Shown: positions 1 to 64,000 of the stretch, in pieces
Layout of the letters: each line of letters opens with the position of its first letter
How positions within the stretch are numbered: position 1 is the stretch's first letter
Source of the DNA: a virus
DNA: 64,000 bases
IMG/VR virus record: IMGVR_UViG_3300031857_007891
Span: 1 to 64,000 of that record
Strand: one strand, 5' to 3'
The notes under the pieces: model-generated
What the model was told of the DNA's origin: nothing
The model's input: only the letters and a program-made list of their open reading frames with translations
Databases searched by the model: none
Program-made: the position numbers and the translations under genes

Positions 1-1687
1 TCATATCAGCTGAACTACCCTGAATTGGGGTATTCTTAGAGGCTCTTTCGATAGAACCCAGCTCCATAAAGCTGTCTCTATCCCCATACATTTTAGGGGT
101 CCAGCTATCAAACCATCTCTTCCTATAAAAAGGATGAAAGGTTGTGACATAGCCGTACCTCTTTCCAAATTCTCCCTGATCATTAAGAAACTTCTTAATA
201 GTTGGGAAGGCTTTGAAATACTTATCAATCAAATCTTTTGCTTCACTAAGTGTAGAGTTAATAGTCTCAGATAATTTCTTAGGCCCCATTCCATAAGCCA
301 ATCCAAAGTTGATTGTCTTAACCTGTGTCCTAAGTTTCTTGTGTTCCTTACACTCACACTTCTGATTACTTAAGTAGAATGCACAATCTGACTCGGCTGC
401 AGCATGCCATACCTGTCCAAATACTAACTCAGCACATACTGAGTGTAAGTCTTCATTGTTTCTGAGAGCTTTCAAGAACACAGGATCTCCAGACCCATAA
501 GCAATTACATTCAACTCTTGGCTTGAGTAGTCAGAGGATACAAACACCCATCCATGTGGAGCAACGAAACAGTTACGATACTCATTAGTTGCTGGGATCT
601 GCTGCATATTAGGTTCACTAGATGAGACACGACCTGTGTCTAGTATCTGTTGAAAGTTAGTATGCACCTTACCATCACAGCTAATATAGCTATCGAAGTT
701 AGTCCCGAATGCTGATGCTAGTTTGCTCTTCTCCTTATACTTAATGTACTCATCAATCAGTGGATGCTTATACCTATAAGGAGCTAGCTTCTTACCATTC
801 ACATCCTCAATCTTAGGGAATAGAGTCTGGAATATCTTTAGTGTTTGACTTGGGCTATCCCAATTCACTGTTGAATCCTTAATCTCTTCCTCAGCAAGGA
901 ATAAGTCTAGCTGTTTCTTAGCCTTGTACTGATTGAACTCTGGATAGGATAACAGAAGCTTGTCTAATTGATTAGCTAGAACTAAACTCTCTTGTTTGTT
1001 TCTATCAGCTAACTTCTTCCAAGCTTCGAGGTTAATCTCTAGCCCGTTGTATTCAATCTCAGAGAATACAATGACTGCATAGTTCTCCAGGCTAGCCACA
1101 TTAGATAGGTTCTGTAACTTAAGCAAGTCTACCTGTTGGAAATAGATATCTATTAGATACTCTACATCCTTAGCACCATAGACAATCTGATCATCAGTGA
1201 ATGGACTTGAAGATGTTTGTGTAAACCTGTTACGTACAGACTTATCTAGTTCCTTGCCTAGATACCTGTTGACAAGTTTAGCTAATCCAAATCCGTAATC
1301 AGTTTTACCACAGTGTAGAATCTTCTCACATAGATATGTATCATGAATGTTTACAGTATCTATATGCAGATAGTGCTTAATAAACTTGTAATCGAACTTT
1401 GCATTGTGAAATATCTTAACGATATCCTCATTGTTCAATACCCTAGTTAGTTGCACCTGATCCATGTAAGTTAGATCTCTACAATCAATTACATACTGAC
1501 GCTCTGAGTCTCCAATCTGAAGCATTAACAACTTCTTACATGTGAAATCAAATCCTTCGGTCTCTGTATCTACCCCTAAGACTTGCTTAGTTAGTAGAAA
1601 CTCAACCGCTTCTTCGATTGTTGATGTGTTGAAGTTACTCGGAATCAGGCTGCTGTTCTTGCTGATGTAGTAAATGCTGTTGCTCAT
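1..1687 (-). CDS. polA: DNA polymerase I family (family A), C-terminus off the left edge
   Basis: Replicative DNA polymerase with proofreading. The reading frame is open from an ATG at 1687 (protein starts MSNSIYYIS) to base 1, giving at least 562 residues. The N-terminal part is a DnaQ-like 3'-5' exonuclease: motif I GVDTETEGFD with D40/E42, motif II HNAKFDYKF, motif III YGAKDVEYLIDIY. The polymerase part carries DTGRVSSSEPNMQQIP, motif A SSDYSSQEL with D386, motif B KTINFGLAYG and the NTPIQGSSAD block just before the edge. Motif C (HDE) must lie outside the window. The start codon overlaps the upstream 77-aa gene by 53 nt, so translation may be coupled. Family A polymerases replicate many crAss-like phages. 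Function is near certain; the exact start is less so. Confidence 0.97.
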   Translation of the reverse strand, partial: MSNSIYYISKNSSLIPSNFNTSTIEEAVEFLLTKQVLGVDTETEGFDFTCKKLLMLQIGDSERQYVIDCRDLTYMDQVQLTRVLNNEDIVKIFHNAKFDYKFIKHYLHIDTVNIHDTYLCEKILHCGKTDYGFGLAKLVNRYLGKELDKSVRNRFTQTSSSPFTDDQIVYGAKDVEYLIDIYFQQVDLLKLQNLSNVASLENYAVIVFSEIEYNGLEINLEAWKKLADRNKQESLVLANQLDKLLLSYPEFNQYKAKKQLDLFLAEEEIKDSTVNWDSPSQTLKIFQTLFPKIEDVNGKKLAPYRYKHPLIDEYIKYKEKSKLASAFGTNFDSYISCDGKVHTNFQQILDTGRVSSSEPNMQQIPATNEYRNCFVAPHGWVFVSSDYSSQELNVIAYGSGDPVFLKALRNNEDLHSVCAELVFGQVWHAAAESDCAFYLSNQKCECKEHKKLRTQVKTINFGLAYGMGPKKLSETINSTLSEAKDLIDKYFKAFPTIKKFLNDQGEFGKRYGYVTTFHPFYRKRWFDSWTPKMYGDRDSFMELGSIERASKNTPIQGSSADM

Positions 1688-1868
1688 GTTGTTCTGCAAT
1701 TTTGTGGTAAATGTACGCCATCACATTGGCTGCAAACTCTAGATCATACGTAGCATTACCAAACTGGAAGATCTTTTCTCCACGTTCAGCTGCTATCATA
1801 GCCTGTAGTTCAAACGCTTGATAAGTCCCAGACTCCATCAAGTCAAATACGAATTTCATTCTACTCAT
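1635..1868 (-). CDS. small unknown protein upstream of the DNA polymerase
   Basis: A 77-residue protein (MSRMKFVFDLMESG...) whose last 53 nt overlap the start of the polymerase gene. An alternative start is MKFVFD, three codons in. It is predicted mostly helical, with a Gln/His-rich C-terminus (EQHEQQHLLHQQEQQ) and no recognisable domain. Its position just ahead of the polymerase suggests co-transcription and perhaps a replication role, but that is inference only. Upstream the sequence is AT-rich, with a weak TAAATTTA element on this strand at about 1879-1886. Confidence 0.65.
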   Translation of the reverse strand: MSRMKFVFDLMESGTYQAFELQAMIAAERGEKIFQFGNATYDLEFAANVMAYIYHKIAEQHEQQHLLHQQEQQPDSE

Positions 1869-1906
1869 TGTATATATTAAATTTAAATTGTTTCGTAACT
1901 AGTAAC

Positions 1907-1931
1907 AAACGGACAGTGTTCCCGTTTTTTT
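1907..1931 (+). terminator. terminator-like hairpin
   Basis: AAACGG (1907-1912) pairs with CCGTTT (1922-1927), followed by a run of T on the plus strand up to 1931. It points rightwards, although no plus-strand gene lies to its left in the window, so it may instead guard against read-through or be chance. On the minus strand the T-run is poor. Confidence 0.35.
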
Positions 1932-1949
1932 CTTATTATATCCCACAGA

Positions 1950-1986
1950 ATAGACAGCAGGCAATCCCAAACCTGCTATAGTCTAT
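1950..1986. other. 12-bp bulged hairpin
   Basis: ATAGAC+AGCAGG (1950-1961) pairs with CCTGCT (1972-1977) and GTCTAT (1981-1986), leaving a 3-nt ATA bulge and a 10-nt loop. There is no T-run on either side, so it is not a typical terminator. It sits between the tRNA-like element and the 77-aa gene and could be a processing or stability hairpin on the minus-strand transcript. Confidence 0.45.
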
Positions 1987-2025
1987 CCAATGGTTATTCG
2001 TAAGTACACAATGACGGGATTATTG

Positions 2026-2116
2026 AAACCAAGATGGGATTCGAACCCATATCTTAACGAGAACAGTACTTCTAAAACAAAAACTCGTTATGCTCTACCA
2101 GTTGAGCTACTTGGTT
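2026..2116 (-). tRNA. tRNA-like element with oversized anticodon arm
   Basis: Read on the minus strand, the outer parts fold as a tRNA. The acceptor stem is AACCAAG/CTTGGTT, followed by TA at positions 8-9. The D arm is GCTC-AACTGGTA-GAGC and the T arm ATGGG-TTCGAAT-CCCAT. No CCA is encoded. The middle is abnormal: TAACGAG pairs with CTCGTTA over 7 bp around a 22-nt loop, where a normal anticodon arm has 5 bp and 7 nt. The element is about 19 nt too long for a class I tRNA and no class II fold fits. It may hold a short insertion or intron, be a decayed tRNA, or be a tRNA mimic. The anticodon cannot be assigned: reading the 3' side of the loop as CTGTTCT would give GTT (Asn), which is speculative. 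Confidence 0.7.
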
Positions 2117-2131
2117 TACCATTAGTTAGCC

Positions 2132-2737
2132 TTAGCTAAAGAATGGTGATGAGTCAAATGAACCACCAGCAGGAATACCAGCAGATACATTTGTCTTAGC
2201 TGCATCAGCCTCAAGGAAGATGTGAGTAGCTTTGTTAAACACTACACGAGTGTTAGCAAAGATATACATACCTTGGTGAGTGATGAAGTCTCCATCTTTA
2301 CCACGACGCTTAGCCGCAGTCTCGATGTTGCTAGCCTGCCACTCAGTAGGAGTAACAGTCTCTTCAACTTGCACCTTCAATGGGAATGCTTCGCCATTGA
2401 TAACAGCAATTGGATTGATGATGTTAAGAGGCAGGATCTCACGTCCCATCTGGTCAACATCCCAATCAGCATCATCCATAAGGTTGATGTTGAGGTAGAT
2501 TGAAGCATCCTTAGCTTCAGCAGTTAGCCATGCACGACGAGCACCATTCCCTTGTGAGAAACGGTCGTCGCTCTTGTTAAACAAAGCCAATGGGTTTGCT
2601 GCATTAGATTGTGTTTTGACAATCTCAGCAAATTCCAATTGGATTTTACCCCCGTTAACTTTACGAGCTTGGAGGAGGAGAGTTTGACCCGCTTGCAATC
2701 CTTGCAACGAGCCACTGTTGATTGTGTTTTTCATCAT
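2132..2737 (-). CDS. abundant early-region protein, possible ssDNA-binding protein
   Basis: A 201-residue protein starting MMKNTINSG. No family is recognised with certainty. It is rich in beta-type segments, has aromatic and basic patches in the middle, and ends in a short tail with acid and phenylalanine (FDSSPFFS), loosely like the tails of phage and bacterial SSBs. Arginine is often CGT, unlike the AGA-rich neighbours and like the major capsid gene, which hints at high expression. It sits near the DNA polymerase. The SSB idea rests on position, expression signature and tail only. That this is a real gene is much surer than its function. Confidence 0.85.
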   Translation of the reverse strand: MMKNTINSGSLQGLQAGQTLLLQARKVNGGKIQLEFAEIVKTQSNAANPLALFNKSDDRFSQGNGARRAWLTAEAKDASIYLNINLMDDADWDVDQMGREILPLNIINPIAVINGEAFPLKVQVEETVTPTEWQASNIETAAKRRGKDGDFITHQGMYIFANTRVVFNKATHIFLEADAAKTNVSAGIPAGGSFDSSPFFS

Positions 2738-2837
2738 GATTTTGATGATTTTAAATAAAAATTAAATGAATGAATTGATTTTACCACTCTGCATTAAAGG
2801 GCTTGTGACCTTCAGTTGTTACACTGGCTGCATTAGT

Positions 2838-2858
2838 AAAAGGGGACTAAGCCCCTTT
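2838..2858 (-). terminator. intrinsic terminator overlapping a stop codon
   Basis: On the minus strand AAAGGGG-CTTAGT-CCCCTTTT forms a 7-bp stem with a 6-nt loop and a T-tail. The TAG stop of the 2847-3215 gene lies within the hairpin. It ends the small-gene unit coming from the right and separates it from the 201-aa gene. Confidence 0.85.
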
Positions 2859-3215
2859 AAACATTCTAACTAGATCAGCATGATCATCGTTAAACTTTGG
2901 ATCAACTTTAGATAGCTCAGGCATACCTAACTGTTTAGCTGAATAAACGTAATGATCTACACAACCCCATCCATAGTTGAGGTTGAATGTAGTCTTTACA
3001 TATTCTTCCAAAGCTTTTTCGACATCACTACCGAATGCTCTATGTAGTTTTCTGTACTCATTTAATGTGAGCCCATCGAGTCTAGGAGTATAGCCCATGT
3101 CAAACCATGAGCTATCTCCTGTACTAACTCGCACTTTTTCAGCAACAAATGTGATGATAGGAAACGGTATAGTTGTTTCTATCTCAACTCTTTTGGTGTA
3201 AGTAAGTGTGTTCAT
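2847..3215 (-). CDS. unknown 122-aa protein
   Basis: The start at 3215 (MNTLTYTKRVEIET) is preferred because it comes one base after the stop of the upstream gene. A longer form from 3275 would overlap that gene by 59 nt. No domain is recognised. The sequence has a beta-rich N-terminal half (VEIETTIPFPIITFVAEKV) followed by a helical part with GFG-like and YGWGC segments. It ends inside a terminator hairpin, so it is the last gene of its unit. Confidence 0.75.
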   Translation of the reverse strand: MNTLTYTKRVEIETTIPFPIITFVAEKVRVSTGDSSWFDMGYTPRLDGLTLNEYRKLHRAFGSDVEKALEEYVKTTFNLNYGWGCVDHYVYSAKQLGMPELSKVDPKFNDDHADLVRMFKGA

Positions 3216-3216
3216 G

Positions 3217-3630
3217 TTAGTAACTGATTCTATCTGATTCATCCCCATCGAAATGAGTATACTCATCAGGTTCAACTAATTTGAATAAAGCATGATTGCC
3301 TTTAACAGATATCAAATGATATGTATGTGGCATGCATGATTTAACCGCAGCTTCAGCGTCATACCACTTGTGGTCACCCCATCTTTCTGCTAATCCACCA
3401 TACTCATCGAAAGATAAGATGCTACCATCAGCATTAGCTTCGAATACATATGTTTCATCAGCATCATAGCTAGTAGATGCAATGATGTATTCTGGGACAG
3501 CACTACGTTCATAGTATTCCTCAGGTGCTAATTCAGATTCATTAAGCATGTCAAGAAACCATTGCTCATTTATAGTTTCAGGGATGTTGAGACCATCGTG
3601 GTCATCGTTGATTAATTCTTCTTTTGTCAT
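3217..3630 (-). CDS. unknown acidic 137-aa protein
   Basis: The start at 3630 (MTKEELINDDHDG) is chosen over 3660 because an A/T-rich leader directly precedes it and the extra ten residues look non-conserved in type. The protein is very acidic, with many Asp/Glu and aromatic residues (EEYYERS, YDADETYVFEANADG) and no membrane segment. Such small acidic proteins in phage early regions often bind or mimic host factors, but nothing here shows a target. It is followed at 1-nt spacing by the 122-aa gene, so the two are co-transcribed. Confidence 0.75.
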   Translation of the reverse strand: MTKEELINDDHDGLNIPETINEQWFLDMLNESELAPEEYYERSAVPEYIIASTSYDADETYVFEANADGSILSFDEYGGLAERWGDHKWYDAEAAVKSCMPHTYHLISVKGNHALFKLVEPDEYTHFDGDESDRISY

Positions 3631-3667
3631 GATTTTATATGTGTTAGTTAATGATTGCAAATAAAAG

Positions 3668-3716
3668 TAACGGTTTAAGCCTCACCGTTAAGCTACTATT
3701 GTATGAAGTCCAATAG
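3668..3716 (-). other. two hairpins, the first a weak terminator candidate
   Basis: TAACGGT (3668-3674) pairs with ACCGTTA (3684-3690). On the minus strand it is followed by CTTTTATTTG, so it may be a weak terminator or attenuator after the 64-aa gene. A second perfect stem, CTATTG (3696-3701)/CAATAG (3711-3716), stands next to it. Confidence 0.5.
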
Positions 3717-3725
3717 TTAAAGTCC

Positions 3726-3920
3726 TTATCTATCCCATCCACATCCTCCATTATCCTTGGATATGAAGTTGTTATGATGGGTTGTTCTTAGATGATCTTG
3801 ATGATAACTATGCTTAGTTGATGAACAACTAGTCATGAAGATTACCATCAGGATAATGCCAAGGATAAACAGAGCAAAGGCTGTTATATCTTCAGCAAAC
3901 TTATGTCTATTCTCTTTCAT
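3726..3920 (-). CDS. small membrane or lipoprotein-like protein
   Basis: 64 residues. A basic N-terminus (MKENRHK) leads into a hydrophobic stretch at about residues 12-29, then FMTSC with Cys32 in an approximate lipobox, then a short His/Ser-rich hydrophilic tail ending NGGCGWDR. It could be a lipoprotein or a single-span inner-membrane protein. It lies 12 nt after the two-TM gene, suggesting a small membrane-protein operon, perhaps for envelope modification or superinfection exclusion. That role is inference. Confidence 0.65.
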   Translation of the reverse strand: MKENRHKFAEDITAFALFILGIILMVIFMTSCSSTKHSYHQDHLRTTHHNNFISKDNGGCGWDR

Positions 3921-3932
3921 AGTGTGATAGTA

Positions 3933-4160
3933 TTATCGTTGAGATTCTAATTGCTCAGACACTACAACTATGTAGAATATAGTAACCATAAGAGATACGA
4001 ATGACATTACTCCACAGTATACAACAGATTGTATATCATTGAGGTAATGACCTAAGTTAAGAGTAATCAAACAGTGCATTACAGCTGGTAAGACATATGT
4101 AATGCAGGTAATCAGTGCAAGTTGCACCATCTTGAATAAGAAACTAAATGTGTGTTTCAT
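3933..4160 (-). CDS. small two-TM membrane protein
   Basis: 75 residues from the start at 4160 (MKHTFSFLF). A longer frame from 4247 exists but would run through a hairpin-rich leader. Two hydrophobic segments lie at about residues 10-34 and 45-67, with a short loop containing HYLNDIQ and a charged C-terminus (SEQLESQR). No family is recognised. It is the first gene after the 600-nt hairpin region and forms a pair with the 64-aa membrane protein. A one-mismatch promoter element TAAACTTG lies on this strand at 4189-4196. Confidence 0.6.
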   Translation of the reverse strand: MKHTFSFLFKMVQLALITCITYVLPAVMHCLITLNLGHYLNDIQSVVYCGVMSFVSLMVTIFYIVVVSEQLESQR

Positions 4161-4179
4161 GATGTTGATATGATTTAAG

Positions 4180-4780
4180 TTATTGATTACAAGTTTAATA
4201 TCCCCTCTGCACTCAGTTGTAATAGTTTTAAATGTGGTTGTCTCCACTTATCCTTGTTGATATTATCTCAGGTTACTACTTTTATTACAACTGCTATCCC
4301 TTGGGAAGATAGTTATGGTGCATTAAATATTGAGGGTTATCTGGACACCCACAAACGCCAGCAGCTTACTGGATAGATACTCGGTTAAAGGAAGAGTAAC
4401 GATACTATAAAGTTAACATACTATTTACTGCGGCACCGTATGTTAGGGTAGTAACCGTATCTTTTATTAGAGTCAGTATGTATCTGACTAATTAGATAAG
4501 CAGTTTATACACATGCTTAGGTGCTGTGTAAGACATTATTGTTTAGTCTTACTAGTTGCGACAAGGATTGCTGCCTTGCACTGTAGTTGTATTGATGTTG
4601 GTCATCACCCTGTTATATAGTAGTAACTGTATTGCTATAGGTTACAGTCAGACCTTATCTGTGTCTCTGTTAATTAGACACAAGAAGTTAAAGTGTGATA
4701 TCATAGTATATAATCATTTGGTTGATTAGTATGATACCACACTTAATGGATGTGAGAGTATTGGCAATCAATCTCTCCAA
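4180..4780. other. gene-free region packed with hairpins
   Basis: No convincing gene is seen on either strand. Perfect or near-perfect stems follow each other: ATTACAA/TTGTAAT around 4190-4220; TAACATAC 4414-4421/GTATGTTA 4438-4445, nested in GATAC 4401-4405/GTATC 4457-4461; AGTCAG 4471/CTGACT 4484; TACACA 4508/TGTGTA 4525; GTAAGAC 4528/GTCTTAC 4546; CAAGG 4562/CCTTG 4574; TGATG 4593/CATCA 4603; TGTGTCT 4660/AGACACA 4676; a 15-bp arm 4691-4705/4730-4744 with one mismatch; GAGAG 4754/CTCTC 4773 with inner ATTG/CAAT. It may encode structured RNA or protein-binding sites. No tRNA T arm is visible. Confidence 0.6.
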
Positions 4781-4840
4781 CACACATAATAATTTATTAG
4801 TAACTATCGTAGTAACGAGTATCGACATAAAAAATAAACA

Positions 4841-4871
4841 AAAAAAAGGGGGACGAATGTCCACCCTTTTT
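4841..4871 (-). terminator. intrinsic terminator after the 98-aa gene
   Basis: On the minus strand AAAAAGGG-T-GGAC-ATTC-GTCC-C-CCCTTTTTTT forms a long stem with one mismatch, a 4-nt loop and a strong T-tail. It begins about 11 nt past the stop of the 4882-5178 gene. Confidence 0.9.
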
Positions 4872-4881
4872 AAACGAATGA

Positions 4882-5178
4882 TTACTTCTGTTCGTTTTTA
4901 ATGATTCCTTTTGCTTTTGCAGCAGCAAGAATCTTGTCGAACTTAGGATGGTCGACATGAACAAATCGAACCATATCGTCTGTTTCAAATTGTTTTTGGA
5001 TTGATTTAAATCCAACAAACATAATTTCACCGTTAATGACATCGATTTCATCGTCGTCACTAATTAACTCACGAGTTGAAAGAATGATGCCCTTTAGGGT
5101 ACCAGTCTTTAGACAAAGTGATGCGGAAGCAGCTGCAACCATGTTGCTCTGCTCTTGAACTTGTGCTTTTTTAGCCAT
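4882..5178 (-). CDS. unknown 98-aa protein with its own terminator
   Basis: Starts MAKKAQVQEQ at 5178; a longer frame from 5238 would include an unlikely leader and a hairpin. The N-terminal half is Ala/Ser-rich, the middle has an acidic DDDEIDVINGE turn, and the C-terminus is a Lys/Ala-rich helix (KILAAAKAKGII). No family is recognised. It is a single-gene unit with a structured 5' region (5217-5404) and a strong terminator, so it is probably regulated and well expressed. Confidence 0.75.
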   Translation of the reverse strand: MAKKAQVQEQSNMVAAASASLCLKTGTLKGIILSTRELISDDDEIDVINGEIMFVGFKSIQKQFETDDMVRFVHVDHPKFDKILAAAKAKGIIKNEQK

Positions 5179-5216
5179 TGTGTTTGAATTTATGAAGTTT
5201 ACGAATAAATTATTAT

Positions 5217-5404
5217 GGCGGATATACTTATCCACCACAACTTAGCGGGGGTCATTGAATACGTAGGATCTCACTCTCAAAAAATTTCCCCAATAAAAAA
5301 TTTTTGTAACAAATTTTTCACAGATTTGTTACAGTATAATGTGGTTTAAGGGTAATAAACTCCTTATCAGATACAGGATACAGCTAGATTCACACTATAG
5401 TGTG
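5217..5404 (-). promoter_or_regulatory. control region of the 98-aa gene
   Basis: The roughly 285-nt gap 5179-5464 has no gene. It holds a leader hairpin (GGCGGATA 5217-5224/TATCCACC 5229-5236, one G-U pair), a 9-bp perfect inverted repeat GTAACAAAT 5306-5314/ATTTGTTAC 5324-5332, and a 14-nt perfect palindrome CACACTATAGTGTG at 5391-5404. The phrase TGTGGTTT recurs near 5340 and 5401. These look like operators for a regulator, but the protein is unknown. I see no exact TAnnTTTG promoter on this strand. Confidence 0.5.
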
Positions 5405-5411
5405 GTTTTAA

Positions 5412-5442
5412 TAAAAAGAAAAAGCCCCAATTGCTTGAGGCT
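5412..5442 (-). terminator. intrinsic terminator after the Ig-like gene pair
   Basis: On the minus strand AGCCTCAA-GCAA-TTGGGGCT forms an 8-bp stem (one G-U pair) with a 4-nt loop, followed by TTTTTCTTTTT. It closes the unit holding the 5780-6100 and 5465-5770 genes. Confidence 0.9.
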
Positions 5443-5464
5443 AGTTCTTAGGGTTAAGACGGAT

Positions 5465-5770
5465 TTATTTTAGCTCTACGTTTAGAACTACAGGGTTCAA
5501 ATTTACGGGATTTACTACGTTAATAGTAAACTTGTGGATAACTTGACTATTGTTAACTACAAATAGTACGTTAGTAATCCCCTCTTTAGCTGCCGTAATG
5601 ATTGCTTGATTCTCCATAGTCTCAGCCTCTACGACTGGGTCATTATCAAAGAACCATGCAACTCCATTAGGAGCATTAACTGCTTCTACCTTGAATTTCT
5701 CCCCAACACTAACGTCGAGTTTTTCAAAGTTGTAAACAGCTGCATTGTCGAAGTATACATTAAGATTCAT
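5465..5770 (-). CDS. small Ig-like (Big_2-type) protein
   Basis: 101 residues. The pattern VGEKFKVEAV...VAWFFDNDPVVEAE...AIITAAKEGITNVLFVV...INVV matches a bacterial Ig-like Big_2 domain: a tryptophan in the core strand, then the A/G-rich turn before a strand. No signal peptide, so it is not exported by Sec. Single Ig-like domains of this size in tailed phages usually decorate capsids or tails, and it is the second gene of a two-gene unit of Ig-like proteins beside the late operon. The domain call is fairly good; capsid decoration is inference. Confidence 0.75.
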   Translation of the reverse strand: MNLNVYFDNAAVYNFEKLDVSVGEKFKVEAVNAPNGVAWFFDNDPVVEAETMENQAIITAAKEGITNVLFVVNNSQVIHKFTINVVNPVNLNPVVLNVELK

Positions 5771-5779
5771 GGCTTAATG

Positions 5780-6100
5780 TTATTTAGGTTCAACAGCAGA
5801 TACAATACCGAGAGCTTGAGCTTCAGCAGCAACTACAGTGTAAACAATAGTCTCAGTAATAGTACGAACTTCCTCAGCATCGAGATCAGCATCAGCAGAT
5901 ACTTCGATGAGGTTAGCTACGTTAGGTTGACCAGAGATGATGTAGCAAGACAAGCCATCAGCAGAAGGCTCGAGAGTGCAATCACCTGATACTACAGTCC
6001 ATACAGGAATTCCGTCAACAGTTGCAGGGTTACCAGCAGCAGTTGTTGGGTTAATAGATACGAGAACTTTCTCTTCGTTGGTTGATGAAATTGGGAACAT
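5780..6100 (-). CDS. small Ig-like protein, possible virion decoration
   Basis: 106 residues with the layout of a phage Ig-like domain: a strand KVLVSINPTT, the motif GIPVWTVVSGDCTLEPSADG (Trp in a strand followed by an acidic turn), then SCYIISG and a run of EVSADADL. Codons are rich in GCA/GCT/GTA and suggest good expression. It is the first gene of a minus-strand unit transcribed divergently from the late region, with a near-consensus promoter at 6135-6142. Its likely partner is the Ig-like gene 9 nt downstream. A role in decorating the head is inferred. Confidence 0.75.
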   Translation of the reverse strand: MFPISSTNEEKVLVSINPTTAAGNPATVDGIPVWTVVSGDCTLEPSADGLSCYIISGQPNVANLIEVSADADLDAEEVRTITETIVYTVVAAEAQALGIVSAVEPK

Positions 6101-6134
6101 GTGATTTAAAATTTTTAAGATTTAATTAGAGGCA

Positions 6135-6142
6135 CGAAGATA
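6135..6142 (-). promoter_or_regulatory. near-consensus Bacteroidota promoter (-7), minus strand
   Basis: TATCTTCG on the minus strand matches TAnnTTTG with one change, giving a leader of about 29 nt for the Ig-like pair. The same TTCG variant (TACATTCG, 32430-32437) precedes the 32441 gene. No clear -33 element. Confidence 0.4.
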
Positions 6143-6165
6143 CTAAATCCAATTCCATTTTATAC

Positions 6166-6173
6166 TAACTTTG
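6166..6173 (+). promoter_or_regulatory. Bacteroidota-type promoter (-7) opening the right arm
   Basis: TAACTTTG is an exact match to TAnnTTTG. The expected transcription start near 6179 leaves a leader of about 26 nt before the ATG at 6205. The region 6101-6204 is thus a divergent promoter region between the left and right arms. No clear -33 TTG. Confidence 0.6.
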
Positions 6174-6204
6174 GGATAAATAAGAAACGAAACAAACTAG
6201 TAAA

Positions 6205-6345
6205 ATGTCTAAGATTAAAGCAGGTACGTCGAATTCATTCAGTCCAAACCCTAGAAGAAAGAGACCAGGGGTACATTCTAAGAAGAAGTTCTCAAAACTA
6301 AAAAGTTCAAAACTTTACAAAAAAGTTTCTAGAGGGCAAGGTTAA
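6205..6345 (+). CDS. 46-aa highly basic protein
   Basis: A short gene (MSKIKAGTSNSFSPNPRRKR..., ending SRGQG) with about a third Lys/Arg. The core PNPRRKRPGVHSKK and the tail KKVSRGQG recall small conserved proteins I know from Bacteroidota phages, all without known function. Its charge suggests nucleic-acid binding or packaging with the genome. It is the first gene after the late promoter at 6166, and its stop directly precedes the promoter of the structured RNA candidate. Confidence 0.75.
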   Translation: MSKIKAGTSNSFSPNPRRKRPGVHSKKKFSKLKSSKLYKKVSRGQG

Positions 6346-6350
6346 TTTGT

Positions 6351-6358
6351 TACATTTG
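6351..6358 (+). promoter_or_regulatory. Bacteroidota-type promoter (-7) of the RNA candidate
   Basis: TACATTTG is an exact TAnnTTTG match, identical to the element before the GroES-like gene (12105-12112). Using the 5-nt spacing seen at three other promoters, transcription should start at 6364, the first base of the closing helix of the RNA candidate. The element overlaps ATTTGTTAC (6345-6353), the same half-site as in the 5306-5332 inverted repeat. Confidence 0.6.
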
Positions 6359-6363
6359 CAGAT

Positions 6364-6575
6364 AGCAACCATCCACTTTGGATGATCACCCCTGAGGGCC
6401 AAAGGTAAGTAGGGGGTCAGACGTTGGGTTCTATCATACTCATTCTCAATTACATAGAGTATGAAAGTTGTCCCCGATAGTTGCTGAAATGGAATTGACA
6501 TAAGGTTCTGGGGTGGATCAAGACTATAGGCTGAAAGAAATGTCCCACCGAAGGCTAAAGACGGCAGAACTGAAA
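6364..6575 (+). ncRNA. candidate structured noncoding RNA
   Basis: The gap 6346-6658 has no gene but folds well. Domain 1: AGCAAC 6364-6369 closes with GTTGCT 6480-6485. Inside are hairpin CATCC/GGATG (6370-6384), helix CCCCT 6389-6393/AGGGG 6411-6415, and a long stem GGG...CT...TCATACTC 6434-6441/GAGTATGA 6457-6464, continued by AG and CCC. Domain 2: GTTCTG 6505-6510 closes with CAGAAC 6565-6570, with GGTGG 6512-6516/CCACC 6545-6549 and GAC 6522-6524/GTC 6542-6544 inside. A promoter sits exactly upstream. It matches no RNA family I know. It could be a trans-acting RNA, a packaging RNA or a long leader of the fibre operon. The 3' end is uncertain. Confidence 0.55.
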
Positions 6576-6658
6576 ATCAATTTTAAACAAAAAAATCTCT
6601 AAGGGGATAGGTGTGCCCAATTGGGAAATTATCCTTACCTTTATCTAAATTTTTAGAA

Positions 6659-6889
6659 ATGGCAACTAACATTAAAGCAGGGCTATATCAACCCCCATTT
6701 ACTGAAGGGGATGAGAACCTAAGTTATATGCTAGTTTACATAGATGATAAAGTTGTGCAGTTTCTAGATGAGGATGAGAAGTTCGTCTGCCAATTCTCGT
6801 ATGAAGAACTCAGAGGGATAATGGCTATCATGGCTGCAGAGCAGGAGAAGACACACCTTAGAATACAAGCTCAAGTTAGAAAAAACTAA
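6659..6889 (+). CDS. small protein preceding the fibre gene
   Basis: 76 residues from the ATG at 6659 (MATNIKAGLYQPPF). A longer frame from 6611 would add an unlikely leader. The protein is acidic with a strand-rich middle (YMLVYIDDKVVQFLDEDEKFVCQF) and a helical, charged C-terminus. No family is recognised. It ends in a TAATG overlap with the 777-aa fibre gene, so translation is coupled. It could be a fibre chaperone or a small tail component. Confidence 0.75.
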   Translation: MATNIKAGLYQPPFTEGDENLSYMLVYIDDKVVQFLDEDEKFVCQFSYEELRGIMAIMAAEQEKTHLRIQAQVRKN

Positions 6890-9222
6890 TGGGAATAAAG
6901 TTAAAGAAAATAGATAGAGTACCAACATCTTTAAAAGAACTTATAGATGTAGACTCTAGCACAGGGATAACCAGGTGTGTTGACTGCATATCTAATGGGA
7001 TGATTCTAGTAGCATCTGTCTCAGAGATATACAAGAGGGATACATTTGTCTTCAAGCATCTTACAGATATCATTAAGGTTGGACAAGGAATACAGGCTAC
7101 ATTAACTAATGGGATTATGACACTCTCAAGTAGCTTAGAGTCACTAAACCTTAACGACTTACTTGATGTATCGATTACTAATCCAGCAGATGATGATGTT
7201 TTAACTTACAACTCTATCCTGCAAAGATGGGAGAACACGGCCAGTGGTTGGGTCCCAACTAGCAGGACTATTAGTATCAACGGGGTAATCCAAGATTTAT
7301 CAGCAAATAGAAGCTGGACTATATCAGCAGGAACAGGGACAGTGACATCAGTTACTGGGACTGGGACTGTGTCGGGGTTAACATTATCTGGGACAGGTAC
7401 TACAGCAGTTACACTTACTCTTGGGGGAGTTATAGCATTAAACTCTGGAGATATAACTTCAGGATTAGGCTTTACCCCATACAATGCTACTAACCCTGCT
7501 GGGTATATTACAACATCTGCTTTAGCTAACTATGTTACGAATAGTTCATTAAGCAGCACATTAACTAACTACGTTACTAGTAGTACTTTCAGTAGTACAA
7601 TATCAGGGCTATCTTCTGTGTACCAACCATTGTTTGTAACAGATAATGGGTTAACTTACTCAGCAGGTACATTAAAACTAGGGGGTGCATTAACTGGAAA
7701 TACAGCTATATCCGGAGCATCTGGTACATACTCTTTATATCTTCAAAGATTCTCAGAGTTAAAGTTAAATGCTGATGATAGTAATACTTCTACTGAAATA
7801 AATCTGACTCCAACTCAGATAAAAGTTAAGACTCCTCTTTACGGATCTAAGTCTGTTGGGGATGTTCTTACTCTTAAAGATCCCACTACTGGGGAGGTAG
7901 AATTTGAAACTCCGGCTACAGGAAGTGGGGGTCTTCAATATGGGGTAGCCTCAGGTACTAACACATATGCTGTAACTATCTCAGGAGTAGCTAGTTACGT
8001 AGATGGGGATACATACGTTGTTAAATTCACTAACGGGAATGACGATGACTCTACTATTAACATCAATGGCTTAGGGGCAAAACTACTTGTAAAAGAATTT
8101 AATGTACAACTTACTGGAGGGGATATTGTATCGGGGCAAGATCTGATAATCATCTACGATGGGACTAACTTCCAAACTTTAGGGGTAGCCCCAAATCAGT
8201 TGTTTGCTTACATAACTAATGATGACTCAGTTACTATAACTAAAGGTCAACCTGTGTATGCCTTTGGGTCGGCAGGAAATAGAATGAGTGTTAAACTAGC
8301 AAGTAATGCAGGTGACTCAACTTCTGCTCAAACAGTAGGATTAGTATTCAGTTCTAGCATAGCTGCAGGACAGAAAGGCTTTATAATAACTCAAGGGGTT
8401 ATCTCAGGAGTTGATACTGGATCTTACTCAGCAGGGAACACTCTATTTCTAGGGGCTACAGCAGGGACATTAACTGCAACTAAACCATATGCCCCAAATC
8501 ACTTAGTTTATATAGGGACTGTAGAGAGAGCAAATGCAGGGAATGGTCAGATCTATGTTAAACCACAAAATGGTTATGAGCTAAATGAGATTCATGATAT
8601 AGACTTAGTCTCAACCGCCCCTGTAAATAACGACGTACTTGTATTTGATACTAGCACTACTCCTGACTTATGGAAACCTAAGAGTATCCCAACTATCTTA
8701 GGGTACACCCCACAAAATTCTAGTTATGCTTCATATACTGTACAAGCTAACAATACCGGGGCTACAGCAACTGCTGTTGATCATGCATTTAGATATAATG
8801 GAAACCAAACCTTCACTGGAACTATTACATATAACCAAGGAAGCAATTTAACATTAGGAGCAGGAACATATTATTACAACTGGACAAGGATTGGTAATAT
8901 GGTAAACTATTCGTTTTACTTTTACACTAGTGCTACACCAATAACATGGGTTGCTAACTCAGGTTTTATAACATGGGACCTGCCTACCGACATGCCAAAT
9001 CCGGTAGTACCATCTGGGGTAAGCGTAAATGGATACTGGCTTATAAGAAATTTTATGTCAGTAGTTAATCAAAGAGACACCACAAGTAGTCAAGCTACTT
9101 TTTATGGGGGTTTGCAAGTAAATGTTGCAACTACCCCTACATTTAGATTCTTATTTAATCCTGCTGCAAACATAACAAATGCTAGATTTTATAACTATAG
9201 TGGAACATATTTTACTTCATAA
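6889..9222 (+). CDS. tail or head fibre protein
   Basis: 777 residues. The N-terminal 100 residues are probably the virion anchor. Then come repeat units typical of phage fibres: short Gly/Thr/Ser strands (GTGTVTSVTGTGTVSGL), and DVLTYNS...W / GDITSGLGFTPYN / DVLVFDTS...W units that recur. A Gly-rich domain at about 350-560 has the VTITKGQPVYAFG...GNTLFLGATAGTLT pattern common in fibre proteins, and the C-terminal 150 residues are aromatic beta-sheet, probably the receptor-binding tip. It is likely a trimer and determines host range. Which virion organelle it attaches to cannot be told from sequence. Confidence 0.85.
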   Translation: MGIKLKKIDRVPTSLKELIDVDSSTGITRCVDCISNGMILVASVSEIYKRDTFVFKHLTDIIKVGQGIQATLTNGIMTLSSSLESLNLNDLLDVSITNPADDDVLTYNSILQRWENTASGWVPTSRTISINGVIQDLSANRSWTISAGTGTVTSVTGTGTVSGLTLSGTGTTAVTLTLGGVIALNSGDITSGLGFTPYNATNPAGYITTSALANYVTNSSLSSTLTNYVTSSTFSSTISGLSSVYQPLFVTDNGLTYSAGTLKLGGALTGNTAISGASGTYSLYLQRFSELKLNADDSNTSTEINLTPTQIKVKTPLYGSKSVGDVLTLKDPTTGEVEFETPATGSGGLQYGVASGTNTYAVTISGVASYVDGDTYVVKFTNGNDDDSTININGLGAKLLVKEFNVQLTGGDIVSGQDLIIIYDGTNFQTLGVAPNQLFAYITNDDSVTITKGQPVYAFGSAGNRMSVKLASNAGDSTSAQTVGLVFSSSIAAGQKGFIITQGVISGVDTGSYSAGNTLFLGATAGTLTATKPYAPNHLVYIGTVERANAGNGQIYVKPQNGYELNEIHDIDLVSTAPVNNDVLVFDTSTTPDLWKPKSIPTILGYTPQNSSYASYTVQANNTGATATAVDHAFRYNGNQTFTGTITYNQGSNLTLGAGTYYYNWTRIGNMVNYSFYFYTSATPITWVANSGFITWDLPTDMPNPVVPSGVSVNGYWLIRNFMSVVNQRDTTSSQATFYGGLQVNVATTPTFRFLFNPAANITNARFYNYSGTYFTS

Positions 9223-9224
9223 TC

Positions 9225-9470
9225 ATGATAACAGCAATTCTTCCAAGCCCGTTGATTTACTTCAACACTACCCTGACCAAGTTAAAGTGGGCAATGACCT
9301 ACCCCGACAACGTGGCCTACTACCAGTTAACGACAGCAGATGACCTTATCCTAAAGGATGGTCAGTGTTTCATTGACGACGCCACGGTTCAGTCTTGGGG
9401 GGCGGACGATACAATCATTACGGATGCCATAATCGCATTGGCTCCATGGAATATACAAATACCAGAATAA
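9225..9470 (+). CDS. small fibre-associated protein with unusual codon use
   Basis: 81 residues (MITAILPSPLIYFN...). No family is recognised. The middle reads as a short beta domain (YYQLTTADDLILKDGQCFIDD). It stands out by base composition: many codons end in C or G (GAC, GCC, AAC, TAC), unlike the AT-rich genes around it, so it may be recently acquired. It lies 2 nt after the fibre gene and overlaps the next gene by one base, so it is probably a fibre cap, chaperone or tip protein. That role is inference. Confidence 0.75.
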   Translation: MITAILPSPLIYFNTTLTKLKWAMTYPDNVAYYQLTTADDLILKDGQCFIDDATVQSWGADDTIITDAIIALAPWNIQIPE

Positions 9471-10531
9471 TGCAAAACTTAGATAAAGCACTAAGACTCC
9501 TTAACCTCCCAACAGAGCTAGGAGCAATCAATGGACAGATCAATAAGAGAACAACTAAGTCTCTAATTGAGAACTGCTTGATGGATTTTACTAAGATGGT
9601 AAAGAATCCCACAACTGGGAAGTCTGAACCTACGACTACATTTAGCTATGTCATCGAGTCATCTGAATCTTTATTCGGAGCTTACCCACTAAACTTAGTT
9701 GCTATTCACTTGCATTCTAGTAATATGGAATTGGTTAGCACGGAGAATAATTCATTCACTCTCTATCGGCCATTCCAGGAGATAACTATATCTGACACAC
9801 AGACAAGTTGGGTGGGATGGAATGAAATATCTATTGTCCCTACGGCTAATGGGTATGACTACAACTTCTACTACGAGCAGGGCTTCAACAGCTACTTCGG
9901 GGTGTACTACCCACACGACGAAAACATCACGTGGAGGTCTATCTTAAGAAAGACATTTATCAAAACCACATCTACACCCAATCCCACCCGATTCAGTAAG
10001 TCATACCCTAAATACACTATTGCTGAACTTAAAAGAAAAACAGGGTTTACAGACCGTCAGTTAGCTGAAGCGTTTGGGACTACATGGCATGTAGAGCTTA
10101 AGAGTCCAGCTACTCACTGCCTTAACTTAGCAAGTGATATTGTAGTTATAAGTAATGAGATAGTAAAAGGAGAAGCGTATATCAATGGAATCCTCAGCAG
10201 AAACATCATGTATAAAACTCTGATTAGCTCTTACTTTAAGCTACTCCCAGACTTTGTTTGCAGATGGAAACTGTATAATGATAAGTTTACTACAGGCGGG
10301 GATAATGTATTTGGCACTGCTTGGAATAAGACTATTTCATCTACTGCAGATACTACCTTGAATCTTAAGAAGGGTACAGCTGTTAGTTATGATTCTACAA
10401 CTAATACACTAACCTATCCACCAAATAGTAGACTTGTATTTGACTATGAATTCCTCCCAGCTCAGGGAAAGAATGAAACCAATGGTTCACAACTCTACTT
10501 AGATACAATGACTAAAGAGTTATTCATATGA
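9470..10531 (+). CDS. unknown 353-aa protein in the fibre operon
   Basis: The start at 9470 (MQNLDKALRLL) is chosen because its ATG shares a base with the previous stop; an earlier in-frame start at 9395 would cut into that gene. The N-terminus is helical and the middle aromatic and beta-rich (YDYNFYYEQGFNSYFGVYY). A segment YTIAELKRKTGFTDRQLAEAFG looks like a helix-turn-helix or small helical bundle, and the C-terminal 100 residues are beta-rich. The aromatic patch (about 9850-9945) uses C-ending codons foreign to the flanks. Fibre or receptor-binding accessory by position only. Confidence 0.75.
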   Translation: MQNLDKALRLLNLPTELGAINGQINKRTTKSLIENCLMDFTKMVKNPTTGKSEPTTTFSYVIESSESLFGAYPLNLVAIHLHSSNMELVSTENNSFTLYRPFQEITISDTQTSWVGWNEISIVPTANGYDYNFYYEQGFNSYFGVYYPHDENITWRSILRKTFIKTTSTPNPTRFSKSYPKYTIAELKRKTGFTDRQLAEAFGTTWHVELKSPATHCLNLASDIVVISNEIVKGEAYINGILSRNIMYKTLISSYFKLLPDFVCRWKLYNDKFTTGGDNVFGTAWNKTISSTADTTLNLKKGTAVSYDSTTNTLTYPPNSRLVFDYEFLPAQGKNETNGSQLYLDTMTKELFI

Positions 10532-10908
10532 AAGACTTAATAAAATCAATCAAGTATAGACTGCAGCTCTTTGACGGGCTGTGGTCTATTCCACTAGCTT
10601 TCGTAACCTTCACAGCGTTTGGGTACATAAGCTCAGTCTACTTTGGTGATCCACTTATATCTATCGAGTACTTGCAACAAGTTTTAATGGCTGCATTAAT
10701 CCTTGTATTTGCTAACTTTGTAGTATTCCTTGGAATTAACTTCAACTTTAGAAACTTACAGAAAGAGTTTTACTCTAAAGATCTGAAGTACTACTCTAAA
10801 ATGGAACTTAACTCATGGCAAAAAATAAAATTATATCTGCTTGTTTACTTTGGATTTCTCTTATCCTTCCTACTAATCCTTTGGTTAGTAATGACGGTTA
10901 CTGCGTAA
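10528..10908 (+). CDS. three-TM membrane protein, holin candidate
   Basis: 126 residues with hydrophobic segments at about 18-36, 47-69 and 97-120 and charged loops between them. The layout and size fit class I holins. It overlaps the fibre-operon gene by 4 nt at its start and the endolysin gene by 94 nt at its end, and is directly followed by endolysin and two spanin-like genes. A holin that lets endolysin act would be expected here, although this endolysin has its own signal peptide, so the protein may be a pinholin. Topology supports it; sequence identity does not prove it. Confidence 0.7.
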   Translation: MKDLIKSIKYRLQLFDGLWSIPLAFVTFTAFGYISSVYFGDPLISIEYLQQVLMAALILVFANFVVFLGINFNFRNLQKEFYSKDLKYYSKMELNSWQKIKLYLLVYFGFLLSFLLILWLVMTVTA

Positions 10909-11384
10909 GATTAACTGCAGAAGCTTTCATTGGAATTAGCGAGAAAGGTGGGAATAACAAGGGGTTTACGGATAAATACTTCCGTAGACTAATGGAGAAG
11001 CAAGGCTGGAAACCAGGCTATGCTTGGTGTAGCTTCTTTGTCATGGGGGTACTAGATGAGTGTGACATCCCTAACACTATAACTGGATGGGCCCCAACTG
11101 CGTACAATAGAAAAGATGTGATATTCACGGATGGAAAGTTTAAGCAAAACTATAATCCAGCTGACGTGTTAATCATGACTTTAAGCTATGGGTATGACAG
11201 GACTAGATACAAAGGTATCGGGCACACAGGCGTAGTAGAACTAATAGGGAAACACTCAGTTAGAACCATAGAAGGGAATACTAACGAAAGAGGGACTAGA
11301 GATTCAAGAACAGGGGATGGAGTATTTAGAAAGGTACGTCCATTGTCACGAAACTTACACATAACCAGATGGAAAAAAGCGTAA
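10815..11384 (+). CDS. secreted CHAP-like endolysin
   Basis: 189 residues. Residues 1-25 form a signal peptide or anchor (KNKIISACLLWISLILP). The mature domain has the arrangement of CHAP/NlpC-type cysteine peptidases: GYAWCSFFVMGVL with catalytic Cys72, GIGHTGVVELIG with His137, then TIEGNTN with Glu153/Asn155 as the polar third residue. Such enzymes cut peptidoglycan amide bonds at the end of infection. Overlaps the holin candidate upstream and the spanin-like gene downstream by 16 nt. The signal peptide suggests Sec export with timing set by the membrane protein. Domain call is good; bond specificity unknown. Confidence 0.85.
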   Translation: MAKNKIISACLLWISLILPTNPLVSNDGYCVRLTAEAFIGISEKGGNNKGFTDKYFRRLMEKQGWKPGYAWCSFFVMGVLDECDIPNTITGWAPTAYNRKDVIFTDGKFKQNYNPADVLIMTLSYGYDRTRYKGIGHTGVVELIGKHSVRTIEGNTNERGTRDSRTGDGVFRKVRPLSRNLHITRWKKA

Positions 11385-11770
11385 CAATCAAAGTAATTCA
11401 AGCGTTATCAGCTACACTACTTCTTATAGCAATTGCTGTCACAGTCAAAACTTGTAAGAGAGAAGATAGCGATCCACTGCAGGATAGACTAGAGGAGATA
11501 AATGATAGCTTAATGCAAGAGGTAATGGAGAACTCAATTAAGATTGATTCTCTATACCTTAAAATAGACTCACTAGATCTACTATCAGATACGATAATTA
11601 ACAAACAATCAGTTGTCAATGAATACTATAATCAAGAGGTTTACAATATCCTTAGTGCTGATGCTCGTGGTGCTAACCGCAAGCTCGCAGAAGTCCTTAA
11701 AGTTTCGGACTCCCTCCTCAAAGCAGGATTCTTTTCCCGTACTATCAACGTACCAAACGAGCTTAATTAA
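11369..11770 (+). CDS. Rz-like inner-membrane spanin candidate
   Basis: 133 residues. One N-terminal membrane segment at about 8-26 (VIQALSATLLLIAIAVTV) is followed by a long, charged, probably coiled-coil periplasmic part (LQDRLEEINDSLMQEVMEN, KIDSLYLKIDSLDLLSD). This is the topology of i-spanins, which link inner and outer membrane and disrupt the latter in the last step of lysis. It directly follows the endolysin and is overlapped over 152 nt in another frame by the next gene, as Rz and Rz1 are in many phages. Function is inferred from topology and context. Confidence 0.7.
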   Translation: MEKSVTIKVIQALSATLLLIAIAVTVKTCKREDSDPLQDRLEEINDSLMQEVMENSIKIDSLYLKIDSLDLLSDTIINKQSVVNEYYNQEVYNILSADARGANRKLAEVLKVSDSLLKAGFFSRTINVPNELN

Positions 11771-12074
11771 CCTCAACTTTAACTCCATGATGTACTGGTA
11801 CGATGCCGCTACCAGGATGGAAAGGTTGTACCTATTGCAAAGAGAAAAATTAGACTACTATTATAAAATTACTGGCGTACAAGCTACCAGTATACAAGAT
11901 CTTCAAATGGTTTACGAGAATAAAGTAGCAATAGAGAAAAAAATTAAGGACGAAGCTGCTGACGAAGTTAATAAACTCAAGAAACAAGTCAAAGGATTGA
12001 AGATAAAAAACACAATCTTGACAATCGGAGTAGGAGGTCTGGCGTTGACTACAGCTTATTTTGCTATTTTTTAG
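11619..12074 (+). CDS. exported coiled-coil protein overlapping the spanin gene
   Basis: 151 residues from the ATG at 11619; a TTG two codons earlier is also possible. Residues 1-23 look like a signal peptide (RFTISLVLMLVVLTASSQ), the middle is a Tyr-rich and then Lys/Glu coiled coil (VAIEKKIKDEAADEVNKLKKQVKGLK), and the C-terminus is a membrane segment (ILTIGVGGLALTTAYFAIF). No lipobox Cys, so it is not a classical Rz1 o-spanin. It may be a partner of the Rz-like protein or a unimolecular spanin-like protein anchored at its C-terminus. Confidence 0.7.
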   Translation: MNTIIKRFTISLVLMLVVLTASSQKSLKFRTPSSKQDSFPVLSTYQTSLINLNFNSMMYWYDAATRMERLYLLQREKLDYYYKITGVQATSIQDLQMVYENKVAIEKKIKDEAADEVNKLKKQVKGLKIKNTILTIGVGGLALTTAYFAIF

Positions 12075-12082
12075 TAAAACTA

Positions 12083-12112
12083 TTGTTTATATAAAAAGTC
12101 TTATTACATTTG
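12083..12112 (+). promoter_or_regulatory. Bacteroidota-type promoter (-33 and -7)
   Basis: TTG (12083-12085), 19 nt, then TACATTTG (12105-12112), a full match to the TTG/TAnnTTTG consensus. Transcription should start near 12118, giving a leader of about 13 nt for the GroES-like gene. Confidence 0.75.
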
Positions 12113-12130
12113 CATAAAACCAAACGTAAT

Positions 12131-12394
12131 ATGAACTTTAATCCTACCAGAGATTGGGTAGTTCTCCCAATCCCACACAAGAAAGTAACAGACAGCGGAA
12201 TTCTTTTATCTGATGAAGCCGCGAACTCACTTAAGTCTAACATATTAGAAGCCCTCAAAGTTGGACCAGAATGTAAGCTGGTTAAAGAGGGAGATATGGT
12301 CTACGTGCACCCACACACTGAGGGTGTTATTATTACTGTTGAAGGAATTGACTACGTTATGATTAACGAATTCATGATTCTAGGTACACTATGA
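12131..12394 (+). CDS. GroES-like co-chaperonin
   Basis: 87 residues with the GroES plan: N-terminal strand NPTRDWVVLPIPHKKV, then the mobile-loop region TDSGILLSDEAA (GroES has GGIVL here), then LEALKVGP, VKEGDMVYVHP, and the end strands VEGIDYVMINEFMILG. GroES caps GroEL and helps fold proteins; phages such as T4 (gp31) use their own version to fit their capsid protein into the host chamber. It has its own strong promoter and opens an operon leading to DNA-binding proteins and the terminase. Family confidence is high, the capsid link is inference. Confidence 0.85.
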   Translation: MNFNPTRDWVVLPIPHKKVTDSGILLSDEAANSLKSNILEALKVGPECKLVKEGDMVYVHPHTEGVIITVEGIDYVMINEFMILGTL

Positions 12395-12645
12395 CTGGAA
12401 GCGTTACCATCTCATTAGAGGACTACGAAGAACTTAAAGACGGTTCTAAATCATCAATAGAACTAAAGTCTAAAGTTATCAAAGCAGCCAAAGAGATAGA
12501 GGTATTCTTGTCATTTCTATGTACCAGGGAAAGTATCTCTGAGTATATCACCGAGTTTAACTCGTATTCAAAGAAGTGTAAGATACATCTAATCGATGGA
12601 AAGGCTAAAATAGAACTTAACGAATTGCAAGATGAAGAAGTTTAA
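12391..12645 (+). CDS. unknown 84-aa protein
   Basis: Starts MTGSVTISLEDYEELKDG, overlapping the co-chaperonin stop (ATGA). An N-terminal segment with the SLEDYEELK pattern recalls short helical phage proteins, followed by a long helix (ELKSKVIKAAKEIEVFLSFL) and a C-terminal acidic end. No domain is recognised. It overlaps the next gene by 14 nt, so it belongs to a tightly coupled string of small genes. Confidence 0.75.
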   Translation: MTGSVTISLEDYEELKDGSKSSIELKSKVIKAAKEIEVFLSFLCTRESISEYITEFNSYSKKCKIHLIDGKAKIELNELQDEEV

Positions 12646-12949
12646 CATTACTGTAGATTCTACTAAGAAATTCCTGCAAGCTTTTAATGGGATTTTTAAC
12701 ATGACGTCTATGGAGTTGTCAGTATTAGCTGAGCTTCTAGACCATGGGGACACGGTCAATCTATGTTCCCCGGATAATAAGCGTAAAGTATCAAAGCTTT
12801 TAGAAATCAAGGACCACAACACCCTGAATAACTATGTTAAAAGACTTAAGGATAAGAAAGCTATCATAAAGTCTAAAGATGGGTACGTGATTAACCCTGT
12901 TTTAAGGAAGCAAGACTCTCAAATCATTATAACTATCAAGAATGGATGA
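12632..12949 (+). CDS. winged-helix-like DNA-binding protein
   Basis: 105 residues. MTSMELSVLAELLDHG, NKRKVSKLLEIKDHNTLNNYVKRLKDKKAIIKSKDGYVINP reads as a winged helix-turn-helix: helix, helix, recognition helix with Asn/Tyr/Lys, then a beta wing (AIIKSKDGYVINP). It resembles MarR/Rep-type folds in phage regulators. Possible roles are a late-gene regulator or a terminase-associated DNA binder; it lies between the co-chaperonin and packaging genes. Fold likely, role unknown. Confidence 0.7.
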   Translation: MKKFNITVDSTKKFLQAFNGIFNMTSMELSVLAELLDHGDTVNLCSPDNKRKVSKLLEIKDHNTLNNYVKRLKDKKAIIKSKDGYVINPVLRKQDSQIIITIKNG

Positions 12950-13079
12950 AGTACAACTAACTGATGTGGTAACCTTTTATCATATTGAGTACCACAACGT
13001 CGTTATAATAGTAGTACAATCCCCAACTGGTAAGGTTAAAAAAATAGATACAACTTACTCAATAGATTATATAAACTAA
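12942..13079 (+). CDS. unknown 45-aa protein
   Basis: A short frame (MDEVQLTDVVTFYHIEYHN..., ending DYIN) that overlaps the winged-helix gene by 8 nt and shares its stop with the next start (TAATG). The gene spacing and overlaps match the rest of the operon, which is the main support. Composition is strand-forming (VVIIVVQSPTGKVKKIDTTYSI), a small beta sheet. No function is known. Confidence 0.65.
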   Translation: MDEVQLTDVVTFYHIEYHNVVIIVVQSPTGKVKKIDTTYSIDYIN

Positions 13080-13417
13080 TGGAAAAACAATTCCCCTCAT
13101 TTCTTCAGATGATGTCTAACTATGTTAAATCATCTGCAAAACACATTGCTAATGGTTTTAAGGTGACTACAGAAGAGCAATATCGTAACAGATTGCAAGC
13201 CTGTCACTCCTGCCCAAACCTGAGTGAAGAGAAAAGATGTCTTCTTTGTGGTTGCTATGTAGAAAGTAAGGCATACAGAATCTCTGATTACTGTCCAGAC
13301 AATCCCCCAAGATGGGAGAAGTTGACAATTGGACAAGACGGAGTCCCTGTATCCATTAAATCTACAGATAATGCAAAAGGAGAAGATAATAATACAGAAG
13401 CTAGCAACAAAGTATAA
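13079..13417 (+). CDS. zinc-ribbon-like protein
   Basis: 112 residues. RLQACHSCPNLSEEKRCLLCGCYVESKAYRISDYCP has cysteines in the order CxxC ... CxxCxC ... C, which fits a small zinc-binding ribbon seen in phage structural regions, followed by a conserved-looking NPPRWEK. The N-terminal 35 residues are helical and the C-terminal 30 hydrophilic. Zinc-binding proteins of this type sit beside packaging genes in many Bacteroidota phages without assigned role. It overlaps the HU/IHF-like gene by 47 nt. Confidence 0.75.
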   Translation: MEKQFPSFLQMMSNYVKSSAKHIANGFKVTTEEQYRNRLQACHSCPNLSEEKRCLLCGCYVESKAYRISDYCPDNPPRWEKLTIGQDGVPVSIKSTDNAKGEDNNTEASNKV

Positions 13418-13607
13418 TCTCCCACTGCAGAAAATAGAAGAGATAGTCTACTCTCAATTTAAATACGTGGCTAAGGTCATGAAAGAGGGAGGCTTTGCTT
13501 CAATTCGACTGCAATATTTTGGGAAATTTCATGCAAAAAGTGAACGTATAGCTCATCTAAACGAGAAAACCAGACGTAAGAATGAAAGACTTGCTAACAG
13601 TAAATAA
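13371..13607 (+). CDS. HU/IHF-like DNA-binding protein
   Basis: 78 residues from the start at 13371 (MQKEKIIIQKLATKYN); a longer frame from 13329 lies fully inside the previous gene. The plan matches HU/IHF: two N-terminal helices with KLATKYNLPLQKIEEIVYSQFKYVAKVM, then the strand and turn SIRLQYFGKFHAKSERI, equivalent to the GFGxF signature and beta-arm, and a basic tail (NEKTRRKNERLANSK). IHF-like proteins are a typical crAss-like phage feature. Likely job: bending DNA for packaging or compacting it with the terminase. The beta-arm is short. Confidence 0.8.
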   Translation: MQKEKIIIQKLATKYNLPLQKIEEIVYSQFKYVAKVMKEGGFASIRLQYFGKFHAKSERIAHLNEKTRRKNERLANSK

Positions 13608-14079
13608 CAACATAGTCATACCATCCCCGTATGCTTTGACTATTACAGAGTTTGAGAAGTTGACTACAAAAGAGTTAGCATTTATCTATTTTTTTGCAGA
13701 TCATCGGTCTAGCTATGCAGCCTATGACGAAGAAGAAAGAAAAGATAAGTTACTAGCCGAGTTAAAAGTCAAGTCAACTCCTAACCTACATGCAGGATTG
13801 CAGAAGTATAGGGAGTTGTCAGAGACACATGCTATCAAACTGCTCAAATCAGCTAGGTCTGCAGTTAATAAGCTAGAGAAATACTTCAAAGACATTGATC
13901 TTACAGCCATGGATGAGAATGGTAAGCTTCTTTATCAGGCAAAAGACTTGGTTGCTAACCTATCTAAAATCGGGGAGGTAATTGAAGGTTTAGATAGATT
14001 AGAAGAACTGGTGCAGAAGCAACAGGCTAAGGACAATCCTAACAGAGCAGGGGTTAAGACTAACAAATACAGTGAATAA
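13582..14079 (+). CDS. terminase-adjacent helical protein, possible small terminase
   Basis: 165 residues. The N-terminal part (VNNNIVIPSPYALTITEFEKL) precedes a helical region with DHRSSYAAYDEEERKDKLLAELKV and a C-terminal coiled coil (LSKIGEVIEGLDRLEELVQKQQ). It lies immediately upstream of the large terminase with a TAATG overlap, where small terminases usually sit, and its helical plus coiled-coil make-up fits. No clear HTH is seen, so the small-terminase call is positional only. Confidence 0.75.
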   Translation: MKDLLTVNNNIVIPSPYALTITEFEKLTTKELAFIYFFADHRSSYAAYDEEERKDKLLAELKVKSTPNLHAGLQKYRELSETHAIKLLKSARSAVNKLEKYFKDIDLTAMDENGKLLYQAKDLVANLSKIGEVIEGLDRLEELVQKQQAKDNPNRAGVKTNKYSE

Positions 14080-16043
14080 TGCTGAAGGATACCCATCTAT
14101 TCTCACCTGCTGCTAGACATTACATAGAGTATGGGCACTATACTGATGCTCTCCCTGGAACTAAACAGTACTACGAGTATTGGGATGGTGAACAGTTTAA
14201 ATGCATGCACGGGTGTGAGATAAATGGGGTTAAGATATCAGGCTTTCACTACTTCTATCTTAACTACTGTCCTATTGATAGGATTATCGATGAAGAACAA
14301 CCAGATGGAGAGGTAATATCACGAAGAGATAGAACTTTCCCAGCTTTCTATGATGGGGATTACCAATACTTCAATTCTGTAGATAAGGCTAGAAAAGAAA
14401 ACAAACACATGGTTGTTCTCAAAGCACGTCGTAAGGGTTTCTCTTACAAAGCTGCAGCCATGCTATGTAGAAACTACTTTCATCTAAGGAATAGCAAGAA
14501 CTTTGTATTTGCTTCAGATAAGCAATACTTGATTGGGGATGGAATGCTGTCTAAAGCTTGGGATATTATCTCATTCATAGATGATAACACAGCCTGGACA
14601 CAACCTAGACTTATTGACCGTGAGATGCATAAACAATCAGGGTATAAAAAGAATGTAAACGGGGCTGACGTAACTCTAGGATTTAAGTCACAGATAATTG
14701 GGGTATCACTTAAAGACGATCCAGATAAGATACGTGGTAAAGCAGGGGAATTAATCTTCTTCGAAGAATCAGGTTCATTCTCAGGCTTGCTTAAAGCTTG
14801 GGAGGTAGCTATGCCTACAATGAGACAGGGTTCTAAGACACTTGGAACTATGATTGCCTTTGGAACTGGTGGAGAAGAGGGCCCTGGATTTGAAGGATTA
14901 GAAGAACTATTCTACCATCCTGATGCCTACAACTGTTTAGGCTTTGAAAATGATTGGGATTCAGGGGCCATGGGAACTCAGTGTGGTTACTTCGTTCCTA
15001 TCTACCAGAATTTAGATGGATTCATGGATGCTGATGGGAATAGTTTAACACAAGAGGCAATAGAGTATGAGGAGATGCAAAGGGAGAATAAAAAGAAAGC
15101 TAACGACCCAAAGTCTCATGACCAGTATATAGCTGAACATCCGTTTAGTCCTCAAGAAGCAACCTTGCAAGTAACGTCAAACACGTTTGATGTTAACTCA
15201 TTAAAAGAGCAGTACAATAAGGTCATTGCTAATAATCTGCAGAAGATGGGGGTAGCAGGAAGATTCTACTATGACTCACAGAATAAAATAGCCTTCTCCC
15301 CAACTCCTGATGCTAATCCAATCAATAAGTTCCCACACAGAAAAGACGATGACTTGACTGGATGCCCAGTTATTTACGAAGCTCCATACAAAACTAAAGA
15401 AGGATTAACCCCTAAGAATTTATACGTAGTCTGTCATGACCCGTATGCCCAGGGAAAAGCTGAAAGCTCAATGTCGTTAGGGGCTGCATACGTTATTAAG
15501 GTCCCAAATAATGTCTCTCAACCTGACGATTTAATAGTAGCCTCGTATATAGGGAGACCTCAGACGCAAGATGAATACAATAGAAATCTATTTATGCTTG
15601 CTGAATTCTACAATGCTAAGATAGGATTCGAAAATGACCGAGGTGAGGTAATTGCCTATGCTAAAAGGTTCAGGAAACTACATCTTCTCCAAGAAGAATT
15701 TGAGATGTTGGATAAAAGGGAACTTAGAAGTAAGACAGTTAAACGTCAGTATGGTATGCACATGACTGAGCAAAGAAAGTCTCAGGGTGAATTGTATATT
15801 CGTGACTGGCTGATATCTGGGAGAGGAGCTGACGAGGATGGGAATGTGACCTTGAACATGCATAAGATATATGACCCAGCTTTACTTCAAGAGTTAATAA
15901 AGTTTAACAGGAAAGGTAACTTTGACCGTGTGATGGCACTGATGGTTGGGATGTACCACACTAGAGAACTGTTTAACAAGGAACTACTATTAGACAATGA
16001 CGATAATGCAACCAATGAATGGTTCGATAGGATATATAAATAA
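14079..16043 (+). CDS. terL: large terminase subunit
   Basis: 654 residues. It packages DNA into the prohead using an ATPase and a nuclease. The N-terminal ATPase has an atypical Walker A MVVLKARRKGFSYK (about 111-124) and a Walker B GELIFFEESG (about 223-232). The C-terminal RNase H-like nuclease begins near LYVVCHDPYAQGK with Asp454, then GFENDRGEV as the second acidic motif. The region between contains the usual linker. It follows the small-terminase candidate and precedes the portal. Family confidence is high; Walker A lacks a normal GKT/S, which is usual for crAss-like terminases. Confidence 0.95.
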   Translation: MLKDTHLFSPAARHYIEYGHYTDALPGTKQYYEYWDGEQFKCMHGCEINGVKISGFHYFYLNYCPIDRIIDEEQPDGEVISRRDRTFPAFYDGDYQYFNSVDKARKENKHMVVLKARRKGFSYKAAAMLCRNYFHLRNSKNFVFASDKQYLIGDGMLSKAWDIISFIDDNTAWTQPRLIDREMHKQSGYKKNVNGADVTLGFKSQIIGVSLKDDPDKIRGKAGELIFFEESGSFSGLLKAWEVAMPTMRQGSKTLGTMIAFGTGGEEGPGFEGLEELFYHPDAYNCLGFENDWDSGAMGTQCGYFVPIYQNLDGFMDADGNSLTQEAIEYEEMQRENKKKANDPKSHDQYIAEHPFSPQEATLQVTSNTFDVNSLKEQYNKVIANNLQKMGVAGRFYYDSQNKIAFSPTPDANPINKFPHRKDDDLTGCPVIYEAPYKTKEGLTPKNLYVVCHDPYAQGKAESSMSLGAAYVIKVPNNVSQPDDLIVASYIGRPQTQDEYNRNLFMLAEFYNAKIGFENDRGEVIAYAKRFRKLHLLQEEFEMLDKRELRSKTVKRQYGMHMTEQRKSQGELYIRDWLISGRGADEDGNVTLNMHKIYDPALLQELIKFNRKGNFDRVMALMVGMYHTRELFNKELLLDNDDNATNEWFDRIYK

Positions 16044-16105
16044 TGCCATAGTACTAATAAAAAGCACAAAAGAGTCGTAAATTAGCCTCTAGTATAAAAC
16101 TAAAG

Positions 16106-16113
16106 TAATTTTG
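16106..16113 (+). promoter_or_regulatory. Bacteroidota-type promoter (-7) of the portal gene
   Basis: TAATTTTG, an exact TAnnTTTG match, ends 5 nt before the ATG at 16119. The start of transcription should fall at or next to the ATG, so the mRNA may be leaderless. No clear -33. Confidence 0.65.
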
Positions 16114-16118
16114 TATTA

Positions 16119-18332
16119 ATGTTCGGACAAGCCTCAATACCTAAGCAAAGAATTCCTCTCTCTCAGAAAACAGAAAAATGGGGAAAAGAGTGTGTAGACG
16201 CATTCATAGACTTATCAAAATTTGGGTTAAGTGAACGAAGAAGTTACTTGAAATCCATGTATGATTACTACAATGGTGTAATCGATGAGGAGGATTACAA
16301 CTATGTGCTAAAGCCATACGGGAAAACAAGATCTCACTTCCCATCTAAGATGAGGAACTACCCCATCATCAAACCTATCATAGACCTATTGCTTGGGGAA
16401 AAATCAAAACGTCCACTAGAGTTTACTGTAACCGTTCAGAACTCAGATGCAGTCAGCATTAAAGAAGAGGCTTTAAAGAATCTAATTCTGCAAAATCTAA
16501 GGGAGCGGTTCCTTGCAGAGTTAGCAAAATCCGGGCAATTGGATATGCAAGGGGAGCAGGTTGAAGAACCTCCGCTCCCAAAGCAAATCCAGGAGGAATT
16601 CAATAGGTCTTATAAAGATCGAAGAGCTATTAGAGGGCAGGCTAGCCTTAACTATATAATGTATTACAATGAAATCTACGATAAGCTTCAAAAGCAGTGG
16701 TTTCATTTCTTAGTGTCAGGAGAGTGCTACTCACATAAAGGGGTAAGAAGGAACGAACCTTTCTATGAGGTAATAAACCCACTAGATGTAGACTTTGATA
16801 AAGATCCTGATATCGACTTTGTAGAAGATGCAGATTGGGCTATCATCAGAAAATTCTCACATGCCTCAACTATTGTAGATGCATACGGGGATTACTTGTC
16901 AGAAGAACAAGTACTAGATTTAGAGAACCCAACTCACACTTCATCTGAAGCTTACCTACTTTATAGAGTACAAGCTTCTGGAGCAGATAGCAACATGAAT
17001 CGTAATAGACTGATTGAGGTTATCACTGTCTATTGGAAGAGTAGAAAACGTATTGGGTTTATGACCTACGTAAATCCAGAGACTGGAGTACCTGAAACAG
17101 TATCTATACAAGATGGATTTAGAATAACCCCTGAACTAAAAGAGTTAGGGGCTAAAGTAGAATGGGAATGGGTTAACGAAGTATGGGAGGGAACTCGTAT
17201 AGATGGAAGATTCTATATCAGAGTTAATCCTGTAGCTAACCAAAGAGCTAGTCTAGACAACCCATCACTGTGCAAACTCCCAATTAATGGAAGAAAATAC
17301 TCTGACATTAACTCTCAGAATGTTTCGATAGTAAGCTTAGGTATTCCTTACCAGCTTAACTATAATATTTATAAGTATCGACTAGAGCTAGCTATTGCAC
17401 GAAGCAAGGACATCATTGCTCAATTCGATATTAACATGATCCCTAAGAATTGGGACATGGATAAGTTCATGTACTTTGTAGAAGGTACAGGTATTGCTTG
17501 GGTAGATTATAACAAAGAAGGAATTATCCTATCTCCTCAGCACCAGTCTGTACTAGACATGTCTATTAAGACAATATCTCAGTATCTAACTCTCCTTGAA
17601 TCTATCATGGTTGAATGGGAGAAGGTTAGTGGGGTAACTAGACAAAGACAAGGACAGATGGGCACCTATGAAGGTAAAGCTACATCTCAACAAAGTATTG
17701 TACAATCTTCACACATAACTGAAGACTTGTTTAGAAAATTCTCTCACTTTGAACAAAGAGAATTGCAAGGAATGCTAGACTACTCTAAAGTAGCCTGGAT
17801 AAATGGAAAGAAATCTATGTATGTCCTCCCTGATGGATCTGTAGACGATATTGACGTAGACCCACTAACTCATATGGAAAGTGAGTACGGAATATTCGTA
17901 TCAGATGCAGGTAAGGATGTAGAAAGAATGCAAAAAATAGAAGGTTTAACTCAAGCAGCACTACAAAATGGTACTCCACTCTCATCAATCATTTCAATTT
18001 TTGAAAGCAACAGCTTTGCTCAAATTAAAGACAAAGTTATCCAAGCTGAAAAATCTGCTCAAGAGCTGGCTAAAGCCCAACAGCAAGCAGAGCAAGAAGC
18101 AAAAGCCCAAGAAATGCAAATGCAACAACAAAACCTGCAAATGCAGTTAGTCGAGAAAGAGAAAGACAGGCAGATGCAAATTGAGAAAGCTTTGATTGCT
18201 GCAGAATCCTCATTTAACGGAAATAGTGCAAGCCTTGAAAAGATGCTTCAAGATTTCCAAATTAAACAAGAGGAGTTAGCACTTAAAGAAAGAGAACTCG
18301 AGATAAAAGCTCAGCAAGTAAATAAAGAATAA
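16119..18332 (+). CDS. portal protein
   Basis: 737 residues, forming the dodecameric ring through which DNA enters and leaves. The N-terminal clip and stem part (RRSYLKSMYDYYNG..., RNYPIIKPIIDLLLGEKSKRPLEF) is typical of crAss-like and P22-type portals. The middle is a mixed domain, and the last 110 residues form a Gln/Glu-rich coiled coil (QQAEQEAKAQEMQMQQQNLQ), expected for the barrel. It follows the terminase and has its own promoter at 16106. TAATG overlap with the next gene. Confidence 0.93.
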   Translation: MFGQASIPKQRIPLSQKTEKWGKECVDAFIDLSKFGLSERRSYLKSMYDYYNGVIDEEDYNYVLKPYGKTRSHFPSKMRNYPIIKPIIDLLLGEKSKRPLEFTVTVQNSDAVSIKEEALKNLILQNLRERFLAELAKSGQLDMQGEQVEEPPLPKQIQEEFNRSYKDRRAIRGQASLNYIMYYNEIYDKLQKQWFHFLVSGECYSHKGVRRNEPFYEVINPLDVDFDKDPDIDFVEDADWAIIRKFSHASTIVDAYGDYLSEEQVLDLENPTHTSSEAYLLYRVQASGADSNMNRNRLIEVITVYWKSRKRIGFMTYVNPETGVPETVSIQDGFRITPELKELGAKVEWEWVNEVWEGTRIDGRFYIRVNPVANQRASLDNPSLCKLPINGRKYSDINSQNVSIVSLGIPYQLNYNIYKYRLELAIARSKDIIAQFDINMIPKNWDMDKFMYFVEGTGIAWVDYNKEGIILSPQHQSVLDMSIKTISQYLTLLESIMVEWEKVSGVTRQRQGQMGTYEGKATSQQSIVQSSHITEDLFRKFSHFEQRELQGMLDYSKVAWINGKKSMYVLPDGSVDDIDVDPLTHMESEYGIFVSDAGKDVERMQKIEGLTQAALQNGTPLSSIISIFESNSFAQIKDKVIQAEKSAQELAKAQQQAEQEAKAQEMQMQQQNLQMQLVEKEKDRQMQIEKALIAAESSFNGNSASLEKMLQDFQIKQEELALKERELEIKAQQVNKE

Positions 18333-20503
18333 TGGATAATCAGACTAGAAGGATATTGCTTGAGAGAGTAAAGGCTTCTGGTTTCCCAGGGTCAATACTA
18401 GATGTATTTCAGAACCCTACTATTCTAGATGAGTATACGGCTCAACAGCAACAACAGTTAATAGTAGCTCAAACTCCACAAGAGCAAGAGCAAGGTCTAC
18501 GTCCTGCACATGCAGCAGGTAATGTTGGGCAGTCTATGGTCTTCCCTGACGTACAACCTAACCAAAGCTTTAACACAGTAGGGATGAAGATCCCTATTGA
18601 CATTAATAAGGTTGACAATCAAGGTAACTTAGTAGAATCTTATAAAGCTGTACCCCCAGGAATTCAAAACCTACCTACAGGACCTAATAGTGGGATGGTA
18701 ATAGAAACTCCTGCTGAAGGATATAAAACTGGGGGAGTAAAAAAGTATCAGACAGGAGACTTTAGAACTACTCCTGCTAATTTACCTTGGCTAGGAACTA
18801 AAGGGCAGGTACTAACAGAAGAAGAACAAGAAGAAAAACTTTTAGATAAAAAGTTTGGTATAGGTCCAACAGTAGATAAAGCAGAAGCAATTAAAGCTAA
18901 AGAGACAATACAAAGAACAAAACGTATTGAAACTCCGCTTCCTTCAGGAGCTATAACTCCAACTATGGGGCCAGTTGAATTTGCTCTGATGGCACCAGTA
19001 GCTGGAGCATCTGCTATGAGAGCAGCACCAATGATTGGATCAGCATTAAATACATCTATAGCAGGAGTACAAGGGTTAACAGTAGGTAATGCATTAGGTG
19101 CCGGATTTGCTTCTGATGCATTAGTTAATAGATTACCACAGATTCCAGGACAACTCAGCAGAGGAGAATATGCTGATGCTGCTATTAATGCTGGTACAGG
19201 TGTACTAGACTTATACGGGGCAGGTATGCTTAGACCTATTTCCAGAATGATTAGACCTACTTATAAAGGAGCTAGTCCTAAAGAGAAATTATACGAGACA
19301 GATTTTGAGGAGGTAAAGAATGCAGATGGATATGTAAGTGGTACATATGTTCCAGATTATTACACAGATTACACAAATGAGAACTTTAGAATGTATAGAT
19401 CGAATCAGTTACCTGACCCTCCTCAATTTATAGATATTGGAGACCTTGGTACTAGTGCTCCTCGTAATACTTTCAAGAAGTTTACAAACAAATCTGGATT
19501 AACTAAAGAAGAAGCTCTTACACGAGTTACTGATAAAGACAAAGATGTTATCTCTAAAATGTCTGAAACAGAATTTCAAAATAGTGTATTAAAACCTAAT
19601 GGAGAGATTGTTCAATACGAGCAAGGATCTTTAATGGATGAATTTTCTGGTAAACAAAGTGTAGTACCTATGACTCCAAAAGCTTACACAGAAGAGTTCA
19701 ACTCTAAAATAGATCTTCTTAATGATATTATTGCTCAAAGAAATAAATCAGGAGTACAATATAAAGTCAAGGAGTTAACTGAGGATGGTAGATTAATCTT
19801 TGAAACACCAGAGCAAACAGTTCCAAGGCAATTAACAGCTAAACAAAAAGAAAATATAGAATGGTTTACTAAAGATGCTGAAGACTGGGCAGTGAATAAA
19901 GGGGGATTAGTAAAAAAAGAAAAAGGATGGGTATATACAAATCCAAATGTTCATCATGATGATTTTTTTAAAACTAAAGAAGAAGCTATTCAATCTATAA
20001 GAGCTGAAATAACTAGAATACAAACTCCTAAAACAATAGGAGGTCAATCTTCTTGGGGAGTAGGTATTAAGTCTGGTCAATGGAGAGGAGATGTAAAAGA
20101 CATTGCAAATACTGATTACTTTAGAAGTATTCCTGGGTTAGAAATGAGAAATACTACTCAATCTGTATTTGCAGACTCTACTCCTAGAAAAGGCTCAGGG
20201 GCTTATGAAGCTATTAATGAGTATCTAAAAAAGATAGACCTAGGGAGAGTAAAACCAGGATTTAACTCTCAGACAGAATTCTCAAGAGGAGCATGGGAGA
20301 ATTTTATTAATTCAGGAAGAGCAGTAGGATTTTATGGCAATCCCAGCACTGTATATGGAACTATGAAAACCATACTTCCTCCTGCACTTGTAGTAGGAGC
20401 AGCAGCTGCCCAAGAAAAGAAACTAACTGGAGGCACTAAAACCTATCTAAAAGGTGGATTAAAGAACAGAGTGCTATACAATAAAGCTAAGTATAAAAGA
20501 TAA
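18332..20503 (+). CDS. virion internal protein with KxGG/GG-K-Y tags
   Basis: 723 residues, no certain family. The N-terminal 125 residues are extended and Gln/Pro-rich. A tag YKTGGVKKYQTGD occurs near residue 130, a small-residue, alanine-rich segment at about 205-260 (MAPVAGASAMRAAPMIGSAL) could be an internal helix or membrane-active part, and the C-terminal part includes the block SIPGLEMRNTTQSVFADSTP and a tail LTGGTKTYLKGG...YKR. The same kind of tail ends the 44722 protein. Position between portal and scaffold suggests a head-internal or ejected protein. Confidence 0.8.
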   Translation: MDNQTRRILLERVKASGFPGSILDVFQNPTILDEYTAQQQQQLIVAQTPQEQEQGLRPAHAAGNVGQSMVFPDVQPNQSFNTVGMKIPIDINKVDNQGNLVESYKAVPPGIQNLPTGPNSGMVIETPAEGYKTGGVKKYQTGDFRTTPANLPWLGTKGQVLTEEEQEEKLLDKKFGIGPTVDKAEAIKAKETIQRTKRIETPLPSGAITPTMGPVEFALMAPVAGASAMRAAPMIGSALNTSIAGVQGLTVGNALGAGFASDALVNRLPQIPGQLSRGEYADAAINAGTGVLDLYGAGMLRPISRMIRPTYKGASPKEKLYETDFEEVKNADGYVSGTYVPDYYTDYTNENFRMYRSNQLPDPPQFIDIGDLGTSAPRNTFKKFTNKSGLTKEEALTRVTDKDKDVISKMSETEFQNSVLKPNGEIVQYEQGSLMDEFSGKQSVVPMTPKAYTEEFNSKIDLLNDIIAQRNKSGVQYKVKELTEDGRLIFETPEQTVPRQLTAKQKENIEWFTKDAEDWAVNKGGLVKKEKGWVYTNPNVHHDDFFKTKEEAIQSIRAEITRIQTPKTIGGQSSWGVGIKSGQWRGDVKDIANTDYFRSIPGLEMRNTTQSVFADSTPRKGSGAYEAINEYLKKIDLGRVKPGFNSQTEFSRGAWENFINSGRAVGFYGNPSTVYGTMKTILPPALVVGAAAAQEKKLTGGTKTYLKGGLKNRVLYNKAKYKR

Positions 20504-20533
20504 ATTTATACTTTTTAACTATAAGTAAACCAA

Positions 20534-20541
20534 TACCTTTG
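20534..20541 (+). promoter_or_regulatory. Bacteroidota-type promoter (-7) of the scaffold gene
   Basis: TACCTTTG, an exact TAnnTTTG match, ends 5 nt before the ATG at 20547, the same spacing as at the portal gene and at 33159-33166. Leaderless or near-leaderless transcript expected. Confidence 0.65.
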
Positions 20542-20546
20542 TATAT

Positions 20547-21704
20547 ATGGCAACCAAACAGAACGAAGAAAAGCTAAGTATTTCAGACATTACATTCGAC
20601 GATTTTATCGGGGATGGTCTAGAAACAAAAGAAAATGAAAGTGAAAGTGCTTCTAACGAACTTGATAACGATTCTAAGAAAAGGTCTCCTAAGAATGAAG
20701 ACCTGGACGAAGAAGATGTCAACTCGGAAGAAGATTCTGATGAAGACGATGACGAGGAAGGAGAGGAAGAATCTCCTAGACCGTCTAGAAAAAATTCAAA
20801 AGAAGAACAAGACGACGATGATGTAAATGAAGATAACTCTGACGAAGACTCAGAATCTTCAATTGCTCGGTCTATTGCAAAGGCATTAGGCTATGACCTT
20901 GAAAATACGTATGCTGATACTGAAGAAGGATTAGTAGAGTTTACTAAAGATATTGCTCAAAACATTGCTGAAGATCAAATTCAGGAGTTGTTTTCTCAAT
21001 TCCCTTTAATTCAAAAGCATCTAGATTATGTTCTAGCAGGTGGAGACTCTGAACAATTCTTCCAGGCTTACAATCCAGGAATGGACTACAGCCAAATGGA
21101 AGTTGATAAAGGAGATTCAAGAATGCAGAAGATGCTGATTACTGACTACTTCAAATCTAAAGGGCACGATGAGGAATTCATCAAAGATATGCTTGACGAT
21201 TATGAAGATACTGGTAAACTCTATGATAAGGCTACTGTAGCTCAAAAACAACTTTCTGCTATTCAAACAAAAGAAAGAGAGCAGATGGTTGAGTTACAGA
21301 AGCAAAGACAACAAGAGATGCAGCAAAAGCAACAAGAATTCTGGGAGGGTGTTGCTAATACTATAGATGAAGGAAGAGAGTTCTCAGGGATTAAGATCCC
21401 AGAAAAAGAGAAAGGCAAATTCTTCGATTATATCTCTGCCCCTGTAAATAAACAGGGAAATACTAAAAGAGATATGGACTATAATAATGCCCCACTAGAA
21501 ACTAAATTGGCAATTGACTACCTGTTATATAAGGGATTCAACTTGTCTGAAATCATAACTACTAAGGCTAAGACTGAAAGTGCTAGAAACCTTAGAGATA
21601 GAATTCAGACAGGTCAGGAGAAACTTAGAAACCAAGGTATGGTAGATAAGAAAATAAAGAAATTCGATCCAGACCAACTGGATGTAAAGAGGCTGTTTGA
21701 ATAA
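20547..21704 (+). CDS. capsid scaffolding protein
   Basis: 385 residues directly before the major capsid gene. The N-terminal 110 residues are extremely acidic, with long Asp/Glu/Ser runs (about 45-100). Then comes a helical part, a Gln-rich coiled coil (REQMVELQKQRQQEMQQKQQ, about 250) and a basic C-terminus with the conserved-looking FDPDQLDVKRLFE. This plan of acidic N-terminus, coiled coil and capsid-binding tail is that of phage scaffolds that guide prohead assembly and then leave or are degraded. No protease gene is recognised nearby. Confidence 0.85.
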   Translation: MATKQNEEKLSISDITFDDFIGDGLETKENESESASNELDNDSKKRSPKNEDLDEEDVNSEEDSDEDDDEEGEEESPRPSRKNSKEEQDDDDVNEDNSDEDSESSIARSIAKALGYDLENTYADTEEGLVEFTKDIAQNIAEDQIQELFSQFPLIQKHLDYVLAGGDSEQFFQAYNPGMDYSQMEVDKGDSRMQKMLITDYFKSKGHDEEFIKDMLDDYEDTGKLYDKATVAQKQLSAIQTKEREQMVELQKQRQQEMQQKQQEFWEGVANTIDEGREFSGIKIPEKEKGKFFDYISAPVNKQGNTKRDMDYNNAPLETKLAIDYLLYKGFNLSEIITTKAKTESARNLRDRIQTGQEKLRNQGMVDKKIKKFDPDQLDVKRLFE

Positions 21705-21741
21705 AACTCAGACAACAATTAACTTTTAAAATTATAGAATC

Positions 21742-23166
21742 ATGGCTCTAATGCAAGTTTTGAAAACGTACTATAACGATGCACAAATGACCGACACTAA
21801 TTCGTTGGTTAATGCACTTATGGAACGTCCCGCGGAGTTGTCTCCGATCATTACTCACTTGGCTGGTCGTGAAGAAAAGAAATTCCCTCTCTCCTTCCTT
21901 ACCGAAGGAGTTGGTAATACTCGTTCTATCGATCGCTATGAGTACGAATATCGTGTTAAGACACACGAAATTAATGTCCGTCCTGTTATTGCAAGTTCAG
22001 GAACAGGTGGTGGTGGTGCTCCATTCACCGTTACTTTCCCTGACAAGTGGTTTATCTTCCCTTACACCTTGGTGTCTCAGTCTGGTGTTCTCGCTCGTAT
22101 TATGACCGAGCCAGTTGCTGATGGTGCTGGTTGGAAGTACACTTTGAAATTGGTTTCTCCTGATGCTGCTGCTTTGTCTTCAGCTGCAGGTGGTGACTTG
22201 GCTGCAGGTGCTCTCTGGGGTATGTTGTATGCTAACGTGGGTATTGACTTCTCACGTGGTAATGCATCTAACTGGACTGCTCCTGGTCTTGTTCGTTCTA
22301 AGATTGGTACTATTCGTAAATCTTACCACTTCTCTGGAAATGCTAAAGACTATGTAGCTCAGTTCGAATTGCCTTTGAAAGAAGGTTCTAAGACTAAATT
22401 GTGGATGGATTACGAAGAGTACCGTCACATGATTAAGTTCAAGGAAGAGTGTGAAATGTACTACTGGTATGGTCAGAAGACTCACGATGCTAATGGTGTT
22501 AGCACTATGCTCGATGAGAACGGTCAACCTGTAGTATCTGGTCCTGGTTTGCTTGAGCAGATCATCAACAAAGATTCTTACTCAACTCTTACTCAAGCTA
22601 AGATTGAAGAAGTAATTGGTGACTTGTTCTATGGTATGACTGATGCTACTGATAAGCAAGTGACTTTGTACACTGGTATCGGTGGTGCTCGTGAATTTGA
22701 CCGTGCACTTAAGACTTACTATAGTGGCAACCAATATCTGCAGACCACTCAACCTACGTTCATCACTGGTAGCGGTCGTAACCTCGGTATTACTGGTTAC
22801 TTCACTAGTTACGATCACGTAGATGGTCACAGAGTTAATGTAGTTAAATCTCCTTTGTTTGATCACGGTCCTGTGGCTCAAGCTTCTAAGAAGCACCCAG
22901 TATCTGGTCTTCCATTGGAATCATATCGTATGGTGTTTGTTGACCAATCTACTTATGATGGTGAAAACAACCTCCAAATGGTAAATAAGAAAGGTCGTGA
23001 AATGATGCGCTGGTGTGTAGCTGGTTCTGTAGTTCCAAAAGGATTTACAGGCAACGACACTCGTGCTAGTGACATTGACGGTGCATCTGTTCATATGTTG
23101 AAGACTGCTGGTGTTTTGCTTCGTCGTTTTGACACTAGCATTGATCTTCAGTGTATTGCATCGTAA
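21742..23166 (+). CDS. major capsid protein
   Basis: 474 residues, HK97-fold type expected. It follows the scaffold and precedes connector genes, has very strong codon bias (almost all Arg are CGT; Gly GGT, Ala GCT, unlike AGA/GGA in most neighbours), and is closed by a strong terminator. The N-terminal arm reads TYYNDAQMTDTNSLVNALMERPAEL, and the middle has beta-rich regions and an E-loop-like stretch. All of these match crAss-like capsid genes. Upstream TAACTTTT (21720-21727) is a one-mismatch promoter. Confidence 0.92.
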   Translation: MALMQVLKTYYNDAQMTDTNSLVNALMERPAELSPIITHLAGREEKKFPLSFLTEGVGNTRSIDRYEYEYRVKTHEINVRPVIASSGTGGGGAPFTVTFPDKWFIFPYTLVSQSGVLARIMTEPVADGAGWKYTLKLVSPDAAALSSAAGGDLAAGALWGMLYANVGIDFSRGNASNWTAPGLVRSKIGTIRKSYHFSGNAKDYVAQFELPLKEGSKTKLWMDYEEYRHMIKFKEECEMYYWYGQKTHDANGVSTMLDENGQPVVSGPGLLEQIINKDSYSTLTQAKIEEVIGDLFYGMTDATDKQVTLYTGIGGAREFDRALKTYYSGNQYLQTTQPTFITGSGRNLGITGYFTSYDHVDGHRVNVVKSPLFDHGPVAQASKKHPVSGLPLESYRMVFVDQSTYDGENNLQMVNKKGREMMRWCVAGSVVPKGFTGNDTRASDIDGASVHMLKTAGVLLRRFDTSIDLQCIAS

Positions 23167-23186
23167 TTTGTGTTTGGTTTGCAATA

Positions 23187-23215
23187 AAAAGGGGGGGTAC
23201 CCAATCCCCCCTTTT
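23187..23215 (+). terminator. strong intrinsic terminator after the capsid gene
   Basis: AAAAGGGGGG (23187-23196) pairs with CCCCCCTTTT (23206-23215), a 10-bp stem with a 9-nt loop. It follows the capsid stop by about 20 nt and limits read-through into the connector genes. Confidence 0.9.
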
Positions 23216-23277
23216 AAAACTATAAAATTGAAGGTTATTCTTTATCCTTCAGTACTAATTAATAAAAAGAACTTATT

Positions 23278-24084
23278 ATGGAAAGAAAAGTAATTGTTAG
23301 AAGAAAAGAGGTTCTTAACCATCTCCCAAAAGAGATTAGAGCAGGAGCCAAAGTGAAACTAGGGTCAATTTTTGTTGACCGTCTCCCACTCAAAGGAGTT
23401 GATGGAGAAGAAGAGCAAAAACTCTTGAAAAGAGTAATTGACGTTGCGGCAGGACACCCTGAATTTGGACCGAAAGCAAAAGACTTTTGGGCAAGTTTAA
23501 CTCTCAGAGTTCCATTTGAAGGAGTAGAATTAGATATTTCTATCGACGCAAATGGAGAACCAGTTAACGCTATGGATTACATATACTGGAAATGGTGTAT
23601 GAAACATAGACATGTAGCTATGACTGAAGAGGAAATGAAACTAGATGCAAACAAAAGATTTTACATCTACGATCCTCAGAAAGATCTACTTAAACGTAGT
23701 GAAAAGGTACAGGTTAAAAAGGAAGCTGACAAAGAGTTTATCAAGGTGTCAATGGAAGAGAGTAAGATGCAGATGCTTCTTAGAGTTCTAACAGGAGGAG
23801 ATCCTGATAGATTATCTAAGATAGAAATCGAAAACACTCTCTATGATTATAAGGAAAAGAATCCTGAGAGATTCTTGAAGTATTCACTTGATACTAACCT
23901 TGAAGTTAGATTTGAAATCGAGGATATGATTGCAAAATCAATTCTTAGAAAAATCGGAAATCAGGTTATCTATGAAGATGAGACAATTGGAGAGGATATG
24001 AAAGATACAATCACCTACTTCAAGAACAAGAAGAACTCAGGTATAGTAAATATATTGAGAGCAAAACTAAAAGAAGTATCATAG
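23278..24084 (+). CDS. conserved head protein downstream of the capsid gene
   Basis: 268 residues. The sequence is charged and mixed alpha/beta: RRKEVLNHLPKEIRAGAKVKLGS, FEGVELDISIDANGEPVNAMDYIYWKWC, and a Lys/Glu-rich helical C-terminal half. No enzyme motif. Proteins of this size and place follow the capsid gene in crAss-like phages and I know them only as conserved unknowns. Its TAG stop overlaps the GTG start of the next gene, so they are co-translated. Head completion or connector role by position. Confidence 0.75.
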   Translation: MERKVIVRRKEVLNHLPKEIRAGAKVKLGSIFVDRLPLKGVDGEEEQKLLKRVIDVAAGHPEFGPKAKDFWASLTLRVPFEGVELDISIDANGEPVNAMDYIYWKWCMKHRHVAMTEEEMKLDANKRFYIYDPQKDLLKRSEKVQVKKEADKEFIKVSMEESKMQMLLRVLTGGDPDRLSKIEIENTLYDYKEKNPERFLKYSLDTNLEVRFEIEDMIAKSILRKIGNQVIYEDETIGEDMKDTITYFKNKKNSGIVNILRAKLKEVS

Positions 24085-25265
24085 TGACTATTAACGAGAT
24101 GCATATAGCTGTCAACCTGGGGGTGCAAAAGATTGCATCTTACCAGGTTGATGTCTTATTACCTGAGGAAATCGATCATGAGTTAAATCTAGCAATGACT
24201 AGGTTTATAAAGCAGAAGTACAATCCTTCATCTAATAGATTGGGGAAAGGCTTTGAGCAATCTCAAAAAAGAATCGATGACCTCAGGGCACTCGTTGTAG
24301 ATGCTCAGATTGAAACATTTAATCATGGGATACTTAGTGATGTATTGGGTAAGTATGTATATACTGCCAATAGAACTAATATCTATGTAGATAGAACTAC
24401 ACTTCCACTAGATTATATGTTTCTAGTAGGAGTAAGAGGTATAGTTGAATACTCTTGTGATAAAGTACTTACAAGCAATTCTTCTATAACATTTGCTTTA
24501 CCAACAACTAGAAAATATATAGTTGCTATCCCAATGTACCCATCTTATGCAACTAATCTTAATGATTATGTTCTAAGTACAATTGTATTTAATGATTTTA
24601 CAGGGGTTCAAACAACAGGGTTTACTAACTACAATAATTTAAAACTTCCAGTTCTACATGACGTCTTAATAGACTCTAACAACTGGAATTCTGCAACTCC
24701 AGTAGTTAGCCAAAATACTGAAAGTACTTCAATAGGTACTACACACGTTACACCAACTGAGCAGTCAAATAACTTACTTATTGAGGTAGGAGAAGACTTT
24801 TATAACAACTTAGCCGATAACTCGGCTATTGTAATAACCTGGTTAATTGACAATGCACCTGTCACAGTTAATATAAACAAAGATCAGTTTATAATTACTG
24901 AAACAAATAATAGAAAAATCTTAGCTGGTGGAGATAAAAGAATATCTCTTTGTAAATTTGCACAACAAGATGACGTGATAAACATGATGTTAGATCCGTT
25001 TAATATCACTGATTATCGTTCTCCTGTGTACACGATAGAAGAGAACTTCATAGATATCCACACAGATAATACATTTATGGTTCCTGAAGTTGTACTTAAG
25101 TACATCAGAACCCCAAAAGCCATGTCTATAAAAGATGGGATAGGATGTGAACTTGCAGAACACGTTCACCCTGAAATTGTAGAAATGGCAATAAAGAGCA
25201 TACTTGAGGGTGTACAAGACCCTAGGTATCAAACTCAAACTTTAGAAAATCTAGAGAGTGAGTAA
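24084..25265 (+). CDS. head-tail connector (ring) protein candidate, GTG start
   Basis: 393 residues. The start is GTG at 24084, overlapping the previous stop; an ATG lies five codons in, but MTINEMHIAVNLGVQKIASY is a natural N-terminus. A helical N-terminal part (LGVQKIASYQVDVLLPEEIDHELNLAMTRF) is followed by a large beta-rich part and a C-terminal helix (HPEIVEMAIKSILEGVQDP). The N-terminal plan resembles gp4-type and crAss-like ring proteins that bind the portal base. Role by pattern and place. Confidence 0.75.
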   Translation: MTINEMHIAVNLGVQKIASYQVDVLLPEEIDHELNLAMTRFIKQKYNPSSNRLGKGFEQSQKRIDDLRALVVDAQIETFNHGILSDVLGKYVYTANRTNIYVDRTTLPLDYMFLVGVRGIVEYSCDKVLTSNSSITFALPTTRKYIVAIPMYPSYATNLNDYVLSTIVFNDFTGVQTTGFTNYNNLKLPVLHDVLIDSNNWNSATPVVSQNTESTSIGTTHVTPTEQSNNLLIEVGEDFYNNLADNSAIVITWLIDNAPVTVNINKDQFIITETNNRKILAGGDKRISLCKFAQQDDVINMMLDPFNITDYRSPVYTIEENFIDIHTDNTFMVPEVVLKYIRTPKAMSIKDGIGCELAEHVHPEIVEMAIKSILEGVQDPRYQTQTLENLESE

Positions 25266-25304
25266 TAATTCAAATAATGTGTTTAACGCCTAAATTAATA
25301 AAAA

Positions 25305-26306
25305 ATGGCACCTTCTAATTTAAATCAGGTATTTATAGCTAACGTAGCTACTAATCCTGCAGCCTTTAATACTTCAACTGCAGCTAATGCAAGTGCTATT
25401 GGAGTCTATTCTGTAGCTGGACCGAATGCTGGTTCTGTTATTTCTACTGCATTGACTGCTGAAACTACTATTCAGTTTTTTCAAACTATGCCTAGTGGTA
25501 CTGCTACTATTGCATCTCCTTTGATTGATGTAAAAGATATTAAACGTATCAATTATAACAGACAAGTAGATTTTGTTCGTCATGCAGTTCCTGTAACTTG
25601 TGCAAACATTGCTAATACTGGTGATTCTGTAATGGTACGTATTGCACTTCGTACTGCTCCTACTGCTTATGCTAACTATTATCAAGATGGCGAGGCATTG
25701 GATTTGTCAGGTGCTGGATATGATTTCCCATTGCTTGGTAATTTTTCTGCAGGTCGTATGATTTTTAACGTAGAATTGACTGCTTCAACTGCTGCTGCAA
25801 ACGCTACACAGTTAACAGACTTCATTAACAATCATCCAAGTTTGAAAAAAGTATTTACTGTAAGTGGTACTCCTACTGTAACTATTACTGCTCGTCATGC
25901 TGGAGTTGTATTTGATGTTACAGTTCAAGCTTTAGATGGCGCTGATGCTGATTTAGTAGGTCCTACTGGATTTAGTGTTGGTACTACTACTGGATTTGTA
26001 GGTGGAGCTGGTAATTACTATCAAGCACTTTCTGATGAAAAATCAATGCGCGCTAGATATGGTAACTTTAACCGTATGTATTTCCCTGCAACTTTCCCAA
26101 CATTTGCACAATCTGGAAATACTTACGATGTGCTTGAAATTGCTTATGAGCATGGTCATCCATCATCTACTGGTATTGCTCGTGCAGGTGAGTTGAATAC
26201 TATTAAAATTTATGTAGTAGAAACTGCTCTAGGTAGTACTACTTTGGATACTACATTCGGAATTGGAGCTTCTTGGGGAGTATCTGATTTGGAATTAACG
26301 TATTAA
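25305..26306 (+). CDS. highly expressed virion protein, possible auxiliary capsid or tail protein
   Basis: 333 residues with capsid-like codon bias (CGT, GGT, GCT), and closed by its own strong terminator, so it is probably the second most abundant virion protein. The sequence is Ala/Thr/Gly-rich and beta-rich (FDVTVQALDGADADLVGPTGFSV), with a central MVRIALRTAP segment and a C-terminal block WGVSDLELTY. No family is recognised. Candidates are a capsid-decorating or auxiliary protein or a major tail component. Expression signature is seen; function is inferred. Confidence 0.75.
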   Translation: MAPSNLNQVFIANVATNPAAFNTSTAANASAIGVYSVAGPNAGSVISTALTAETTIQFFQTMPSGTATIASPLIDVKDIKRINYNRQVDFVRHAVPVTCANIANTGDSVMVRIALRTAPTAYANYYQDGEALDLSGAGYDFPLLGNFSAGRMIFNVELTASTAAANATQLTDFINNHPSLKKVFTVSGTPTVTITARHAGVVFDVTVQALDGADADLVGPTGFSVGTTTGFVGGAGNYYQALSDEKSMRARYGNFNRMYFPATFPTFAQSGNTYDVLEIAYEHGHPSSTGIARAGELNTIKIYVVETALGSTTLDTTFGIGASWGVSDLELTY

Positions 26307-26320
26307 TCTTAATTAAATTG

Positions 26321-26348
26321 AAAAGTAGGGGAGCAATCCCCTACTTTT
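26321..26348 (+). terminator. strong intrinsic terminator
   Basis: AAAAGTAGGGG (26321-26331) and CCCCTACTTTT (26338-26348) form an 11-bp stem around AGCAAT, with a T-tail. It closes the unit of the 333-aa protein. Confidence 0.92.
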
Positions 26349-26351
26349 TAT

Positions 26352-26359
26352 TATCTTTA
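26352..26359 (+). promoter_or_regulatory. near-consensus promoter after the terminator
   Basis: TATCTTTA matches TAnnTTTG but for the last base and lies 15 nt before the ATG at 26374, right after a terminator where a new start is needed. Confidence 0.45.
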
Positions 26360-26373
26360 CAAAAACTACTGAA

Positions 26374-26871
26374 ATGATAATTGACTCTATAACCTTTTCC
26401 CCTAATTGTAAGAAAATCACAGTAGTAATCTCAGATTGCCCTAACCCAATAACTATTGCTTACGAGAATAAAGTAAGTAATAAGCTTGCTCATACTACTC
26501 AATCATTAGTCCCATCAAATGACGACATAGTGATATGGGAAGAGTATGCACCTACTTTAGAGGTAGGTAATTCAGCAATTAATGGGGTAGTTGCTGTGAC
26601 TGCTACAGATAGTATTACAGCTGCAGTTGTTTCTGGGGCAGCAGTATCAAGTTGTGAACTATACTGCTGTATAGCTAAACTTGTAGAGTCAGGAATATCT
26701 TGCACTTGCAACTGTTCTAAATGTGATGATGATATTAGAACTGCTGAGAAGATTCATCTTCTAGTTAAATCAGCAGAATCTGCTGCAACTCAGGGCACTG
26801 TTACTGATGCAATTGATAAATATACTAAAGCTAAATCACTCTGTGACACCACATGTGGATGTGGATGCTAA
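26374..26871 (+). CDS. cysteine-rich 165-aa protein
   Basis: Starts MIIDSITFSPNCKK. The N-terminal half is beta-rich; the C-terminal half has many cysteines (SCELYCCIAKL, CTCNCSKCDDDIR, ending CDTTCGCGC) around a helical stretch. The spacing suggests bound metal or disulfides. No known domain. It precedes another Cys-rich protein (26881) by 9 nt, so both probably belong to one virion assembly such as a spike or fibre. Confidence 0.75.
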   Translation: MIIDSITFSPNCKKITVVISDCPNPITIAYENKVSNKLAHTTQSLVPSNDDIVIWEEYAPTLEVGNSAINGVVAVTATDSITAAVVSGAAVSSCELYCCIAKLVESGISCTCNCSKCDDDIRTAEKIHLLVKSAESAATQGTVTDAIDKYTKAKSLCDTTCGCGC

Positions 26872-26880
26872 TTAACTGAT

Positions 26881-29283
26881 ATGCCAAAAGTCTGCCTAAC
26901 ATGCTCTCAAGATATTAATGATCCCTGTTTCGGGGTCTTAATATACTTTACAATCCCTAGAAACTCTTCAATTATAGAGACTGATACTGTCAAGGTAATA
27001 ACCCCTAGTACAGTTACAACTCCAGGATTGATTGAAATCTCTCCGTTTGTAAACTTAAATGCATCAGGAGATATCTTCTATCAGTTCAATATAATACTTT
27101 CAAGTATTGAAACAGCCAACTTTGTAATATATAGAAGAGCAGGCAATACCCACTGGGTAGTTGGAAGAAGACTTGATCCAGAGTCAGTTACATACATAGA
27201 ATATGCTACAGCTGTTTGGAATGAAGGAGATGATTGCATATTCAGTCATGTATTAACCTGGACACCAAATACGACATTTACGATAGGGGCAGAGACTTAC
27301 TCTATTCCCCCTGAATTCAATATAGATAGTGTTGACCAAGCAGTTATCCCAACACCATCAGAAAATCTCAATATCTGTGACCCTCCAGTTAACGTCCCTA
27401 TAGATGTTAACAGCAAAGAGTACACAGCTGTAACAATTAATGACCTTGATAAGTGTCTTGTTTCTAAAGGAACAGACTACTTAAATAAACTTAAAGGTGG
27501 AATAGCATGTTCTAATCTAGAACTAGTAAAGCTAGGATTGATTATAGAACTGCTAAAGAAAAAAGACTGTGAGACTGCTCTCCCGTGCCTGTACAATAGA
27601 AGAGACTTCCCTACCACATTATATAAAGGGAATTCTTGCTCAGACTTAAACTACATATCAGGGGATAGAATTAACTTATCTGGAAACTTTATAGGATATG
27701 CAGGAGCTAACTTTAATGTTAGCTGTGGTGGACCATTTCCTAATGTAGACTACGTTACCCCAGAGCCAGTTTGTGATACATGTCCAACTGGATATGATTT
27801 CGATGTAGTTAACACCCAAGAGATATGTGTAGAAACAACAAATCAAGCTGCAATCACTGATCCTGTAACCCCCAATACAACTACAATAAGAGCTGGAACT
27901 CCAAATGGTGCATACGGTTCTGGGGGATTAAACCTAATTCAACCTATAAATGATTACTTAAATGATCTTCCAATAAATTTCTCTGGGACAGCAGTAGGGA
28001 ATTATACTTTTAAAAGTGCATCAGGAACAACAATACCAGGGGATTCAGGAACTATTACAATAGGAGGATCTGAATATCCAGCATATTCTAAGAATAATAC
28101 ATATCAGTTTGTTCAATTAAACAATCCATTATTCTCTTCGAGGACTGGGTGGAACATTGGTAATATATCAGGTAGTACATCTACTGGAAATGGAATGCTT
28201 AATTACAGTGGTATTTGGGTAAATGGTACAGCTGTTGATTGTGATTTACTATCACCATCAATACCTGCATGTGACACAGCTAACCTATATGTTGAAATTT
28301 ATAAATGTTTAGTAATACCAAACTCTCAAACTGAACGAAATTACTTAATAGGAATAGCAGCTGATAATGCTATTAAAATAGAAATTAAAGGTCCTGGATT
28401 TGGGGATGGACAATCTTTTGTGGAATTTATAAAATTAAGTGCTACTGATTCAGGACATCAAGATCCTTTCCTATGGTATCACGCTATCCCAATTACATTT
28501 GATCCTGGGTCATATACTTTTAAGATAAGACTTTATAACTATGGTAGTGTTTCTTCTATTGCTGTTGATATATTCAATATATCTATAACTAAATTTAAAG
28601 AAGAGTTTTGTAACACTAATTTGATGGTATACAATACTCCTACAGGAGTTGGAGGAGCCCAATCAATAGTGGGGGCAACATTCCCTGATGGGGATGTAGT
28701 TAATTCAAGTACTCTAGCTAATAAAAGAACTGCATTATTTAGTTCTACTTATTGTGTGTTTAGTTTAGGGGGAGATGCTTTTGCTGGGCAAATAGTAGGG
28801 AATACGGTTTATACACAAGCAGTAGATTACTCATGTCCATTAGGGGCAGCTTTAGATTACTGTGCTAATCCTACTGCCCCAACATGTTCTACAATTACAG
28901 ATACTGTACCCTATTATAATTGCTGTAATCAACCAGCTTGTCTAGAAAATCTAGAAGGATTTAGCTCTGAAATTGTAGATGTAATTTATGATGAAAACAT
29001 AGATGTAAGTACACTAGTATTAGCTACGCCTATCCCAGAGGAAGCAGTAGGGAATGGAAATACTTGTATTAACTACTGTATCTCTTACTCCCCTACACCA
29101 GAAACTTACCTAGAGACATTTGTAAACTATATCAGTAAAGAATGTCGTAGTTGTGTAACTAATCCTACTAAGTTTAGTGTATCAACCCCTATCCCTGTAG
29201 TTCCTCAAAGAACTCCTGAAACAGTGACAACAAGTACTGGACAAAATATCACTCTTGAAAACGGATCAAATATAACCTTATAA
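26881..29283 (+). CDS. large Cys-rich virion adhesin-like protein
   Basis: 800 residues. The N-terminus has CLTCSQDINDPC; cysteines recur in clusters up to the C-terminus (YNCCNQPACLEN, CRSCVTN). The middle (about 440-590) is a beta-rich block with FNISITKF and carbohydrate-binding-module character (SYTFKIRLYNYGSVSSIAV). The C-terminal tail is Thr/Ser/Asn-rich. It sits directly before a fibre protein (2-nt gap), so it is probably a spike or fibre base. Function is inferred from composition and place. Confidence 0.75.
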   Translation: MPKVCLTCSQDINDPCFGVLIYFTIPRNSSIIETDTVKVITPSTVTTPGLIEISPFVNLNASGDIFYQFNIILSSIETANFVIYRRAGNTHWVVGRRLDPESVTYIEYATAVWNEGDDCIFSHVLTWTPNTTFTIGAETYSIPPEFNIDSVDQAVIPTPSENLNICDPPVNVPIDVNSKEYTAVTINDLDKCLVSKGTDYLNKLKGGIACSNLELVKLGLIIELLKKKDCETALPCLYNRRDFPTTLYKGNSCSDLNYISGDRINLSGNFIGYAGANFNVSCGGPFPNVDYVTPEPVCDTCPTGYDFDVVNTQEICVETTNQAAITDPVTPNTTTIRAGTPNGAYGSGGLNLIQPINDYLNDLPINFSGTAVGNYTFKSASGTTIPGDSGTITIGGSEYPAYSKNNTYQFVQLNNPLFSSRTGWNIGNISGSTSTGNGMLNYSGIWVNGTAVDCDLLSPSIPACDTANLYVEIYKCLVIPNSQTERNYLIGIAADNAIKIEIKGPGFGDGQSFVEFIKLSATDSGHQDPFLWYHAIPITFDPGSYTFKIRLYNYGSVSSIAVDIFNISITKFKEEFCNTNLMVYNTPTGVGGAQSIVGATFPDGDVVNSSTLANKRTALFSSTYCVFSLGGDAFAGQIVGNTVYTQAVDYSCPLGAALDYCANPTAPTCSTITDTVPYYNCCNQPACLENLEGFSSEIVDVIYDENIDVSTLVLATPIPEEAVGNGNTCINYCISYSPTPETYLETFVNYISKECRSCVTNPTKFSVSTPIPVVPQRTPETVTTSTGQNITLENGSNITL

Positions 29284-29284
29284 A

Positions 29285-30562
29285 ATGGCAACAATAACCA
29301 GCCTTCCAACTTTAGCTAAGAATAGTGTTACAGCATCTCATTACTTGCTTGTAGCTGCTACTAACAATAATTATAAGTTTACTCTACAGGACCTCTTCCC
29401 AACTCTTACAACTTTGGGGTCAGGACAATCTGTATTTGTAAGTATTACAAGTAAGAATGTAATTAACTTTAAAGGGATTGCATCTGTAAACAACTTAATT
29501 ACTGTTGCCACTGCTAGTAACAATGTTACTTTGCAACTTAATGAGGCTAATATCAATCTTGCTAATTGTAATAATACTAGCTCAGGATTCCTTACTAGTG
29601 TAGCTTTAGCTTCAGGAACTGTAACTGGTACTCTTCCTGTTGCAAAGGGAGGCACAGGAGCAACTACATTAACTGCTAATACACTTCTTCTTGCAAATGG
29701 AACTTCAGCTCTGACTTCACTTGGAGCAGCAACCAATGGTCAAATCCCAATTGGAAGAACAGGTTTAGCTCCAGTACTTGCTAACCTAACAGCTGGTTCT
29801 AATATTACTATTACTAATGGGTCTGGATCTATAACTATTGCTGCAGCATTCTCAACATTGGCAACTGCTTTAAATGCTAATAGCAATAACATTTACGGAT
29901 TTAACTGGTTGAGCCCTGATACTAGCAATAGAGGTCTTAAGTTTAATGGAACTGGACAGACATTTATTGGTAGTGGTACCCCAACTCCATTCTATAGTGG
30001 AGACTTAAACGTAGCTAACAATATTTACGTTAATGGTAATGTATCTCAAACTATTGGTTCTATACTTACTGCTACTGTTACTCCTGCGGCTTTAACTATT
30101 AGATCAGCAGATGCTAATGCTTCTAATAAAGGAGGAGATTTGTATATTAAAGCTGGCTCTTCGTTCGGAGCTAACTTAGGAGGTGAGCTAGAACTTTATG
30201 CAGGAAAGCATGACGGAGCTGGTACGTCCGGAAATATATCATTCTATGGGTACGATAGTGCAGGCAGTGTACATTCATTAATGACACTTAAAGGTGCTAG
30301 TAGATATATTGGAATTAACAATACATCTCCATCAGCTCCATTAGATGTTAAACAAAATAGCACAACTGCTAATATTCCGGCTCTGGAGTTAGAACAGCTT
30401 GACACAGACGAATCTTTCATTAACTTTGTCGGAACTAGCAGTGCAGCTAGTGCTAACTCAATCTCTAGCTCAACAGCATCAGCAGGTGCTAAGACTGGAG
30501 CAATAAAAATTAAAATTAACGGTGTAGATGCTTGGATTAGAGTCTACGCCACAGCAGAGTAA
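29285..30562 (+). CDS. fibre protein with GTLPVAKGGTG repeat motif
   Basis: 425 residues. An N-terminal anchor (MATITSLPTLAKNSVTASHYL) is followed by the motif SGTVTGTLPVAKGGTGATTL and then ANTLLLANGTSALTSLGAATNG, which recur in trimeric phage fibres. The second half is a beta-helical or knob-like domain (GGDLYIKAGSSFGANLGGELELYAG, ISFYGYDSAG), ending in a strand-rich segment (GAIKIKINGVDAWIRVYATAE). Probably a head or tail fibre that binds host surface glycans. Confidence 0.85.
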   Translation: MATITSLPTLAKNSVTASHYLLVAATNNNYKFTLQDLFPTLTTLGSGQSVFVSITSKNVINFKGIASVNNLITVATASNNVTLQLNEANINLANCNNTSSGFLTSVALASGTVTGTLPVAKGGTGATTLTANTLLLANGTSALTSLGAATNGQIPIGRTGLAPVLANLTAGSNITITNGSGSITIAAAFSTLATALNANSNNIYGFNWLSPDTSNRGLKFNGTGQTFIGSGTPTPFYSGDLNVANNIYVNGNVSQTIGSILTATVTPAALTIRSADANASNKGGDLYIKAGSSFGANLGGELELYAGKHDGAGTSGNISFYGYDSAGSVHSLMTLKGASRYIGINNTSPSAPLDVKQNSTTANIPALELEQLDTDESFINFVGTSSAASANSISSSTASAGAKTGAIKIKINGVDAWIRVYATAE

Positions 30563-30585
30563 TTTCAAACCAAACATTATATTTT

Positions 30586-30999
30586 ATGAACAAGATTTAT
30601 GTAACAGCGACGAACAGAGACTTCTTAAACATTTTTAAGACTCTTACAGACACTAAGAATGTTAAAGACACTTCTTATGCAAAGACAGTAGTAGAGAATT
30701 CAGAGGCTATCATGAAGCATCTGGCAGAACTCGAAGAGTTGTCTAAGCCATCTCAGGAGTTTATTGAACTAGCTATGAAAGCTAAAGCTCTGATCGACGC
30801 AGGTGATGAAGAAGGATTGAAGAAGTATGAAGAAGAAAACAAAGACATTGTAGAAGAGAGAAAGAACCAATTGGATAAAGTTAACTCTAGACTAGATGAA
30901 GCATCATCTATGGAGTTGATTCTAATTGAAGAAACTAATCTACCTTCTGACCTGGATGCAGACCAATTAGCAAGTCTTCGTCCTATAATTAAAAAATAG
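30586..30999 (+). CDS. unknown 137-aa helical protein
   Basis: Starts MNKIYVTATNRDFLNIFK. Strongly helical with charged coiled-coil stretches (AIMKHLAELEELSKPSQEFIELAMKA) and an acidic middle, ending ASLRPIIKK. No motif. It lies between a fibre and a metallophosphoesterase. Size and composition fit tail assembly chaperones. A run of A before the stop was checked for a frameshift into the next gene, but neither shifted frame stays open. Confidence 0.7.
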   Translation: MNKIYVTATNRDFLNIFKTLTDTKNVKDTSYAKTVVENSEAIMKHLAELEELSKPSQEFIELAMKAKALIDAGDEEGLKKYEEENKDIVEERKNQLDKVNSRLDEASSMELILIEETNLPSDLDADQLASLRPIIKK

Positions 31000-31002
31000 C
31001 CT

Positions 31003-32133
31003 ATGAAGCAGCACTTGTTGATAGAGACATTAAAGGATAAACAGGGTTACCTTAAATCAGGGCCGACCAAAGTTTCTCAAATATTTAATGTCTCTATCGA
31101 TAATGCTGTTAATGCTATCAGAGAAGCTAAAAGACAGCTAAAGCTAGATAATAGCAATAGCAGTGATAACAGAATAACAGAGTTTGAAAACTATCTGGCA
31201 GAAAACGGAATTGAAAGAGATAGTGTAACATCTGTTAAGTTCTGGCAGACAATGAAAGGAGAACAACGGTTCTCTGTGGTAACTAAAGATGACAAAGCCT
31301 CTATTGAGGAGATAAAGAAAGAGATTGAGGAATTTGCTACGATATTCAGTCCGACTGTATTCAAGCAATCTCCCCCATTCCAAGAAAAAGATGGGGTAGC
31401 TTATGAGATATCTCTTCCTGATATTCACTATGGTAAACTCACTGAGCTTAGCATAGAAGCAGCAGAAGAGCAGTTCATGAGCACTATTCATAACTTAGTG
31501 GAAAAAGCTAAGGGATTAGATATTGAGAAGTTCATCCTTCCTATCGGGAATGACGGGATGAACTCTGAAGGGATGAGGCTTACTACAACCAAAGGCACCT
31601 TTCAGCATGACTCAATAGGATGGAGAGAGAGCTTTCAGGGATATTGTATGCTAATGACTAGAGCTATTGACTATCTAAAAGCTAAAGCTCCAGTCCAAAT
31701 AGTAGTTGTATCAGGGAATCACGATTTTGAAAGAATGTTTTATGCCGGAGATTTCATCAAAGGATGGTATAGAAATGATAAGAATGTTGTTGTAGACAAC
31801 AGCATGGAGAGTAGAAAGTATGTAGAGTACGGAGTAAACATGATAATGTATACTCACGGGGATAAGGAAAGACCAAGTGAAATGCCACTGATTATGGCAA
31901 CTGAGCAACCAGAGATGTTTGCCAGATGCTCAGTTAGAGAGGTGCACTGTGGTCACTTACATAAGGAAATGGTCAATGAGTACCGTGGAATTAAAGTAAG
32001 ATTTATCCCCTCCATTTGTGCTAATGATGACTGGCACAAAACTATGGGATACTCAGCTATTAGAACAGGCCAGGCTTATATCTGGAGTAAAACTAATGGA
32101 CTAGAAGGCTATCTACAAACTATTGTAAAATGA
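31003..32133 (+). CDS. metallophosphoesterase with N-terminal HTH
   Basis: 376 residues of the calcineurin-like phosphoesterase fold. Metal ligands are visible in order: LPDIHYGKL (D140, H142), PIGNDG (N183/D184), VVSGNHDFERM (G238-D241), MYTHGDKE (H285) and VHCGHLHKEM (G317-H320). The first 50 residues include KVSQIFNVSIDNAVNAIREAKRQL, an HTH-like segment. It could hydrolyse phosphodiesters of nucleic acid or nucleotides. It sits in the virion gene block and overlaps the next gene by 4 nt. Substrate unknown. Confidence 0.88.
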   Translation: MKQHLLIETLKDKQGYLKSGPTKVSQIFNVSIDNAVNAIREAKRQLKLDNSNSSDNRITEFENYLAENGIERDSVTSVKFWQTMKGEQRFSVVTKDDKASIEEIKKEIEEFATIFSPTVFKQSPPFQEKDGVAYEISLPDIHYGKLTELSIEAAEEQFMSTIHNLVEKAKGLDIEKFILPIGNDGMNSEGMRLTTTKGTFQHDSIGWRESFQGYCMLMTRAIDYLKAKAPVQIVVVSGNHDFERMFYAGDFIKGWYRNDKNVVVDNSMESRKYVEYGVNMIMYTHGDKERPSEMPLIMATEQPEMFARCSVREVHCGHLHKEMVNEYRGIKVRFIPSICANDDWHKTMGYSAIRTGQAYIWSKTNGLEGYLQTIVK

Positions 32134-32429
32134 GTGAAGATGAATACGACGAAGAATTCGAACGGACTATGGACGAATTCATCGAGAAAGTAGCATCAAT
32201 TGATGCTTGTTACAACAATGGCTATAAGTTAATCACAGCTAAACAGACACTAGCTGAGTTAACTACTGAAAAGCTTGTGGTGTTATTTCCATTTAACCCC
32301 AGCAAGCTTGAGGATTTTTTGAATGTTGCAGACCTTATGATAAGTTATTTTGAACAAAACGAAGAATACGAGAAATGCATAGACTTAGTGAGAGCTAAGG
32401 AAGAGATGACTAATAAAATAAGTAACTAA
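32130..32429 (+). CDS. unknown acidic 99-aa protein
   Basis: Starts MSEDEYDEEFERTMDEFIEK, overlapping the phosphoesterase stop by 4 nt. Very acidic N-terminus, then helices with KQTLAELTTEKLVVLFPF and LNVADLMISYFEQNEEYEKCIDL. No known domain. Possibly a partner of the phosphoesterase or a small assembly factor; nothing in the sequence decides. Confidence 0.7.
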   Translation: MSEDEYDEEFERTMDEFIEKVASIDACYNNGYKLITAKQTLAELTTEKLVVLFPFNPSKLEDFLNVADLMISYFEQNEEYEKCIDLVRAKEEMTNKISN

Positions 32430-32440
32430 TACATTCGTAA

Positions 32441-33151
32441 ATGACCTTAGATGAGATTGCATATAATCTATTAAATTCTTTTAGGGGAGGTAGGTCTTCT
32501 CAAGATGAGACTATATCAATAGATCAGATCAAGTTTAACATTAAGCACTATCGTGCTGTATTCATTCGTAGAGACTATGCTAGAAATGGACTAGTTACTA
32601 GGCACTTGGAGCAGGATCTTAGATGCATTGAACTAGAGAAGGTAGACCTATCTAAATGCTGTGGGATAACCTTAAACTGTCCTGCCTACAGGAGTGTGAA
32701 GAGAATCCCTAGAACTGTGAGATTTAACTTCGAAGAAGCTATCACATATGTAGGGGATATAACAGGATTAAAGAGATTTCAAATAATTAAACCATATGAA
32801 GTAAACTACTTGTCAGCTGATAGGTATACTGGAAAGAATACTAAGGCTTACATGATTGAGGATTACTTATATGTAATAAATTCAGATGCAGACTTTGTCA
32901 ATATTAGAGGGATATTTGAAGACCCTGAAGAGGCTCTTAAGTTTACGGATTGTAACGGCACTCCTTGTTATACTGATGATTCTCCCTTTCCTATGCCGAT
33001 GGACATGGTGCAGGCTGTTACCCAGGGCATGATAAACGGAGAATTAAGACTATTAGCAGGCACATTCTCGGATACTTCCGCAGATAGAAGTCAAGATAGT
33101 CCTAATAGTATCCCACAAAATAATCAACAAGGCAATAGCAAAGAACAATAA
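32441..33151 (+). CDS. neck/ring-type virion protein
   Basis: 236 residues. The helical N-terminus (TLDEIAYNLLNSFRGGR) precedes beta-rich parts (AVFIRRDYARNG, DFVNIRGIFEDPEEALKFTD) and a low-complexity Asn/Gln/Ser tail. The start MTLDEIAYNLLN and the layout resemble crAss-like ring or neck proteins found near the tail genes. A near-consensus promoter TACATTCG lies at 32430-32437, 3 nt before the ATG. Role inferred. Confidence 0.75.
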   Translation: MTLDEIAYNLLNSFRGGRSSQDETISIDQIKFNIKHYRAVFIRRDYARNGLVTRHLEQDLRCIELEKVDLSKCCGITLNCPAYRSVKRIPRTVRFNFEEAITYVGDITGLKRFQIIKPYEVNYLSADRYTGKNTKAYMIEDYLYVINSDADFVNIRGIFEDPEEALKFTDCNGTPCYTDDSPFPMPMDMVQAVTQGMINGELRLLAGTFSDTSADRSQDSPNSIPQNNQQGNSKEQ

Positions 33152-33158
33152 TATTATT

Positions 33159-33166
33159 TAACTTTG
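33159..33166 (+). promoter_or_regulatory. Bacteroidota-type promoter (-7) of the right-end operon
   Basis: TAACTTTG, an exact TAnnTTTG match, ends 5 nt before the ATG at 33172, the third case of this spacing. It may drive the long operon to the right edge, as no other exact element or terminator is seen after it. Confidence 0.65.
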
Positions 33167-33171
33167 TAGCA

Positions 33172-33438
33172 ATGGCATCACCAGCATGGCAACGATCAGA
33201 AGGTAAGAACCCAAAAGGGGGATTAAATGCCAAAGGCAGGGCATCTTACCGTGCTGCTAACCCAGGCTCTAAACTTGGAGCCCCACAACCTAAAGGAGGA
33301 AGCCGACGTAACTCCTTCTGTAACAGGATGTGTGGCATGAAATCTAAGCTTACATCAAGCAAAACTGCAAACGACCCAAATTCAAGAATAAACAAGTCTC
33401 TTCGCATCTGGAAATGTGGGAGCTGCTCAAACTGGTAA
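33172..33438 (+). CDS. conserved small phage protein (DUF6321-like)
   Basis: 88 residues. MASPAWQRSEGKNPKGGLNAKGRASY, KLGAPQPKGG and SFCNRMCGMKSKLTSSKTANDPNSRINKSLRIWKC form a pattern I know from small phage proteins often grouped as DUF6321. It is basic and has Cys pairs at the end (KCGSCSNW). Function is unknown. It opens the right-end operon, right after the promoter at 33159. Family label is from memory and should be checked. Confidence 0.8.
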   Translation: MASPAWQRSEGKNPKGGLNAKGRASYRAANPGSKLGAPQPKGGSRRNSFCNRMCGMKSKLTSSKTANDPNSRINKSLRIWKCGSCSNW

Positions 33439-33439
33439 A

Positions 33440-33670
33440 ATGAAAAACTTAGAATTTGACGATAACATGACTCACCAACTTGAATGGATCGGACTTAATG
33501 CAATATGGGCAGGATGGACCGTGGCAATGATGTCCAATGCTATAACATGGGGACTAGGAATTGTAGGGGGTATAACCCTGATTTGGTTCAACATAGAACG
33601 TGCTCTAACTGCTAGAAGACAGAGAGCTATGTACGATAAAAAACTACAAGAGAATGAAGAAAATGCTTAA
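33440..33670 (+). CDS. small membrane protein
   Basis: 76 residues from the ATG at 33440 (MKNLEFDDNMTHQ); a longer frame from 33416 overlaps the previous gene. Two hydrophobic segments (about 18-33 and 38-52: AIWAGWTVAMMSNAI, GLGIVGGITLIWF) are followed by a basic, helical cytoplasmic tail (RALTARRQRAMYDKKLQ). It could be a second holin-type protein or a membrane-anchored virion factor. It lies between two basic proteins in a tail operon. Overlaps the next gene by 17 nt. Confidence 0.7.
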   Translation: MKNLEFDDNMTHQLEWIGLNAIWAGWTVAMMSNAITWGLGIVGGITLIWFNIERALTARRQRAMYDKKLQENEENA

Positions 33671-34238
33671 AAGAGCTGATGGCTCAAAAAGTCAAAGAGG
33701 TCTCTGGGATAATATTAGAGCTAAAGCTGCATCTAATAAGAAAGCTGGGAAGAAAGGTAAAGCTCCTAGCAAAGCTATGCTTGAACAAGAAAGAAAAATT
33801 AAAAAAGAAGAAGATATGAAATCAATGTATAAAAAAGGTGGCAATAAAAAAAATGCCATGAAAAACACTAAAAAAGAGAAAGACTCTTACATGCTTGAAA
33901 ATATAGAGCTAGACTTCGAAAAAGAATCCATGGGAATGGGGGGAAAGATGAAGTATAAATCTGCTGGTTTTCCCGATCTTAACAAGGATGGAGAAACTAC
34001 TTTTGCTGATGTACTAAAAGGCAGAGGAGTTGATATGAAGAAGAGTGGTGGTAAGTCTATGGAGCCAGGTGGTGGTGGAAGATTTGCTGCAATGGTCTCA
34101 GGTCTTAAAAAAGAAGGTAAATCAGAAGGTTCTGCTAAAGCTATTGCCGCTTCTATCGGAAGAAAGAAGTATGGTAAGTCTCGTTTTCAGGAGATGGCTG
34201 CTGCAGGAAAGAAGAAGATGGGTGGAAAGAAAAAGTAA
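33654..34238 (+). CDS. basic virion-associated protein with EF-hand/dockerin-like loop
   Basis: 194 residues, about a quarter Lys/Arg. Blocks in order: SQRGLWDNIRAKAASNKKAG (a common phage motif), YKKGGNKKNAMK tag, FPDLNKDGETTFADVLKGRG (a DxNxDGxxT calcium-loop pattern as in dockerin and EF-hand, about residues 105-120), then GGGGRFAAMVSGLKKEGK and GSAKAIAASIGRKKYGKSRFQEM, ending KKKMGGKKK. The last blocks are also common in phage proteins. Probably DNA-associated, packaged inside the head or tail. Role not known. Confidence 0.75.
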   Translation: MKKMLKRADGSKSQRGLWDNIRAKAASNKKAGKKGKAPSKAMLEQERKIKKEEDMKSMYKKGGNKKNAMKNTKKEKDSYMLENIELDFEKESMGMGGKMKYKSAGFPDLNKDGETTFADVLKGRGVDMKKSGGKSMEPGGGGRFAAMVSGLKKEGKSEGSAKAIAASIGRKKYGKSRFQEMAAAGKKKMGGKKK

Positions 34239-34243
34239 TTTGA

Positions 34244-34750
34244 ATGCAAACCAAATCACATACCATCAGAACCATATATAAAGAATACTCAAAAGAAGCA
34301 AAAGACGAAATAAGCAGTAGGGTATTCTCAGATATATGTTCTGAATTCAATCTAGCCATCATGGAGGAAATCCTAGATGGCTATGAGTTTAATATGCAAA
34401 ATAACTTAGGGACTATCTCTATCAGAAGAGTAGAGAGAGACCCTAGAATCCCTCAGATTAACTGGGGAGAAACCAGTAAGTACAAACAAGAATTGCTAGA
34501 CAAAGGAGAGCAGTTGTTTGATAGTGCTACTGGTGATGGAGTTAAATGGCATATTTACTATGTAGATAAGTACTACTATAAGTATCATTGGACTAAAAGC
34601 AGAGCAAAGATTAAGAATAAGACTGCTTATAGATTCGATGCTACTAGAGGAGTAAAGGGAAATAAAGAAAAGCTAACTGCATTGTTGCAAAATGATGATA
34701 TGGCTTATTTAAGATTTAAAAAGTATGTACCTGCATACTTTAAAAAATAA
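34244..34750 (+). CDS. conserved virion-region protein
   Basis: 168 residues. Starts MQTKSHTIRTIYKEYSKEAKDEIS. It has a helical N-terminus (VFSDICSEFNLAIMEEIL), a beta part GYEFNMQNNLGTISIRRVERD, an aromatic patch WHIYYVDKYYYKYHW and a basic turn KSRAKIKNKTAYRFDATRG. The part LGTISIRRV has an IHF-like look, but the rest does not fit, so no family is assigned. Place in the tail operon suggests a head-tail joining role. Confidence 0.75.
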   Translation: MQTKSHTIRTIYKEYSKEAKDEISSRVFSDICSEFNLAIMEEILDGYEFNMQNNLGTISIRRVERDPRIPQINWGETSKYKQELLDKGEQLFDSATGDGVKWHIYYVDKYYYKYHWTKSRAKIKNKTAYRFDATRGVKGNKEKLTALLQNDDMAYLRFKKYVPAYFKK

Positions 34751-34756
34751 TTTAAC

Positions 34757-35650
34757 ATGGTATACAAGTTAACATCCAGTAAGAGCATCATTAGAAAAAT
34801 AATGAGAGATCTAAAACCACCCACAGATAACTGGGTGGATGACTCTATTGAATGGATGGGGGAAGCACTTGAGCATATTGGCTCAGGTCCACAGCTTGTA
34901 GAGAAGTCAAAGGTACTTTCAATCAGCAATTATAGAGTAGAGCTCCCTGCCGATTTGTATCAAATTAATCAAGTGGCAATTAGTAACAATACTAATCCTT
35001 CAATTACCACAGAACTTACTGAACTCCTCAATCAAGTAAAACAGTTAAATGCTCAGATAGTCTCTGATCCAAATGATGCTATTAGCTATAACTATCAACT
35101 GAGAGAATTGAATGCTAGGATATTAGTTCTTGAGAATATTTATATGAATAGTGGGGAGCCTATGGCTGCTCTTCAATACAATACTGGCACTTTCCCACAG
35201 TCTGACTGTGAGGAATGTGAGAATAAGTTTGGGTCAGTAAAGCATACTTACTTCGTAGATGGTGGGTACGTTAAGACTTCATTTGAGACTGGGGCAATCT
35301 GTATAAGCTATAAAGCCTTTGATACTGATGATGACTGCTTCCCAATGATCCCAGATGATATTAGCTTTAAAGAAGCCCTATTCTGGTACTCATATAAGCA
35401 AATGTTGCTTGGTGGATACACTCCAGCAATCAATGGAATTGACTACAACTTTGCAGATGCTAAGTGGAAGTTCTATTGCACACAAGCTAGAAATCAATCT
35501 AAGTATCCAAGCATCGATAAGTACGAATCATTTATGAACCAATGGGTTCGTCTTGTACCTAACTTGAATAGACATTCAAACTTCTTTGAGAACTTAGGTA
35601 CCAGAGAGACTTTAGATAGAGGAAGATATACTAACTACGGAATACTATAA
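34757..35650 (+). CDS. head-tail connector / ring protein
   Basis: 297 residues. The helical N-terminus (SIIRKIMRDLKPPTDNWVDDSIEWMGEALEHIG) is followed by beta-rich parts (YRVELPADLYQINQVAI) and a long helix with KEALFWYSYKQMLLGG. Gp4-like and other adaptor proteins have this order, and it ends next to the giant tail protein (TAATG overlap). It probably forms a ring between portal and tail. Family not certain. Confidence 0.78.
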   Translation: MVYKLTSSKSIIRKIMRDLKPPTDNWVDDSIEWMGEALEHIGSGPQLVEKSKVLSISNYRVELPADLYQINQVAISNNTNPSITTELTELLNQVKQLNAQIVSDPNDAISYNYQLRELNARILVLENIYMNSGEPMAALQYNTGTFPQSDCEECENKFGSVKHTYFVDGGYVKTSFETGAICISYKAFDTDDDCFPMIPDDISFKEALFWYSYKQMLLGGYTPAINGIDYNFADAKWKFYCTQARNQSKYPSIDKYESFMNQWVRLVPNLNRHSNFFENLGTRETLDRGRYTNYGIL

Positions 35651-38600
35651 TGGCAGCAGAAACCGGAAGATTCTTAAAGGGGATGAACAAAGACACCCCG
35701 CAGATTGATCAACCCGATGGTACATATAGGGATGCTATTAATGCTGTAGTTGACAGTAAGCTTGGAGCTGTATGCTCTGACTTAGGGAATGAATTAACTG
35801 CACAGATACTATGGAAGTTTGTATCTAATGGGGTTGTATACAAAGTATATTTCAATATTATCGGTAATATCCCAATTCCTGGGGATGCATTTATTGTATT
35901 CGGGTCAGGATTACTTGAACAATATGAGTACAAAGACGGTAGTAGAGGAGATATAGAATTTTCAGGTATATTCTACTTATCAGATAGAGATATTATTGTA
36001 GATGGGGGTGGTACTATACTAGGAGTAGGTAATCAATGGATTATCCATGACACTTCTTTCTCTGCTAACTCGTTAATTGGATTTGTGGATTCTAAGATAA
36101 TTCCACTATTCATTTCAACAAATAAAGACTTTCGTTACGTTAAAGCTCCTGTAGCCTCCGAGATATTCTTTGACAATGTAAAACCTCTTCTAGGTCATCT
36201 AAACTTTGATAAGTATCACCCAGTATCTGGGGAGTTTAAGATACTATCTAATGGTAACATGATGGTGTACTTTACAGATAATAAGTACACTAAAGTAAAC
36301 TTTGAAGATTACTTATCAGGGGATACATCTACAGGCACACCTACATCAGAGTATGACTACATAATAGATTTTAATCCCCCAAGGGCATTTAACTTAACCA
36401 GACAACTAAAGTGTTTGGCAAGTGAATTTGCAGGGGAGATATTCTTGTATCCTAACGATGTTAATAATGCAGGTATACATATCGACAGACTTAATCTATT
36501 TACAGACTCTGGTAGAATCCCTATCATAGAACTTGATGGGGTAAACTTAGGGGGTGGATTAAAGACTGGGGCATATTACTTAGGACTAGCCTATTCTGAT
36601 GAGGATGGATTTGAGACTAATGTTCTTACTCTAGCTCCTCCTGTATACATAGTCCCAACACCGGATGACTCATTCCCAATTGAATCTATCGGGGGAGCCC
36701 CAGCAAATACACAGACTAATAAATCTATTAGATGGGAGATTAAGAACGCCAATATAGAGTATAAATACCTAATCCCATACGTAATTCAGTATATCGGGAA
36801 TGAGTTAAAAGCTATCAAATTAGAGGTAGTAGACACATTCTCTCCACTAGGCAATCCAATATATGTTACATATACAGGGATAGAAAGAGTAGCTACAGAG
36901 TCTGTAGATAAAGTAATACTTGATAAAATAAGATATCTTACTAGCAAGGTAATGACTCAACTTGATAATAAGTTGTATCTAGCCAATATGACTGCTAGGA
37001 AGGATATAGGATTTCAAAGATTTGCTAACTCTATTAAAGTAGAACCTGTAACACGGGAGATGCTAAACTTTGATCCTAGATACTACGATATCTACAACAT
37101 CAATGAAGGTTACTCTCAACTTGTTTTCCCAGATAACGATACAACCGATACTACTCTTTATCCTCCTGCTGTAGTTGGGGATGGAGATGGTTCTACAGCT
37201 CAGACTTTTACAAACTTTATAGCAGCTAACTATAATGACTGGCATGATGGGGCAGAATATAGAGATGGTACTGCACCTTACGAATATTTAGCTACTAGAT
37301 TAGGAAGAACAGATGCAAGATATCTACAGGGATTAACAGCTATACAAAATCAAGGGTATAGAGGATACAGAGACCCATTCTTAAACTTTGCATACAAGTC
37401 ATTTAGAAGACAAGAGGTATATGCATTCTACATTTCATTTGTACTTAAAGATGGAAGTGAATCATATGCTTATCATATTCCTGGACAGAATGTAGATGAG
37501 TATTATAAAAACTGGGCTGACTTTCAAGCAAATATTCTTCAATTTAATCCTGGGGAAATTGTAGTATCTAGACCTAACTCTAAACCATATCAGTACGTAG
37601 ACACATCTGAGTTTACTACTAATACAGATATGGGGCACTGGGAGAATGAATCAGAATTCTACCCAGATACTAACGACTTTGATATCTGGAACGTACTTAG
37701 CAATGGAGAAGCTTTTAAGGTAACAGGTAACTCTATAAGAGGCCTGAATGTTAGACACCATAAGATGCCTGGCAATAAAGGGGATTATTCTACAATTAAA
37801 GTAAACCAAGATTTCTCTAATCCTGGTATTGATTCCGATTCTACAGGTAAGAATGAAGAAAGAGCATTTGCAGAGACAGTTAGAATCTTAGGTGTTAAGT
37901 TATCAAACTTAAAGATCCCTAAACTAATTCTAGAGCAGGTACAAGGATATAAGATATACTTTGCTAAGAGAACTCAGGTAAATAAAACTATACTTGGTCA
38001 GTCTCTAGTTCACCCTGCTAATCTTTATCTGGCAGCTAACTTCTCAGCTACATTAGATGTGGCTAAAGATGGTCCATATTTCAATATATGGGCATTTGAA
38101 GGAAAGCATATTACAGGAGGAATTCACACTAAGAGTGCATGGTACGATAAAGCATATATGGGGCAACCTGTTATGAAGTTCCATGACTTTAACTTACTTA
38201 GGAATAAGCACAGTCTTACTGGAGCTACTCACGTAGACTTGCAGTATATAGTAACAATGCAGCACTGGAGAGGAGGATATAAGAATGCTATCCCTTCAGA
38301 GCTTACTGCACAGTATGCTGAGGACCCTTATTTTAAAGGGACATTATTCTATAAGATGTTCAGAGATGGGTATGGGGAGGCAGAATACTCTTGGATACAT
38401 GCAGACTTAGCAAACTTAACAAATGCTAACTACAGCATAACTGAACTTGATCCTGTTACGAATATTCCTATATACGAAGAGTTCTACAATGTACCAGGAG
38501 TTAGATTCCCTTGGGGACAGGTATTTGTAGGAGCTGCTTACTGGGCTTTAGGAACATCTACAAATAATGGAACAATTGTAGATGTAGGTACTAAGTTTAC

Positions 38601-41454
38601 ACAATACACTTCAGGTGGTGGAACTTACCCACTTAGAGATGTAAATGAAACTCCTCCATATGATTATCAAGAAGATTTAGCAGCAAATAATATTTTAGCA
38701 GATACTGGGTTAGATCAAACTGCTATTGAAAGATATGCTAATGGAGTTCCGTGGAATGATACAGTAAAGCAGTACCAGCATTTGATACTAAATAAGTATC
38801 AGACAGTATTCATGCTAGAACCTAATGCATCTAGTTATGTTAATGGTATTTCGTTACTTAAACCAACAGATGCAGCAGCTTATAAAGGAGCTAGCTATCT
38901 ATCTAATTTATATGGTGAGACAGGTATTGCATTAGGATTAGTGTCAGGTCCTCCAGTACTTGGTGGATACAAGGATACCAGATGGACATTTGAGAATATA
39001 GTCCTAGACGCTGCTAAAAAAATAGCAAGAGAGGGAGCCGCATCTTTATTTAATGGAGTAACCCCACAAGTTTGGGGAGAACCTGTAGGAACTCCTAGCA
39101 CCATTAATTCAGGACAAAATCATGTTGGTAATTCATGGTTTCCTAGCAGTGGAAATCCATATTTTGTAGATTATTTTGAAGTAATACCATCAGGTTATGC
39201 AGAAGGATTTGCATTTGAGTATACAGGCCCGGTAGCATTAGATTTTAGAATTGATATTGATTATAAATATGGACACTACAGAGCTTCATGTGTATGTGGG
39301 GCAGATGGCTGTATAGATAATAGAGAATCTAGTAACCATAGGATTTATATTAATAAAAAAGATGCAGGATCAGATTCTTTTACTACTGCAAACTATGTGG
39401 ATAGAATGTTTTATGTAAGTGACGCTCGATGTAATGCATGGCCAACTGATGTGCAAGCTGGTTATTCTGAAAATCCTAACATAATTTATGATACTACATT
39501 AGTTCCAGGAGATAGGATAGCTGTAACTGTGGCAAACATTAGTGGAAATGATGGTCAAGAAGATTTATATCTTGCTAGATTTATTATTAGAATTTATCCA
39601 GTTACAGGAATTACACCTGGAGATGCTACAACTAATACAGGATACTGGCTGGAAACATTCTTATTAGATGAGAAGTTAAAGTCAGGATTAAAGAACTTAA
39701 TACTCAGAGCAGTTACTCAGGATCACCATGTATTAAGACAAGAAGAAGCAATTAAAGGTCGTCCTAATGCATACCTTACTAACTTATGTGCTGAGAAGTC
39801 AGATGTATTCGAACCATTTGATCAACAGAAATTAGTATGGACTGGATTCTATAGAGACTTATCTGATGCTGATACTACTACTGGACTCGCACCAATTTAT
39901 ACTTACAATGATATTGAAAGTGGAGATGGTAAAAGAAACACTAATAAAGTAGCAAGAGTTTCATCTAGTGTAAATACTTTTGAACCAAATCCTGTATGTG
40001 CAGGAGACTGGACTACTTTTTATGACTCCACAGATGTACCAAACTATGTTGCAAGTGGACATGATGTTTATTTAGGGGAAGACAATACAGGAACATTACT
40101 AACAATTCAAAATTTAAATGCTATATCTGGAAGTAGTAGTACAGTAGAAATACAAATACCTTCTAATACATCTGTAGGTGTTCAGCCTATTAGCTTTTAT
40201 AAAGGGGGAGAAAAGATAGGAGAGACACAGTATGTATCTGTAGAGAATTGCACAAGTACACCAGCTCCTGTTAGAACTAAAGTTAACCTTTACACAGTTG
40301 GAGATACAGTAGATGTATTTGGTGGTGATACTTACATATGCAAGTATTCTTACAGAACTACATCATTTGACTACCCATTAAATAGATTTATCAAAGGTCC
40401 TAATGCTCTTTATAAAGACATACCAGGTACAGTAGATGACTACATCTTTGGGGATATCCCATTGAACATGAAGACTGGTATGTCAGGTGAGTACCCTGTA
40501 ATGAAATTATCAAGTGCAGGATCATCATTATCTGGAGAGGAAAAAAGAAAATTAATCATACAGAATGAGAGAAACTGGACATGGGGTAACTATGACTTAT
40601 TCTCTACTGTATATCAGGTAATTGTAGAAGCTGATGACAATCTTAACTACAGATACTCTGGTGATGTAGTTAAAGGGGTATCAGAATCTTCAAGCTTATT
40701 CTTTGATAAATCTTTAGCTGCTGATGTGGTATTTAAAACTCCACTAAAGGATTTGACTAAGCAAGATAATCTGTTGTATGAGAATCACTATTCTTCAGTT
40801 CAGGATATTAGAGTAACAGTCCCATTCCCAAAAAGAGGAAGAACGGTATCTCTATTCCCTAATAGAATAGTGAGATCTAATATTCAGACTGGGTCATTCG
40901 TAGATGCATACAGAACATTCCTTGCATTTGAATTCAAAGACATTGCACTTAATAGAGGTCCAATTAACAACATCTTTGTACTTGAAAGCTTGCTATATAT
41001 ACATACTGAAAAGAGTTTATTCAAGACTCAGGGTAAGCAAACTGTAGAGTTATCTGATTCTAGTGAAGCATTCGTTGGAAGTGGGGATATCTTCATCAGA
41101 GATGTTGTAGAAATCTTATACCAATCTAATGATGGATATCTAGGATTGTATGATAAGACAGGAAGTATACTGACTAAAGATGGGTATGTGTTCTTATCTT
41201 ATAATGCAAGAAAGCTATTCATGATTGGAGGTAAAGAGGAAGTTAAAGACCTGACAGTAGCAGGAATGTCTAGATGGTTTATAGATAACATCCCATTTAA
41301 GTATGACAAATACTATGGAATGAACTCTATCTTACTTGCTAATGCCCCAAATGCTGGGTTCGGATTTACCTTAGGGTATGACCCAATCTACAAAAGAATC
41401 TTCTTAACTAAACTTGATTTAGAGACTACTCTACCTATAAACAACAATCTATAA
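35650..41454 (+). CDS. giant tail (muzzle/stabilisation-type) protein
   Basis: 1934 residues. The N-terminus MAAETGRFLKGMNKDTPQIDQPDGTYRDAINAV is of the type that starts crAss-like tail stabilisation or muzzle proteins. The middle is long and beta-rich with propeller-like spacing. An Ig/IPT-like module at about 1440-1540 (FEPNPVCAGDWTTF ... VEIQIPSNTSVGVQPISFYKGG) precedes a further beta-rich part (SLFFDKSLAADVVF, RTVSLFPNRIVRS), and the protein ends in FGFTLGYDPIYKRIFLTK. It probably closes the tail tube. The expected C-terminal part seems to be in the next gene. Confidence 0.85.
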   Translation: MAAETGRFLKGMNKDTPQIDQPDGTYRDAINAVVDSKLGAVCSDLGNELTAQILWKFVSNGVVYKVYFNIIGNIPIPGDAFIVFGSGLLEQYEYKDGSRGDIEFSGIFYLSDRDIIVDGGGTILGVGNQWIIHDTSFSANSLIGFVDSKIIPLFISTNKDFRYVKAPVASEIFFDNVKPLLGHLNFDKYHPVSGEFKILSNGNMMVYFTDNKYTKVNFEDYLSGDTSTGTPTSEYDYIIDFNPPRAFNLTRQLKCLASEFAGEIFLYPNDVNNAGIHIDRLNLFTDSGRIPIIELDGVNLGGGLKTGAYYLGLAYSDEDGFETNVLTLAPPVYIVPTPDDSFPIESIGGAPANTQTNKSIRWEIKNANIEYKYLIPYVIQYIGNELKAIKLEVVDTFSPLGNPIYVTYTGIERVATESVDKVILDKIRYLTSKVMTQLDNKLYLANMTARKDIGFQRFANSIKVEPVTREMLNFDPRYYDIYNINEGYSQLVFPDNDTTDTTLYPPAVVGDGDGSTAQTFTNFIAANYNDWHDGAEYRDGTAPYEYLATRLGRTDARYLQGLTAIQNQGYRGYRDPFLNFAYKSFRRQEVYAFYISFVLKDGSESYAYHIPGQNVDEYYKNWADFQANILQFNPGEIVVSRPNSKPYQYVDTSEFTTNTDMGHWENESEFYPDTNDFDIWNVLSNGEAFKVTGNSIRGLNVRHHKMPGNKGDYSTIKVNQDFSNPGIDSDSTGKNEERAFAETVRILGVKLSNLKIPKLILEQVQGYKIYFAKRTQVNKTILGQSLVHPANLYLAANFSATLDVAKDGPYFNIWAFEGKHITGGIHTKSAWYDKAYMGQPVMKFHDFNLLRNKHSLTGATHVDLQYIVTMQHWRGGYKNAIPSELTAQYAEDPYFKGTLFYKMFRDGYGEAEYSWIHADLANLTNANYSITELDPVTNIPIYEEFYNVPGVRFPWGQVFVGAAYWALGTSTNNGTIVDVGTKFTQYTSGGGTYPLRDVNETPPYDYQEDLAANNILADTGLDQTAIERYANGVPWNDTVKQYQHLILNKYQTVFMLEPNASSYVNGISLLKPTDAAAYKGASYLSNLYGETGIALGLVSGPPVLGGYKDTRWTFENIVLDAAKKIAREGAASLFNGVTPQVWGEPVGTPSTINSGQNHVGNSWFPSSGNPYFVDYFEVIPSGYAEGFAFEYTGPVALDFRIDIDYKYGHYRASCVCGADGCIDNRESSNHRIYINKKDAGSDSFTTANYVDRMFYVSDARCNAWPTDVQAGYSENPNIIYDTTLVPGDRIAVTVANISGNDGQEDLYLARFIIRIYPVTGITPGDATTNTGYWLETFLLDEKLKSGLKNLILRAVTQDHHVLRQEEAIKGRPNAYLTNLCAEKSDVFEPFDQQKLVWTGFYRDLSDADTTTGLAPIYTYNDIESGDGKRNTNKVARVSSSVNTFEPNPVCAGDWTTFYDSTDVPNYVASGHDVYLGEDNTGTLLTIQNLNAISGSSSTVEIQIPSNTSVGVQPISFYKGGEKIGETQYVSVENCTSTPAPVRTKVNLYTVGDTVDVFGGDTYICKYSYRTTSFDYPLNRFIKGPNALYKDIPGTVDDYIFGDIPLNMKTGMSGEYPVMKLSSAGSSLSGEEKRKLIIQNERNWTWGNYDLFSTVYQVIVEADDNLNYRYSGDVVKGVSESSSLFFDKSLAADVVFKTPLKDLTKQDNLLYENHYSSVQDIRVTVPFPKRGRTVSLFPNRIVRSNIQTGSFVDAYRTFLAFEFKDIALNRGPINNIFVLESLLYIHTEKSLFKTQGKQTVELSDSSEAFVGSGDIFIRDVVEILYQSNDGYLGLYDKTGSILTKDGYVFLSYNARKLFMIGGKEEVKDLTVAGMSRWFIDNIPFKYDKYYGMNSILLANAPNAGFGFTLGYDPIYKRIFLTKLDLETTLPINNNL

Positions 41455-41455
41455 T

Positions 41456-44400
41456 ATGGCTTTCTGTAATAATCAATATCCTGATCAAGGGACTAATACC
41501 CCAAATGCTGCTGTAGGTTTTAACTCTGGTACTGTCACTATTGAGACAGAAGGTATTGATATTACTTATCCTACTATAGTAATTACTGACGGAAATTTAG
41601 GATTTACTCCAAGAGAATGGTTTGGAGCTAACTTAATTGGAGCAAATATATTTGGTCTTACTTTCACGGCATCTGAAACAGCCTGGAGACTTACTACCAA
41701 TACATATGCAGCAGGACCTGCATTTAATGGTACTGATAATGAATTTTCAACTATTGATAAAGCTGGCTTCAATCTTTGTAGAGCTGGATTCTTATATAAA
41801 CCAGCTTGTATAAGCAAAATCAATGAGTGGTTAGATTCGGATGAAGCAGTCAAACAAATAGGTAGTGGATGGAGAGTTGCAACAGAAACAGACTTTAATG
41901 AGTTGCACAGAGTAATAGGTTCTCAAAATGCAGTATATAAAGTTAGAACTAATGCACCTACAACTAGTACTACAAGTACTACATTATGGTCTACTTTGAG
42001 TACTGCAACACCAGCAGGTGTAACTTTAAATTACTCAGGATTTAATGCTTTTGCTGCTGGTGCAAGAACTATTACCGGTACAGGGGTAGCAGGAGGTATT
42101 AACCAGCAAGCTAGATTAGCAGCATGGTGGCTAGGTCCTTCAAATGGAGATCCAAACGGAACAGATAATACTTTTACAATTAATTCTGTAATTAACACAA
42201 AATCAGTATCAGCTTGGTATCTAAATGAAAATACTCCCCCAAGTACAGGAGCCTTGATGAATTTAAGGTTTAATACTAGTGCAGTTTTAGAAGTAGGTTC
42301 TGCTAAAGTATCCAATGACCCTCTTGCTGGTAACTCAATACGTTTAGTAAGAGATTATGTTAATCCTACATGTACTGACTTAACAACATCAAATGATGCA
42401 TTAAACCGATCAATAACTTACGACTCAATTTCACTTGGAGGAGTTACATATCCTACTCTTTGGATTGGGGCTCAGAAATGGGTAGCTGCAAATCTTATAG
42501 GAAATTTTGGTAATATACCATACACAGAATCTCAAAGTGCTTGGAATAATCTTTCAGCAGAAGGTTACTCTTCTTACAATGCACCTAATGATTTATTAGG
42601 ATGTTATAATGGGCATTTATATAATGGATATGCAGCTACAGCTATTAATAACAGACTTATAGCTACATCATCTCTTTATAGAGTACCATCAACAGACGAC
42701 TTTAACGAACTGCTTGCAACATTAGGACTAAGTGCTGCTACTGCTGGAGGTGAGTTAAAAACAAACTCTATATCTACAACTGAAACTTACTGGAATGATC
42801 CTAATACTGCAGCAAATAATAGCTCTGGATTTTCAGGGATAGGTGCAGGAATTCGTGGGATAACAGGAGCTACTGCAAATTATTCTGATTTAAAAATAAG
42901 CACTAGCTTTTGGACAATAACCGCTGGAGCGTCAGCTGGACTTCAACAATCTAGAAGTCTTAGTAAAGATACCGATGCATTTAATCTATCAGATCAAGAT
43001 ATAAAGTATGGATTTTCAGTAAGATTGCTTATACCTAGTATCCCAGTTAACGTATTTTTTGCTGGGGCAGGTTTAGGTACAGTTCAAATACTAGGATCAG
43101 ATAGTGCTATTACTAATTCAAGTTCTGGTGGATATACTATACGATTAAGAAATGGGGAGAATGCAATTATTACAGCAACTCCTAATCCTAACTCTGTAGT
43201 TACTTCTATTGCAGCTGCAACAGTAGTAGGGAGCACATCAGTTGCTATTACAGATGGACAAATTGCTGCTTTATCAGAAGCCGTTAATGTCACTGTTACA
43301 TTTGGCATATTTGTCCCCCCATCAATTCCTAATGAATGGGAGAAACAGAATTTATGTATAGGGGATACAGTAGTATTATCAAACTATAACTGTGACATTG
43401 TAAATACTGTATCCTACATAGTAATGGATGGAGTATCAATTAATCAATTTACTACAAATCCATCTGGAGATCCTTGCACAATATCTTTTGTAATTCCGTC
43501 TGGGGTTAGCATTGGGGAGACTGTCAGTGTAAACTTTTATGGGGGAGGTGGAACATTACTAGAGTCTCTTCCATTCTCGGTTAAGATTTGTGGGGGTGAT
43601 TTTTTTGGTCCTGATGCTAATATCGGAGCTCCTGCTTGCTCTACTATAACTTATACTAATAGTGACTGTTCTGTTATTCAGAACTTTGATCAACTATATG
43701 TAGATGGGGTACTAGCAACATATGCAATTGTATCTAATACTCCTCCTTGTCAGATAGTCATAGAGATTCCTGAATTACAAGGAAAGTTTCCTAAGCCAGT
43801 AAAAATAGATTTCTATTCTGATGGAAGACCTTCTTTTACAGAAACCTATCTCATAACAGCAAACTGTGATGGGGTAGGTGATGGAGAAGTTGTTAACCCT
43901 AGCTGTTTGGAACTATTAGAGACAGACAATCTAACATTTGTAGACTGTCAGACAGGACAGGTAGTTCCATTTGAAGAGGGAACTGTCTTTAAAAGAACTG
44001 GGTGGACAATCTCATTTTCTACTGAACTTGGGGTATGGGAGAGTAGACATACTTATTATCCGTACATGTATATGTACAACTCAAAAGCTATGTACACTCT
44101 GTATAGGGAGTTCGGGATTGACTCATTCTGGAAACATACAGAAAGAGCTAAGAGACTTCTTTACTATGGAAGACCCCTGCAGGATAACTTTGAACTAGAA
44201 GTTATCTTCCCTGGTGAAGATAGAAGAACTACTACAGGAACCACAACTACTAGAAACTCTAATAAGATATTCTCAGCCTTTGCAATATCAGCTGACTCTT
44301 TTGAAGATGGCTTAGACATGATGAGGAATAAGTATAATCTTCCATTCACGGAGTTCTATGTTTACAATAGCTTCCAAATATCTGGACTAGTAAACATGGA

Positions 44401-44710
44401 GTATCTAAACAATGTTAGAAGAGTAGATGGAAGCTGGGTTATTAATGAGTTCAGAGATCTCAGCAGATATGGAACTAGCAGTGATGGACTTGCAACACTA
44501 TCTCCTGGTTTAGGGGAACAGATGTTCCTAGAAGAAGGAAGAATAAACATTACTTATATAAGCTCTACAAAAGAATGGTATGACCAGAGAAAGTTTGTAG
44601 ATAAGTGGATAGGATTACGATTAATTTATAACCCATCTACTACCAATTCTAATGTAGATTTAGTATATTTGTACAATGTAGTCTTTAACTCTAGACAGTC
44701 GTTTAGATAA
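41456..44710 (+). CDS. tail protein with two FISUMP-like modules, Ig modules and muzzle-type C-terminus
   Basis: 1084 residues starting 1 nt after the previous stop. Two copies of a FISUMP-like (C-type-lectin-like) module: REWFGANLIG...GWRVATETDFNELHRVIG (about 50-165) and WIGAQKWVAANLIGN...YRVPSTDDFNELLATLG (about 335-430). Then a Cys-flanked pair of Ig/IPT-like modules (about 620-810), each with an IxIP...FY pattern, and a C-terminal 265 residues with WTISFSTELGVWESRHTYYP, which looks like the end domain of tail-muzzle proteins. It probably binds host glycans. Part of the muzzle complex by inference. Confidence 0.85.
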   Translation: MAFCNNQYPDQGTNTPNAAVGFNSGTVTIETEGIDITYPTIVITDGNLGFTPREWFGANLIGANIFGLTFTASETAWRLTTNTYAAGPAFNGTDNEFSTIDKAGFNLCRAGFLYKPACISKINEWLDSDEAVKQIGSGWRVATETDFNELHRVIGSQNAVYKVRTNAPTTSTTSTTLWSTLSTATPAGVTLNYSGFNAFAAGARTITGTGVAGGINQQARLAAWWLGPSNGDPNGTDNTFTINSVINTKSVSAWYLNENTPPSTGALMNLRFNTSAVLEVGSAKVSNDPLAGNSIRLVRDYVNPTCTDLTTSNDALNRSITYDSISLGGVTYPTLWIGAQKWVAANLIGNFGNIPYTESQSAWNNLSAEGYSSYNAPNDLLGCYNGHLYNGYAATAINNRLIATSSLYRVPSTDDFNELLATLGLSAATAGGELKTNSISTTETYWNDPNTAANNSSGFSGIGAGIRGITGATANYSDLKISTSFWTITAGASAGLQQSRSLSKDTDAFNLSDQDIKYGFSVRLLIPSIPVNVFFAGAGLGTVQILGSDSAITNSSSGGYTIRLRNGENAIITATPNPNSVVTSIAAATVVGSTSVAITDGQIAALSEAVNVTVTFGIFVPPSIPNEWEKQNLCIGDTVVLSNYNCDIVNTVSYIVMDGVSINQFTTNPSGDPCTISFVIPSGVSIGETVSVNFYGGGGTLLESLPFSVKICGGDFFGPDANIGAPACSTITYTNSDCSVIQNFDQLYVDGVLATYAIVSNTPPCQIVIEIPELQGKFPKPVKIDFYSDGRPSFTETYLITANCDGVGDGEVVNPSCLELLETDNLTFVDCQTGQVVPFEEGTVFKRTGWTISFSTELGVWESRHTYYPYMYMYNSKAMYTLYREFGIDSFWKHTERAKRLLYYGRPLQDNFELEVIFPGEDRRTTTGTTTTRNSNKIFSAFAISADSFEDGLDMMRNKYNLPFTEFYVYNSFQISGLVNMEYLNNVRRVDGSWVINEFRDLSRYGTSSDGLATLSPGLGEQMFLEEGRINITYISSTKEWYDQRKFVDKWIGLRLIYNPSTTNSNVDLVYLYNVVFNSRQSFR

Positions 44711-44721
44711 CCTTTACTCCG

Positions 44722-47700
44722 ATGACTAAAAAAACTTACTTTAAGGGAAAGAAGAAATCAGTTAAACCTAAGAAATATCAATTTGCTGGGTTTGAGGAAG
44801 CTATGCAAATAGATAATACTGGTTACCTTAATAAACTTTACAATCCTAACTATTACGGATCTCAACAGGCTGTAGACACGACTGCTACTAAGGAGAACAT
44901 ATCTAAGAATGTACAGTTAGGTCAAACAGCTGCTATAAATATACAAGGGGCTAAGGAAAATACTGCTGATGCAATAACTAGATTACAGCAAGTTAAAACA
45001 GATGCAGAAGCTGCAGAAAAACAGCAGTTAACTGAAATGAATGAGGCTAGTAAGACACAAGCAGTAACTTCTGCTGGAGCTTCTCTTTTAACAGGATTGG
45101 GGGATATTGCTAAAACTTATCTTCCTGCAGCTGCAGCAAAAGCTTCTACTACTGCAGTAGCTAAGCCACCAGCAAATCTACTTACTAAGTTTGGGACACC
45201 TCCTAGTTCTAACGTAATGAATTTTAAAGTTCCTGGAGCAGAATCAATAGGTGAGCAAGGAGTTAAAAATACAATAGGCTCGGCAACCTGGTCAACTCCT
45301 GGAGCCGCAGCTGCAGCAGCTGGTATTGGAATAGCTGCTAGTGTTGGGGGGTCTTTATGGGATAATTTATCAGAAGATGCTGATCCATATACTTATAGTA
45401 GAAAAGAAAAATGGGGGGATTGGGGAGGAAATATACTTTCTGAAACAGGTAAGTGGGGAGGTGTAGGAGCAACGGTAGGTGGGCCTTTAGGAGCTTTAAT
45501 AGGAGGAGTAGCTGGAGTAGGTATTGGAGCCTTTAAAGCTGCAAGAGAATCTAAACAAAATAAAAAAATGGCTAAGGAGATGACAGCTGAAAGAGATAGA
45601 CAGCAAGCTGAGTATCGTAGATTAATGAATGAATACCAATCAAATTTAGACAAACAGCAAAGAGTCTATGATTATAATAAGGCAAAGATTCAACAGAATA
45701 TAGTTATGGGGGAAGAACAGTTAAGACAGAACAGACTTCAAGACTTAACAGAAAGTCAGTTATCTGGTAATACTTCTATAGTTAAAACTGGAGGAAAAAG
45801 AAACTACTTTGGTAAAGGTGGGGTAAGTGTTCCAGGGGGACAAATTGTCCCTATAGGTGGAGGAGCTGTAGAGTTTGTTGGAAGAAAACATTCTCAAGGT
45901 GGAATTCTACTAGACCCACAAACTGAGGTAGAAGGTGGTGAAACTATGGACCAAGTTGCAATGAATGAATATAAAGGTGGAGGTAAAATGAATGATTACT
46001 TCTTCTCAGCTTATCTTAAACTTGGGGGTAAGTCATTTGCTCAAAGACATAAAGAATTAATTAAGAGTGGAGCTGGCCAAGCAGCTATCCAAGAGTTAGC
46101 TAGAAAACAAGAAGAGGTAGCTTATAAGAATGGAGAGAAGGATAGAAGTCCAAAACAAATTGCTAAGTATGGTGGAGTTAGACAATATGCACCTGGTGGT
46201 CCTAAAGACGATACTGTCTCAATGGCTGAGTGGAAAGCAATGGATAAGAACCAAAGGTATAAATTAGTATATGATTTAGCTGCAAAAGCAGGAGATCCAA
46301 TGCCAGAAGTAACAGCAGCTCAATGGGCTATTGAAAGTGATTTTGGAAGAGCAATGACTGGTACGTGGAACTTTTTTGGGCAAACAACTAAAAGCAAAGA
46401 TTCTACTAATTTAGCAACCCCAAGAGATCCTAGTGGTGGAAGTAAAAGGTTTAAAAATTATGAAAGCTTAGAAGATTCTGTTGCAGATCACGTTAACAGA
46501 TGGTCACCAAAATATAAAGATGCAAAGAATCCTGAGGAGGCTTTAATGATGCTTGAAAATTATGGTGGAAAAGGTAGATATGCTGAAGGTTATCCAACCA
46601 AAGAGTTCCCAGAAGGAGATTGGAAAGCCTACGTAAAAAATACAAATAGCATTATAAAACAATATGATCCTGTAGTTAAAGCAAAACCTGCAGCTGCAGC
46701 ACAAGCACAAGCTCAAGTTGATGGGCAACCTATGAGTGCTGCTGAGTATCAAAGATTGACTGCAGGCAGACCTCCTCTTCCTTCTGGAGCTGTTCAATCC
46801 ACATCTAGTCCAATTGATTATGCTCTTTTAGGAACTGGTTTAGGTATTGCTAGGGGTACTGGAGCTCTTGCAGGATTTGTAGGAGGTGCTGCTAGAGATA
46901 TGGTAGGTAATGCTACAAGGCCTACACCTGGTACAGTTACACCAAGAGCTGAGTTAGTAAGAATGCCACAAACAGGTACAGGAGTAACACCTTTTGCACC
47001 AAATGGTCCAAACTGGACATTCTGGAAACCAGGTGTTGGTGGTCAAGCAACTACCCAAGGAGGTAAATTTCCTTTAATGGCTCCTGTTAAGGAGAGTGTA
47101 GGAAAACTTCCTGATGTTGCTACAGCTCAAAAAGCTGCTGAGTTTACTCCAACTCCATTTAGTGTAACTCCTGCCGCAGATGGTACAGCAGTAGATCCAG
47201 GAACAGAGGGGCCATTCCCACAGGATCCTGCAGAAAACCTTTCTAGTGCTACTACGTTAAACTATTCTTCAAAATTTGATCCTACTATATCTCTAAAAAC
47301 TCCTCTTGAGTCTATAAAACCAGATATAAAAAAGAGTACAGAGCCTGACAGTAAACCAGAGTTTAATCCAATGTATACAAAGCAGCAGATAAAGAATGCT
47401 AGAAGATTAGCTGCTTTTGGATTTTTATCTCAACTAGCAGCACCTACAGCAGCATTGTTTATGAAACCTAAACTTGTAGGAGCTCCTCAAACTATTACTC
47501 CTGCATTGCTAGACGCTGCAATGGCTGCTAAGGCAGTAGGTCCAATGGTTACCCCTGGAACAGTTGCTGCTCAAAGACTTGGTAGAATAGCTCCGCAGAC
47601 AGACAATATCCTTAATACAAATGCTGCTACTAAGCAGTTCATGGCTAACATGGGTGACCCATCTGCTATGGTTGGAATGATTGCTAGTGATACTAGAGCA

Positions 47701-48228
47701 GCAGAAGCAGAGAGAAAAGAAATGCAAAGAGCTCAAGAAATAAATACTCAGTTAGCTTCTGAAGAAGGTAAGATTAAATTGCAGGCTAGTATGGCAAATC
47801 AAGATGCAAGCATGCAATCCCAGATAGCAAATCAAAGAAACATCAATGAAGCACAGAACAGATACTTTGATGTTCTTTCAAGAAATCAAGCTGCTCAGAA
47901 TCAAGCTTATATAACTAATGCAGAGAATAAACTTAGAGCTGATTTAGCTAATGCAGATCTAAGAGCTGCTAAACAAAATAGAGATATAGCAGCTCTATCA
48001 GTCATGGGAAGTAACATAGCTGGTGGGGTAGGAGATATATTCTCATATGCATCAGAAGAAGCAAAAGCTAGAATAAATGCTGGGGAGACTGGAGTGTATG
48101 ATAGAAACTTCAACTCATTGTTCCTAGGTAAGACTGGTGGTGCTAAAAAGAAAATGTACGGAGGTACTAACTCATATACATCAAGACTGGGAGATTTAAA
48201 ATACAAACGAGCATTAAAAGTTAAGTAA
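44722..48228 (+). CDS. internal/ejection protein with GH73-like glucosaminidase domain
   Basis: 1168 residues. A basic N-terminus (MTKKTYFKGKKKSVKPKKY) and small-residue, perhaps membrane-active segments (LGALIGGVAGVGIGAF) lead to tags KTGGKRNYFGKGG and YGGVRQYAPGG and the QGGILLDPQTEVEGGETM block. A peptidoglycan hydrolase domain lies at about 515-635: TAAQWAIESDFGRA with Glu538, TWNFFGQT, then RFKNYESLEDSVADHVNRW. It matches GH73/FlgJ-type N-acetylglucosaminidase. It ends GGAKKKMYGG...YKRALKVK. It probably opens the cell wall during DNA entry. Confidence 0.85.
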   Translation: MTKKTYFKGKKKSVKPKKYQFAGFEEAMQIDNTGYLNKLYNPNYYGSQQAVDTTATKENISKNVQLGQTAAINIQGAKENTADAITRLQQVKTDAEAAEKQQLTEMNEASKTQAVTSAGASLLTGLGDIAKTYLPAAAAKASTTAVAKPPANLLTKFGTPPSSNVMNFKVPGAESIGEQGVKNTIGSATWSTPGAAAAAAGIGIAASVGGSLWDNLSEDADPYTYSRKEKWGDWGGNILSETGKWGGVGATVGGPLGALIGGVAGVGIGAFKAARESKQNKKMAKEMTAERDRQQAEYRRLMNEYQSNLDKQQRVYDYNKAKIQQNIVMGEEQLRQNRLQDLTESQLSGNTSIVKTGGKRNYFGKGGVSVPGGQIVPIGGGAVEFVGRKHSQGGILLDPQTEVEGGETMDQVAMNEYKGGGKMNDYFFSAYLKLGGKSFAQRHKELIKSGAGQAAIQELARKQEEVAYKNGEKDRSPKQIAKYGGVRQYAPGGPKDDTVSMAEWKAMDKNQRYKLVYDLAAKAGDPMPEVTAAQWAIESDFGRAMTGTWNFFGQTTKSKDSTNLATPRDPSGGSKRFKNYESLEDSVADHVNRWSPKYKDAKNPEEALMMLENYGGKGRYAEGYPTKEFPEGDWKAYVKNTNSIIKQYDPVVKAKPAAAAQAQAQVDGQPMSAAEYQRLTAGRPPLPSGAVQSTSSPIDYALLGTGLGIARGTGALAGFVGGAARDMVGNATRPTPGTVTPRAELVRMPQTGTGVTPFAPNGPNWTFWKPGVGGQATTQGGKFPLMAPVKESVGKLPDVATAQKAAEFTPTPFSVTPAADGTAVDPGTEGPFPQDPAENLSSATTLNYSSKFDPTISLKTPLESIKPDIKKSTEPDSKPEFNPMYTKQQIKNARRLAAFGFLSQLAAPTAALFMKPKLVGAPQTITPALLDAAMAAKAVGPMVTPGTVAAQRLGRIAPQTDNILNTNAATKQFMANMGDPSAMVGMIASDTRAAEAERKEMQRAQEINTQLASEEGKIKLQASMANQDASMQSQIANQRNINEAQNRYFDVLSRNQAAQNQAYITNAENKLRADLANADLRAAKQNRDIAALSVMGSNIAGGVGDIFSYASEEAKARINAGETGVYDRNFNSLFLGKTGGAKKKMYGGTNSYTSRLGDLKYKRALKVK

Positions 48229-48229
48229 T

Positions 48230-50527
48230 ATGGAATTATTTAGACCGTATGTAAGTCTATTCAAAGACCCTGGAATGGACGAAGCTTCCACTATCCTACG
48301 TACTAGGTATATGGAGAATTTAAAAGCTAACGATGAGTTAGCTTTAGCTGTTGATCAGATGAAGGCTGCTCTTCCATTTGAGAATGATGTTAAAAGAAAG
48401 AATGAAATACAGCAAGAGATTAATAACAGTCTAGAGCAAATGGCCGGCAGAGCTGACTATGAGAACTTAGGACTTTCTGTATATAGAACAGCTAAAAAGT
48501 TTGCTAAGGATTACTCTCCTGTTAAAGAAAACTATGAGAGATATCAAGCTGCATTGACCAGTTTAGGGGAGCAGTATGATAAAGGTCAGCTTAACTCTGA
48601 GCAATATGCTCTAGCTCCAGGTTATATGACCAGGAATTACAAAGGCTTTGAGATGGATCCTACTACTGGAACAGTAAAATCTGGGACAATGTTTACTGCC
48701 CCTACTATCTATAGAGACCCTAAGATTATGGATCTGGTTGCTAAAAGACTTGAAATACTTCAAATGCAAAAAAGAGGTTATGAAGAAGGTAGTGTAGTAA
48801 CAGATGAGAACGGAACTTACAAACGTAAGGTTGGGGAGTATACAGAATCAATCCCAGAAGTAGATGTGATGGAAATATATAATGCTGTTATTCAAGAGCC
48901 AGATGTAGCTGCCTATCTCAGTCAAATGGCCGATATGAAAACATATGCTGCTGATAAAAGTGGTCAGACTCAAGTAGTTCTTCAATCTAATCAAAAGCAG
49001 TATCAGAATGAAATATCTAGAATACAAGCTGCTGCTACTACAGAAACTGACGAAGCTAAAAAAGCTACATATCAAACTCAACTTACAGCTTTACAAGAGG
49101 CTTCAAGCAAAATTGATGCTGCTATGAGAGATCCTGCATTAGCTAGCAGTATGATGAGAGATTATTTTCAAGAAGAAATACTTGCTCCTGTTAAGCAATA
49201 TGCAATGAAGAAAGCAGGATTGTTTACTTACAAAGAAGAGTCTGGAATATCTGGAGGTGGAGATACAACTGGTAGTACGGCTGGTGGAGTAGGTGGTCTA
49301 GTTCCTCTGATGCAGTACGATCAGGTAAGAGCTAGTATGGATGTATCAGGAGTTGACCATAAGAGCAAGATGAATTATATTGCTACTACTGATCAACAAA
49401 TTGCAGCCATCAGTACCGAAATTCAGAATGCAGATAAGAATGGATACTCAGATGAGATAAAAGCAAATCTTAATAACTCTCTTAACTCTTTAATTAATAG
49501 TAAGAATAGAGTACTAGCACAGATGAAAGAAGCAGCTGATACTAGTGTAAGTATGGCTGATCTAGAATCGATTGATAAAAAGATTGTAGATGTAGTTAAA
49601 GCTATGGCACCTAATGCATCTAGTGGAGAACTATATACTGAAATCCAAAGAATCTTTGACAATACTGGAGACCAAGATTATATGAATTTCCAAGCTGAAT
49701 TTGATAAGCAGTTTGGTCAAGGAGCTCTAGAACAGCATCTACAAACTGGTCAGTATACATCTCAAAGAGGTCAAAGTAGAATAGGACAAGAGCAAAATAA
49801 ACCTAGTGGTAGACTATCACCAACAGAAGTATTTACTGAAGCTTTAGGTGGTAGAGTAAATGCTAAGTATGCAGAGATTAAAGAAAGCCGTCTCTACAAC
49901 ATGGGATTAATTGAAACTGGAATGGGAAAGAAAGCAGATGTTCAAACTACGAAAGCTGTTCGTGACTTCTTTGGAGTCTCTGATAGTGGAGGAGGTAGAG
50001 CAATAATGCAAGAAGAAATTATAACAATCCAATTGCCAGATGGAAGTGCTAAGCAAGTAAGTGGTGCTGACCCTGAACTTCAAGGCTACACAATTGAAAA
50101 AGTAGGATGGGATGCAACTAGCAATACATTCAAGTTAAATCTTACTAAAGGAGAAGGAGAGAAATCAACAGTTCTAACTGCTATCTATGATGGAAATCAA
50201 GTTAGAAATGAAGGTTTAACTGCTACTTTGAATAATCCTGAAGTAAGATTTGGTACTGCAATTATGAATCAAAGGTCTATGACTCCTGGAATTCCGACTA
50301 AGTTGGTTACTGTAAAGATTAAGAATGAACCTGTAATAATTAACATCTACAGTAGAGGGGACGAATCTCCGTATATTTCGATCACCAAACAAGACGGTAC
50401 TCCATTCCTAAAAACTGATATAGAAAAAGGAACGGCTACTAAGCATAACTTGAACGAGAAGATTATAAAAGATCTGATAAACAGTAGAGATAAGGATACA
50501 GGAAAATTGATTGTAACAGACTACTAA
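48230..50527 (+). CDS. coiled-coil virion cargo protein
   Basis: 765 residues, starts MELFRPYVSLFKDPG 1 nt after the previous stop. Long helices (NEIQQEINNSLEQMAGRADYEN, YQTQLTALQEASSKIDAAM) and a Gly/Ser hinge at about 340-360 separate an N-terminal from a C-terminal beta-containing half (IITIQLPDGSAKQVSG, VTVKIKNEPVIINIYSRGD). No enzyme motif is seen. Between two large ejection-type proteins it is probably a packaged cargo protein of the DNA ejection system. Confidence 0.75.
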   Translation: MELFRPYVSLFKDPGMDEASTILRTRYMENLKANDELALAVDQMKAALPFENDVKRKNEIQQEINNSLEQMAGRADYENLGLSVYRTAKKFAKDYSPVKENYERYQAALTSLGEQYDKGQLNSEQYALAPGYMTRNYKGFEMDPTTGTVKSGTMFTAPTIYRDPKIMDLVAKRLEILQMQKRGYEEGSVVTDENGTYKRKVGEYTESIPEVDVMEIYNAVIQEPDVAAYLSQMADMKTYAADKSGQTQVVLQSNQKQYQNEISRIQAAATTETDEAKKATYQTQLTALQEASSKIDAAMRDPALASSMMRDYFQEEILAPVKQYAMKKAGLFTYKEESGISGGGDTTGSTAGGVGGLVPLMQYDQVRASMDVSGVDHKSKMNYIATTDQQIAAISTEIQNADKNGYSDEIKANLNNSLNSLINSKNRVLAQMKEAADTSVSMADLESIDKKIVDVVKAMAPNASSGELYTEIQRIFDNTGDQDYMNFQAEFDKQFGQGALEQHLQTGQYTSQRGQSRIGQEQNKPSGRLSPTEVFTEALGGRVNAKYAEIKESRLYNMGLIETGMGKKADVQTTKAVRDFFGVSDSGGGRAIMQEEIITIQLPDGSAKQVSGADPELQGYTIEKVGWDATSNTFKLNLTKGEGEKSTVLTAIYDGNQVRNEGLTATLNNPEVRFGTAIMNQRSMTPGIPTKLVTVKIKNEPVIINIYSRGDESPYISITKQDGTPFLKTDIEKGTATKHNLNEKIIKDLINSRDKDTGKLIVTDY

Positions 50528-50546
50528 ATTTAGAATACCAAAGCAC

Positions 50547-53500
50547 ATGGAGGAAAACCCATATTTAGCACAGATAGCAAAAGACACTGGACTTGCTGTA
50601 GACACAAACCCTTCTGATACTTCTAAATACTCAGACAATCCATACCTACAACAAATTCAAAAGGACTCTGTAAAGCCTTTAGAGATTACTACCTCTCCTG
50701 ATAAATACATGTCAGGGCTAGATCAGGCTGCTGGTATAATCAATGTAACCAATAGATACCAAGACTCACTTGCTAACTATGCTAAGTATGATGTAGGACT
50801 AAGCCCATTCGGAGAAGACTGGAATGAGATTCGTGCAAACAATCAGGGAGTTGGTGAGAAGATAGGAAGAGGATTGTTAAAGATGGGAGCCACAATGAGT
50901 GGAGCTATTGCAGAAAATACTATCGGGGTATTCTCTGGGTTAGCCTCTATGACTACTGGAGGAACCTATGCAGACAATGCAGTAGGTAGATCTGTTGATG
51001 AAATGAATGAGTGGATGGCTGAAAACCTTCCACACTACTACACTCAGAAAGAACAGGATCCTGATCGTAGTATGTTATCTGCTCTAGGGACAGCTAACTT
51101 CTGGACTGATAAGTTTGCTAATGGATTAGGTTATTCATTAGGATCACTAGCTACAGTATGGGCTACAGGAGGTACAGGATTGATTGGTAGAGCAGTTGGG
51201 ATGGTAGGAAAAGGCATAGCTACCTTTGGTGAAGCTGCAGCTGTTGGCAAGATTGCAACTACAGGAGATAAACTTAAAAAGATTTACGAAGCCTCTAAGA
51301 TGATTAAGACTGGGGCTAAGTTATCAGATGATGTAGGAAAAGCAGCTAAGATAGCTAGAGGATTAAATGCTGCTAAGCACTTAGAGGTAGGAGCTATGAT
51401 GTCTCTTGCTGAATCATCAGTAGAAGCCAGAGAGAAATCTAAAGAGTTTGTAAGAGAACAATTTGAAGCTTGGGAAGAGGCTAATCCAGGTAAGTCTGCT
51501 CAACAGGATATGAGTGTTGAGGAAAGGCAAGCAATTTTAGATAGTGCAAGAGCTGTAGAGAATACAGCATTTGGTTTAAATATGGCAATCTTAATGCCTA
51601 CTAACTTATTCACCTTTGGTAGTATGTTAGGGGGATCTAAGAAGTTAGCCGGAATTCCAGTTGGTGAGAGTCTTACTGATGATATTATTAAGCAAGGAGA
51701 TAAGTATGTACTTAAAACTCCTACTACCTCCTTTGGAAAAACTCTTCAGAAGGTCAACAAGTTCTCAAGTCCTATCTATCAGAATTCACTTAACGAAGCT
51801 TTCCAGGAAGGAGCTCAGTATGCAATTGGTGTAGGAGCTAGTGAATATTTTAAGAATAAGTTTGATACTGGAAGTGGGGATATTGCAGGTGCCTTTATGA
51901 AAGGTATGAGTGAAACTTTTGGAAGTGCAGACGGTAGAGAAAGCATGCTTCTTGGAGCTCTCATTGGTGGAGGTATGGGGGCAGTAAGTACAACAGTTGG
52001 TGCTGAAGCTAGTAGAAGGAAAACTGTTGCTGCTAATACAGAGGCTCTGTTAAATATTAAGAACAGTGCAACATTCACTAACCTGGCTGCTAGTGCAGAA
52101 CAGAATGATGAGATTCTTAGAACCATCACTGGGATAACTGCTGCTAACCAAATGGGGAATTATAAAGTTGCTAATGAATTAAGAAAACAACTTATTGCTC
52201 AAAGAGCTGCTAAGTTTCAGGCACTAGATGCAGAGGATCTTGCCCTTGAAGAATTCGACGATCTTGAAAAGATGTCAGAAGAAGAGTTCATGAAACGTAC
52301 AGGGTACGATACTACTAAGACAGAAGATGGTAAATTAAAAAGTATATTTTCTGAACAAAGTGGAGGTAAAAGCCATGTGCAGGTAGTTCAAGAACTTAAA
52401 GAAGAATACAAAAAGGCTGCTAAGTTAAATAGAGACTTAGATAGTATTATTCAAAGAGTTAATCCTATTCAAACAGGATTACCTGGACTACTACAATCGA
52501 AGGAGCAGAAGGCTGCAGATGCTACTCAAAGATTATATAATCAGAGGTTGAAAGCTATTATGATGCAACACATGGTTGGCATCGATACCAGAGATGAAGA
52601 GATTGATTCTAGCATAAATGAACTTAGAAAGCTTTCCCCAGAAGGTCCAGATTCATTTGCTTCTATTAGTAAAAATGATATTCTAGCTCTTGTTAAAAAG
52701 AACAAGATAACTATGTCTGCATCTGGGGAGATACAATTCCCTAAATCTGTAGTAAGTACTACAATTACTGACACAGATACAGAAGAAGAAAAAGCTAGGA
52801 AGAAAGCAGAGGCTCAAAGCCCAGAAGGAAAGAGAGAAAAGAAGGAAGAGGATGATGATAATAAGGTGCTATCTAAACTTGAGAAAGCAATTATCTATGC
52901 TCAAAATCTTGACCCACTGGCTAAGATAAAGTTCGAAAATGAACTTGCAAATTTGTTTACTGGGTTACGAATGAGAGAAGAATCAATAGCTGCATTCGAA
53001 GAGCTTATGACTTCTCCAGAGAGAAGAGACTTAGCCATTCTTGCTAAACAATCTGCTAAGATAGAAGCTAAGATTGCTAATGATAACAAAGAGGCTAGTG
53101 TAGTTATTGATGAGGCTAGATCTACTGCAGACCTAGATGCCCTTATAAATACAGATACACTTAGCCCTGAACTAAAAGAAAAACTACTTAGAAAGTATAA
53201 AGAACTTGAAGAAGTAGAAGATAGATATGCAGAAGACTTTAACATTCTTACTGACGATCATCTTAAAGATTTGATGGTGGGTATAGAAGAGATTAAAGAA
53301 TCTGATCCACAAAAAGCTGTAGCTCTGATGAGAGTTGTAGCAGCTAGAGCAGGGGAGACTAAAGCTCAGAAAGAAGCTAGAGTTGCTGCAAACGATAAAC
53401 AGAAAGAAGCTCAAGCAGCAGCTGAAGCCTCGGTAGCTGGATTAGGGGCTAGCCAAGCTAATACTCCTAATGCTAAGCCATATGTAAATAAGATTAGAGT

Positions 53501-56500
53501 TACTACAAGTGATAATAGAAACCTGATAATTAATGGGGTTCCTTATAGGAATGACAACATTAATATTATGGATGCTCTAGAACTGGATATGGTGGCAATG
53601 TCAGAAGATGGCCAAATCCCAGTAATAGCAGTTAATCTTACAAACAAAGCTGGTCAAAAGGTTAGGTTTGCCACAGAACAAGATCCAATCTTAGCACAAG
53701 AACTTGCTGAGGTTATAATGACTGGGTATATTTCTGAGGGTACTATAGATACTGTAAACATGACTAGAGAGGAAGCTGAGGATAGAGCAAATACTATTCT
53801 TAAGCTTTCTAAGAAAAAAGAAAATGCAATACAGACTAAAACTAACATTAAAGCAGAAAACAGGCCAGATGCTGCTACCTATGAATTTGCAATCAAAGAA
53901 GTTCAAAAATATTTAGATGGATTATTCGAAGCTAAGAAGCTTTTAGAAGATGCATATAAACGAGACGGCCAGCCTGACTCAGTTGTACAAGGTCTTGAGA
54001 ATTACCAAACTTTGGTACAAATGCTTGAGACTTATACAAAAAAGCTTGCAGATCTTCAAAAGTCTCATAGGGAAATGGTAGGCATACCTAACCAGGTAGA
54101 TCCTACTATTACTCCAGGAGAATTAAACAATCAGGATTCTATAGAGATTAACAATGAAGTTGGTAGTCTAAAATCAATGTCTCAGAATCTAGATGTTAAG
54201 ATAGCTGCTCTTAGAAATTTAATACAAGGGATTGATACAGAATCTGGAGTAGGTCAAGAAGAGTTGAAAAAGCTTCAGGAGTCTCTAGACCTAGCTATAG
54301 AAGAACAAAGACAACTGCAAAATCAAATTAATAAATTATCACAAGAAGATGAAAGTAGAAAATCAAGTGAGTCTAGTAAAGAAACACAAACTCCCGAAGG
54401 AACTCAGGAACCTACTGCGGAACAAGGAGATAACGCAGAGGCTGAGGGAGATGTTCAAGTACCTACGACAGAAGAACTAGATATTAATGATGAGGAAGAA
54501 ACCGGAGAGATGATCTTCGGAAGTGATTCATTTAGTTCTGTTGATTTATTTGCAGAAGAGACTGACGATGTAGCTATCAATCCAGTCTTTGAAGAAGATG
54601 ATGAGGAAGGGGTTGAAGATATTGTAGATGAAGATATCCCAGTACGTGAGACAACTGTTACAGTTGTTGATGAAGAAGAGACAGAGATAAATGAAAATGC
54701 AGGAGATATAGATGCCAGGATAGTTAAGAATGAATATGGAACTACTGATGACTATAACAATATAATTATAGACACAGATGGTACTCCTACTAAGAATGAA
54801 GACTATCATGGAAATGGAAAGAGGCCTGAAGAACCTGGATATAAAGAAGGAAGAAGGCAGAAGAATCTTAAGGGGCTAATTATTCCTATAGATCCTAGAA
54901 TCCTTTCCTCACATATAGACTCCCCACAAGGAAGTGAAATTGAGTTTGAGGTTCGTCCAGATACTATGTACTGGAATAAAGTTAAAGATGCTATCCCTGC
55001 AAATAGACACTGGGAGAGTGTACCAATCTTTGTACGTGTTAAAACTCCTAATGGTTTTGAAAGAGTCGGGATGTTGGAAGGTTATAATCCTAATAAACTA
55101 GAAAAAAATATAAGTCGTAAGGAAATATATGAAAACTTCTTAAAAGGAAAGAGAGTAACTAGTACTATAGCAGGTAAGAGAGGAATTCATAACTCTCAGA
55201 ATATTGCAAATGCTATTGATAAGAATGGAGAAACATTCTTCTATAGTCCATTTCAAGATGGAGCTATGCCTACTCTTGCTATTGCCACTCCACAGAAAGA
55301 GAGTGGTATGAGTAAATGGGAGGTATTCCTAAGAGGAGATAATGTAACAGAAGAAGATGAAATCCCAAGCTTTCAGGCTGACAGAAAGCATCTAGGAAAG
55401 GTAGCTATGATTGTTAGGACTCCATTAGGTGGGTTTAAGCAATTATTCCTTACTACTAGAAGAATGACCCAAGCAGGCTTAGATGCTGCAAAGATTGCTA
55501 TTATAAAAGGAAGACCTGAGAAAGCAGATGATTTGGTAGGTTTTAACTTAATTGCTGAGATGGCCGTTAATTTAAGTAGAACGGACATGGTATTCTCAGA
55601 TAACATATCTGAATCAGGATCTGAAATTCAAGAAAGATTATATACTTTTTATCTCCCTAAAGCTGAAAGTTACATAAGAATAAACAATGTAGAGTTAGCA
55701 AAAGCTTTAGCTAAACAAAGTTTTAAATTTAGTTTTGTAAAAGCAGTAGTAGGAGAAAAGGGTGGAATAAACTGGGACCCAGATAAGACTAAAGCTAAAC
55801 TCCATAAACTTGTACAAGGTGATGTAGTTTCTGCTTTCGAGGAAGCAGTAATGAGAAGAAGATATCAAGTAAACGGATTTAAACTTGCTTATAATGAAAA
55901 ATTTGAATCTCCATTTTTAGATCCGAATACAGCAGAGGGTAGAGTATATAATTCATATATTGAATATCTTGCTGATCCTGAGGCTATACCTGATATTGAT
56001 TCTGATAGCCAATCTCATACTGGTATTCTAATGTCAGATATGTACCTGAATGAAGATGGAAGTCCATACTTTGATATAGGGATTACTTATGGTCCAATGA
56101 CAGTAGATGGTAAGAAGCTTAATAGTAGTGAAGAAACTATATCTGGACAGTCTGCTAATGCTAAAATAACTCCTGAGGAGGAAGAAGAAGATGATGAGTA
56201 TGCTGATGACAATGATGATGATGATGAGTCTACGGATTCAGAAGATGAGGATGATGTTAACAATAGCATCTTTAGTGCTGTAAATGGAAATGAAGAAGTA
56301 CAAGAAGAGGAAGAAGTACAAGATGAAACAACAGGATCTACTACAACAACCGAAGATCTACTAAAAGCAAGAGGTCTTGTATCTGAGGTAGAAAAAACTG
56401 AAGGAGAGGAAGAAGAACCTCAAATTGCTAAAGAAGAGGAAGATACCTCTGGATTAGAAGATCCACTCATTGCCAGACTGATAGAAGTTCAGAAAAATGA

Positions 56501-57557
56501 GTATAAAGGGATGTTTAAAGATACGGTTACTGGGGAAGAGACTCACTACAAAATTCAACCTAAAGGAGATCCCACAGATAGAAAGTTTGCTCGTATCTCA
56601 AGTTTTGCTACTGAACCATTCAAAGGAGATAAACAAACTCAGATAGCTTCTAGTAGAGCAGGTGTTACAGTACATGATATTGTAGAATCTATCTTGATGG
56701 GGAAAACAGACTTTACTCGTGGAGATAAAATGAGTCGTGTAGCATTCCTTGAACTCATTAGTCAAGTAGCAGATATAAAAAGATTGATTGTAAAGAACAA
56801 AGAAACAGTTCTTGCTACTGAAATGATTGTTTATAGGGGAAAAGATAGCAGATATGATGGGGAAGAATTTGCTGGTAAGTTTGATATCCTTGTAAAAAAG
56901 CCAAAGAAAAGAGGAAAGCCTACTGAGTATCACATCTACGATATAAAAACTGGATCAGAAGCTAGCCTCAACTCTTATGATAAAGGGTATACAGATCCAA
57001 AGACTAAGCAAGTTTCTAAAAGTAAAAGAGACCAGCATGGCACTCAACTCAGTCTGTATGCTTATTCTTTAGTAGGCTTAGGTGACTTAAAACCAGCTAA
57101 CATCACAGGTAGTGTTCTATTTATCCCAGTAAGATATAATACAGAAGGGTATATAGAAAAAGTATCTAACATGGCTGAAAAGAAGTTTACTTTAAACTTT
57201 AATGTGAAAGAGTTATTGAAAGGTAACGTATCTTTCGAGCAGAAAAGAGTAAACACTACTTCTGATCCTAGTATCAATAATGCTGGTAAAAGTAAAGGAA
57301 GCACAAAGGCTACTACTAAAGGTGCTGCCCCTAAGGGTGAAGAGACAGAAGCAGAAGCAGAGGCGGAGTCTATCAAAAAAACTAAAGACAGTGGATTTGT
57401 AAAAGGAGACGTATTAGATGCAGGTTTGAAGATAGCTATAATGAGTGATGCTATAGATGCTGAAGGTATTGTTAGTTTGTATAAATCTCAAAATAAAACT
57501 ATAAGCCTAGAGGAAGCGCAGAAGTTAATGGATAAGGTATTGAAAAAAAATTGTTAA
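50547..57557 (+). CDS. giant internal protein with C-terminal RecB/Cas4-family nuclease domain
   Basis: 2336 residues. The N-terminal part has small-residue segments (LGYSLGSLATVWATGGTGLIG, about 190; LLGALIGGGMGAVSTTVG, about 470) that could form pores or channels, followed by long coiled coils and acidic linkers (about 1340-1410 and 1870-1960). The C-terminal nuclease has all four PD-(D/E)XK RecB-type motifs: GVTVHDIVE (H2043, E2047), AGKFDILV (D2113), HIYDIKTG (D2132, K2134) and QLSLYAY (Q2167, Y2171). It lies 1 nt before the virion RNA polymerase. Probably ejected into the host. Nuclease call high, target unknown. Confidence 0.88.
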   Translation: MEENPYLAQIAKDTGLAVDTNPSDTSKYSDNPYLQQIQKDSVKPLEITTSPDKYMSGLDQAAGIINVTNRYQDSLANYAKYDVGLSPFGEDWNEIRANNQGVGEKIGRGLLKMGATMSGAIAENTIGVFSGLASMTTGGTYADNAVGRSVDEMNEWMAENLPHYYTQKEQDPDRSMLSALGTANFWTDKFANGLGYSLGSLATVWATGGTGLIGRAVGMVGKGIATFGEAAAVGKIATTGDKLKKIYEASKMIKTGAKLSDDVGKAAKIARGLNAAKHLEVGAMMSLAESSVEAREKSKEFVREQFEAWEEANPGKSAQQDMSVEERQAILDSARAVENTAFGLNMAILMPTNLFTFGSMLGGSKKLAGIPVGESLTDDIIKQGDKYVLKTPTTSFGKTLQKVNKFSSPIYQNSLNEAFQEGAQYAIGVGASEYFKNKFDTGSGDIAGAFMKGMSETFGSADGRESMLLGALIGGGMGAVSTTVGAEASRRKTVAANTEALLNIKNSATFTNLAASAEQNDEILRTITGITAANQMGNYKVANELRKQLIAQRAAKFQALDAEDLALEEFDDLEKMSEEEFMKRTGYDTTKTEDGKLKSIFSEQSGGKSHVQVVQELKEEYKKAAKLNRDLDSIIQRVNPIQTGLPGLLQSKEQKAADATQRLYNQRLKAIMMQHMVGIDTRDEEIDSSINELRKLSPEGPDSFASISKNDILALVKKNKITMSASGEIQFPKSVVSTTITDTDTEEEKARKKAEAQSPEGKREKKEEDDDNKVLSKLEKAIIYAQNLDPLAKIKFENELANLFTGLRMREESIAAFEELMTSPERRDLAILAKQSAKIEAKIANDNKEASVVIDEARSTADLDALINTDTLSPELKEKLLRKYKELEEVEDRYAEDFNILTDDHLKDLMVGIEEIKESDPQKAVALMRVVAARAGETKAQKEARVAANDKQKEAQAAAEASVAGLGASQANTPNAKPYVNKIRVTTSDNRNLIINGVPYRNDNINIMDALELDMVAMSEDGQIPVIAVNLTNKAGQKVRFATEQDPILAQELAEVIMTGYISEGTIDTVNMTREEAEDRANTILKLSKKKENAIQTKTNIKAENRPDAATYEFAIKEVQKYLDGLFEAKKLLEDAYKRDGQPDSVVQGLENYQTLVQMLETYTKKLADLQKSHREMVGIPNQVDPTITPGELNNQDSIEINNEVGSLKSMSQNLDVKIAALRNLIQGIDTESGVGQEELKKLQESLDLAIEEQRQLQNQINKLSQEDESRKSSESSKETQTPEGTQEPTAEQGDNAEAEGDVQVPTTEELDINDEEETGEMIFGSDSFSSVDLFAEETDDVAINPVFEEDDEEGVEDIVDEDIPVRETTVTVVDEEETEINENAGDIDARIVKNEYGTTDDYNNIIIDTDGTPTKNEDYHGNGKRPEEPGYKEGRRQKNLKGLIIPIDPRILSSHIDSPQGSEIEFEVRPDTMYWNKVKDAIPANRHWESVPIFVRVKTPNGFERVGMLEGYNPNKLEKNISRKEIYENFLKGKRVTSTIAGKRGIHNSQNIANAIDKNGETFFYSPFQDGAMPTLAIATPQKESGMSKWEVFLRGDNVTEEDEIPSFQADRKHLGKVAMIVRTPLGGFKQLFLTTRRMTQAGLDAAKIAIIKGRPEKADDLVGFNLIAEMAVNLSRTDMVFSDNISESGSEIQERLYTFYLPKAESYIRINNVELAKALAKQSFKFSFVKAVVGEKGGINWDPDKTKAKLHKLVQGDVVSAFEEAVMRRRYQVNGFKLAYNEKFESPFLDPNTAEGRVYNSYIEYLADPEAIPDIDSDSQSHTGILMSDMYLNEDGSPYFDIGITYGPMTVDGKKLNSSEETISGQSANAKITPEEEEEDDEYADDNDDDDESTDSEDEDDVNNSIFSAVNGNEEVQEEEEVQDETTGSTTTTEDLLKARGLVSEVEKTEGEEEEPQIAKEEEDTSGLEDPLIARLIEVQKNEYKGMFKDTVTGEETHYKIQPKGDPTDRKFARISSFATEPFKGDKQTQIASSRAGVTVHDIVESILMGKTDFTRGDKMSRVAFLELISQVADIKRLIVKNKETVLATEMIVYRGKDSRYDGEEFAGKFDILVKKPKKRGKPTEYHIYDIKTGSEASLNSYDKGYTDPKTKQVSKSKRDQHGTQLSLYAYSLVGLGDLKPANITGSVLFIPVRYNTEGYIEKVSNMAEKKFTLNFNVKELLKGNVSFEQKRVNTTSDPSINNAGKSKGSTKATTKGAAPKGEETEAEAEAESIKKTKDSGFVKGDVLDAGLKIAIMSDAIDAEGIVSLYKSQNKTISLEEAQKLMDKVLKKNC

Positions 57558-57558
57558 T

Positions 57559-60500
57559 ATGACATTTTGCCCAAACAAATCACTTCCTGAATGGAAGGCA
57601 TTAGAAGAATCTCAACCCGACAGAGCTTACTATCTGTGGAATAAATATAAAGGAGAGGTACCTAGTAAGTTCTACTATCCTAAAGAAGTAGATAGAAAAG
57701 AGAAAGCAATCTCTTATCTATCTAAATTGTTTCCTGGAAAGGAAACTATCTTCTATGACTTTGCCAAAGAGATAGGGAATAAAACTCAGCATGGATATGT
57801 TGAGAATGGAGCAATTAACATGTGGACCTCAGCCGAGGCTGGTACTGAATATCACGAAGCTTATCACTTGCTATTCAGGACAATGCTGTCTGAAGAGCAA
57901 AGAGAATCTTTATATAAAGATGCTAGTAAGGAATTCGGTGCCCCAACTAAAGAAGAGATTGAAGCTATTAAGAAAGAGATTCTTAGCTTATATGATGTAG
58001 AGCTTGGGGATGAAGAGGCTACTAAGTTAGTACTTGAGGAAAAGATGGGGGATGGCTTCATGGAGCACATGCTTACAGAGGAAGAGAGTAGCAGAGGGAT
58101 ACTAGCTAGTATTGCTAAGTGGTTTAGAGATTTGTTTAGCTGGATAAAAGGTTTGATCTCTAACAAAATTGGACTTAGAGATCTGTACTCTCTTATGGAG
58201 ACTACCAAATCCAATGATACTTTCCTTGGTAGAGGAGTATTTAGAAATCCTCAAACTATGAATAGCACATATAATCCTAGCAGACTTATAGAGGGAATCC
58301 CTAGTGCTACTGTAGATAAGATGGTAGATGGTTTAACTACTATGGCTATTAAAGAGATAGATAACTGGGATGTAGCTGAGGTAGCTAAAATACTAGGAGA
58401 TGGTAAAAGAACTAATGGCTCTATAGTAAATGGACTGCTGTATCAGATTTATGAATTTAAAGATGGGAGAGTTAAAAGCAAAGCTGATATTGGTGTGCTG
58501 CAAAAAGCTTTTAGTCTGGAACTAACATTAAAAAATGCAGAACTAAAATATAAGTCTCTTGTAAAACAAAAACTTACAGATCAAGCTAAAGCCTTCAAGC
58601 CTGAGCTAGATGCTGCTATAAAGAATCTAGCAAACTATACTAATGAGAAGGGATTAAAAACAAAAAACTTAGTCCTTGTAAAGAAAGGTGCTAGTAAAAG
58701 AGATAAGGATATTGCAAGAAAAAAGAATACTCGTCGTACTCAGATTATGCATGTTATACAAAACTGGTACGGTAAAAAAGATCAAGCTACTGGAAACACA
58801 TTAGTCCCATCTTGGAGGGCATGGATTATTGACGAGCTCAATGCCAATCAATATAACATAGTAAAAGATGTAATCAAAGAGTCAGTTAAATCTACAAACG
58901 AAGAAGGTGATGCTGAGGATGGTGTTGTAGAAGCAGATGATGCAGGGGCAGAAAGAAAAGAAATTCATGGAAGAAGTCACTTTGCTGACTCTCCAGCAAA
59001 TAAACTTTCTCAAAAAGCAAAAATGCTTTTAAGAAGTATACCTATACTAACACCTGAATTATCACCTGATTCTGGTAAAATTATTTATAAGCCTTCTAAG
59101 AATCCTGTATTTACTAACATAACTCAAACATACTCGTTAAGATATGTATACAAGCAGCTCTCAGAACTATGGGCAGACTCTAGAAGTTTTGAAGAGATGG
59201 AGGCTAGGCTTATAGAAAAGAGTAAGTATAGACCAGACTATGCTGCAATTAACCAACGTGTTAAAAACTTTAATAATCAAGAGAGAGCATTATTATATCA
59301 TTCACTTGCATATACCTTAGCTGAATTCAATCTCATTATTCTAGGAGAAAAAGGCAAGGTTATGAATGCCAACAGTTCGTCTACTGAGTCTAAAATTATG
59401 TCACAGTGGACTAATCAGATAGTAGAGGTAGAAGGGCAATCAGAAGAAAGTGGTCAATCCAATAGAGCTGTATATACTAAAACTTTTGGAGAAGAGGATG
59501 ATGAGGCTACAGCAGAGTTTGCTGTAAAAGACTCTAAGTATAAAGCAATCAAAGATGCTCTTGAGAAGACATATAAATTCTATACTAAGAAGTATAAAGA
59601 TGATACTACAGCTAATGCAGCCTTTATTGGAAAAGAGGGGGCAATAGGTTCACCTGCATGGGAGCTGGGAAGTCTTATATGGGAGTTAGGTATGAACCTA
59701 GGAGATAATATAAGCAAGCTATCTACTATTAGAAATATACAATCTCTTATAGATAATGGATTTACAGCCACAGTTACAGAAGGTAAAAGAGTACGATCTC
59801 AGAAATTTATAGGACACTTAGCATTTCAAAAAATATATGAGCTAGGTAGATTAGAGGAAATAATTAAAACAGGTGTTGCTACTATAGCTCCAAGTGGTAA
59901 AGAGATTAATATAAGTGGTAAGTTAAAAAATCCTACCCCATTCTTTAACACTCAGAAAGGTGGTATGAAATTCCTTGCAAGTCTTGCTCCAATGTTCATG
60001 AGTAGATCTGCAGAAAGTTTTGTAACCCCTGTAAACACAGCTATTTATCCTGTAAATATGCCTACCTCTATATCAGAGATGGTGACAGAGGTAAAGGCAG
60101 ATTTAGAAAAGAATGGAAAAGAGGCATTCCAACTATACCGTGAGGATAAGTTTATATTTCCTCCAGGTATGGAACCAAGCCATATGTTTAATCACTTGCT
60201 AAATAATGAAGATTATCGTAGTGAATTTAAGATTCGTCCTACTGTAGGTATAAGAAATCCATCTGATGAAGGATTAGAGTATGAAGATTTTAATGACTTA
60301 GATTTTATTCTTACTAGAATAGAAGCATATCACAATAATGGGGATTCTAAATACTATTACTGTACTACTCCATCTCCTGGGGATAGAGCACGAAATGATA
60401 TGGACTTACTCCCCAGAATAAATGGTCACCGTTCAAGTGGATTTAATAAAACATATGCAGACGTATTTAGGGATGCTATCTTACAAGACCTATTTAGAAT

Positions 60501-63500
60501 CAAGCAGGCTAAAGAAACAATAGCTAATCCTAATGCTATAAAAATCCCTGACTATCATACAGGGGCCATGAGAGGAATCAGTGATGAGTTTATGCAGTTT
60601 GATGGAATAGATGAACTTGGAAATAGAATCGTTAAGAATAAATACATCTCTGGCAAAGCTGGTGGAAGAGACATGTCTGATTTAGTTGAAAGCTACCTTA
60701 ATCATAAGAAATTAGGGATGGCTTTATCAGAAGACTTAAATCAGTTTGAAAGAAACCTTACAGAAATGATTTCTGGTCTAACGGGATTTTATCAAAACCA
60801 GGCAGAAAAAATTGCTGAACTTATTTTAGAATCTGATAGAAAAAATAATCTGAATGCAGATCTATTGAACAAGTGGGGTGTAAAAGGAAAAGGATCGAAA
60901 AGAGAAGAATTTATTGAAGGAGCTAGTAAAATGCTCGTAGACTTTCTTATCCACGAGGACCTAGGAAGAAATGAGTTTATAAAATATACTAGAGGTAACA
61001 GAGCTCTCTTTAAAAATATAGAAGACTTTACTAAACGTCAAAGACTTATGAGTACCCCTTATGCTAAACTGGCTGAGAAGGGTACACTTGGTAAGGAGTC
61101 TAACAGAAATCCTACTTGGATGGATGAGGAATATGGTGCTGATAGAACATATGATGAGATGGTGTTTGAAGATCCAATGGGTCAGATTACCCAAGCAATA
61201 AAAAATCGTATGAATGCTTGGACAGAGAGAACAGCTGCACAGCTTATTAAATCTGGATACTCCCCAGAAGAAGCTGCATTTACTGCACAGTATATGGCTG
61301 GTGAGTTTGAAGAGTATGATGGCTTGACAATAATCTCTATTGACTGGTTAAAGCAAATCATGATGGGTCAAGGAAAGTGGTTTGAATACCATGAGATTGC
61401 TTACAAAAACTATAAGAAAGATCCAGAAGGAAAGTTTGTATATCCTGAAGGGGTTGAACTACCAAAAGGAGTAAAGGCTGGAGAAGATATAGCTAGTACA
61501 CCTTACAAACCATTTGCACAAGAAGTTAAAAAGGTTAATGGTACTATTGCTTCTGATATAACTAAAACAGCTTACTTTCTTGCACTTAAGTCTTACACTA
61601 AAGCATTCCCTATCATGGATGACATGAGAATGAGAATGGAGGCTAACCCGCTAGAGGCTGATAATCCTTATTCAGGTATGAAGAAAATTCATACTTCAAG
61701 TGCAAAGTCTAGTAAGAAGGGGTTACAGTTAAACGTATTTGATATTAAAAACTGGTCCTCTACAGAAGGAGGATTCTTTGCTAATGTAAAAGCCAATACA
61801 AACTCCACATCTAAACTTGGTTTTCCTCAGACTATACCATCTGCAAAAGAATATTCCCAAACTATATTCGGAAGACAGGTTAAAAAGAATGCCATTGCTA
61901 ACGTAAAACCTGATGAACTATACTATTATAATCCAGGAATAGAAGGAGAGACTGAAGTTGTTGGTGAAGACATGACAGCTTTATACCATGCTGCTATTGA
62001 AGAAAGGCTTAGAAGAGATTTTGAAAAAGTAAATAAGCAGATAGGTTTGACAGAATTCAAAAAGGTAGTAGAGAGACTTAAGTCTCAAAATATGAATATC
62101 GATGCAATAAAAGGAGCTCAAGACTTTAAAGATGCTAAAAGAAAGCTACTAAAGAATATTAGAACTCTTATAGAAAATCAAGCTATTGAAAGAGAAATGA
62201 GTGATACATTCATGAAAGCTCTTGATATAACTATTGATGCTAACGGTATTACAAAGTTTGCTATCCCACTTGACTTCCCTGTATATGGTACAGCTTTCCA
62301 GAGTGCATTATTTAGCATATATAACAACAATGTATTTAAGCAATACCTATCAGGATATGAGGCTGTACAAACTGCTGCAATAGGAGGGTTTGAAGTAAAC
62401 AATACTCTTAATTTCTTAGAGATTGTAGATCATCCTTCTAACAAAACAAGAGGCACACGACTAGCTCATGCCGAGATTATGGTTAGAGAAGATATACTTA
62501 GAAAGTTTGGGGTAGAGCCTGGGGCTGACTTAGATGTTAACAACATCCCAGAAGAACTTAGAAGGATCATCGGTTACCGTATCCCTAACCAGGATAAGGC
62601 TTCTACAATCATCTTTAAGATTAAAGCTGTTCTTCCTGCTGGATATGAAAAAGCAATTGTTGTCCCACCACAGCTTGTTAAGCTTATGGGATCTGACTTT
62701 GACGTCGATAAAATGTTTCTTCTGTTCCCTGAGCTTAACGACGAAGGTACTGCTAAGGTTAAACCTAATTATAGTATCCTATCTAAGACAAAAGATGTAT
62801 CTAAGGTTAGTGATAAAGAGTTAGCTAACATTATGCTTGATACAATCGAAGCAGTATTCTCCTCTCCAGAACACTACCTGGAAACACTAAGACCACTTGA
62901 TGATGAAGTTCTTAAAAATATAAGAACTAGTCTAATAAAATTAAATCCTGAACTAATGCCTACTACAGTGTTTACTGGTGCTATGTATGAGACACAGAGT
63001 GCTATAAGAAACATGCTTGGTAACAAACTCAGAGGTTTATGGGCTAATGCAATGGCTGGAAGAAACGTAGCATCTGTATCAGATAACTTCAATCTCCAGT
63101 CAGAGTTTGCAATTAAAATTGCGGGACAGTTAATCAATACGAAGTTCTTAAAAGAAATCCCAAAAGGAAATGACTTCGTTAAAAAATTTGGGGTAAGTCC
63201 AGACTCTAGTCACAAGTATGACTTAGGTCTTACCACAGATAGAATAAGTAGCCGATATACAACTGCTGCTGTGGATTCTACTAAAGCTCCATATCACTAC
63301 ATTGTAAATGATAACATCATCACATTTCCTGTAGAGCTTTTATGGGTGCACTATCATGGGGACACTGAACTCTTACACCACTTCCTTAATCAACCAATCA
63401 TTAGGGATTTTGTAAAGATTATGTCCGACGAGTTTAATGATGACTTATCTTCAATTAACATAGCTTATAGAAAAATTGCTGCTAAGTACAACATATCTTT

Positions 63501-64000
63501 AGAATCACGAGACTTGCCTAAAAACTATAAGAATATCCCAAATACTCATACTATGAACAGAGAGGATATTATGAAGCTATCTGTAACTCCGGCAAGAGCT
63601 CTTCAGAACTTTTTAAAGATGTACACTGCAGGAAAGCAACTTCAGCAGGCATTTAAATTATTGACCCCAGATACTCTAACTGGTATTAATAGATTAGAGG
63701 CCATTCAATCCTATGTAGAAAAAAGAAATAAGTTTGACAATCCAGTAGGTAATAAAATAGATAATGCTCCAATAGCATTTTATGGAAGAGGTAAAGATGA
63801 GAACGTGTTAAATCAGTTCTTTGATGAAAACTCTATATACGGACTTGAAAGGGGCTACTATAACTTGGTAAAGGATATGTTAGGAGTGGCTAGCACAATA
63901 TTCCCTATGACTACATCAGATGCTACAGTTAAATTTAAAGAGGCTATTAAATCTGTTACAGGCAGAGACTCTTTAACTACTGAGCAGCATAGAGATATTA
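57559..64000 (+). CDS. virion RNA polymerase with N-terminal zincin motif, C-terminus off the right edge
   Basis: Open from ATG 57559 to the window end, at least 2147 residues. The catalytic double-psi barrel shows YRIPNQDKASTIIFKIKAVL, then VPPQLVKLMGSDFDVDKMF, where D1713, D1715 and D1717 should bind Mg2+, like beta' NADFDGD and the DFDxD of crAss-like RNA polymerases. Upstream STSKLGFPQTIP...GRQVKKN may be part of the other barrel. Residues 94-106 (AGTEYHEAYHLLF) contain HExxH (H99, E100, H103) with a possible Glu ligand in EEKMGDGFMEHM, so a zincin protease or vestige precedes it. Related enzymes enter the host and transcribe early genes. Confidence 0.93.
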   Translation, partial: MTFCPNKSLPEWKALEESQPDRAYYLWNKYKGEVPSKFYYPKEVDRKEKAISYLSKLFPGKETIFYDFAKEIGNKTQHGYVENGAINMWTSAEAGTEYHEAYHLLFRTMLSEEQRESLYKDASKEFGAPTKEEIEAIKKEILSLYDVELGDEEATKLVLEEKMGDGFMEHMLTEEESSRGILASIAKWFRDLFSWIKGLISNKIGLRDLYSLMETTKSNDTFLGRGVFRNPQTMNSTYNPSRLIEGIPSATVDKMVDGLTTMAIKEIDNWDVAEVAKILGDGKRTNGSIVNGLLYQIYEFKDGRVKSKADIGVLQKAFSLELTLKNAELKYKSLVKQKLTDQAKAFKPELDAAIKNLANYTNEKGLKTKNLVLVKKGASKRDKDIARKKNTRRTQIMHVIQNWYGKKDQATGNTLVPSWRAWIIDELNANQYNIVKDVIKESVKSTNEEGDAEDGVVEADDAGAERKEIHGRSHFADSPANKLSQKAKMLLRSIPILTPELSPDSGKIIYKPSKNPVFTNITQTYSLRYVYKQLSELWADSRSFEEMEARLIEKSKYRPDYAAINQRVKNFNNQERALLYHSLAYTLAEFNLIILGEKGKVMNANSSSTESKIMSQWTNQIVEVEGQSEESGQSNRAVYTKTFGEEDDEATAEFAVKDSKYKAIKDALEKTYKFYTKKYKDDTTANAAFIGKEGAIGSPAWELGSLIWELGMNLGDNISKLSTIRNIQSLIDNGFTATVTEGKRVRSQKFIGHLAFQKIYELGRLEEIIKTGVATIAPSGKEINISGKLKNPTPFFNTQKGGMKFLASLAPMFMSRSAESFVTPVNTAIYPVNMPTSISEMVTEVKADLEKNGKEAFQLYREDKFIFPPGMEPSHMFNHLLNNEDYRSEFKIRPTVGIRNPSDEGLEYEDFNDLDFILTRIEAYHNNGDSKYYYCTTPSPGDRARNDMDLLPRINGHRSSGFNKTYADVFRDAILQDLFRIKQAKETIANPNAIKIPDYHTGAMRGISDEFMQFDGIDELGNRIVKNKYISGKAGGRDMSDLVESYLNHKKLGMALSEDLNQFERNLTEMISGLTGFYQNQAEKIAELILESDRKNNLNADLLNKWGVKGKGSKREEFIEGASKMLVDFLIHEDLGRNEFIKYTRGNRALFKNIEDFTKRQRLMSTPYAKLAEKGTLGKESNRNPTWMDEEYGADRTYDEMVFEDPMGQITQAIKNRMNAWTERTAAQLIKSGYSPEEAAFTAQYMAGEFEEYDGLTIISIDWLKQIMMGQGKWFEYHEIAYKNYKKDPEGKFVYPEGVELPKGVKAGEDIASTPYKPFAQEVKKVNGTIASDITKTAYFLALKSYTKAFPIMDDMRMRMEANPLEADNPYSGMKKIHTSSAKSSKKGLQLNVFDIKNWSSTEGGFFANVKANTNSTSKLGFPQTIPSAKEYSQTIFGRQVKKNAIANVKPDELYYYNPGIEGETEVVGEDMTALYHAAIEERLRRDFEKVNKQIGLTEFKKVVERLKSQNMNIDAIKGAQDFKDAKRKLLKNIRTLIENQAIEREMSDTFMKALDITIDANGITKFAIPLDFPVYGTAFQSALFSIYNNNVFKQYLSGYEAVQTAAIGGFEVNNTLNFLEIVDHPSNKTRGTRLAHAEIMVREDILRKFGVEPGADLDVNNIPEELRRIIGYRIPNQDKASTIIFKIKAVLPAGYEKAIVVPPQLVKLMGSDFDVDKMFLLFPELNDEGTAKVKPNYSILSKTKDVSKVSDKELANIMLDTIEAVFSSPEHYLETLRPLDDEVLKNIRTSLIKLNPELMPTTVFTGAMYETQSAIRNMLGNKLRGLWANAMAGRNVASVSDNFNLQSEFAIKIAGQLINTKFLKEIPKGNDFVKKFGVSPDSSHKYDLGLTTDRISSRYTTAAVDSTKAPYHYIVNDNIITFPVELLWVHYHGDTELLHHFLNQPIIRDFVKIMSDEFNDDLSSINIAYRKIAAKYNISLESRDLPKNYKNIPNTHTMNREDIMKLSVTPARALQNFLKMYTAGKQLQQAFKLLTPDTLTGINRLEAIQSYVEKRNKFDNPVGNKIDNAPIAFYGRGKDENVLNQFFDENSIYGLERGYYNLVKDMLGVASTIFPMTTSDATVKFKEAIKSVTGRDSLTTEQHRDI

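Follow-up and report, generated by a model that had tools for sequence, protein, structure and literature searches.

What is encoded in a gene-free stretch at the head of a phage's late genes, and does it serve the adjoining operon or act in its own right? The question is raised by a window of 64,000 nt (the whole stretch of DNA analyzed here) from an uncultured crass-like phage, one of a group that ranks among the most abundant human gut viruses. The window derives from an IMG/VR record of 69.7 kb; its terminase, portal, capsid and endolysin match phage families, the terminase having a best identity of 42% to those of named crass-like phages, and its + strand carries nearly all genes from 6364 to the window end. 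Between the open reading frames at 6205–6345 and 6659–6889, a stretch that is indeed free of genes, the + strand holds a structured RNA at 6364–6618. The features of the locus, all on the + strand, are as follows:

6205–6345, +: 46-aa basic ORF ending in RGQG, the lineage-specific upstream neighbor of the RNA
6351–6358, +: −7 promoter box TACATTTG of the Bacteroidota TAnnTTTG type, exact; the same box recurs with like placement at 31 loci
6364–6369, +: P1 5' strand AGCAAC, predicted 5' end of the RNA; covaries with 6480–6485 in all lineages
6370–6384, +: P2 hairpin CATCC-ACTTT-GGATG; double changes in 5 of 5 pairs
6388–6417, +: P3 ACCCCT/GGGGGT with inner GCC/GGT; double changes in 5 of 6 P3 pairs in the diverse alignment
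6418–6424, +: junction J3/4 and start of P4, consensus CAGAAGU (here CAGACGT); near-invariant in phage and MAG copies
6423–6428, +: P4 5' strand GTTGGG, pairing with 6473–6478; 100% paired in both alignments
6435–6463, +: P4b CATACTC/GAGTATG; double changes in 6 of 7 pairs (13 relatives) and 7 of 7 (diverse alignment)
6473–6478, +: P4 3' strand CCCGAT, within the near-invariant GTTGTCCCCGATAG; conserved in sequence
6480–6485, +: P1 3' strand GTTGCT; covaries with 6364–6369
6490–6498, +: P5 5' strand, pairing with 6577–6585 and closing the second domain; double changes in 4 of 9 pairs
6505–6510, +: P6 5' strand GTTCTG, pairing with 6565–6570; double changes in both alignments
6512–6549, +: P7 GGTGG/CCACC and P7b GAC/GTC around the GACTATAGGCTGAAAGAAATG loop; UA to AU to GC and GC to AU exchanges
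6577–6585, +: P5 3' strand TCAATTTTA, just beyond the end first annotated; from the alignment of 13 relatives
6601–6616, +: 3' tail AAGGGG....TGTG; conserved in crass-like members and in cr118_1
6659–6889, +: 76-aa ORF, the first gene 3' of the RNA, starting 41 nt on; the gene for a 777-aa fiber-like protein comes after it

Covariation and anatomy of the RNA

The folding energy of the single sequence is unremarkable (z −0.67 for 6351–6575 and z −1.44 for 6364–6600) and, not being significant, was rejected as support. The evidence comes from relatives: a scan with the window terminase collected 80 related contigs, 25 of which carry DNA similar to the element, kept even where the fiber gene is not. 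In 13 relatives aligned with MAFFT, without fitting to the structure, pairing holds in 93.7% of cells and double changes affect 29 of the 56 pairs, as against 15.0 ± 2.3 in shuffles and at most 8 in slid structures, the latter control partly favoring the structure because this was drawn from the window fold and inspection of relatives. In 20 diverse members, whose alignment was fitted to the covariance model, the covariation score is 0.583 versus 0.157 when shuffled and at most 0.079 when slid. Helix cells contain 63 G.U as against 9 A.C mismatches, which identifies the + strand as the RNA strand. The closing helix P1 exists as AGCAAC/GTTGCT, TGCAAC/GTTGCA, CTCACC/GGTGAG, ATCTC/GAGAT, ACTGC/GCAGT, GTGGC/GCCAC, ACAGC/GCTGT, GAAAC/GTTTC, GATAAC/GTTATC and CACGAAC/GTTCGTG. 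Compensating changes in related phages, on which the structured-RNA reading of the initial annotation had been staked, are thus found far beyond chance.

The universal core of about 125 nt is a four-way junction of P1, P2, P3 and P4, with P4b, whose joining segments CAGAAGU, UCGGG/CCCGA, GUUGU and AUAG are near-invariant. P4 is supported by a metagenome-assembled genome (MAG), G036, the second of the two multi-copy MAGs considered below: several of its copies read GGA/UCC instead of GGG/CCC. To this core the crass-like members add, as lineage features, a second hairpin domain (P5–P7) and a conserved tail, AAGGGG....TRTR; bacterial copies have a short P5-like hairpin in place of that domain, and across the family the RNA measures about 160–300 nt. 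The two closed, branched domains proposed earlier are therefore real, being closed by P1 (6364–6369/6480–6485) and P5 (6490–6498/6577–6585), but the end placed at 6575 cuts P5, and the conserved tail reaches about 6618. Two occurrences of a AGGCUNAAAG-like sequence lie at 6522–6570 within the second domain, one in the P7 loop and one after P7.

Several further elements were considered and set aside: a helix P8 (GCU/GGC) in the second domain, which collides with P6 and fails in relatives; a pairing of the tail GGGGAUA with UUGUCCCC, which lacks covariation support, both being nearly constant; an NTG start codon in the tail, whose position is inconsistent; and a likeness of AGAAGUC to the hairpin ribozyme, which the loop anatomy does not fit.

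Promoter, ends and neighboring genes

P1 begins 5 nt after the −7 box TACATTTG. The + strand of the window holds 31 occurrences of TAnnTTTG, so a single box alone means little; what carries weight is its placement across loci. Among the 36 such boxes found within 70 nt upstream, 31 sit 11–13 nt before P1 and 5 elsewhere, and the loci with this placement span several lineages, including the non-crass-like L180, L159, L158, L166 and L162. The predicted start thus coincides with the closing helix, in keeping with the earlier placement of the start on the first base of P1. The promoter had also been called exact, which holds for the −7 box but not for the −33 box: the latter is not conserved, reading TTTC in the window, and only 2 of the 31 loci have a correctly spaced TTTG. 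L058, L066, L073, L076 and their kin are without a TAnnTTTG box, and their P1 lies close behind the stop codon of a small gene; in the broad set of loci only 6 of 33 have TAnnTTTG just upstream, the rest showing other AT-rich motifs or none. A promoter of its own, as expected of a trans-acting small RNA gene, is hence seen in 31 loci and unseen in others. A further TAnnTTTG box (TAACTTTG) lies at 6166, about 40 nt 5' of the 46-aa ORF.

At the other end, a U-tract terminator, likewise expected of such a gene, follows the RNA in none of the 33 broad loci and, in weak form, in one of 46 crass-like loci; MAG copies have 3' hairpins without a U-tract. A discrete 3' end is therefore putative. In L115, L120, L125 and L132 a conserved hairpin, CAATTAATTTCC..GGAAATAAATTG, also without a U-tract, lies 3' of the RNA tail.

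Crass-like copies of the RNA invariably stand at the front of the rightward late block and share the orientation of the late genes, whatever the first gene is; the next ORF mostly begins 12–150 nt 3' of the RNA. Because it heads this block without a terminator, the crass-like RNA must be a leader of the late mRNA unless it is processed. The first downstream gene differs between crass-like lineages, and the predicted flanking genes in L159 and L184 oppose the direction of the RNA. The suggestion that it leads a fiber operon thus stands as regards position in crass-like phages and fails as regards any specificity for fibers. In other phages the next gene is 200–800 nt away, and in MAG copies it is mostly convergent. 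The position expected of a put-like or EAR-like antitermination leader, between a promoter and the genes it controls, is therefore seen in crass-like phages but not in L159, L184 or most MAG copies.

The independence of the RNA from its neighbors also appears at the protein level: the 68 nearest neighbor proteins fall into 43 Pfam families, none found in more than two, and no binding partner was found. Homing endonucleases, considered as partners, lie beside a few copies and form no recurrent family. A 42–46-aa basic protein, RPGVHxKTKxSxxKxSKxYKKxYRGQG(R), lies near the RNA in many environmental crass-like phages (6205–6345 in the window, and in the genomes of L050, L066, L071, L098 and L159); it has no PHROG family and is missing from all 11 named phages tested. 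As a partner of the RNA it was rejected, being lineage-specific and not linked in general.

Distribution in phages and bacteria

Motif scans checked with the covariance models R1 and R2, together with a search with R1, confirmed the RNA in about 120 distinct records from viruses, a number that includes some near-identical strains; the carrying viral contigs range up to 165 kb. The search with R1 covered 94 sources and detected the RNA in 39 of them, with E-values below 1e-27. Near-complete crass-like genomes carry one copy each. Among 11 named crass-like or related phages it occurs in one, the gut phage cr118_1 (E 1e-13 with R1 and 4e-21 with R2), in a divergent intergenic region just 5' of the rightward late genes. 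This phage is uncultured, and every cultured crass-like phage tested is without the RNA. In L157 it comes after a tRNA array, and the L162 contig holds a second, weak copy at 12821–12912, a tmRNA at 2693–2941 and a type-P3 twister ribozyme at 9433–9496.

Among bacteria, two rumen Bacteroidales MAGs carry 12 and 16–18 dispersed copies, and one Chitinophagales MAG and a few other genomes carry one each. Under strict filters the RNA turned up in 3 of 344 genomes from Bacteroidales and in 1 of 395 from Bacteroidota; since scans of more than 40 genomes used these stricter filters, the bacterial frequency is a lower bound. In the family of the first MAG only that MAG is positive (1 of 40 genomes; 0 of 39 others). 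Such rarity in Bacteroidota genomes indicates that this is not a housekeeping RNA of the phylum. The MAG copies have about 100 nt of upstream sequence in common, and most G035 copies show repeated TGCAACGA / TCGTTGCA motifs 5' of the promoter. MAG copies are often found at the 3' side of a convergently oriented gene whose product resembles a type IX secretion sorting domain at its C-terminus (..GVYIVKVGN..KVVVVR), as at L237, L241, L244, L246, L250, L252–L255 and L257.

Possible roles and known RNAs

One covariance model recognizes this core both in the roughly 120 viral records, which differ widely in size, and in the two rumen bacteria. Since the RNA is kept while the neighboring genes change, it must serve something general. 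Among the functions named in the initial annotation, whose observation was right and understated and whose interpretation as a whole is partly supported, a regulatory RNA, a broad class, is the most likely. On balance, the RNA probably represents a new class of stand-alone, protein-binding RNA, acting in trans, that is carried by many Bacteroidota phages. It would be transcribed from its own promoter, beginning with the first pair of P1, and it folds into the four-way junction P1–P4, in which the junction and P4 are near-invariant and which lineage-specific 3' domains follow. It probably acts in trans by binding a protein or ribonucleoprotein that Bacteroidota cells have in common, and binding would redirect or block that host component during infection; in crass-like phages the RNA would double as the 5' leader of a long late transcript. 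This stand-alone reading is favored because downstream genes vary, the flanking genes in L159 and L184 oppose the RNA, MAG neighbors are mostly convergent and no neighbor family recurs. Against it stand the scarcity of U-tract terminators, the low share of broad loci with TAnnTTTG just upstream, the failure to find a binding partner and the constant co-direction with the late genes in crass-like phages, which a leader explains equally well. A more far-reaching proposal, put forward tentatively, is that unrelated Bacteroidota phages share this undescribed functional class and use its four-way junction to take over a host machine, that it was amplified in some Bacteroidales chromosomes and that it has no counterpart among known phage RNAs.

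The main rival, though somewhat unlikely, is that the RNA acts in cis as a late-operon leader, the nascent transcript modifying the host RNA polymerase for put-like or EAR-like processive antitermination and thereby allowing readthrough of the late block. Since the host RNA polymerase is thought to transcribe the late genes of crass-like phages (PMC10136315, PMC8375218), it is a fair one. The RNA starts at a host-type promoter and heads the crass-like rightward block, a terminator is lacking, and the divergent intergenic setting in cr118_1 fits as well; but other phages and the MAGs have a next gene that either converges on the RNA or lies hundreds of bases off, most named crass-like phages tested are without the RNA, and a second −7 box lies just 3' of it in 14 of 46 loci, mostly of one clade. 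The dispersed copies in the two rumen MAGs, their shared upstream sequence and the absence of the RNA from the 39 other genomes of one MAG's family recall a mobile or selfish RNA element, one that proliferates within certain genomes and that phages carry. The single copy in phage genomes and the lack of a linked integrase, reverse transcriptase or endonuclease family make this improbable. It is highly improbable that the RNA is a primer or other replication-origin RNA at a divergent gene boundary: the crass-like RNA does sit at a switch of strand and GC skew, but the skew follows gene strand and so is not diagnostic, elsewhere the RNA is not at such a boundary, and bacterial copies are many. 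Least likely of all is a packaging RNA as in phi29, which the initial annotation had offered. In L132, L115, L120, L125 and L155 the RNA lies just 5' of a putative small terminase gene, yet it is also carried by very different phages with unrelated neighbors and, in multiple copies, by bacterial chromosomes, and the window has a large terminase, so that the proposal is unsupported.

As to known RNAs, the initial annotation, which could assign the RNA to no family, was borne out. None of the 4227 families of Rfam 15 (including GOLLD, ROOL, 6S, tmRNA and the group I intron) scores above its gathering threshold over the element, the sole such match in the window being a tRNA; a permissive search over the element gave chance matches only, and the RNAs of 16 relatives matched no family. 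A promoter-proximal structured RNA outside known families is thus supported by covariation, box placement and the Rfam searches alike. Searches of open full-text literature, including papers on crass-like phages, gave no description of it, though other papers, or supplementary tables such as those of PMC8040213, could still contain one. A Ro60/Y RNA was rejected, as TROVE (PF05731) is found in 0 of 11 carrying genomes, the control phage crAss001 being positive, and so was a DGR or retron RNA, reverse transcriptase (PF00078) likewise being found in 0 of 11.

GOLLD and ROOL, whose function is unknown, are structured RNAs borne by phages or prophages and sometimes near tRNA genes (PMC12286853). 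The present RNA resembles them as a phage-borne structured RNA that in L157 lies beside a tRNA array, but at about 160–300 nt, against 650–830 nt, it has a four-way junction core and no covariance match to them. With 6S-flavo (RF01685), Bacteroidales-1 (RF01693) and Flavo-1 (RF01705) it shares being a structured non-coding RNA of Bacteroidota, yet none of these matches the window region at E up to 10. The pRNA of phi29 is likewise a small phage RNA, without a match here, whereas the present RNA has a broad phage range and bacterial copies. The HK022 put RNA and the Bacillus EAR are antitermination leaders. They too are structured RNAs at the start of a long transcript; unlike them, the RNA described here also occurs without a co-directional downstream gene, and its core of about 125 nt offers RNA biologists a compact, testable object.
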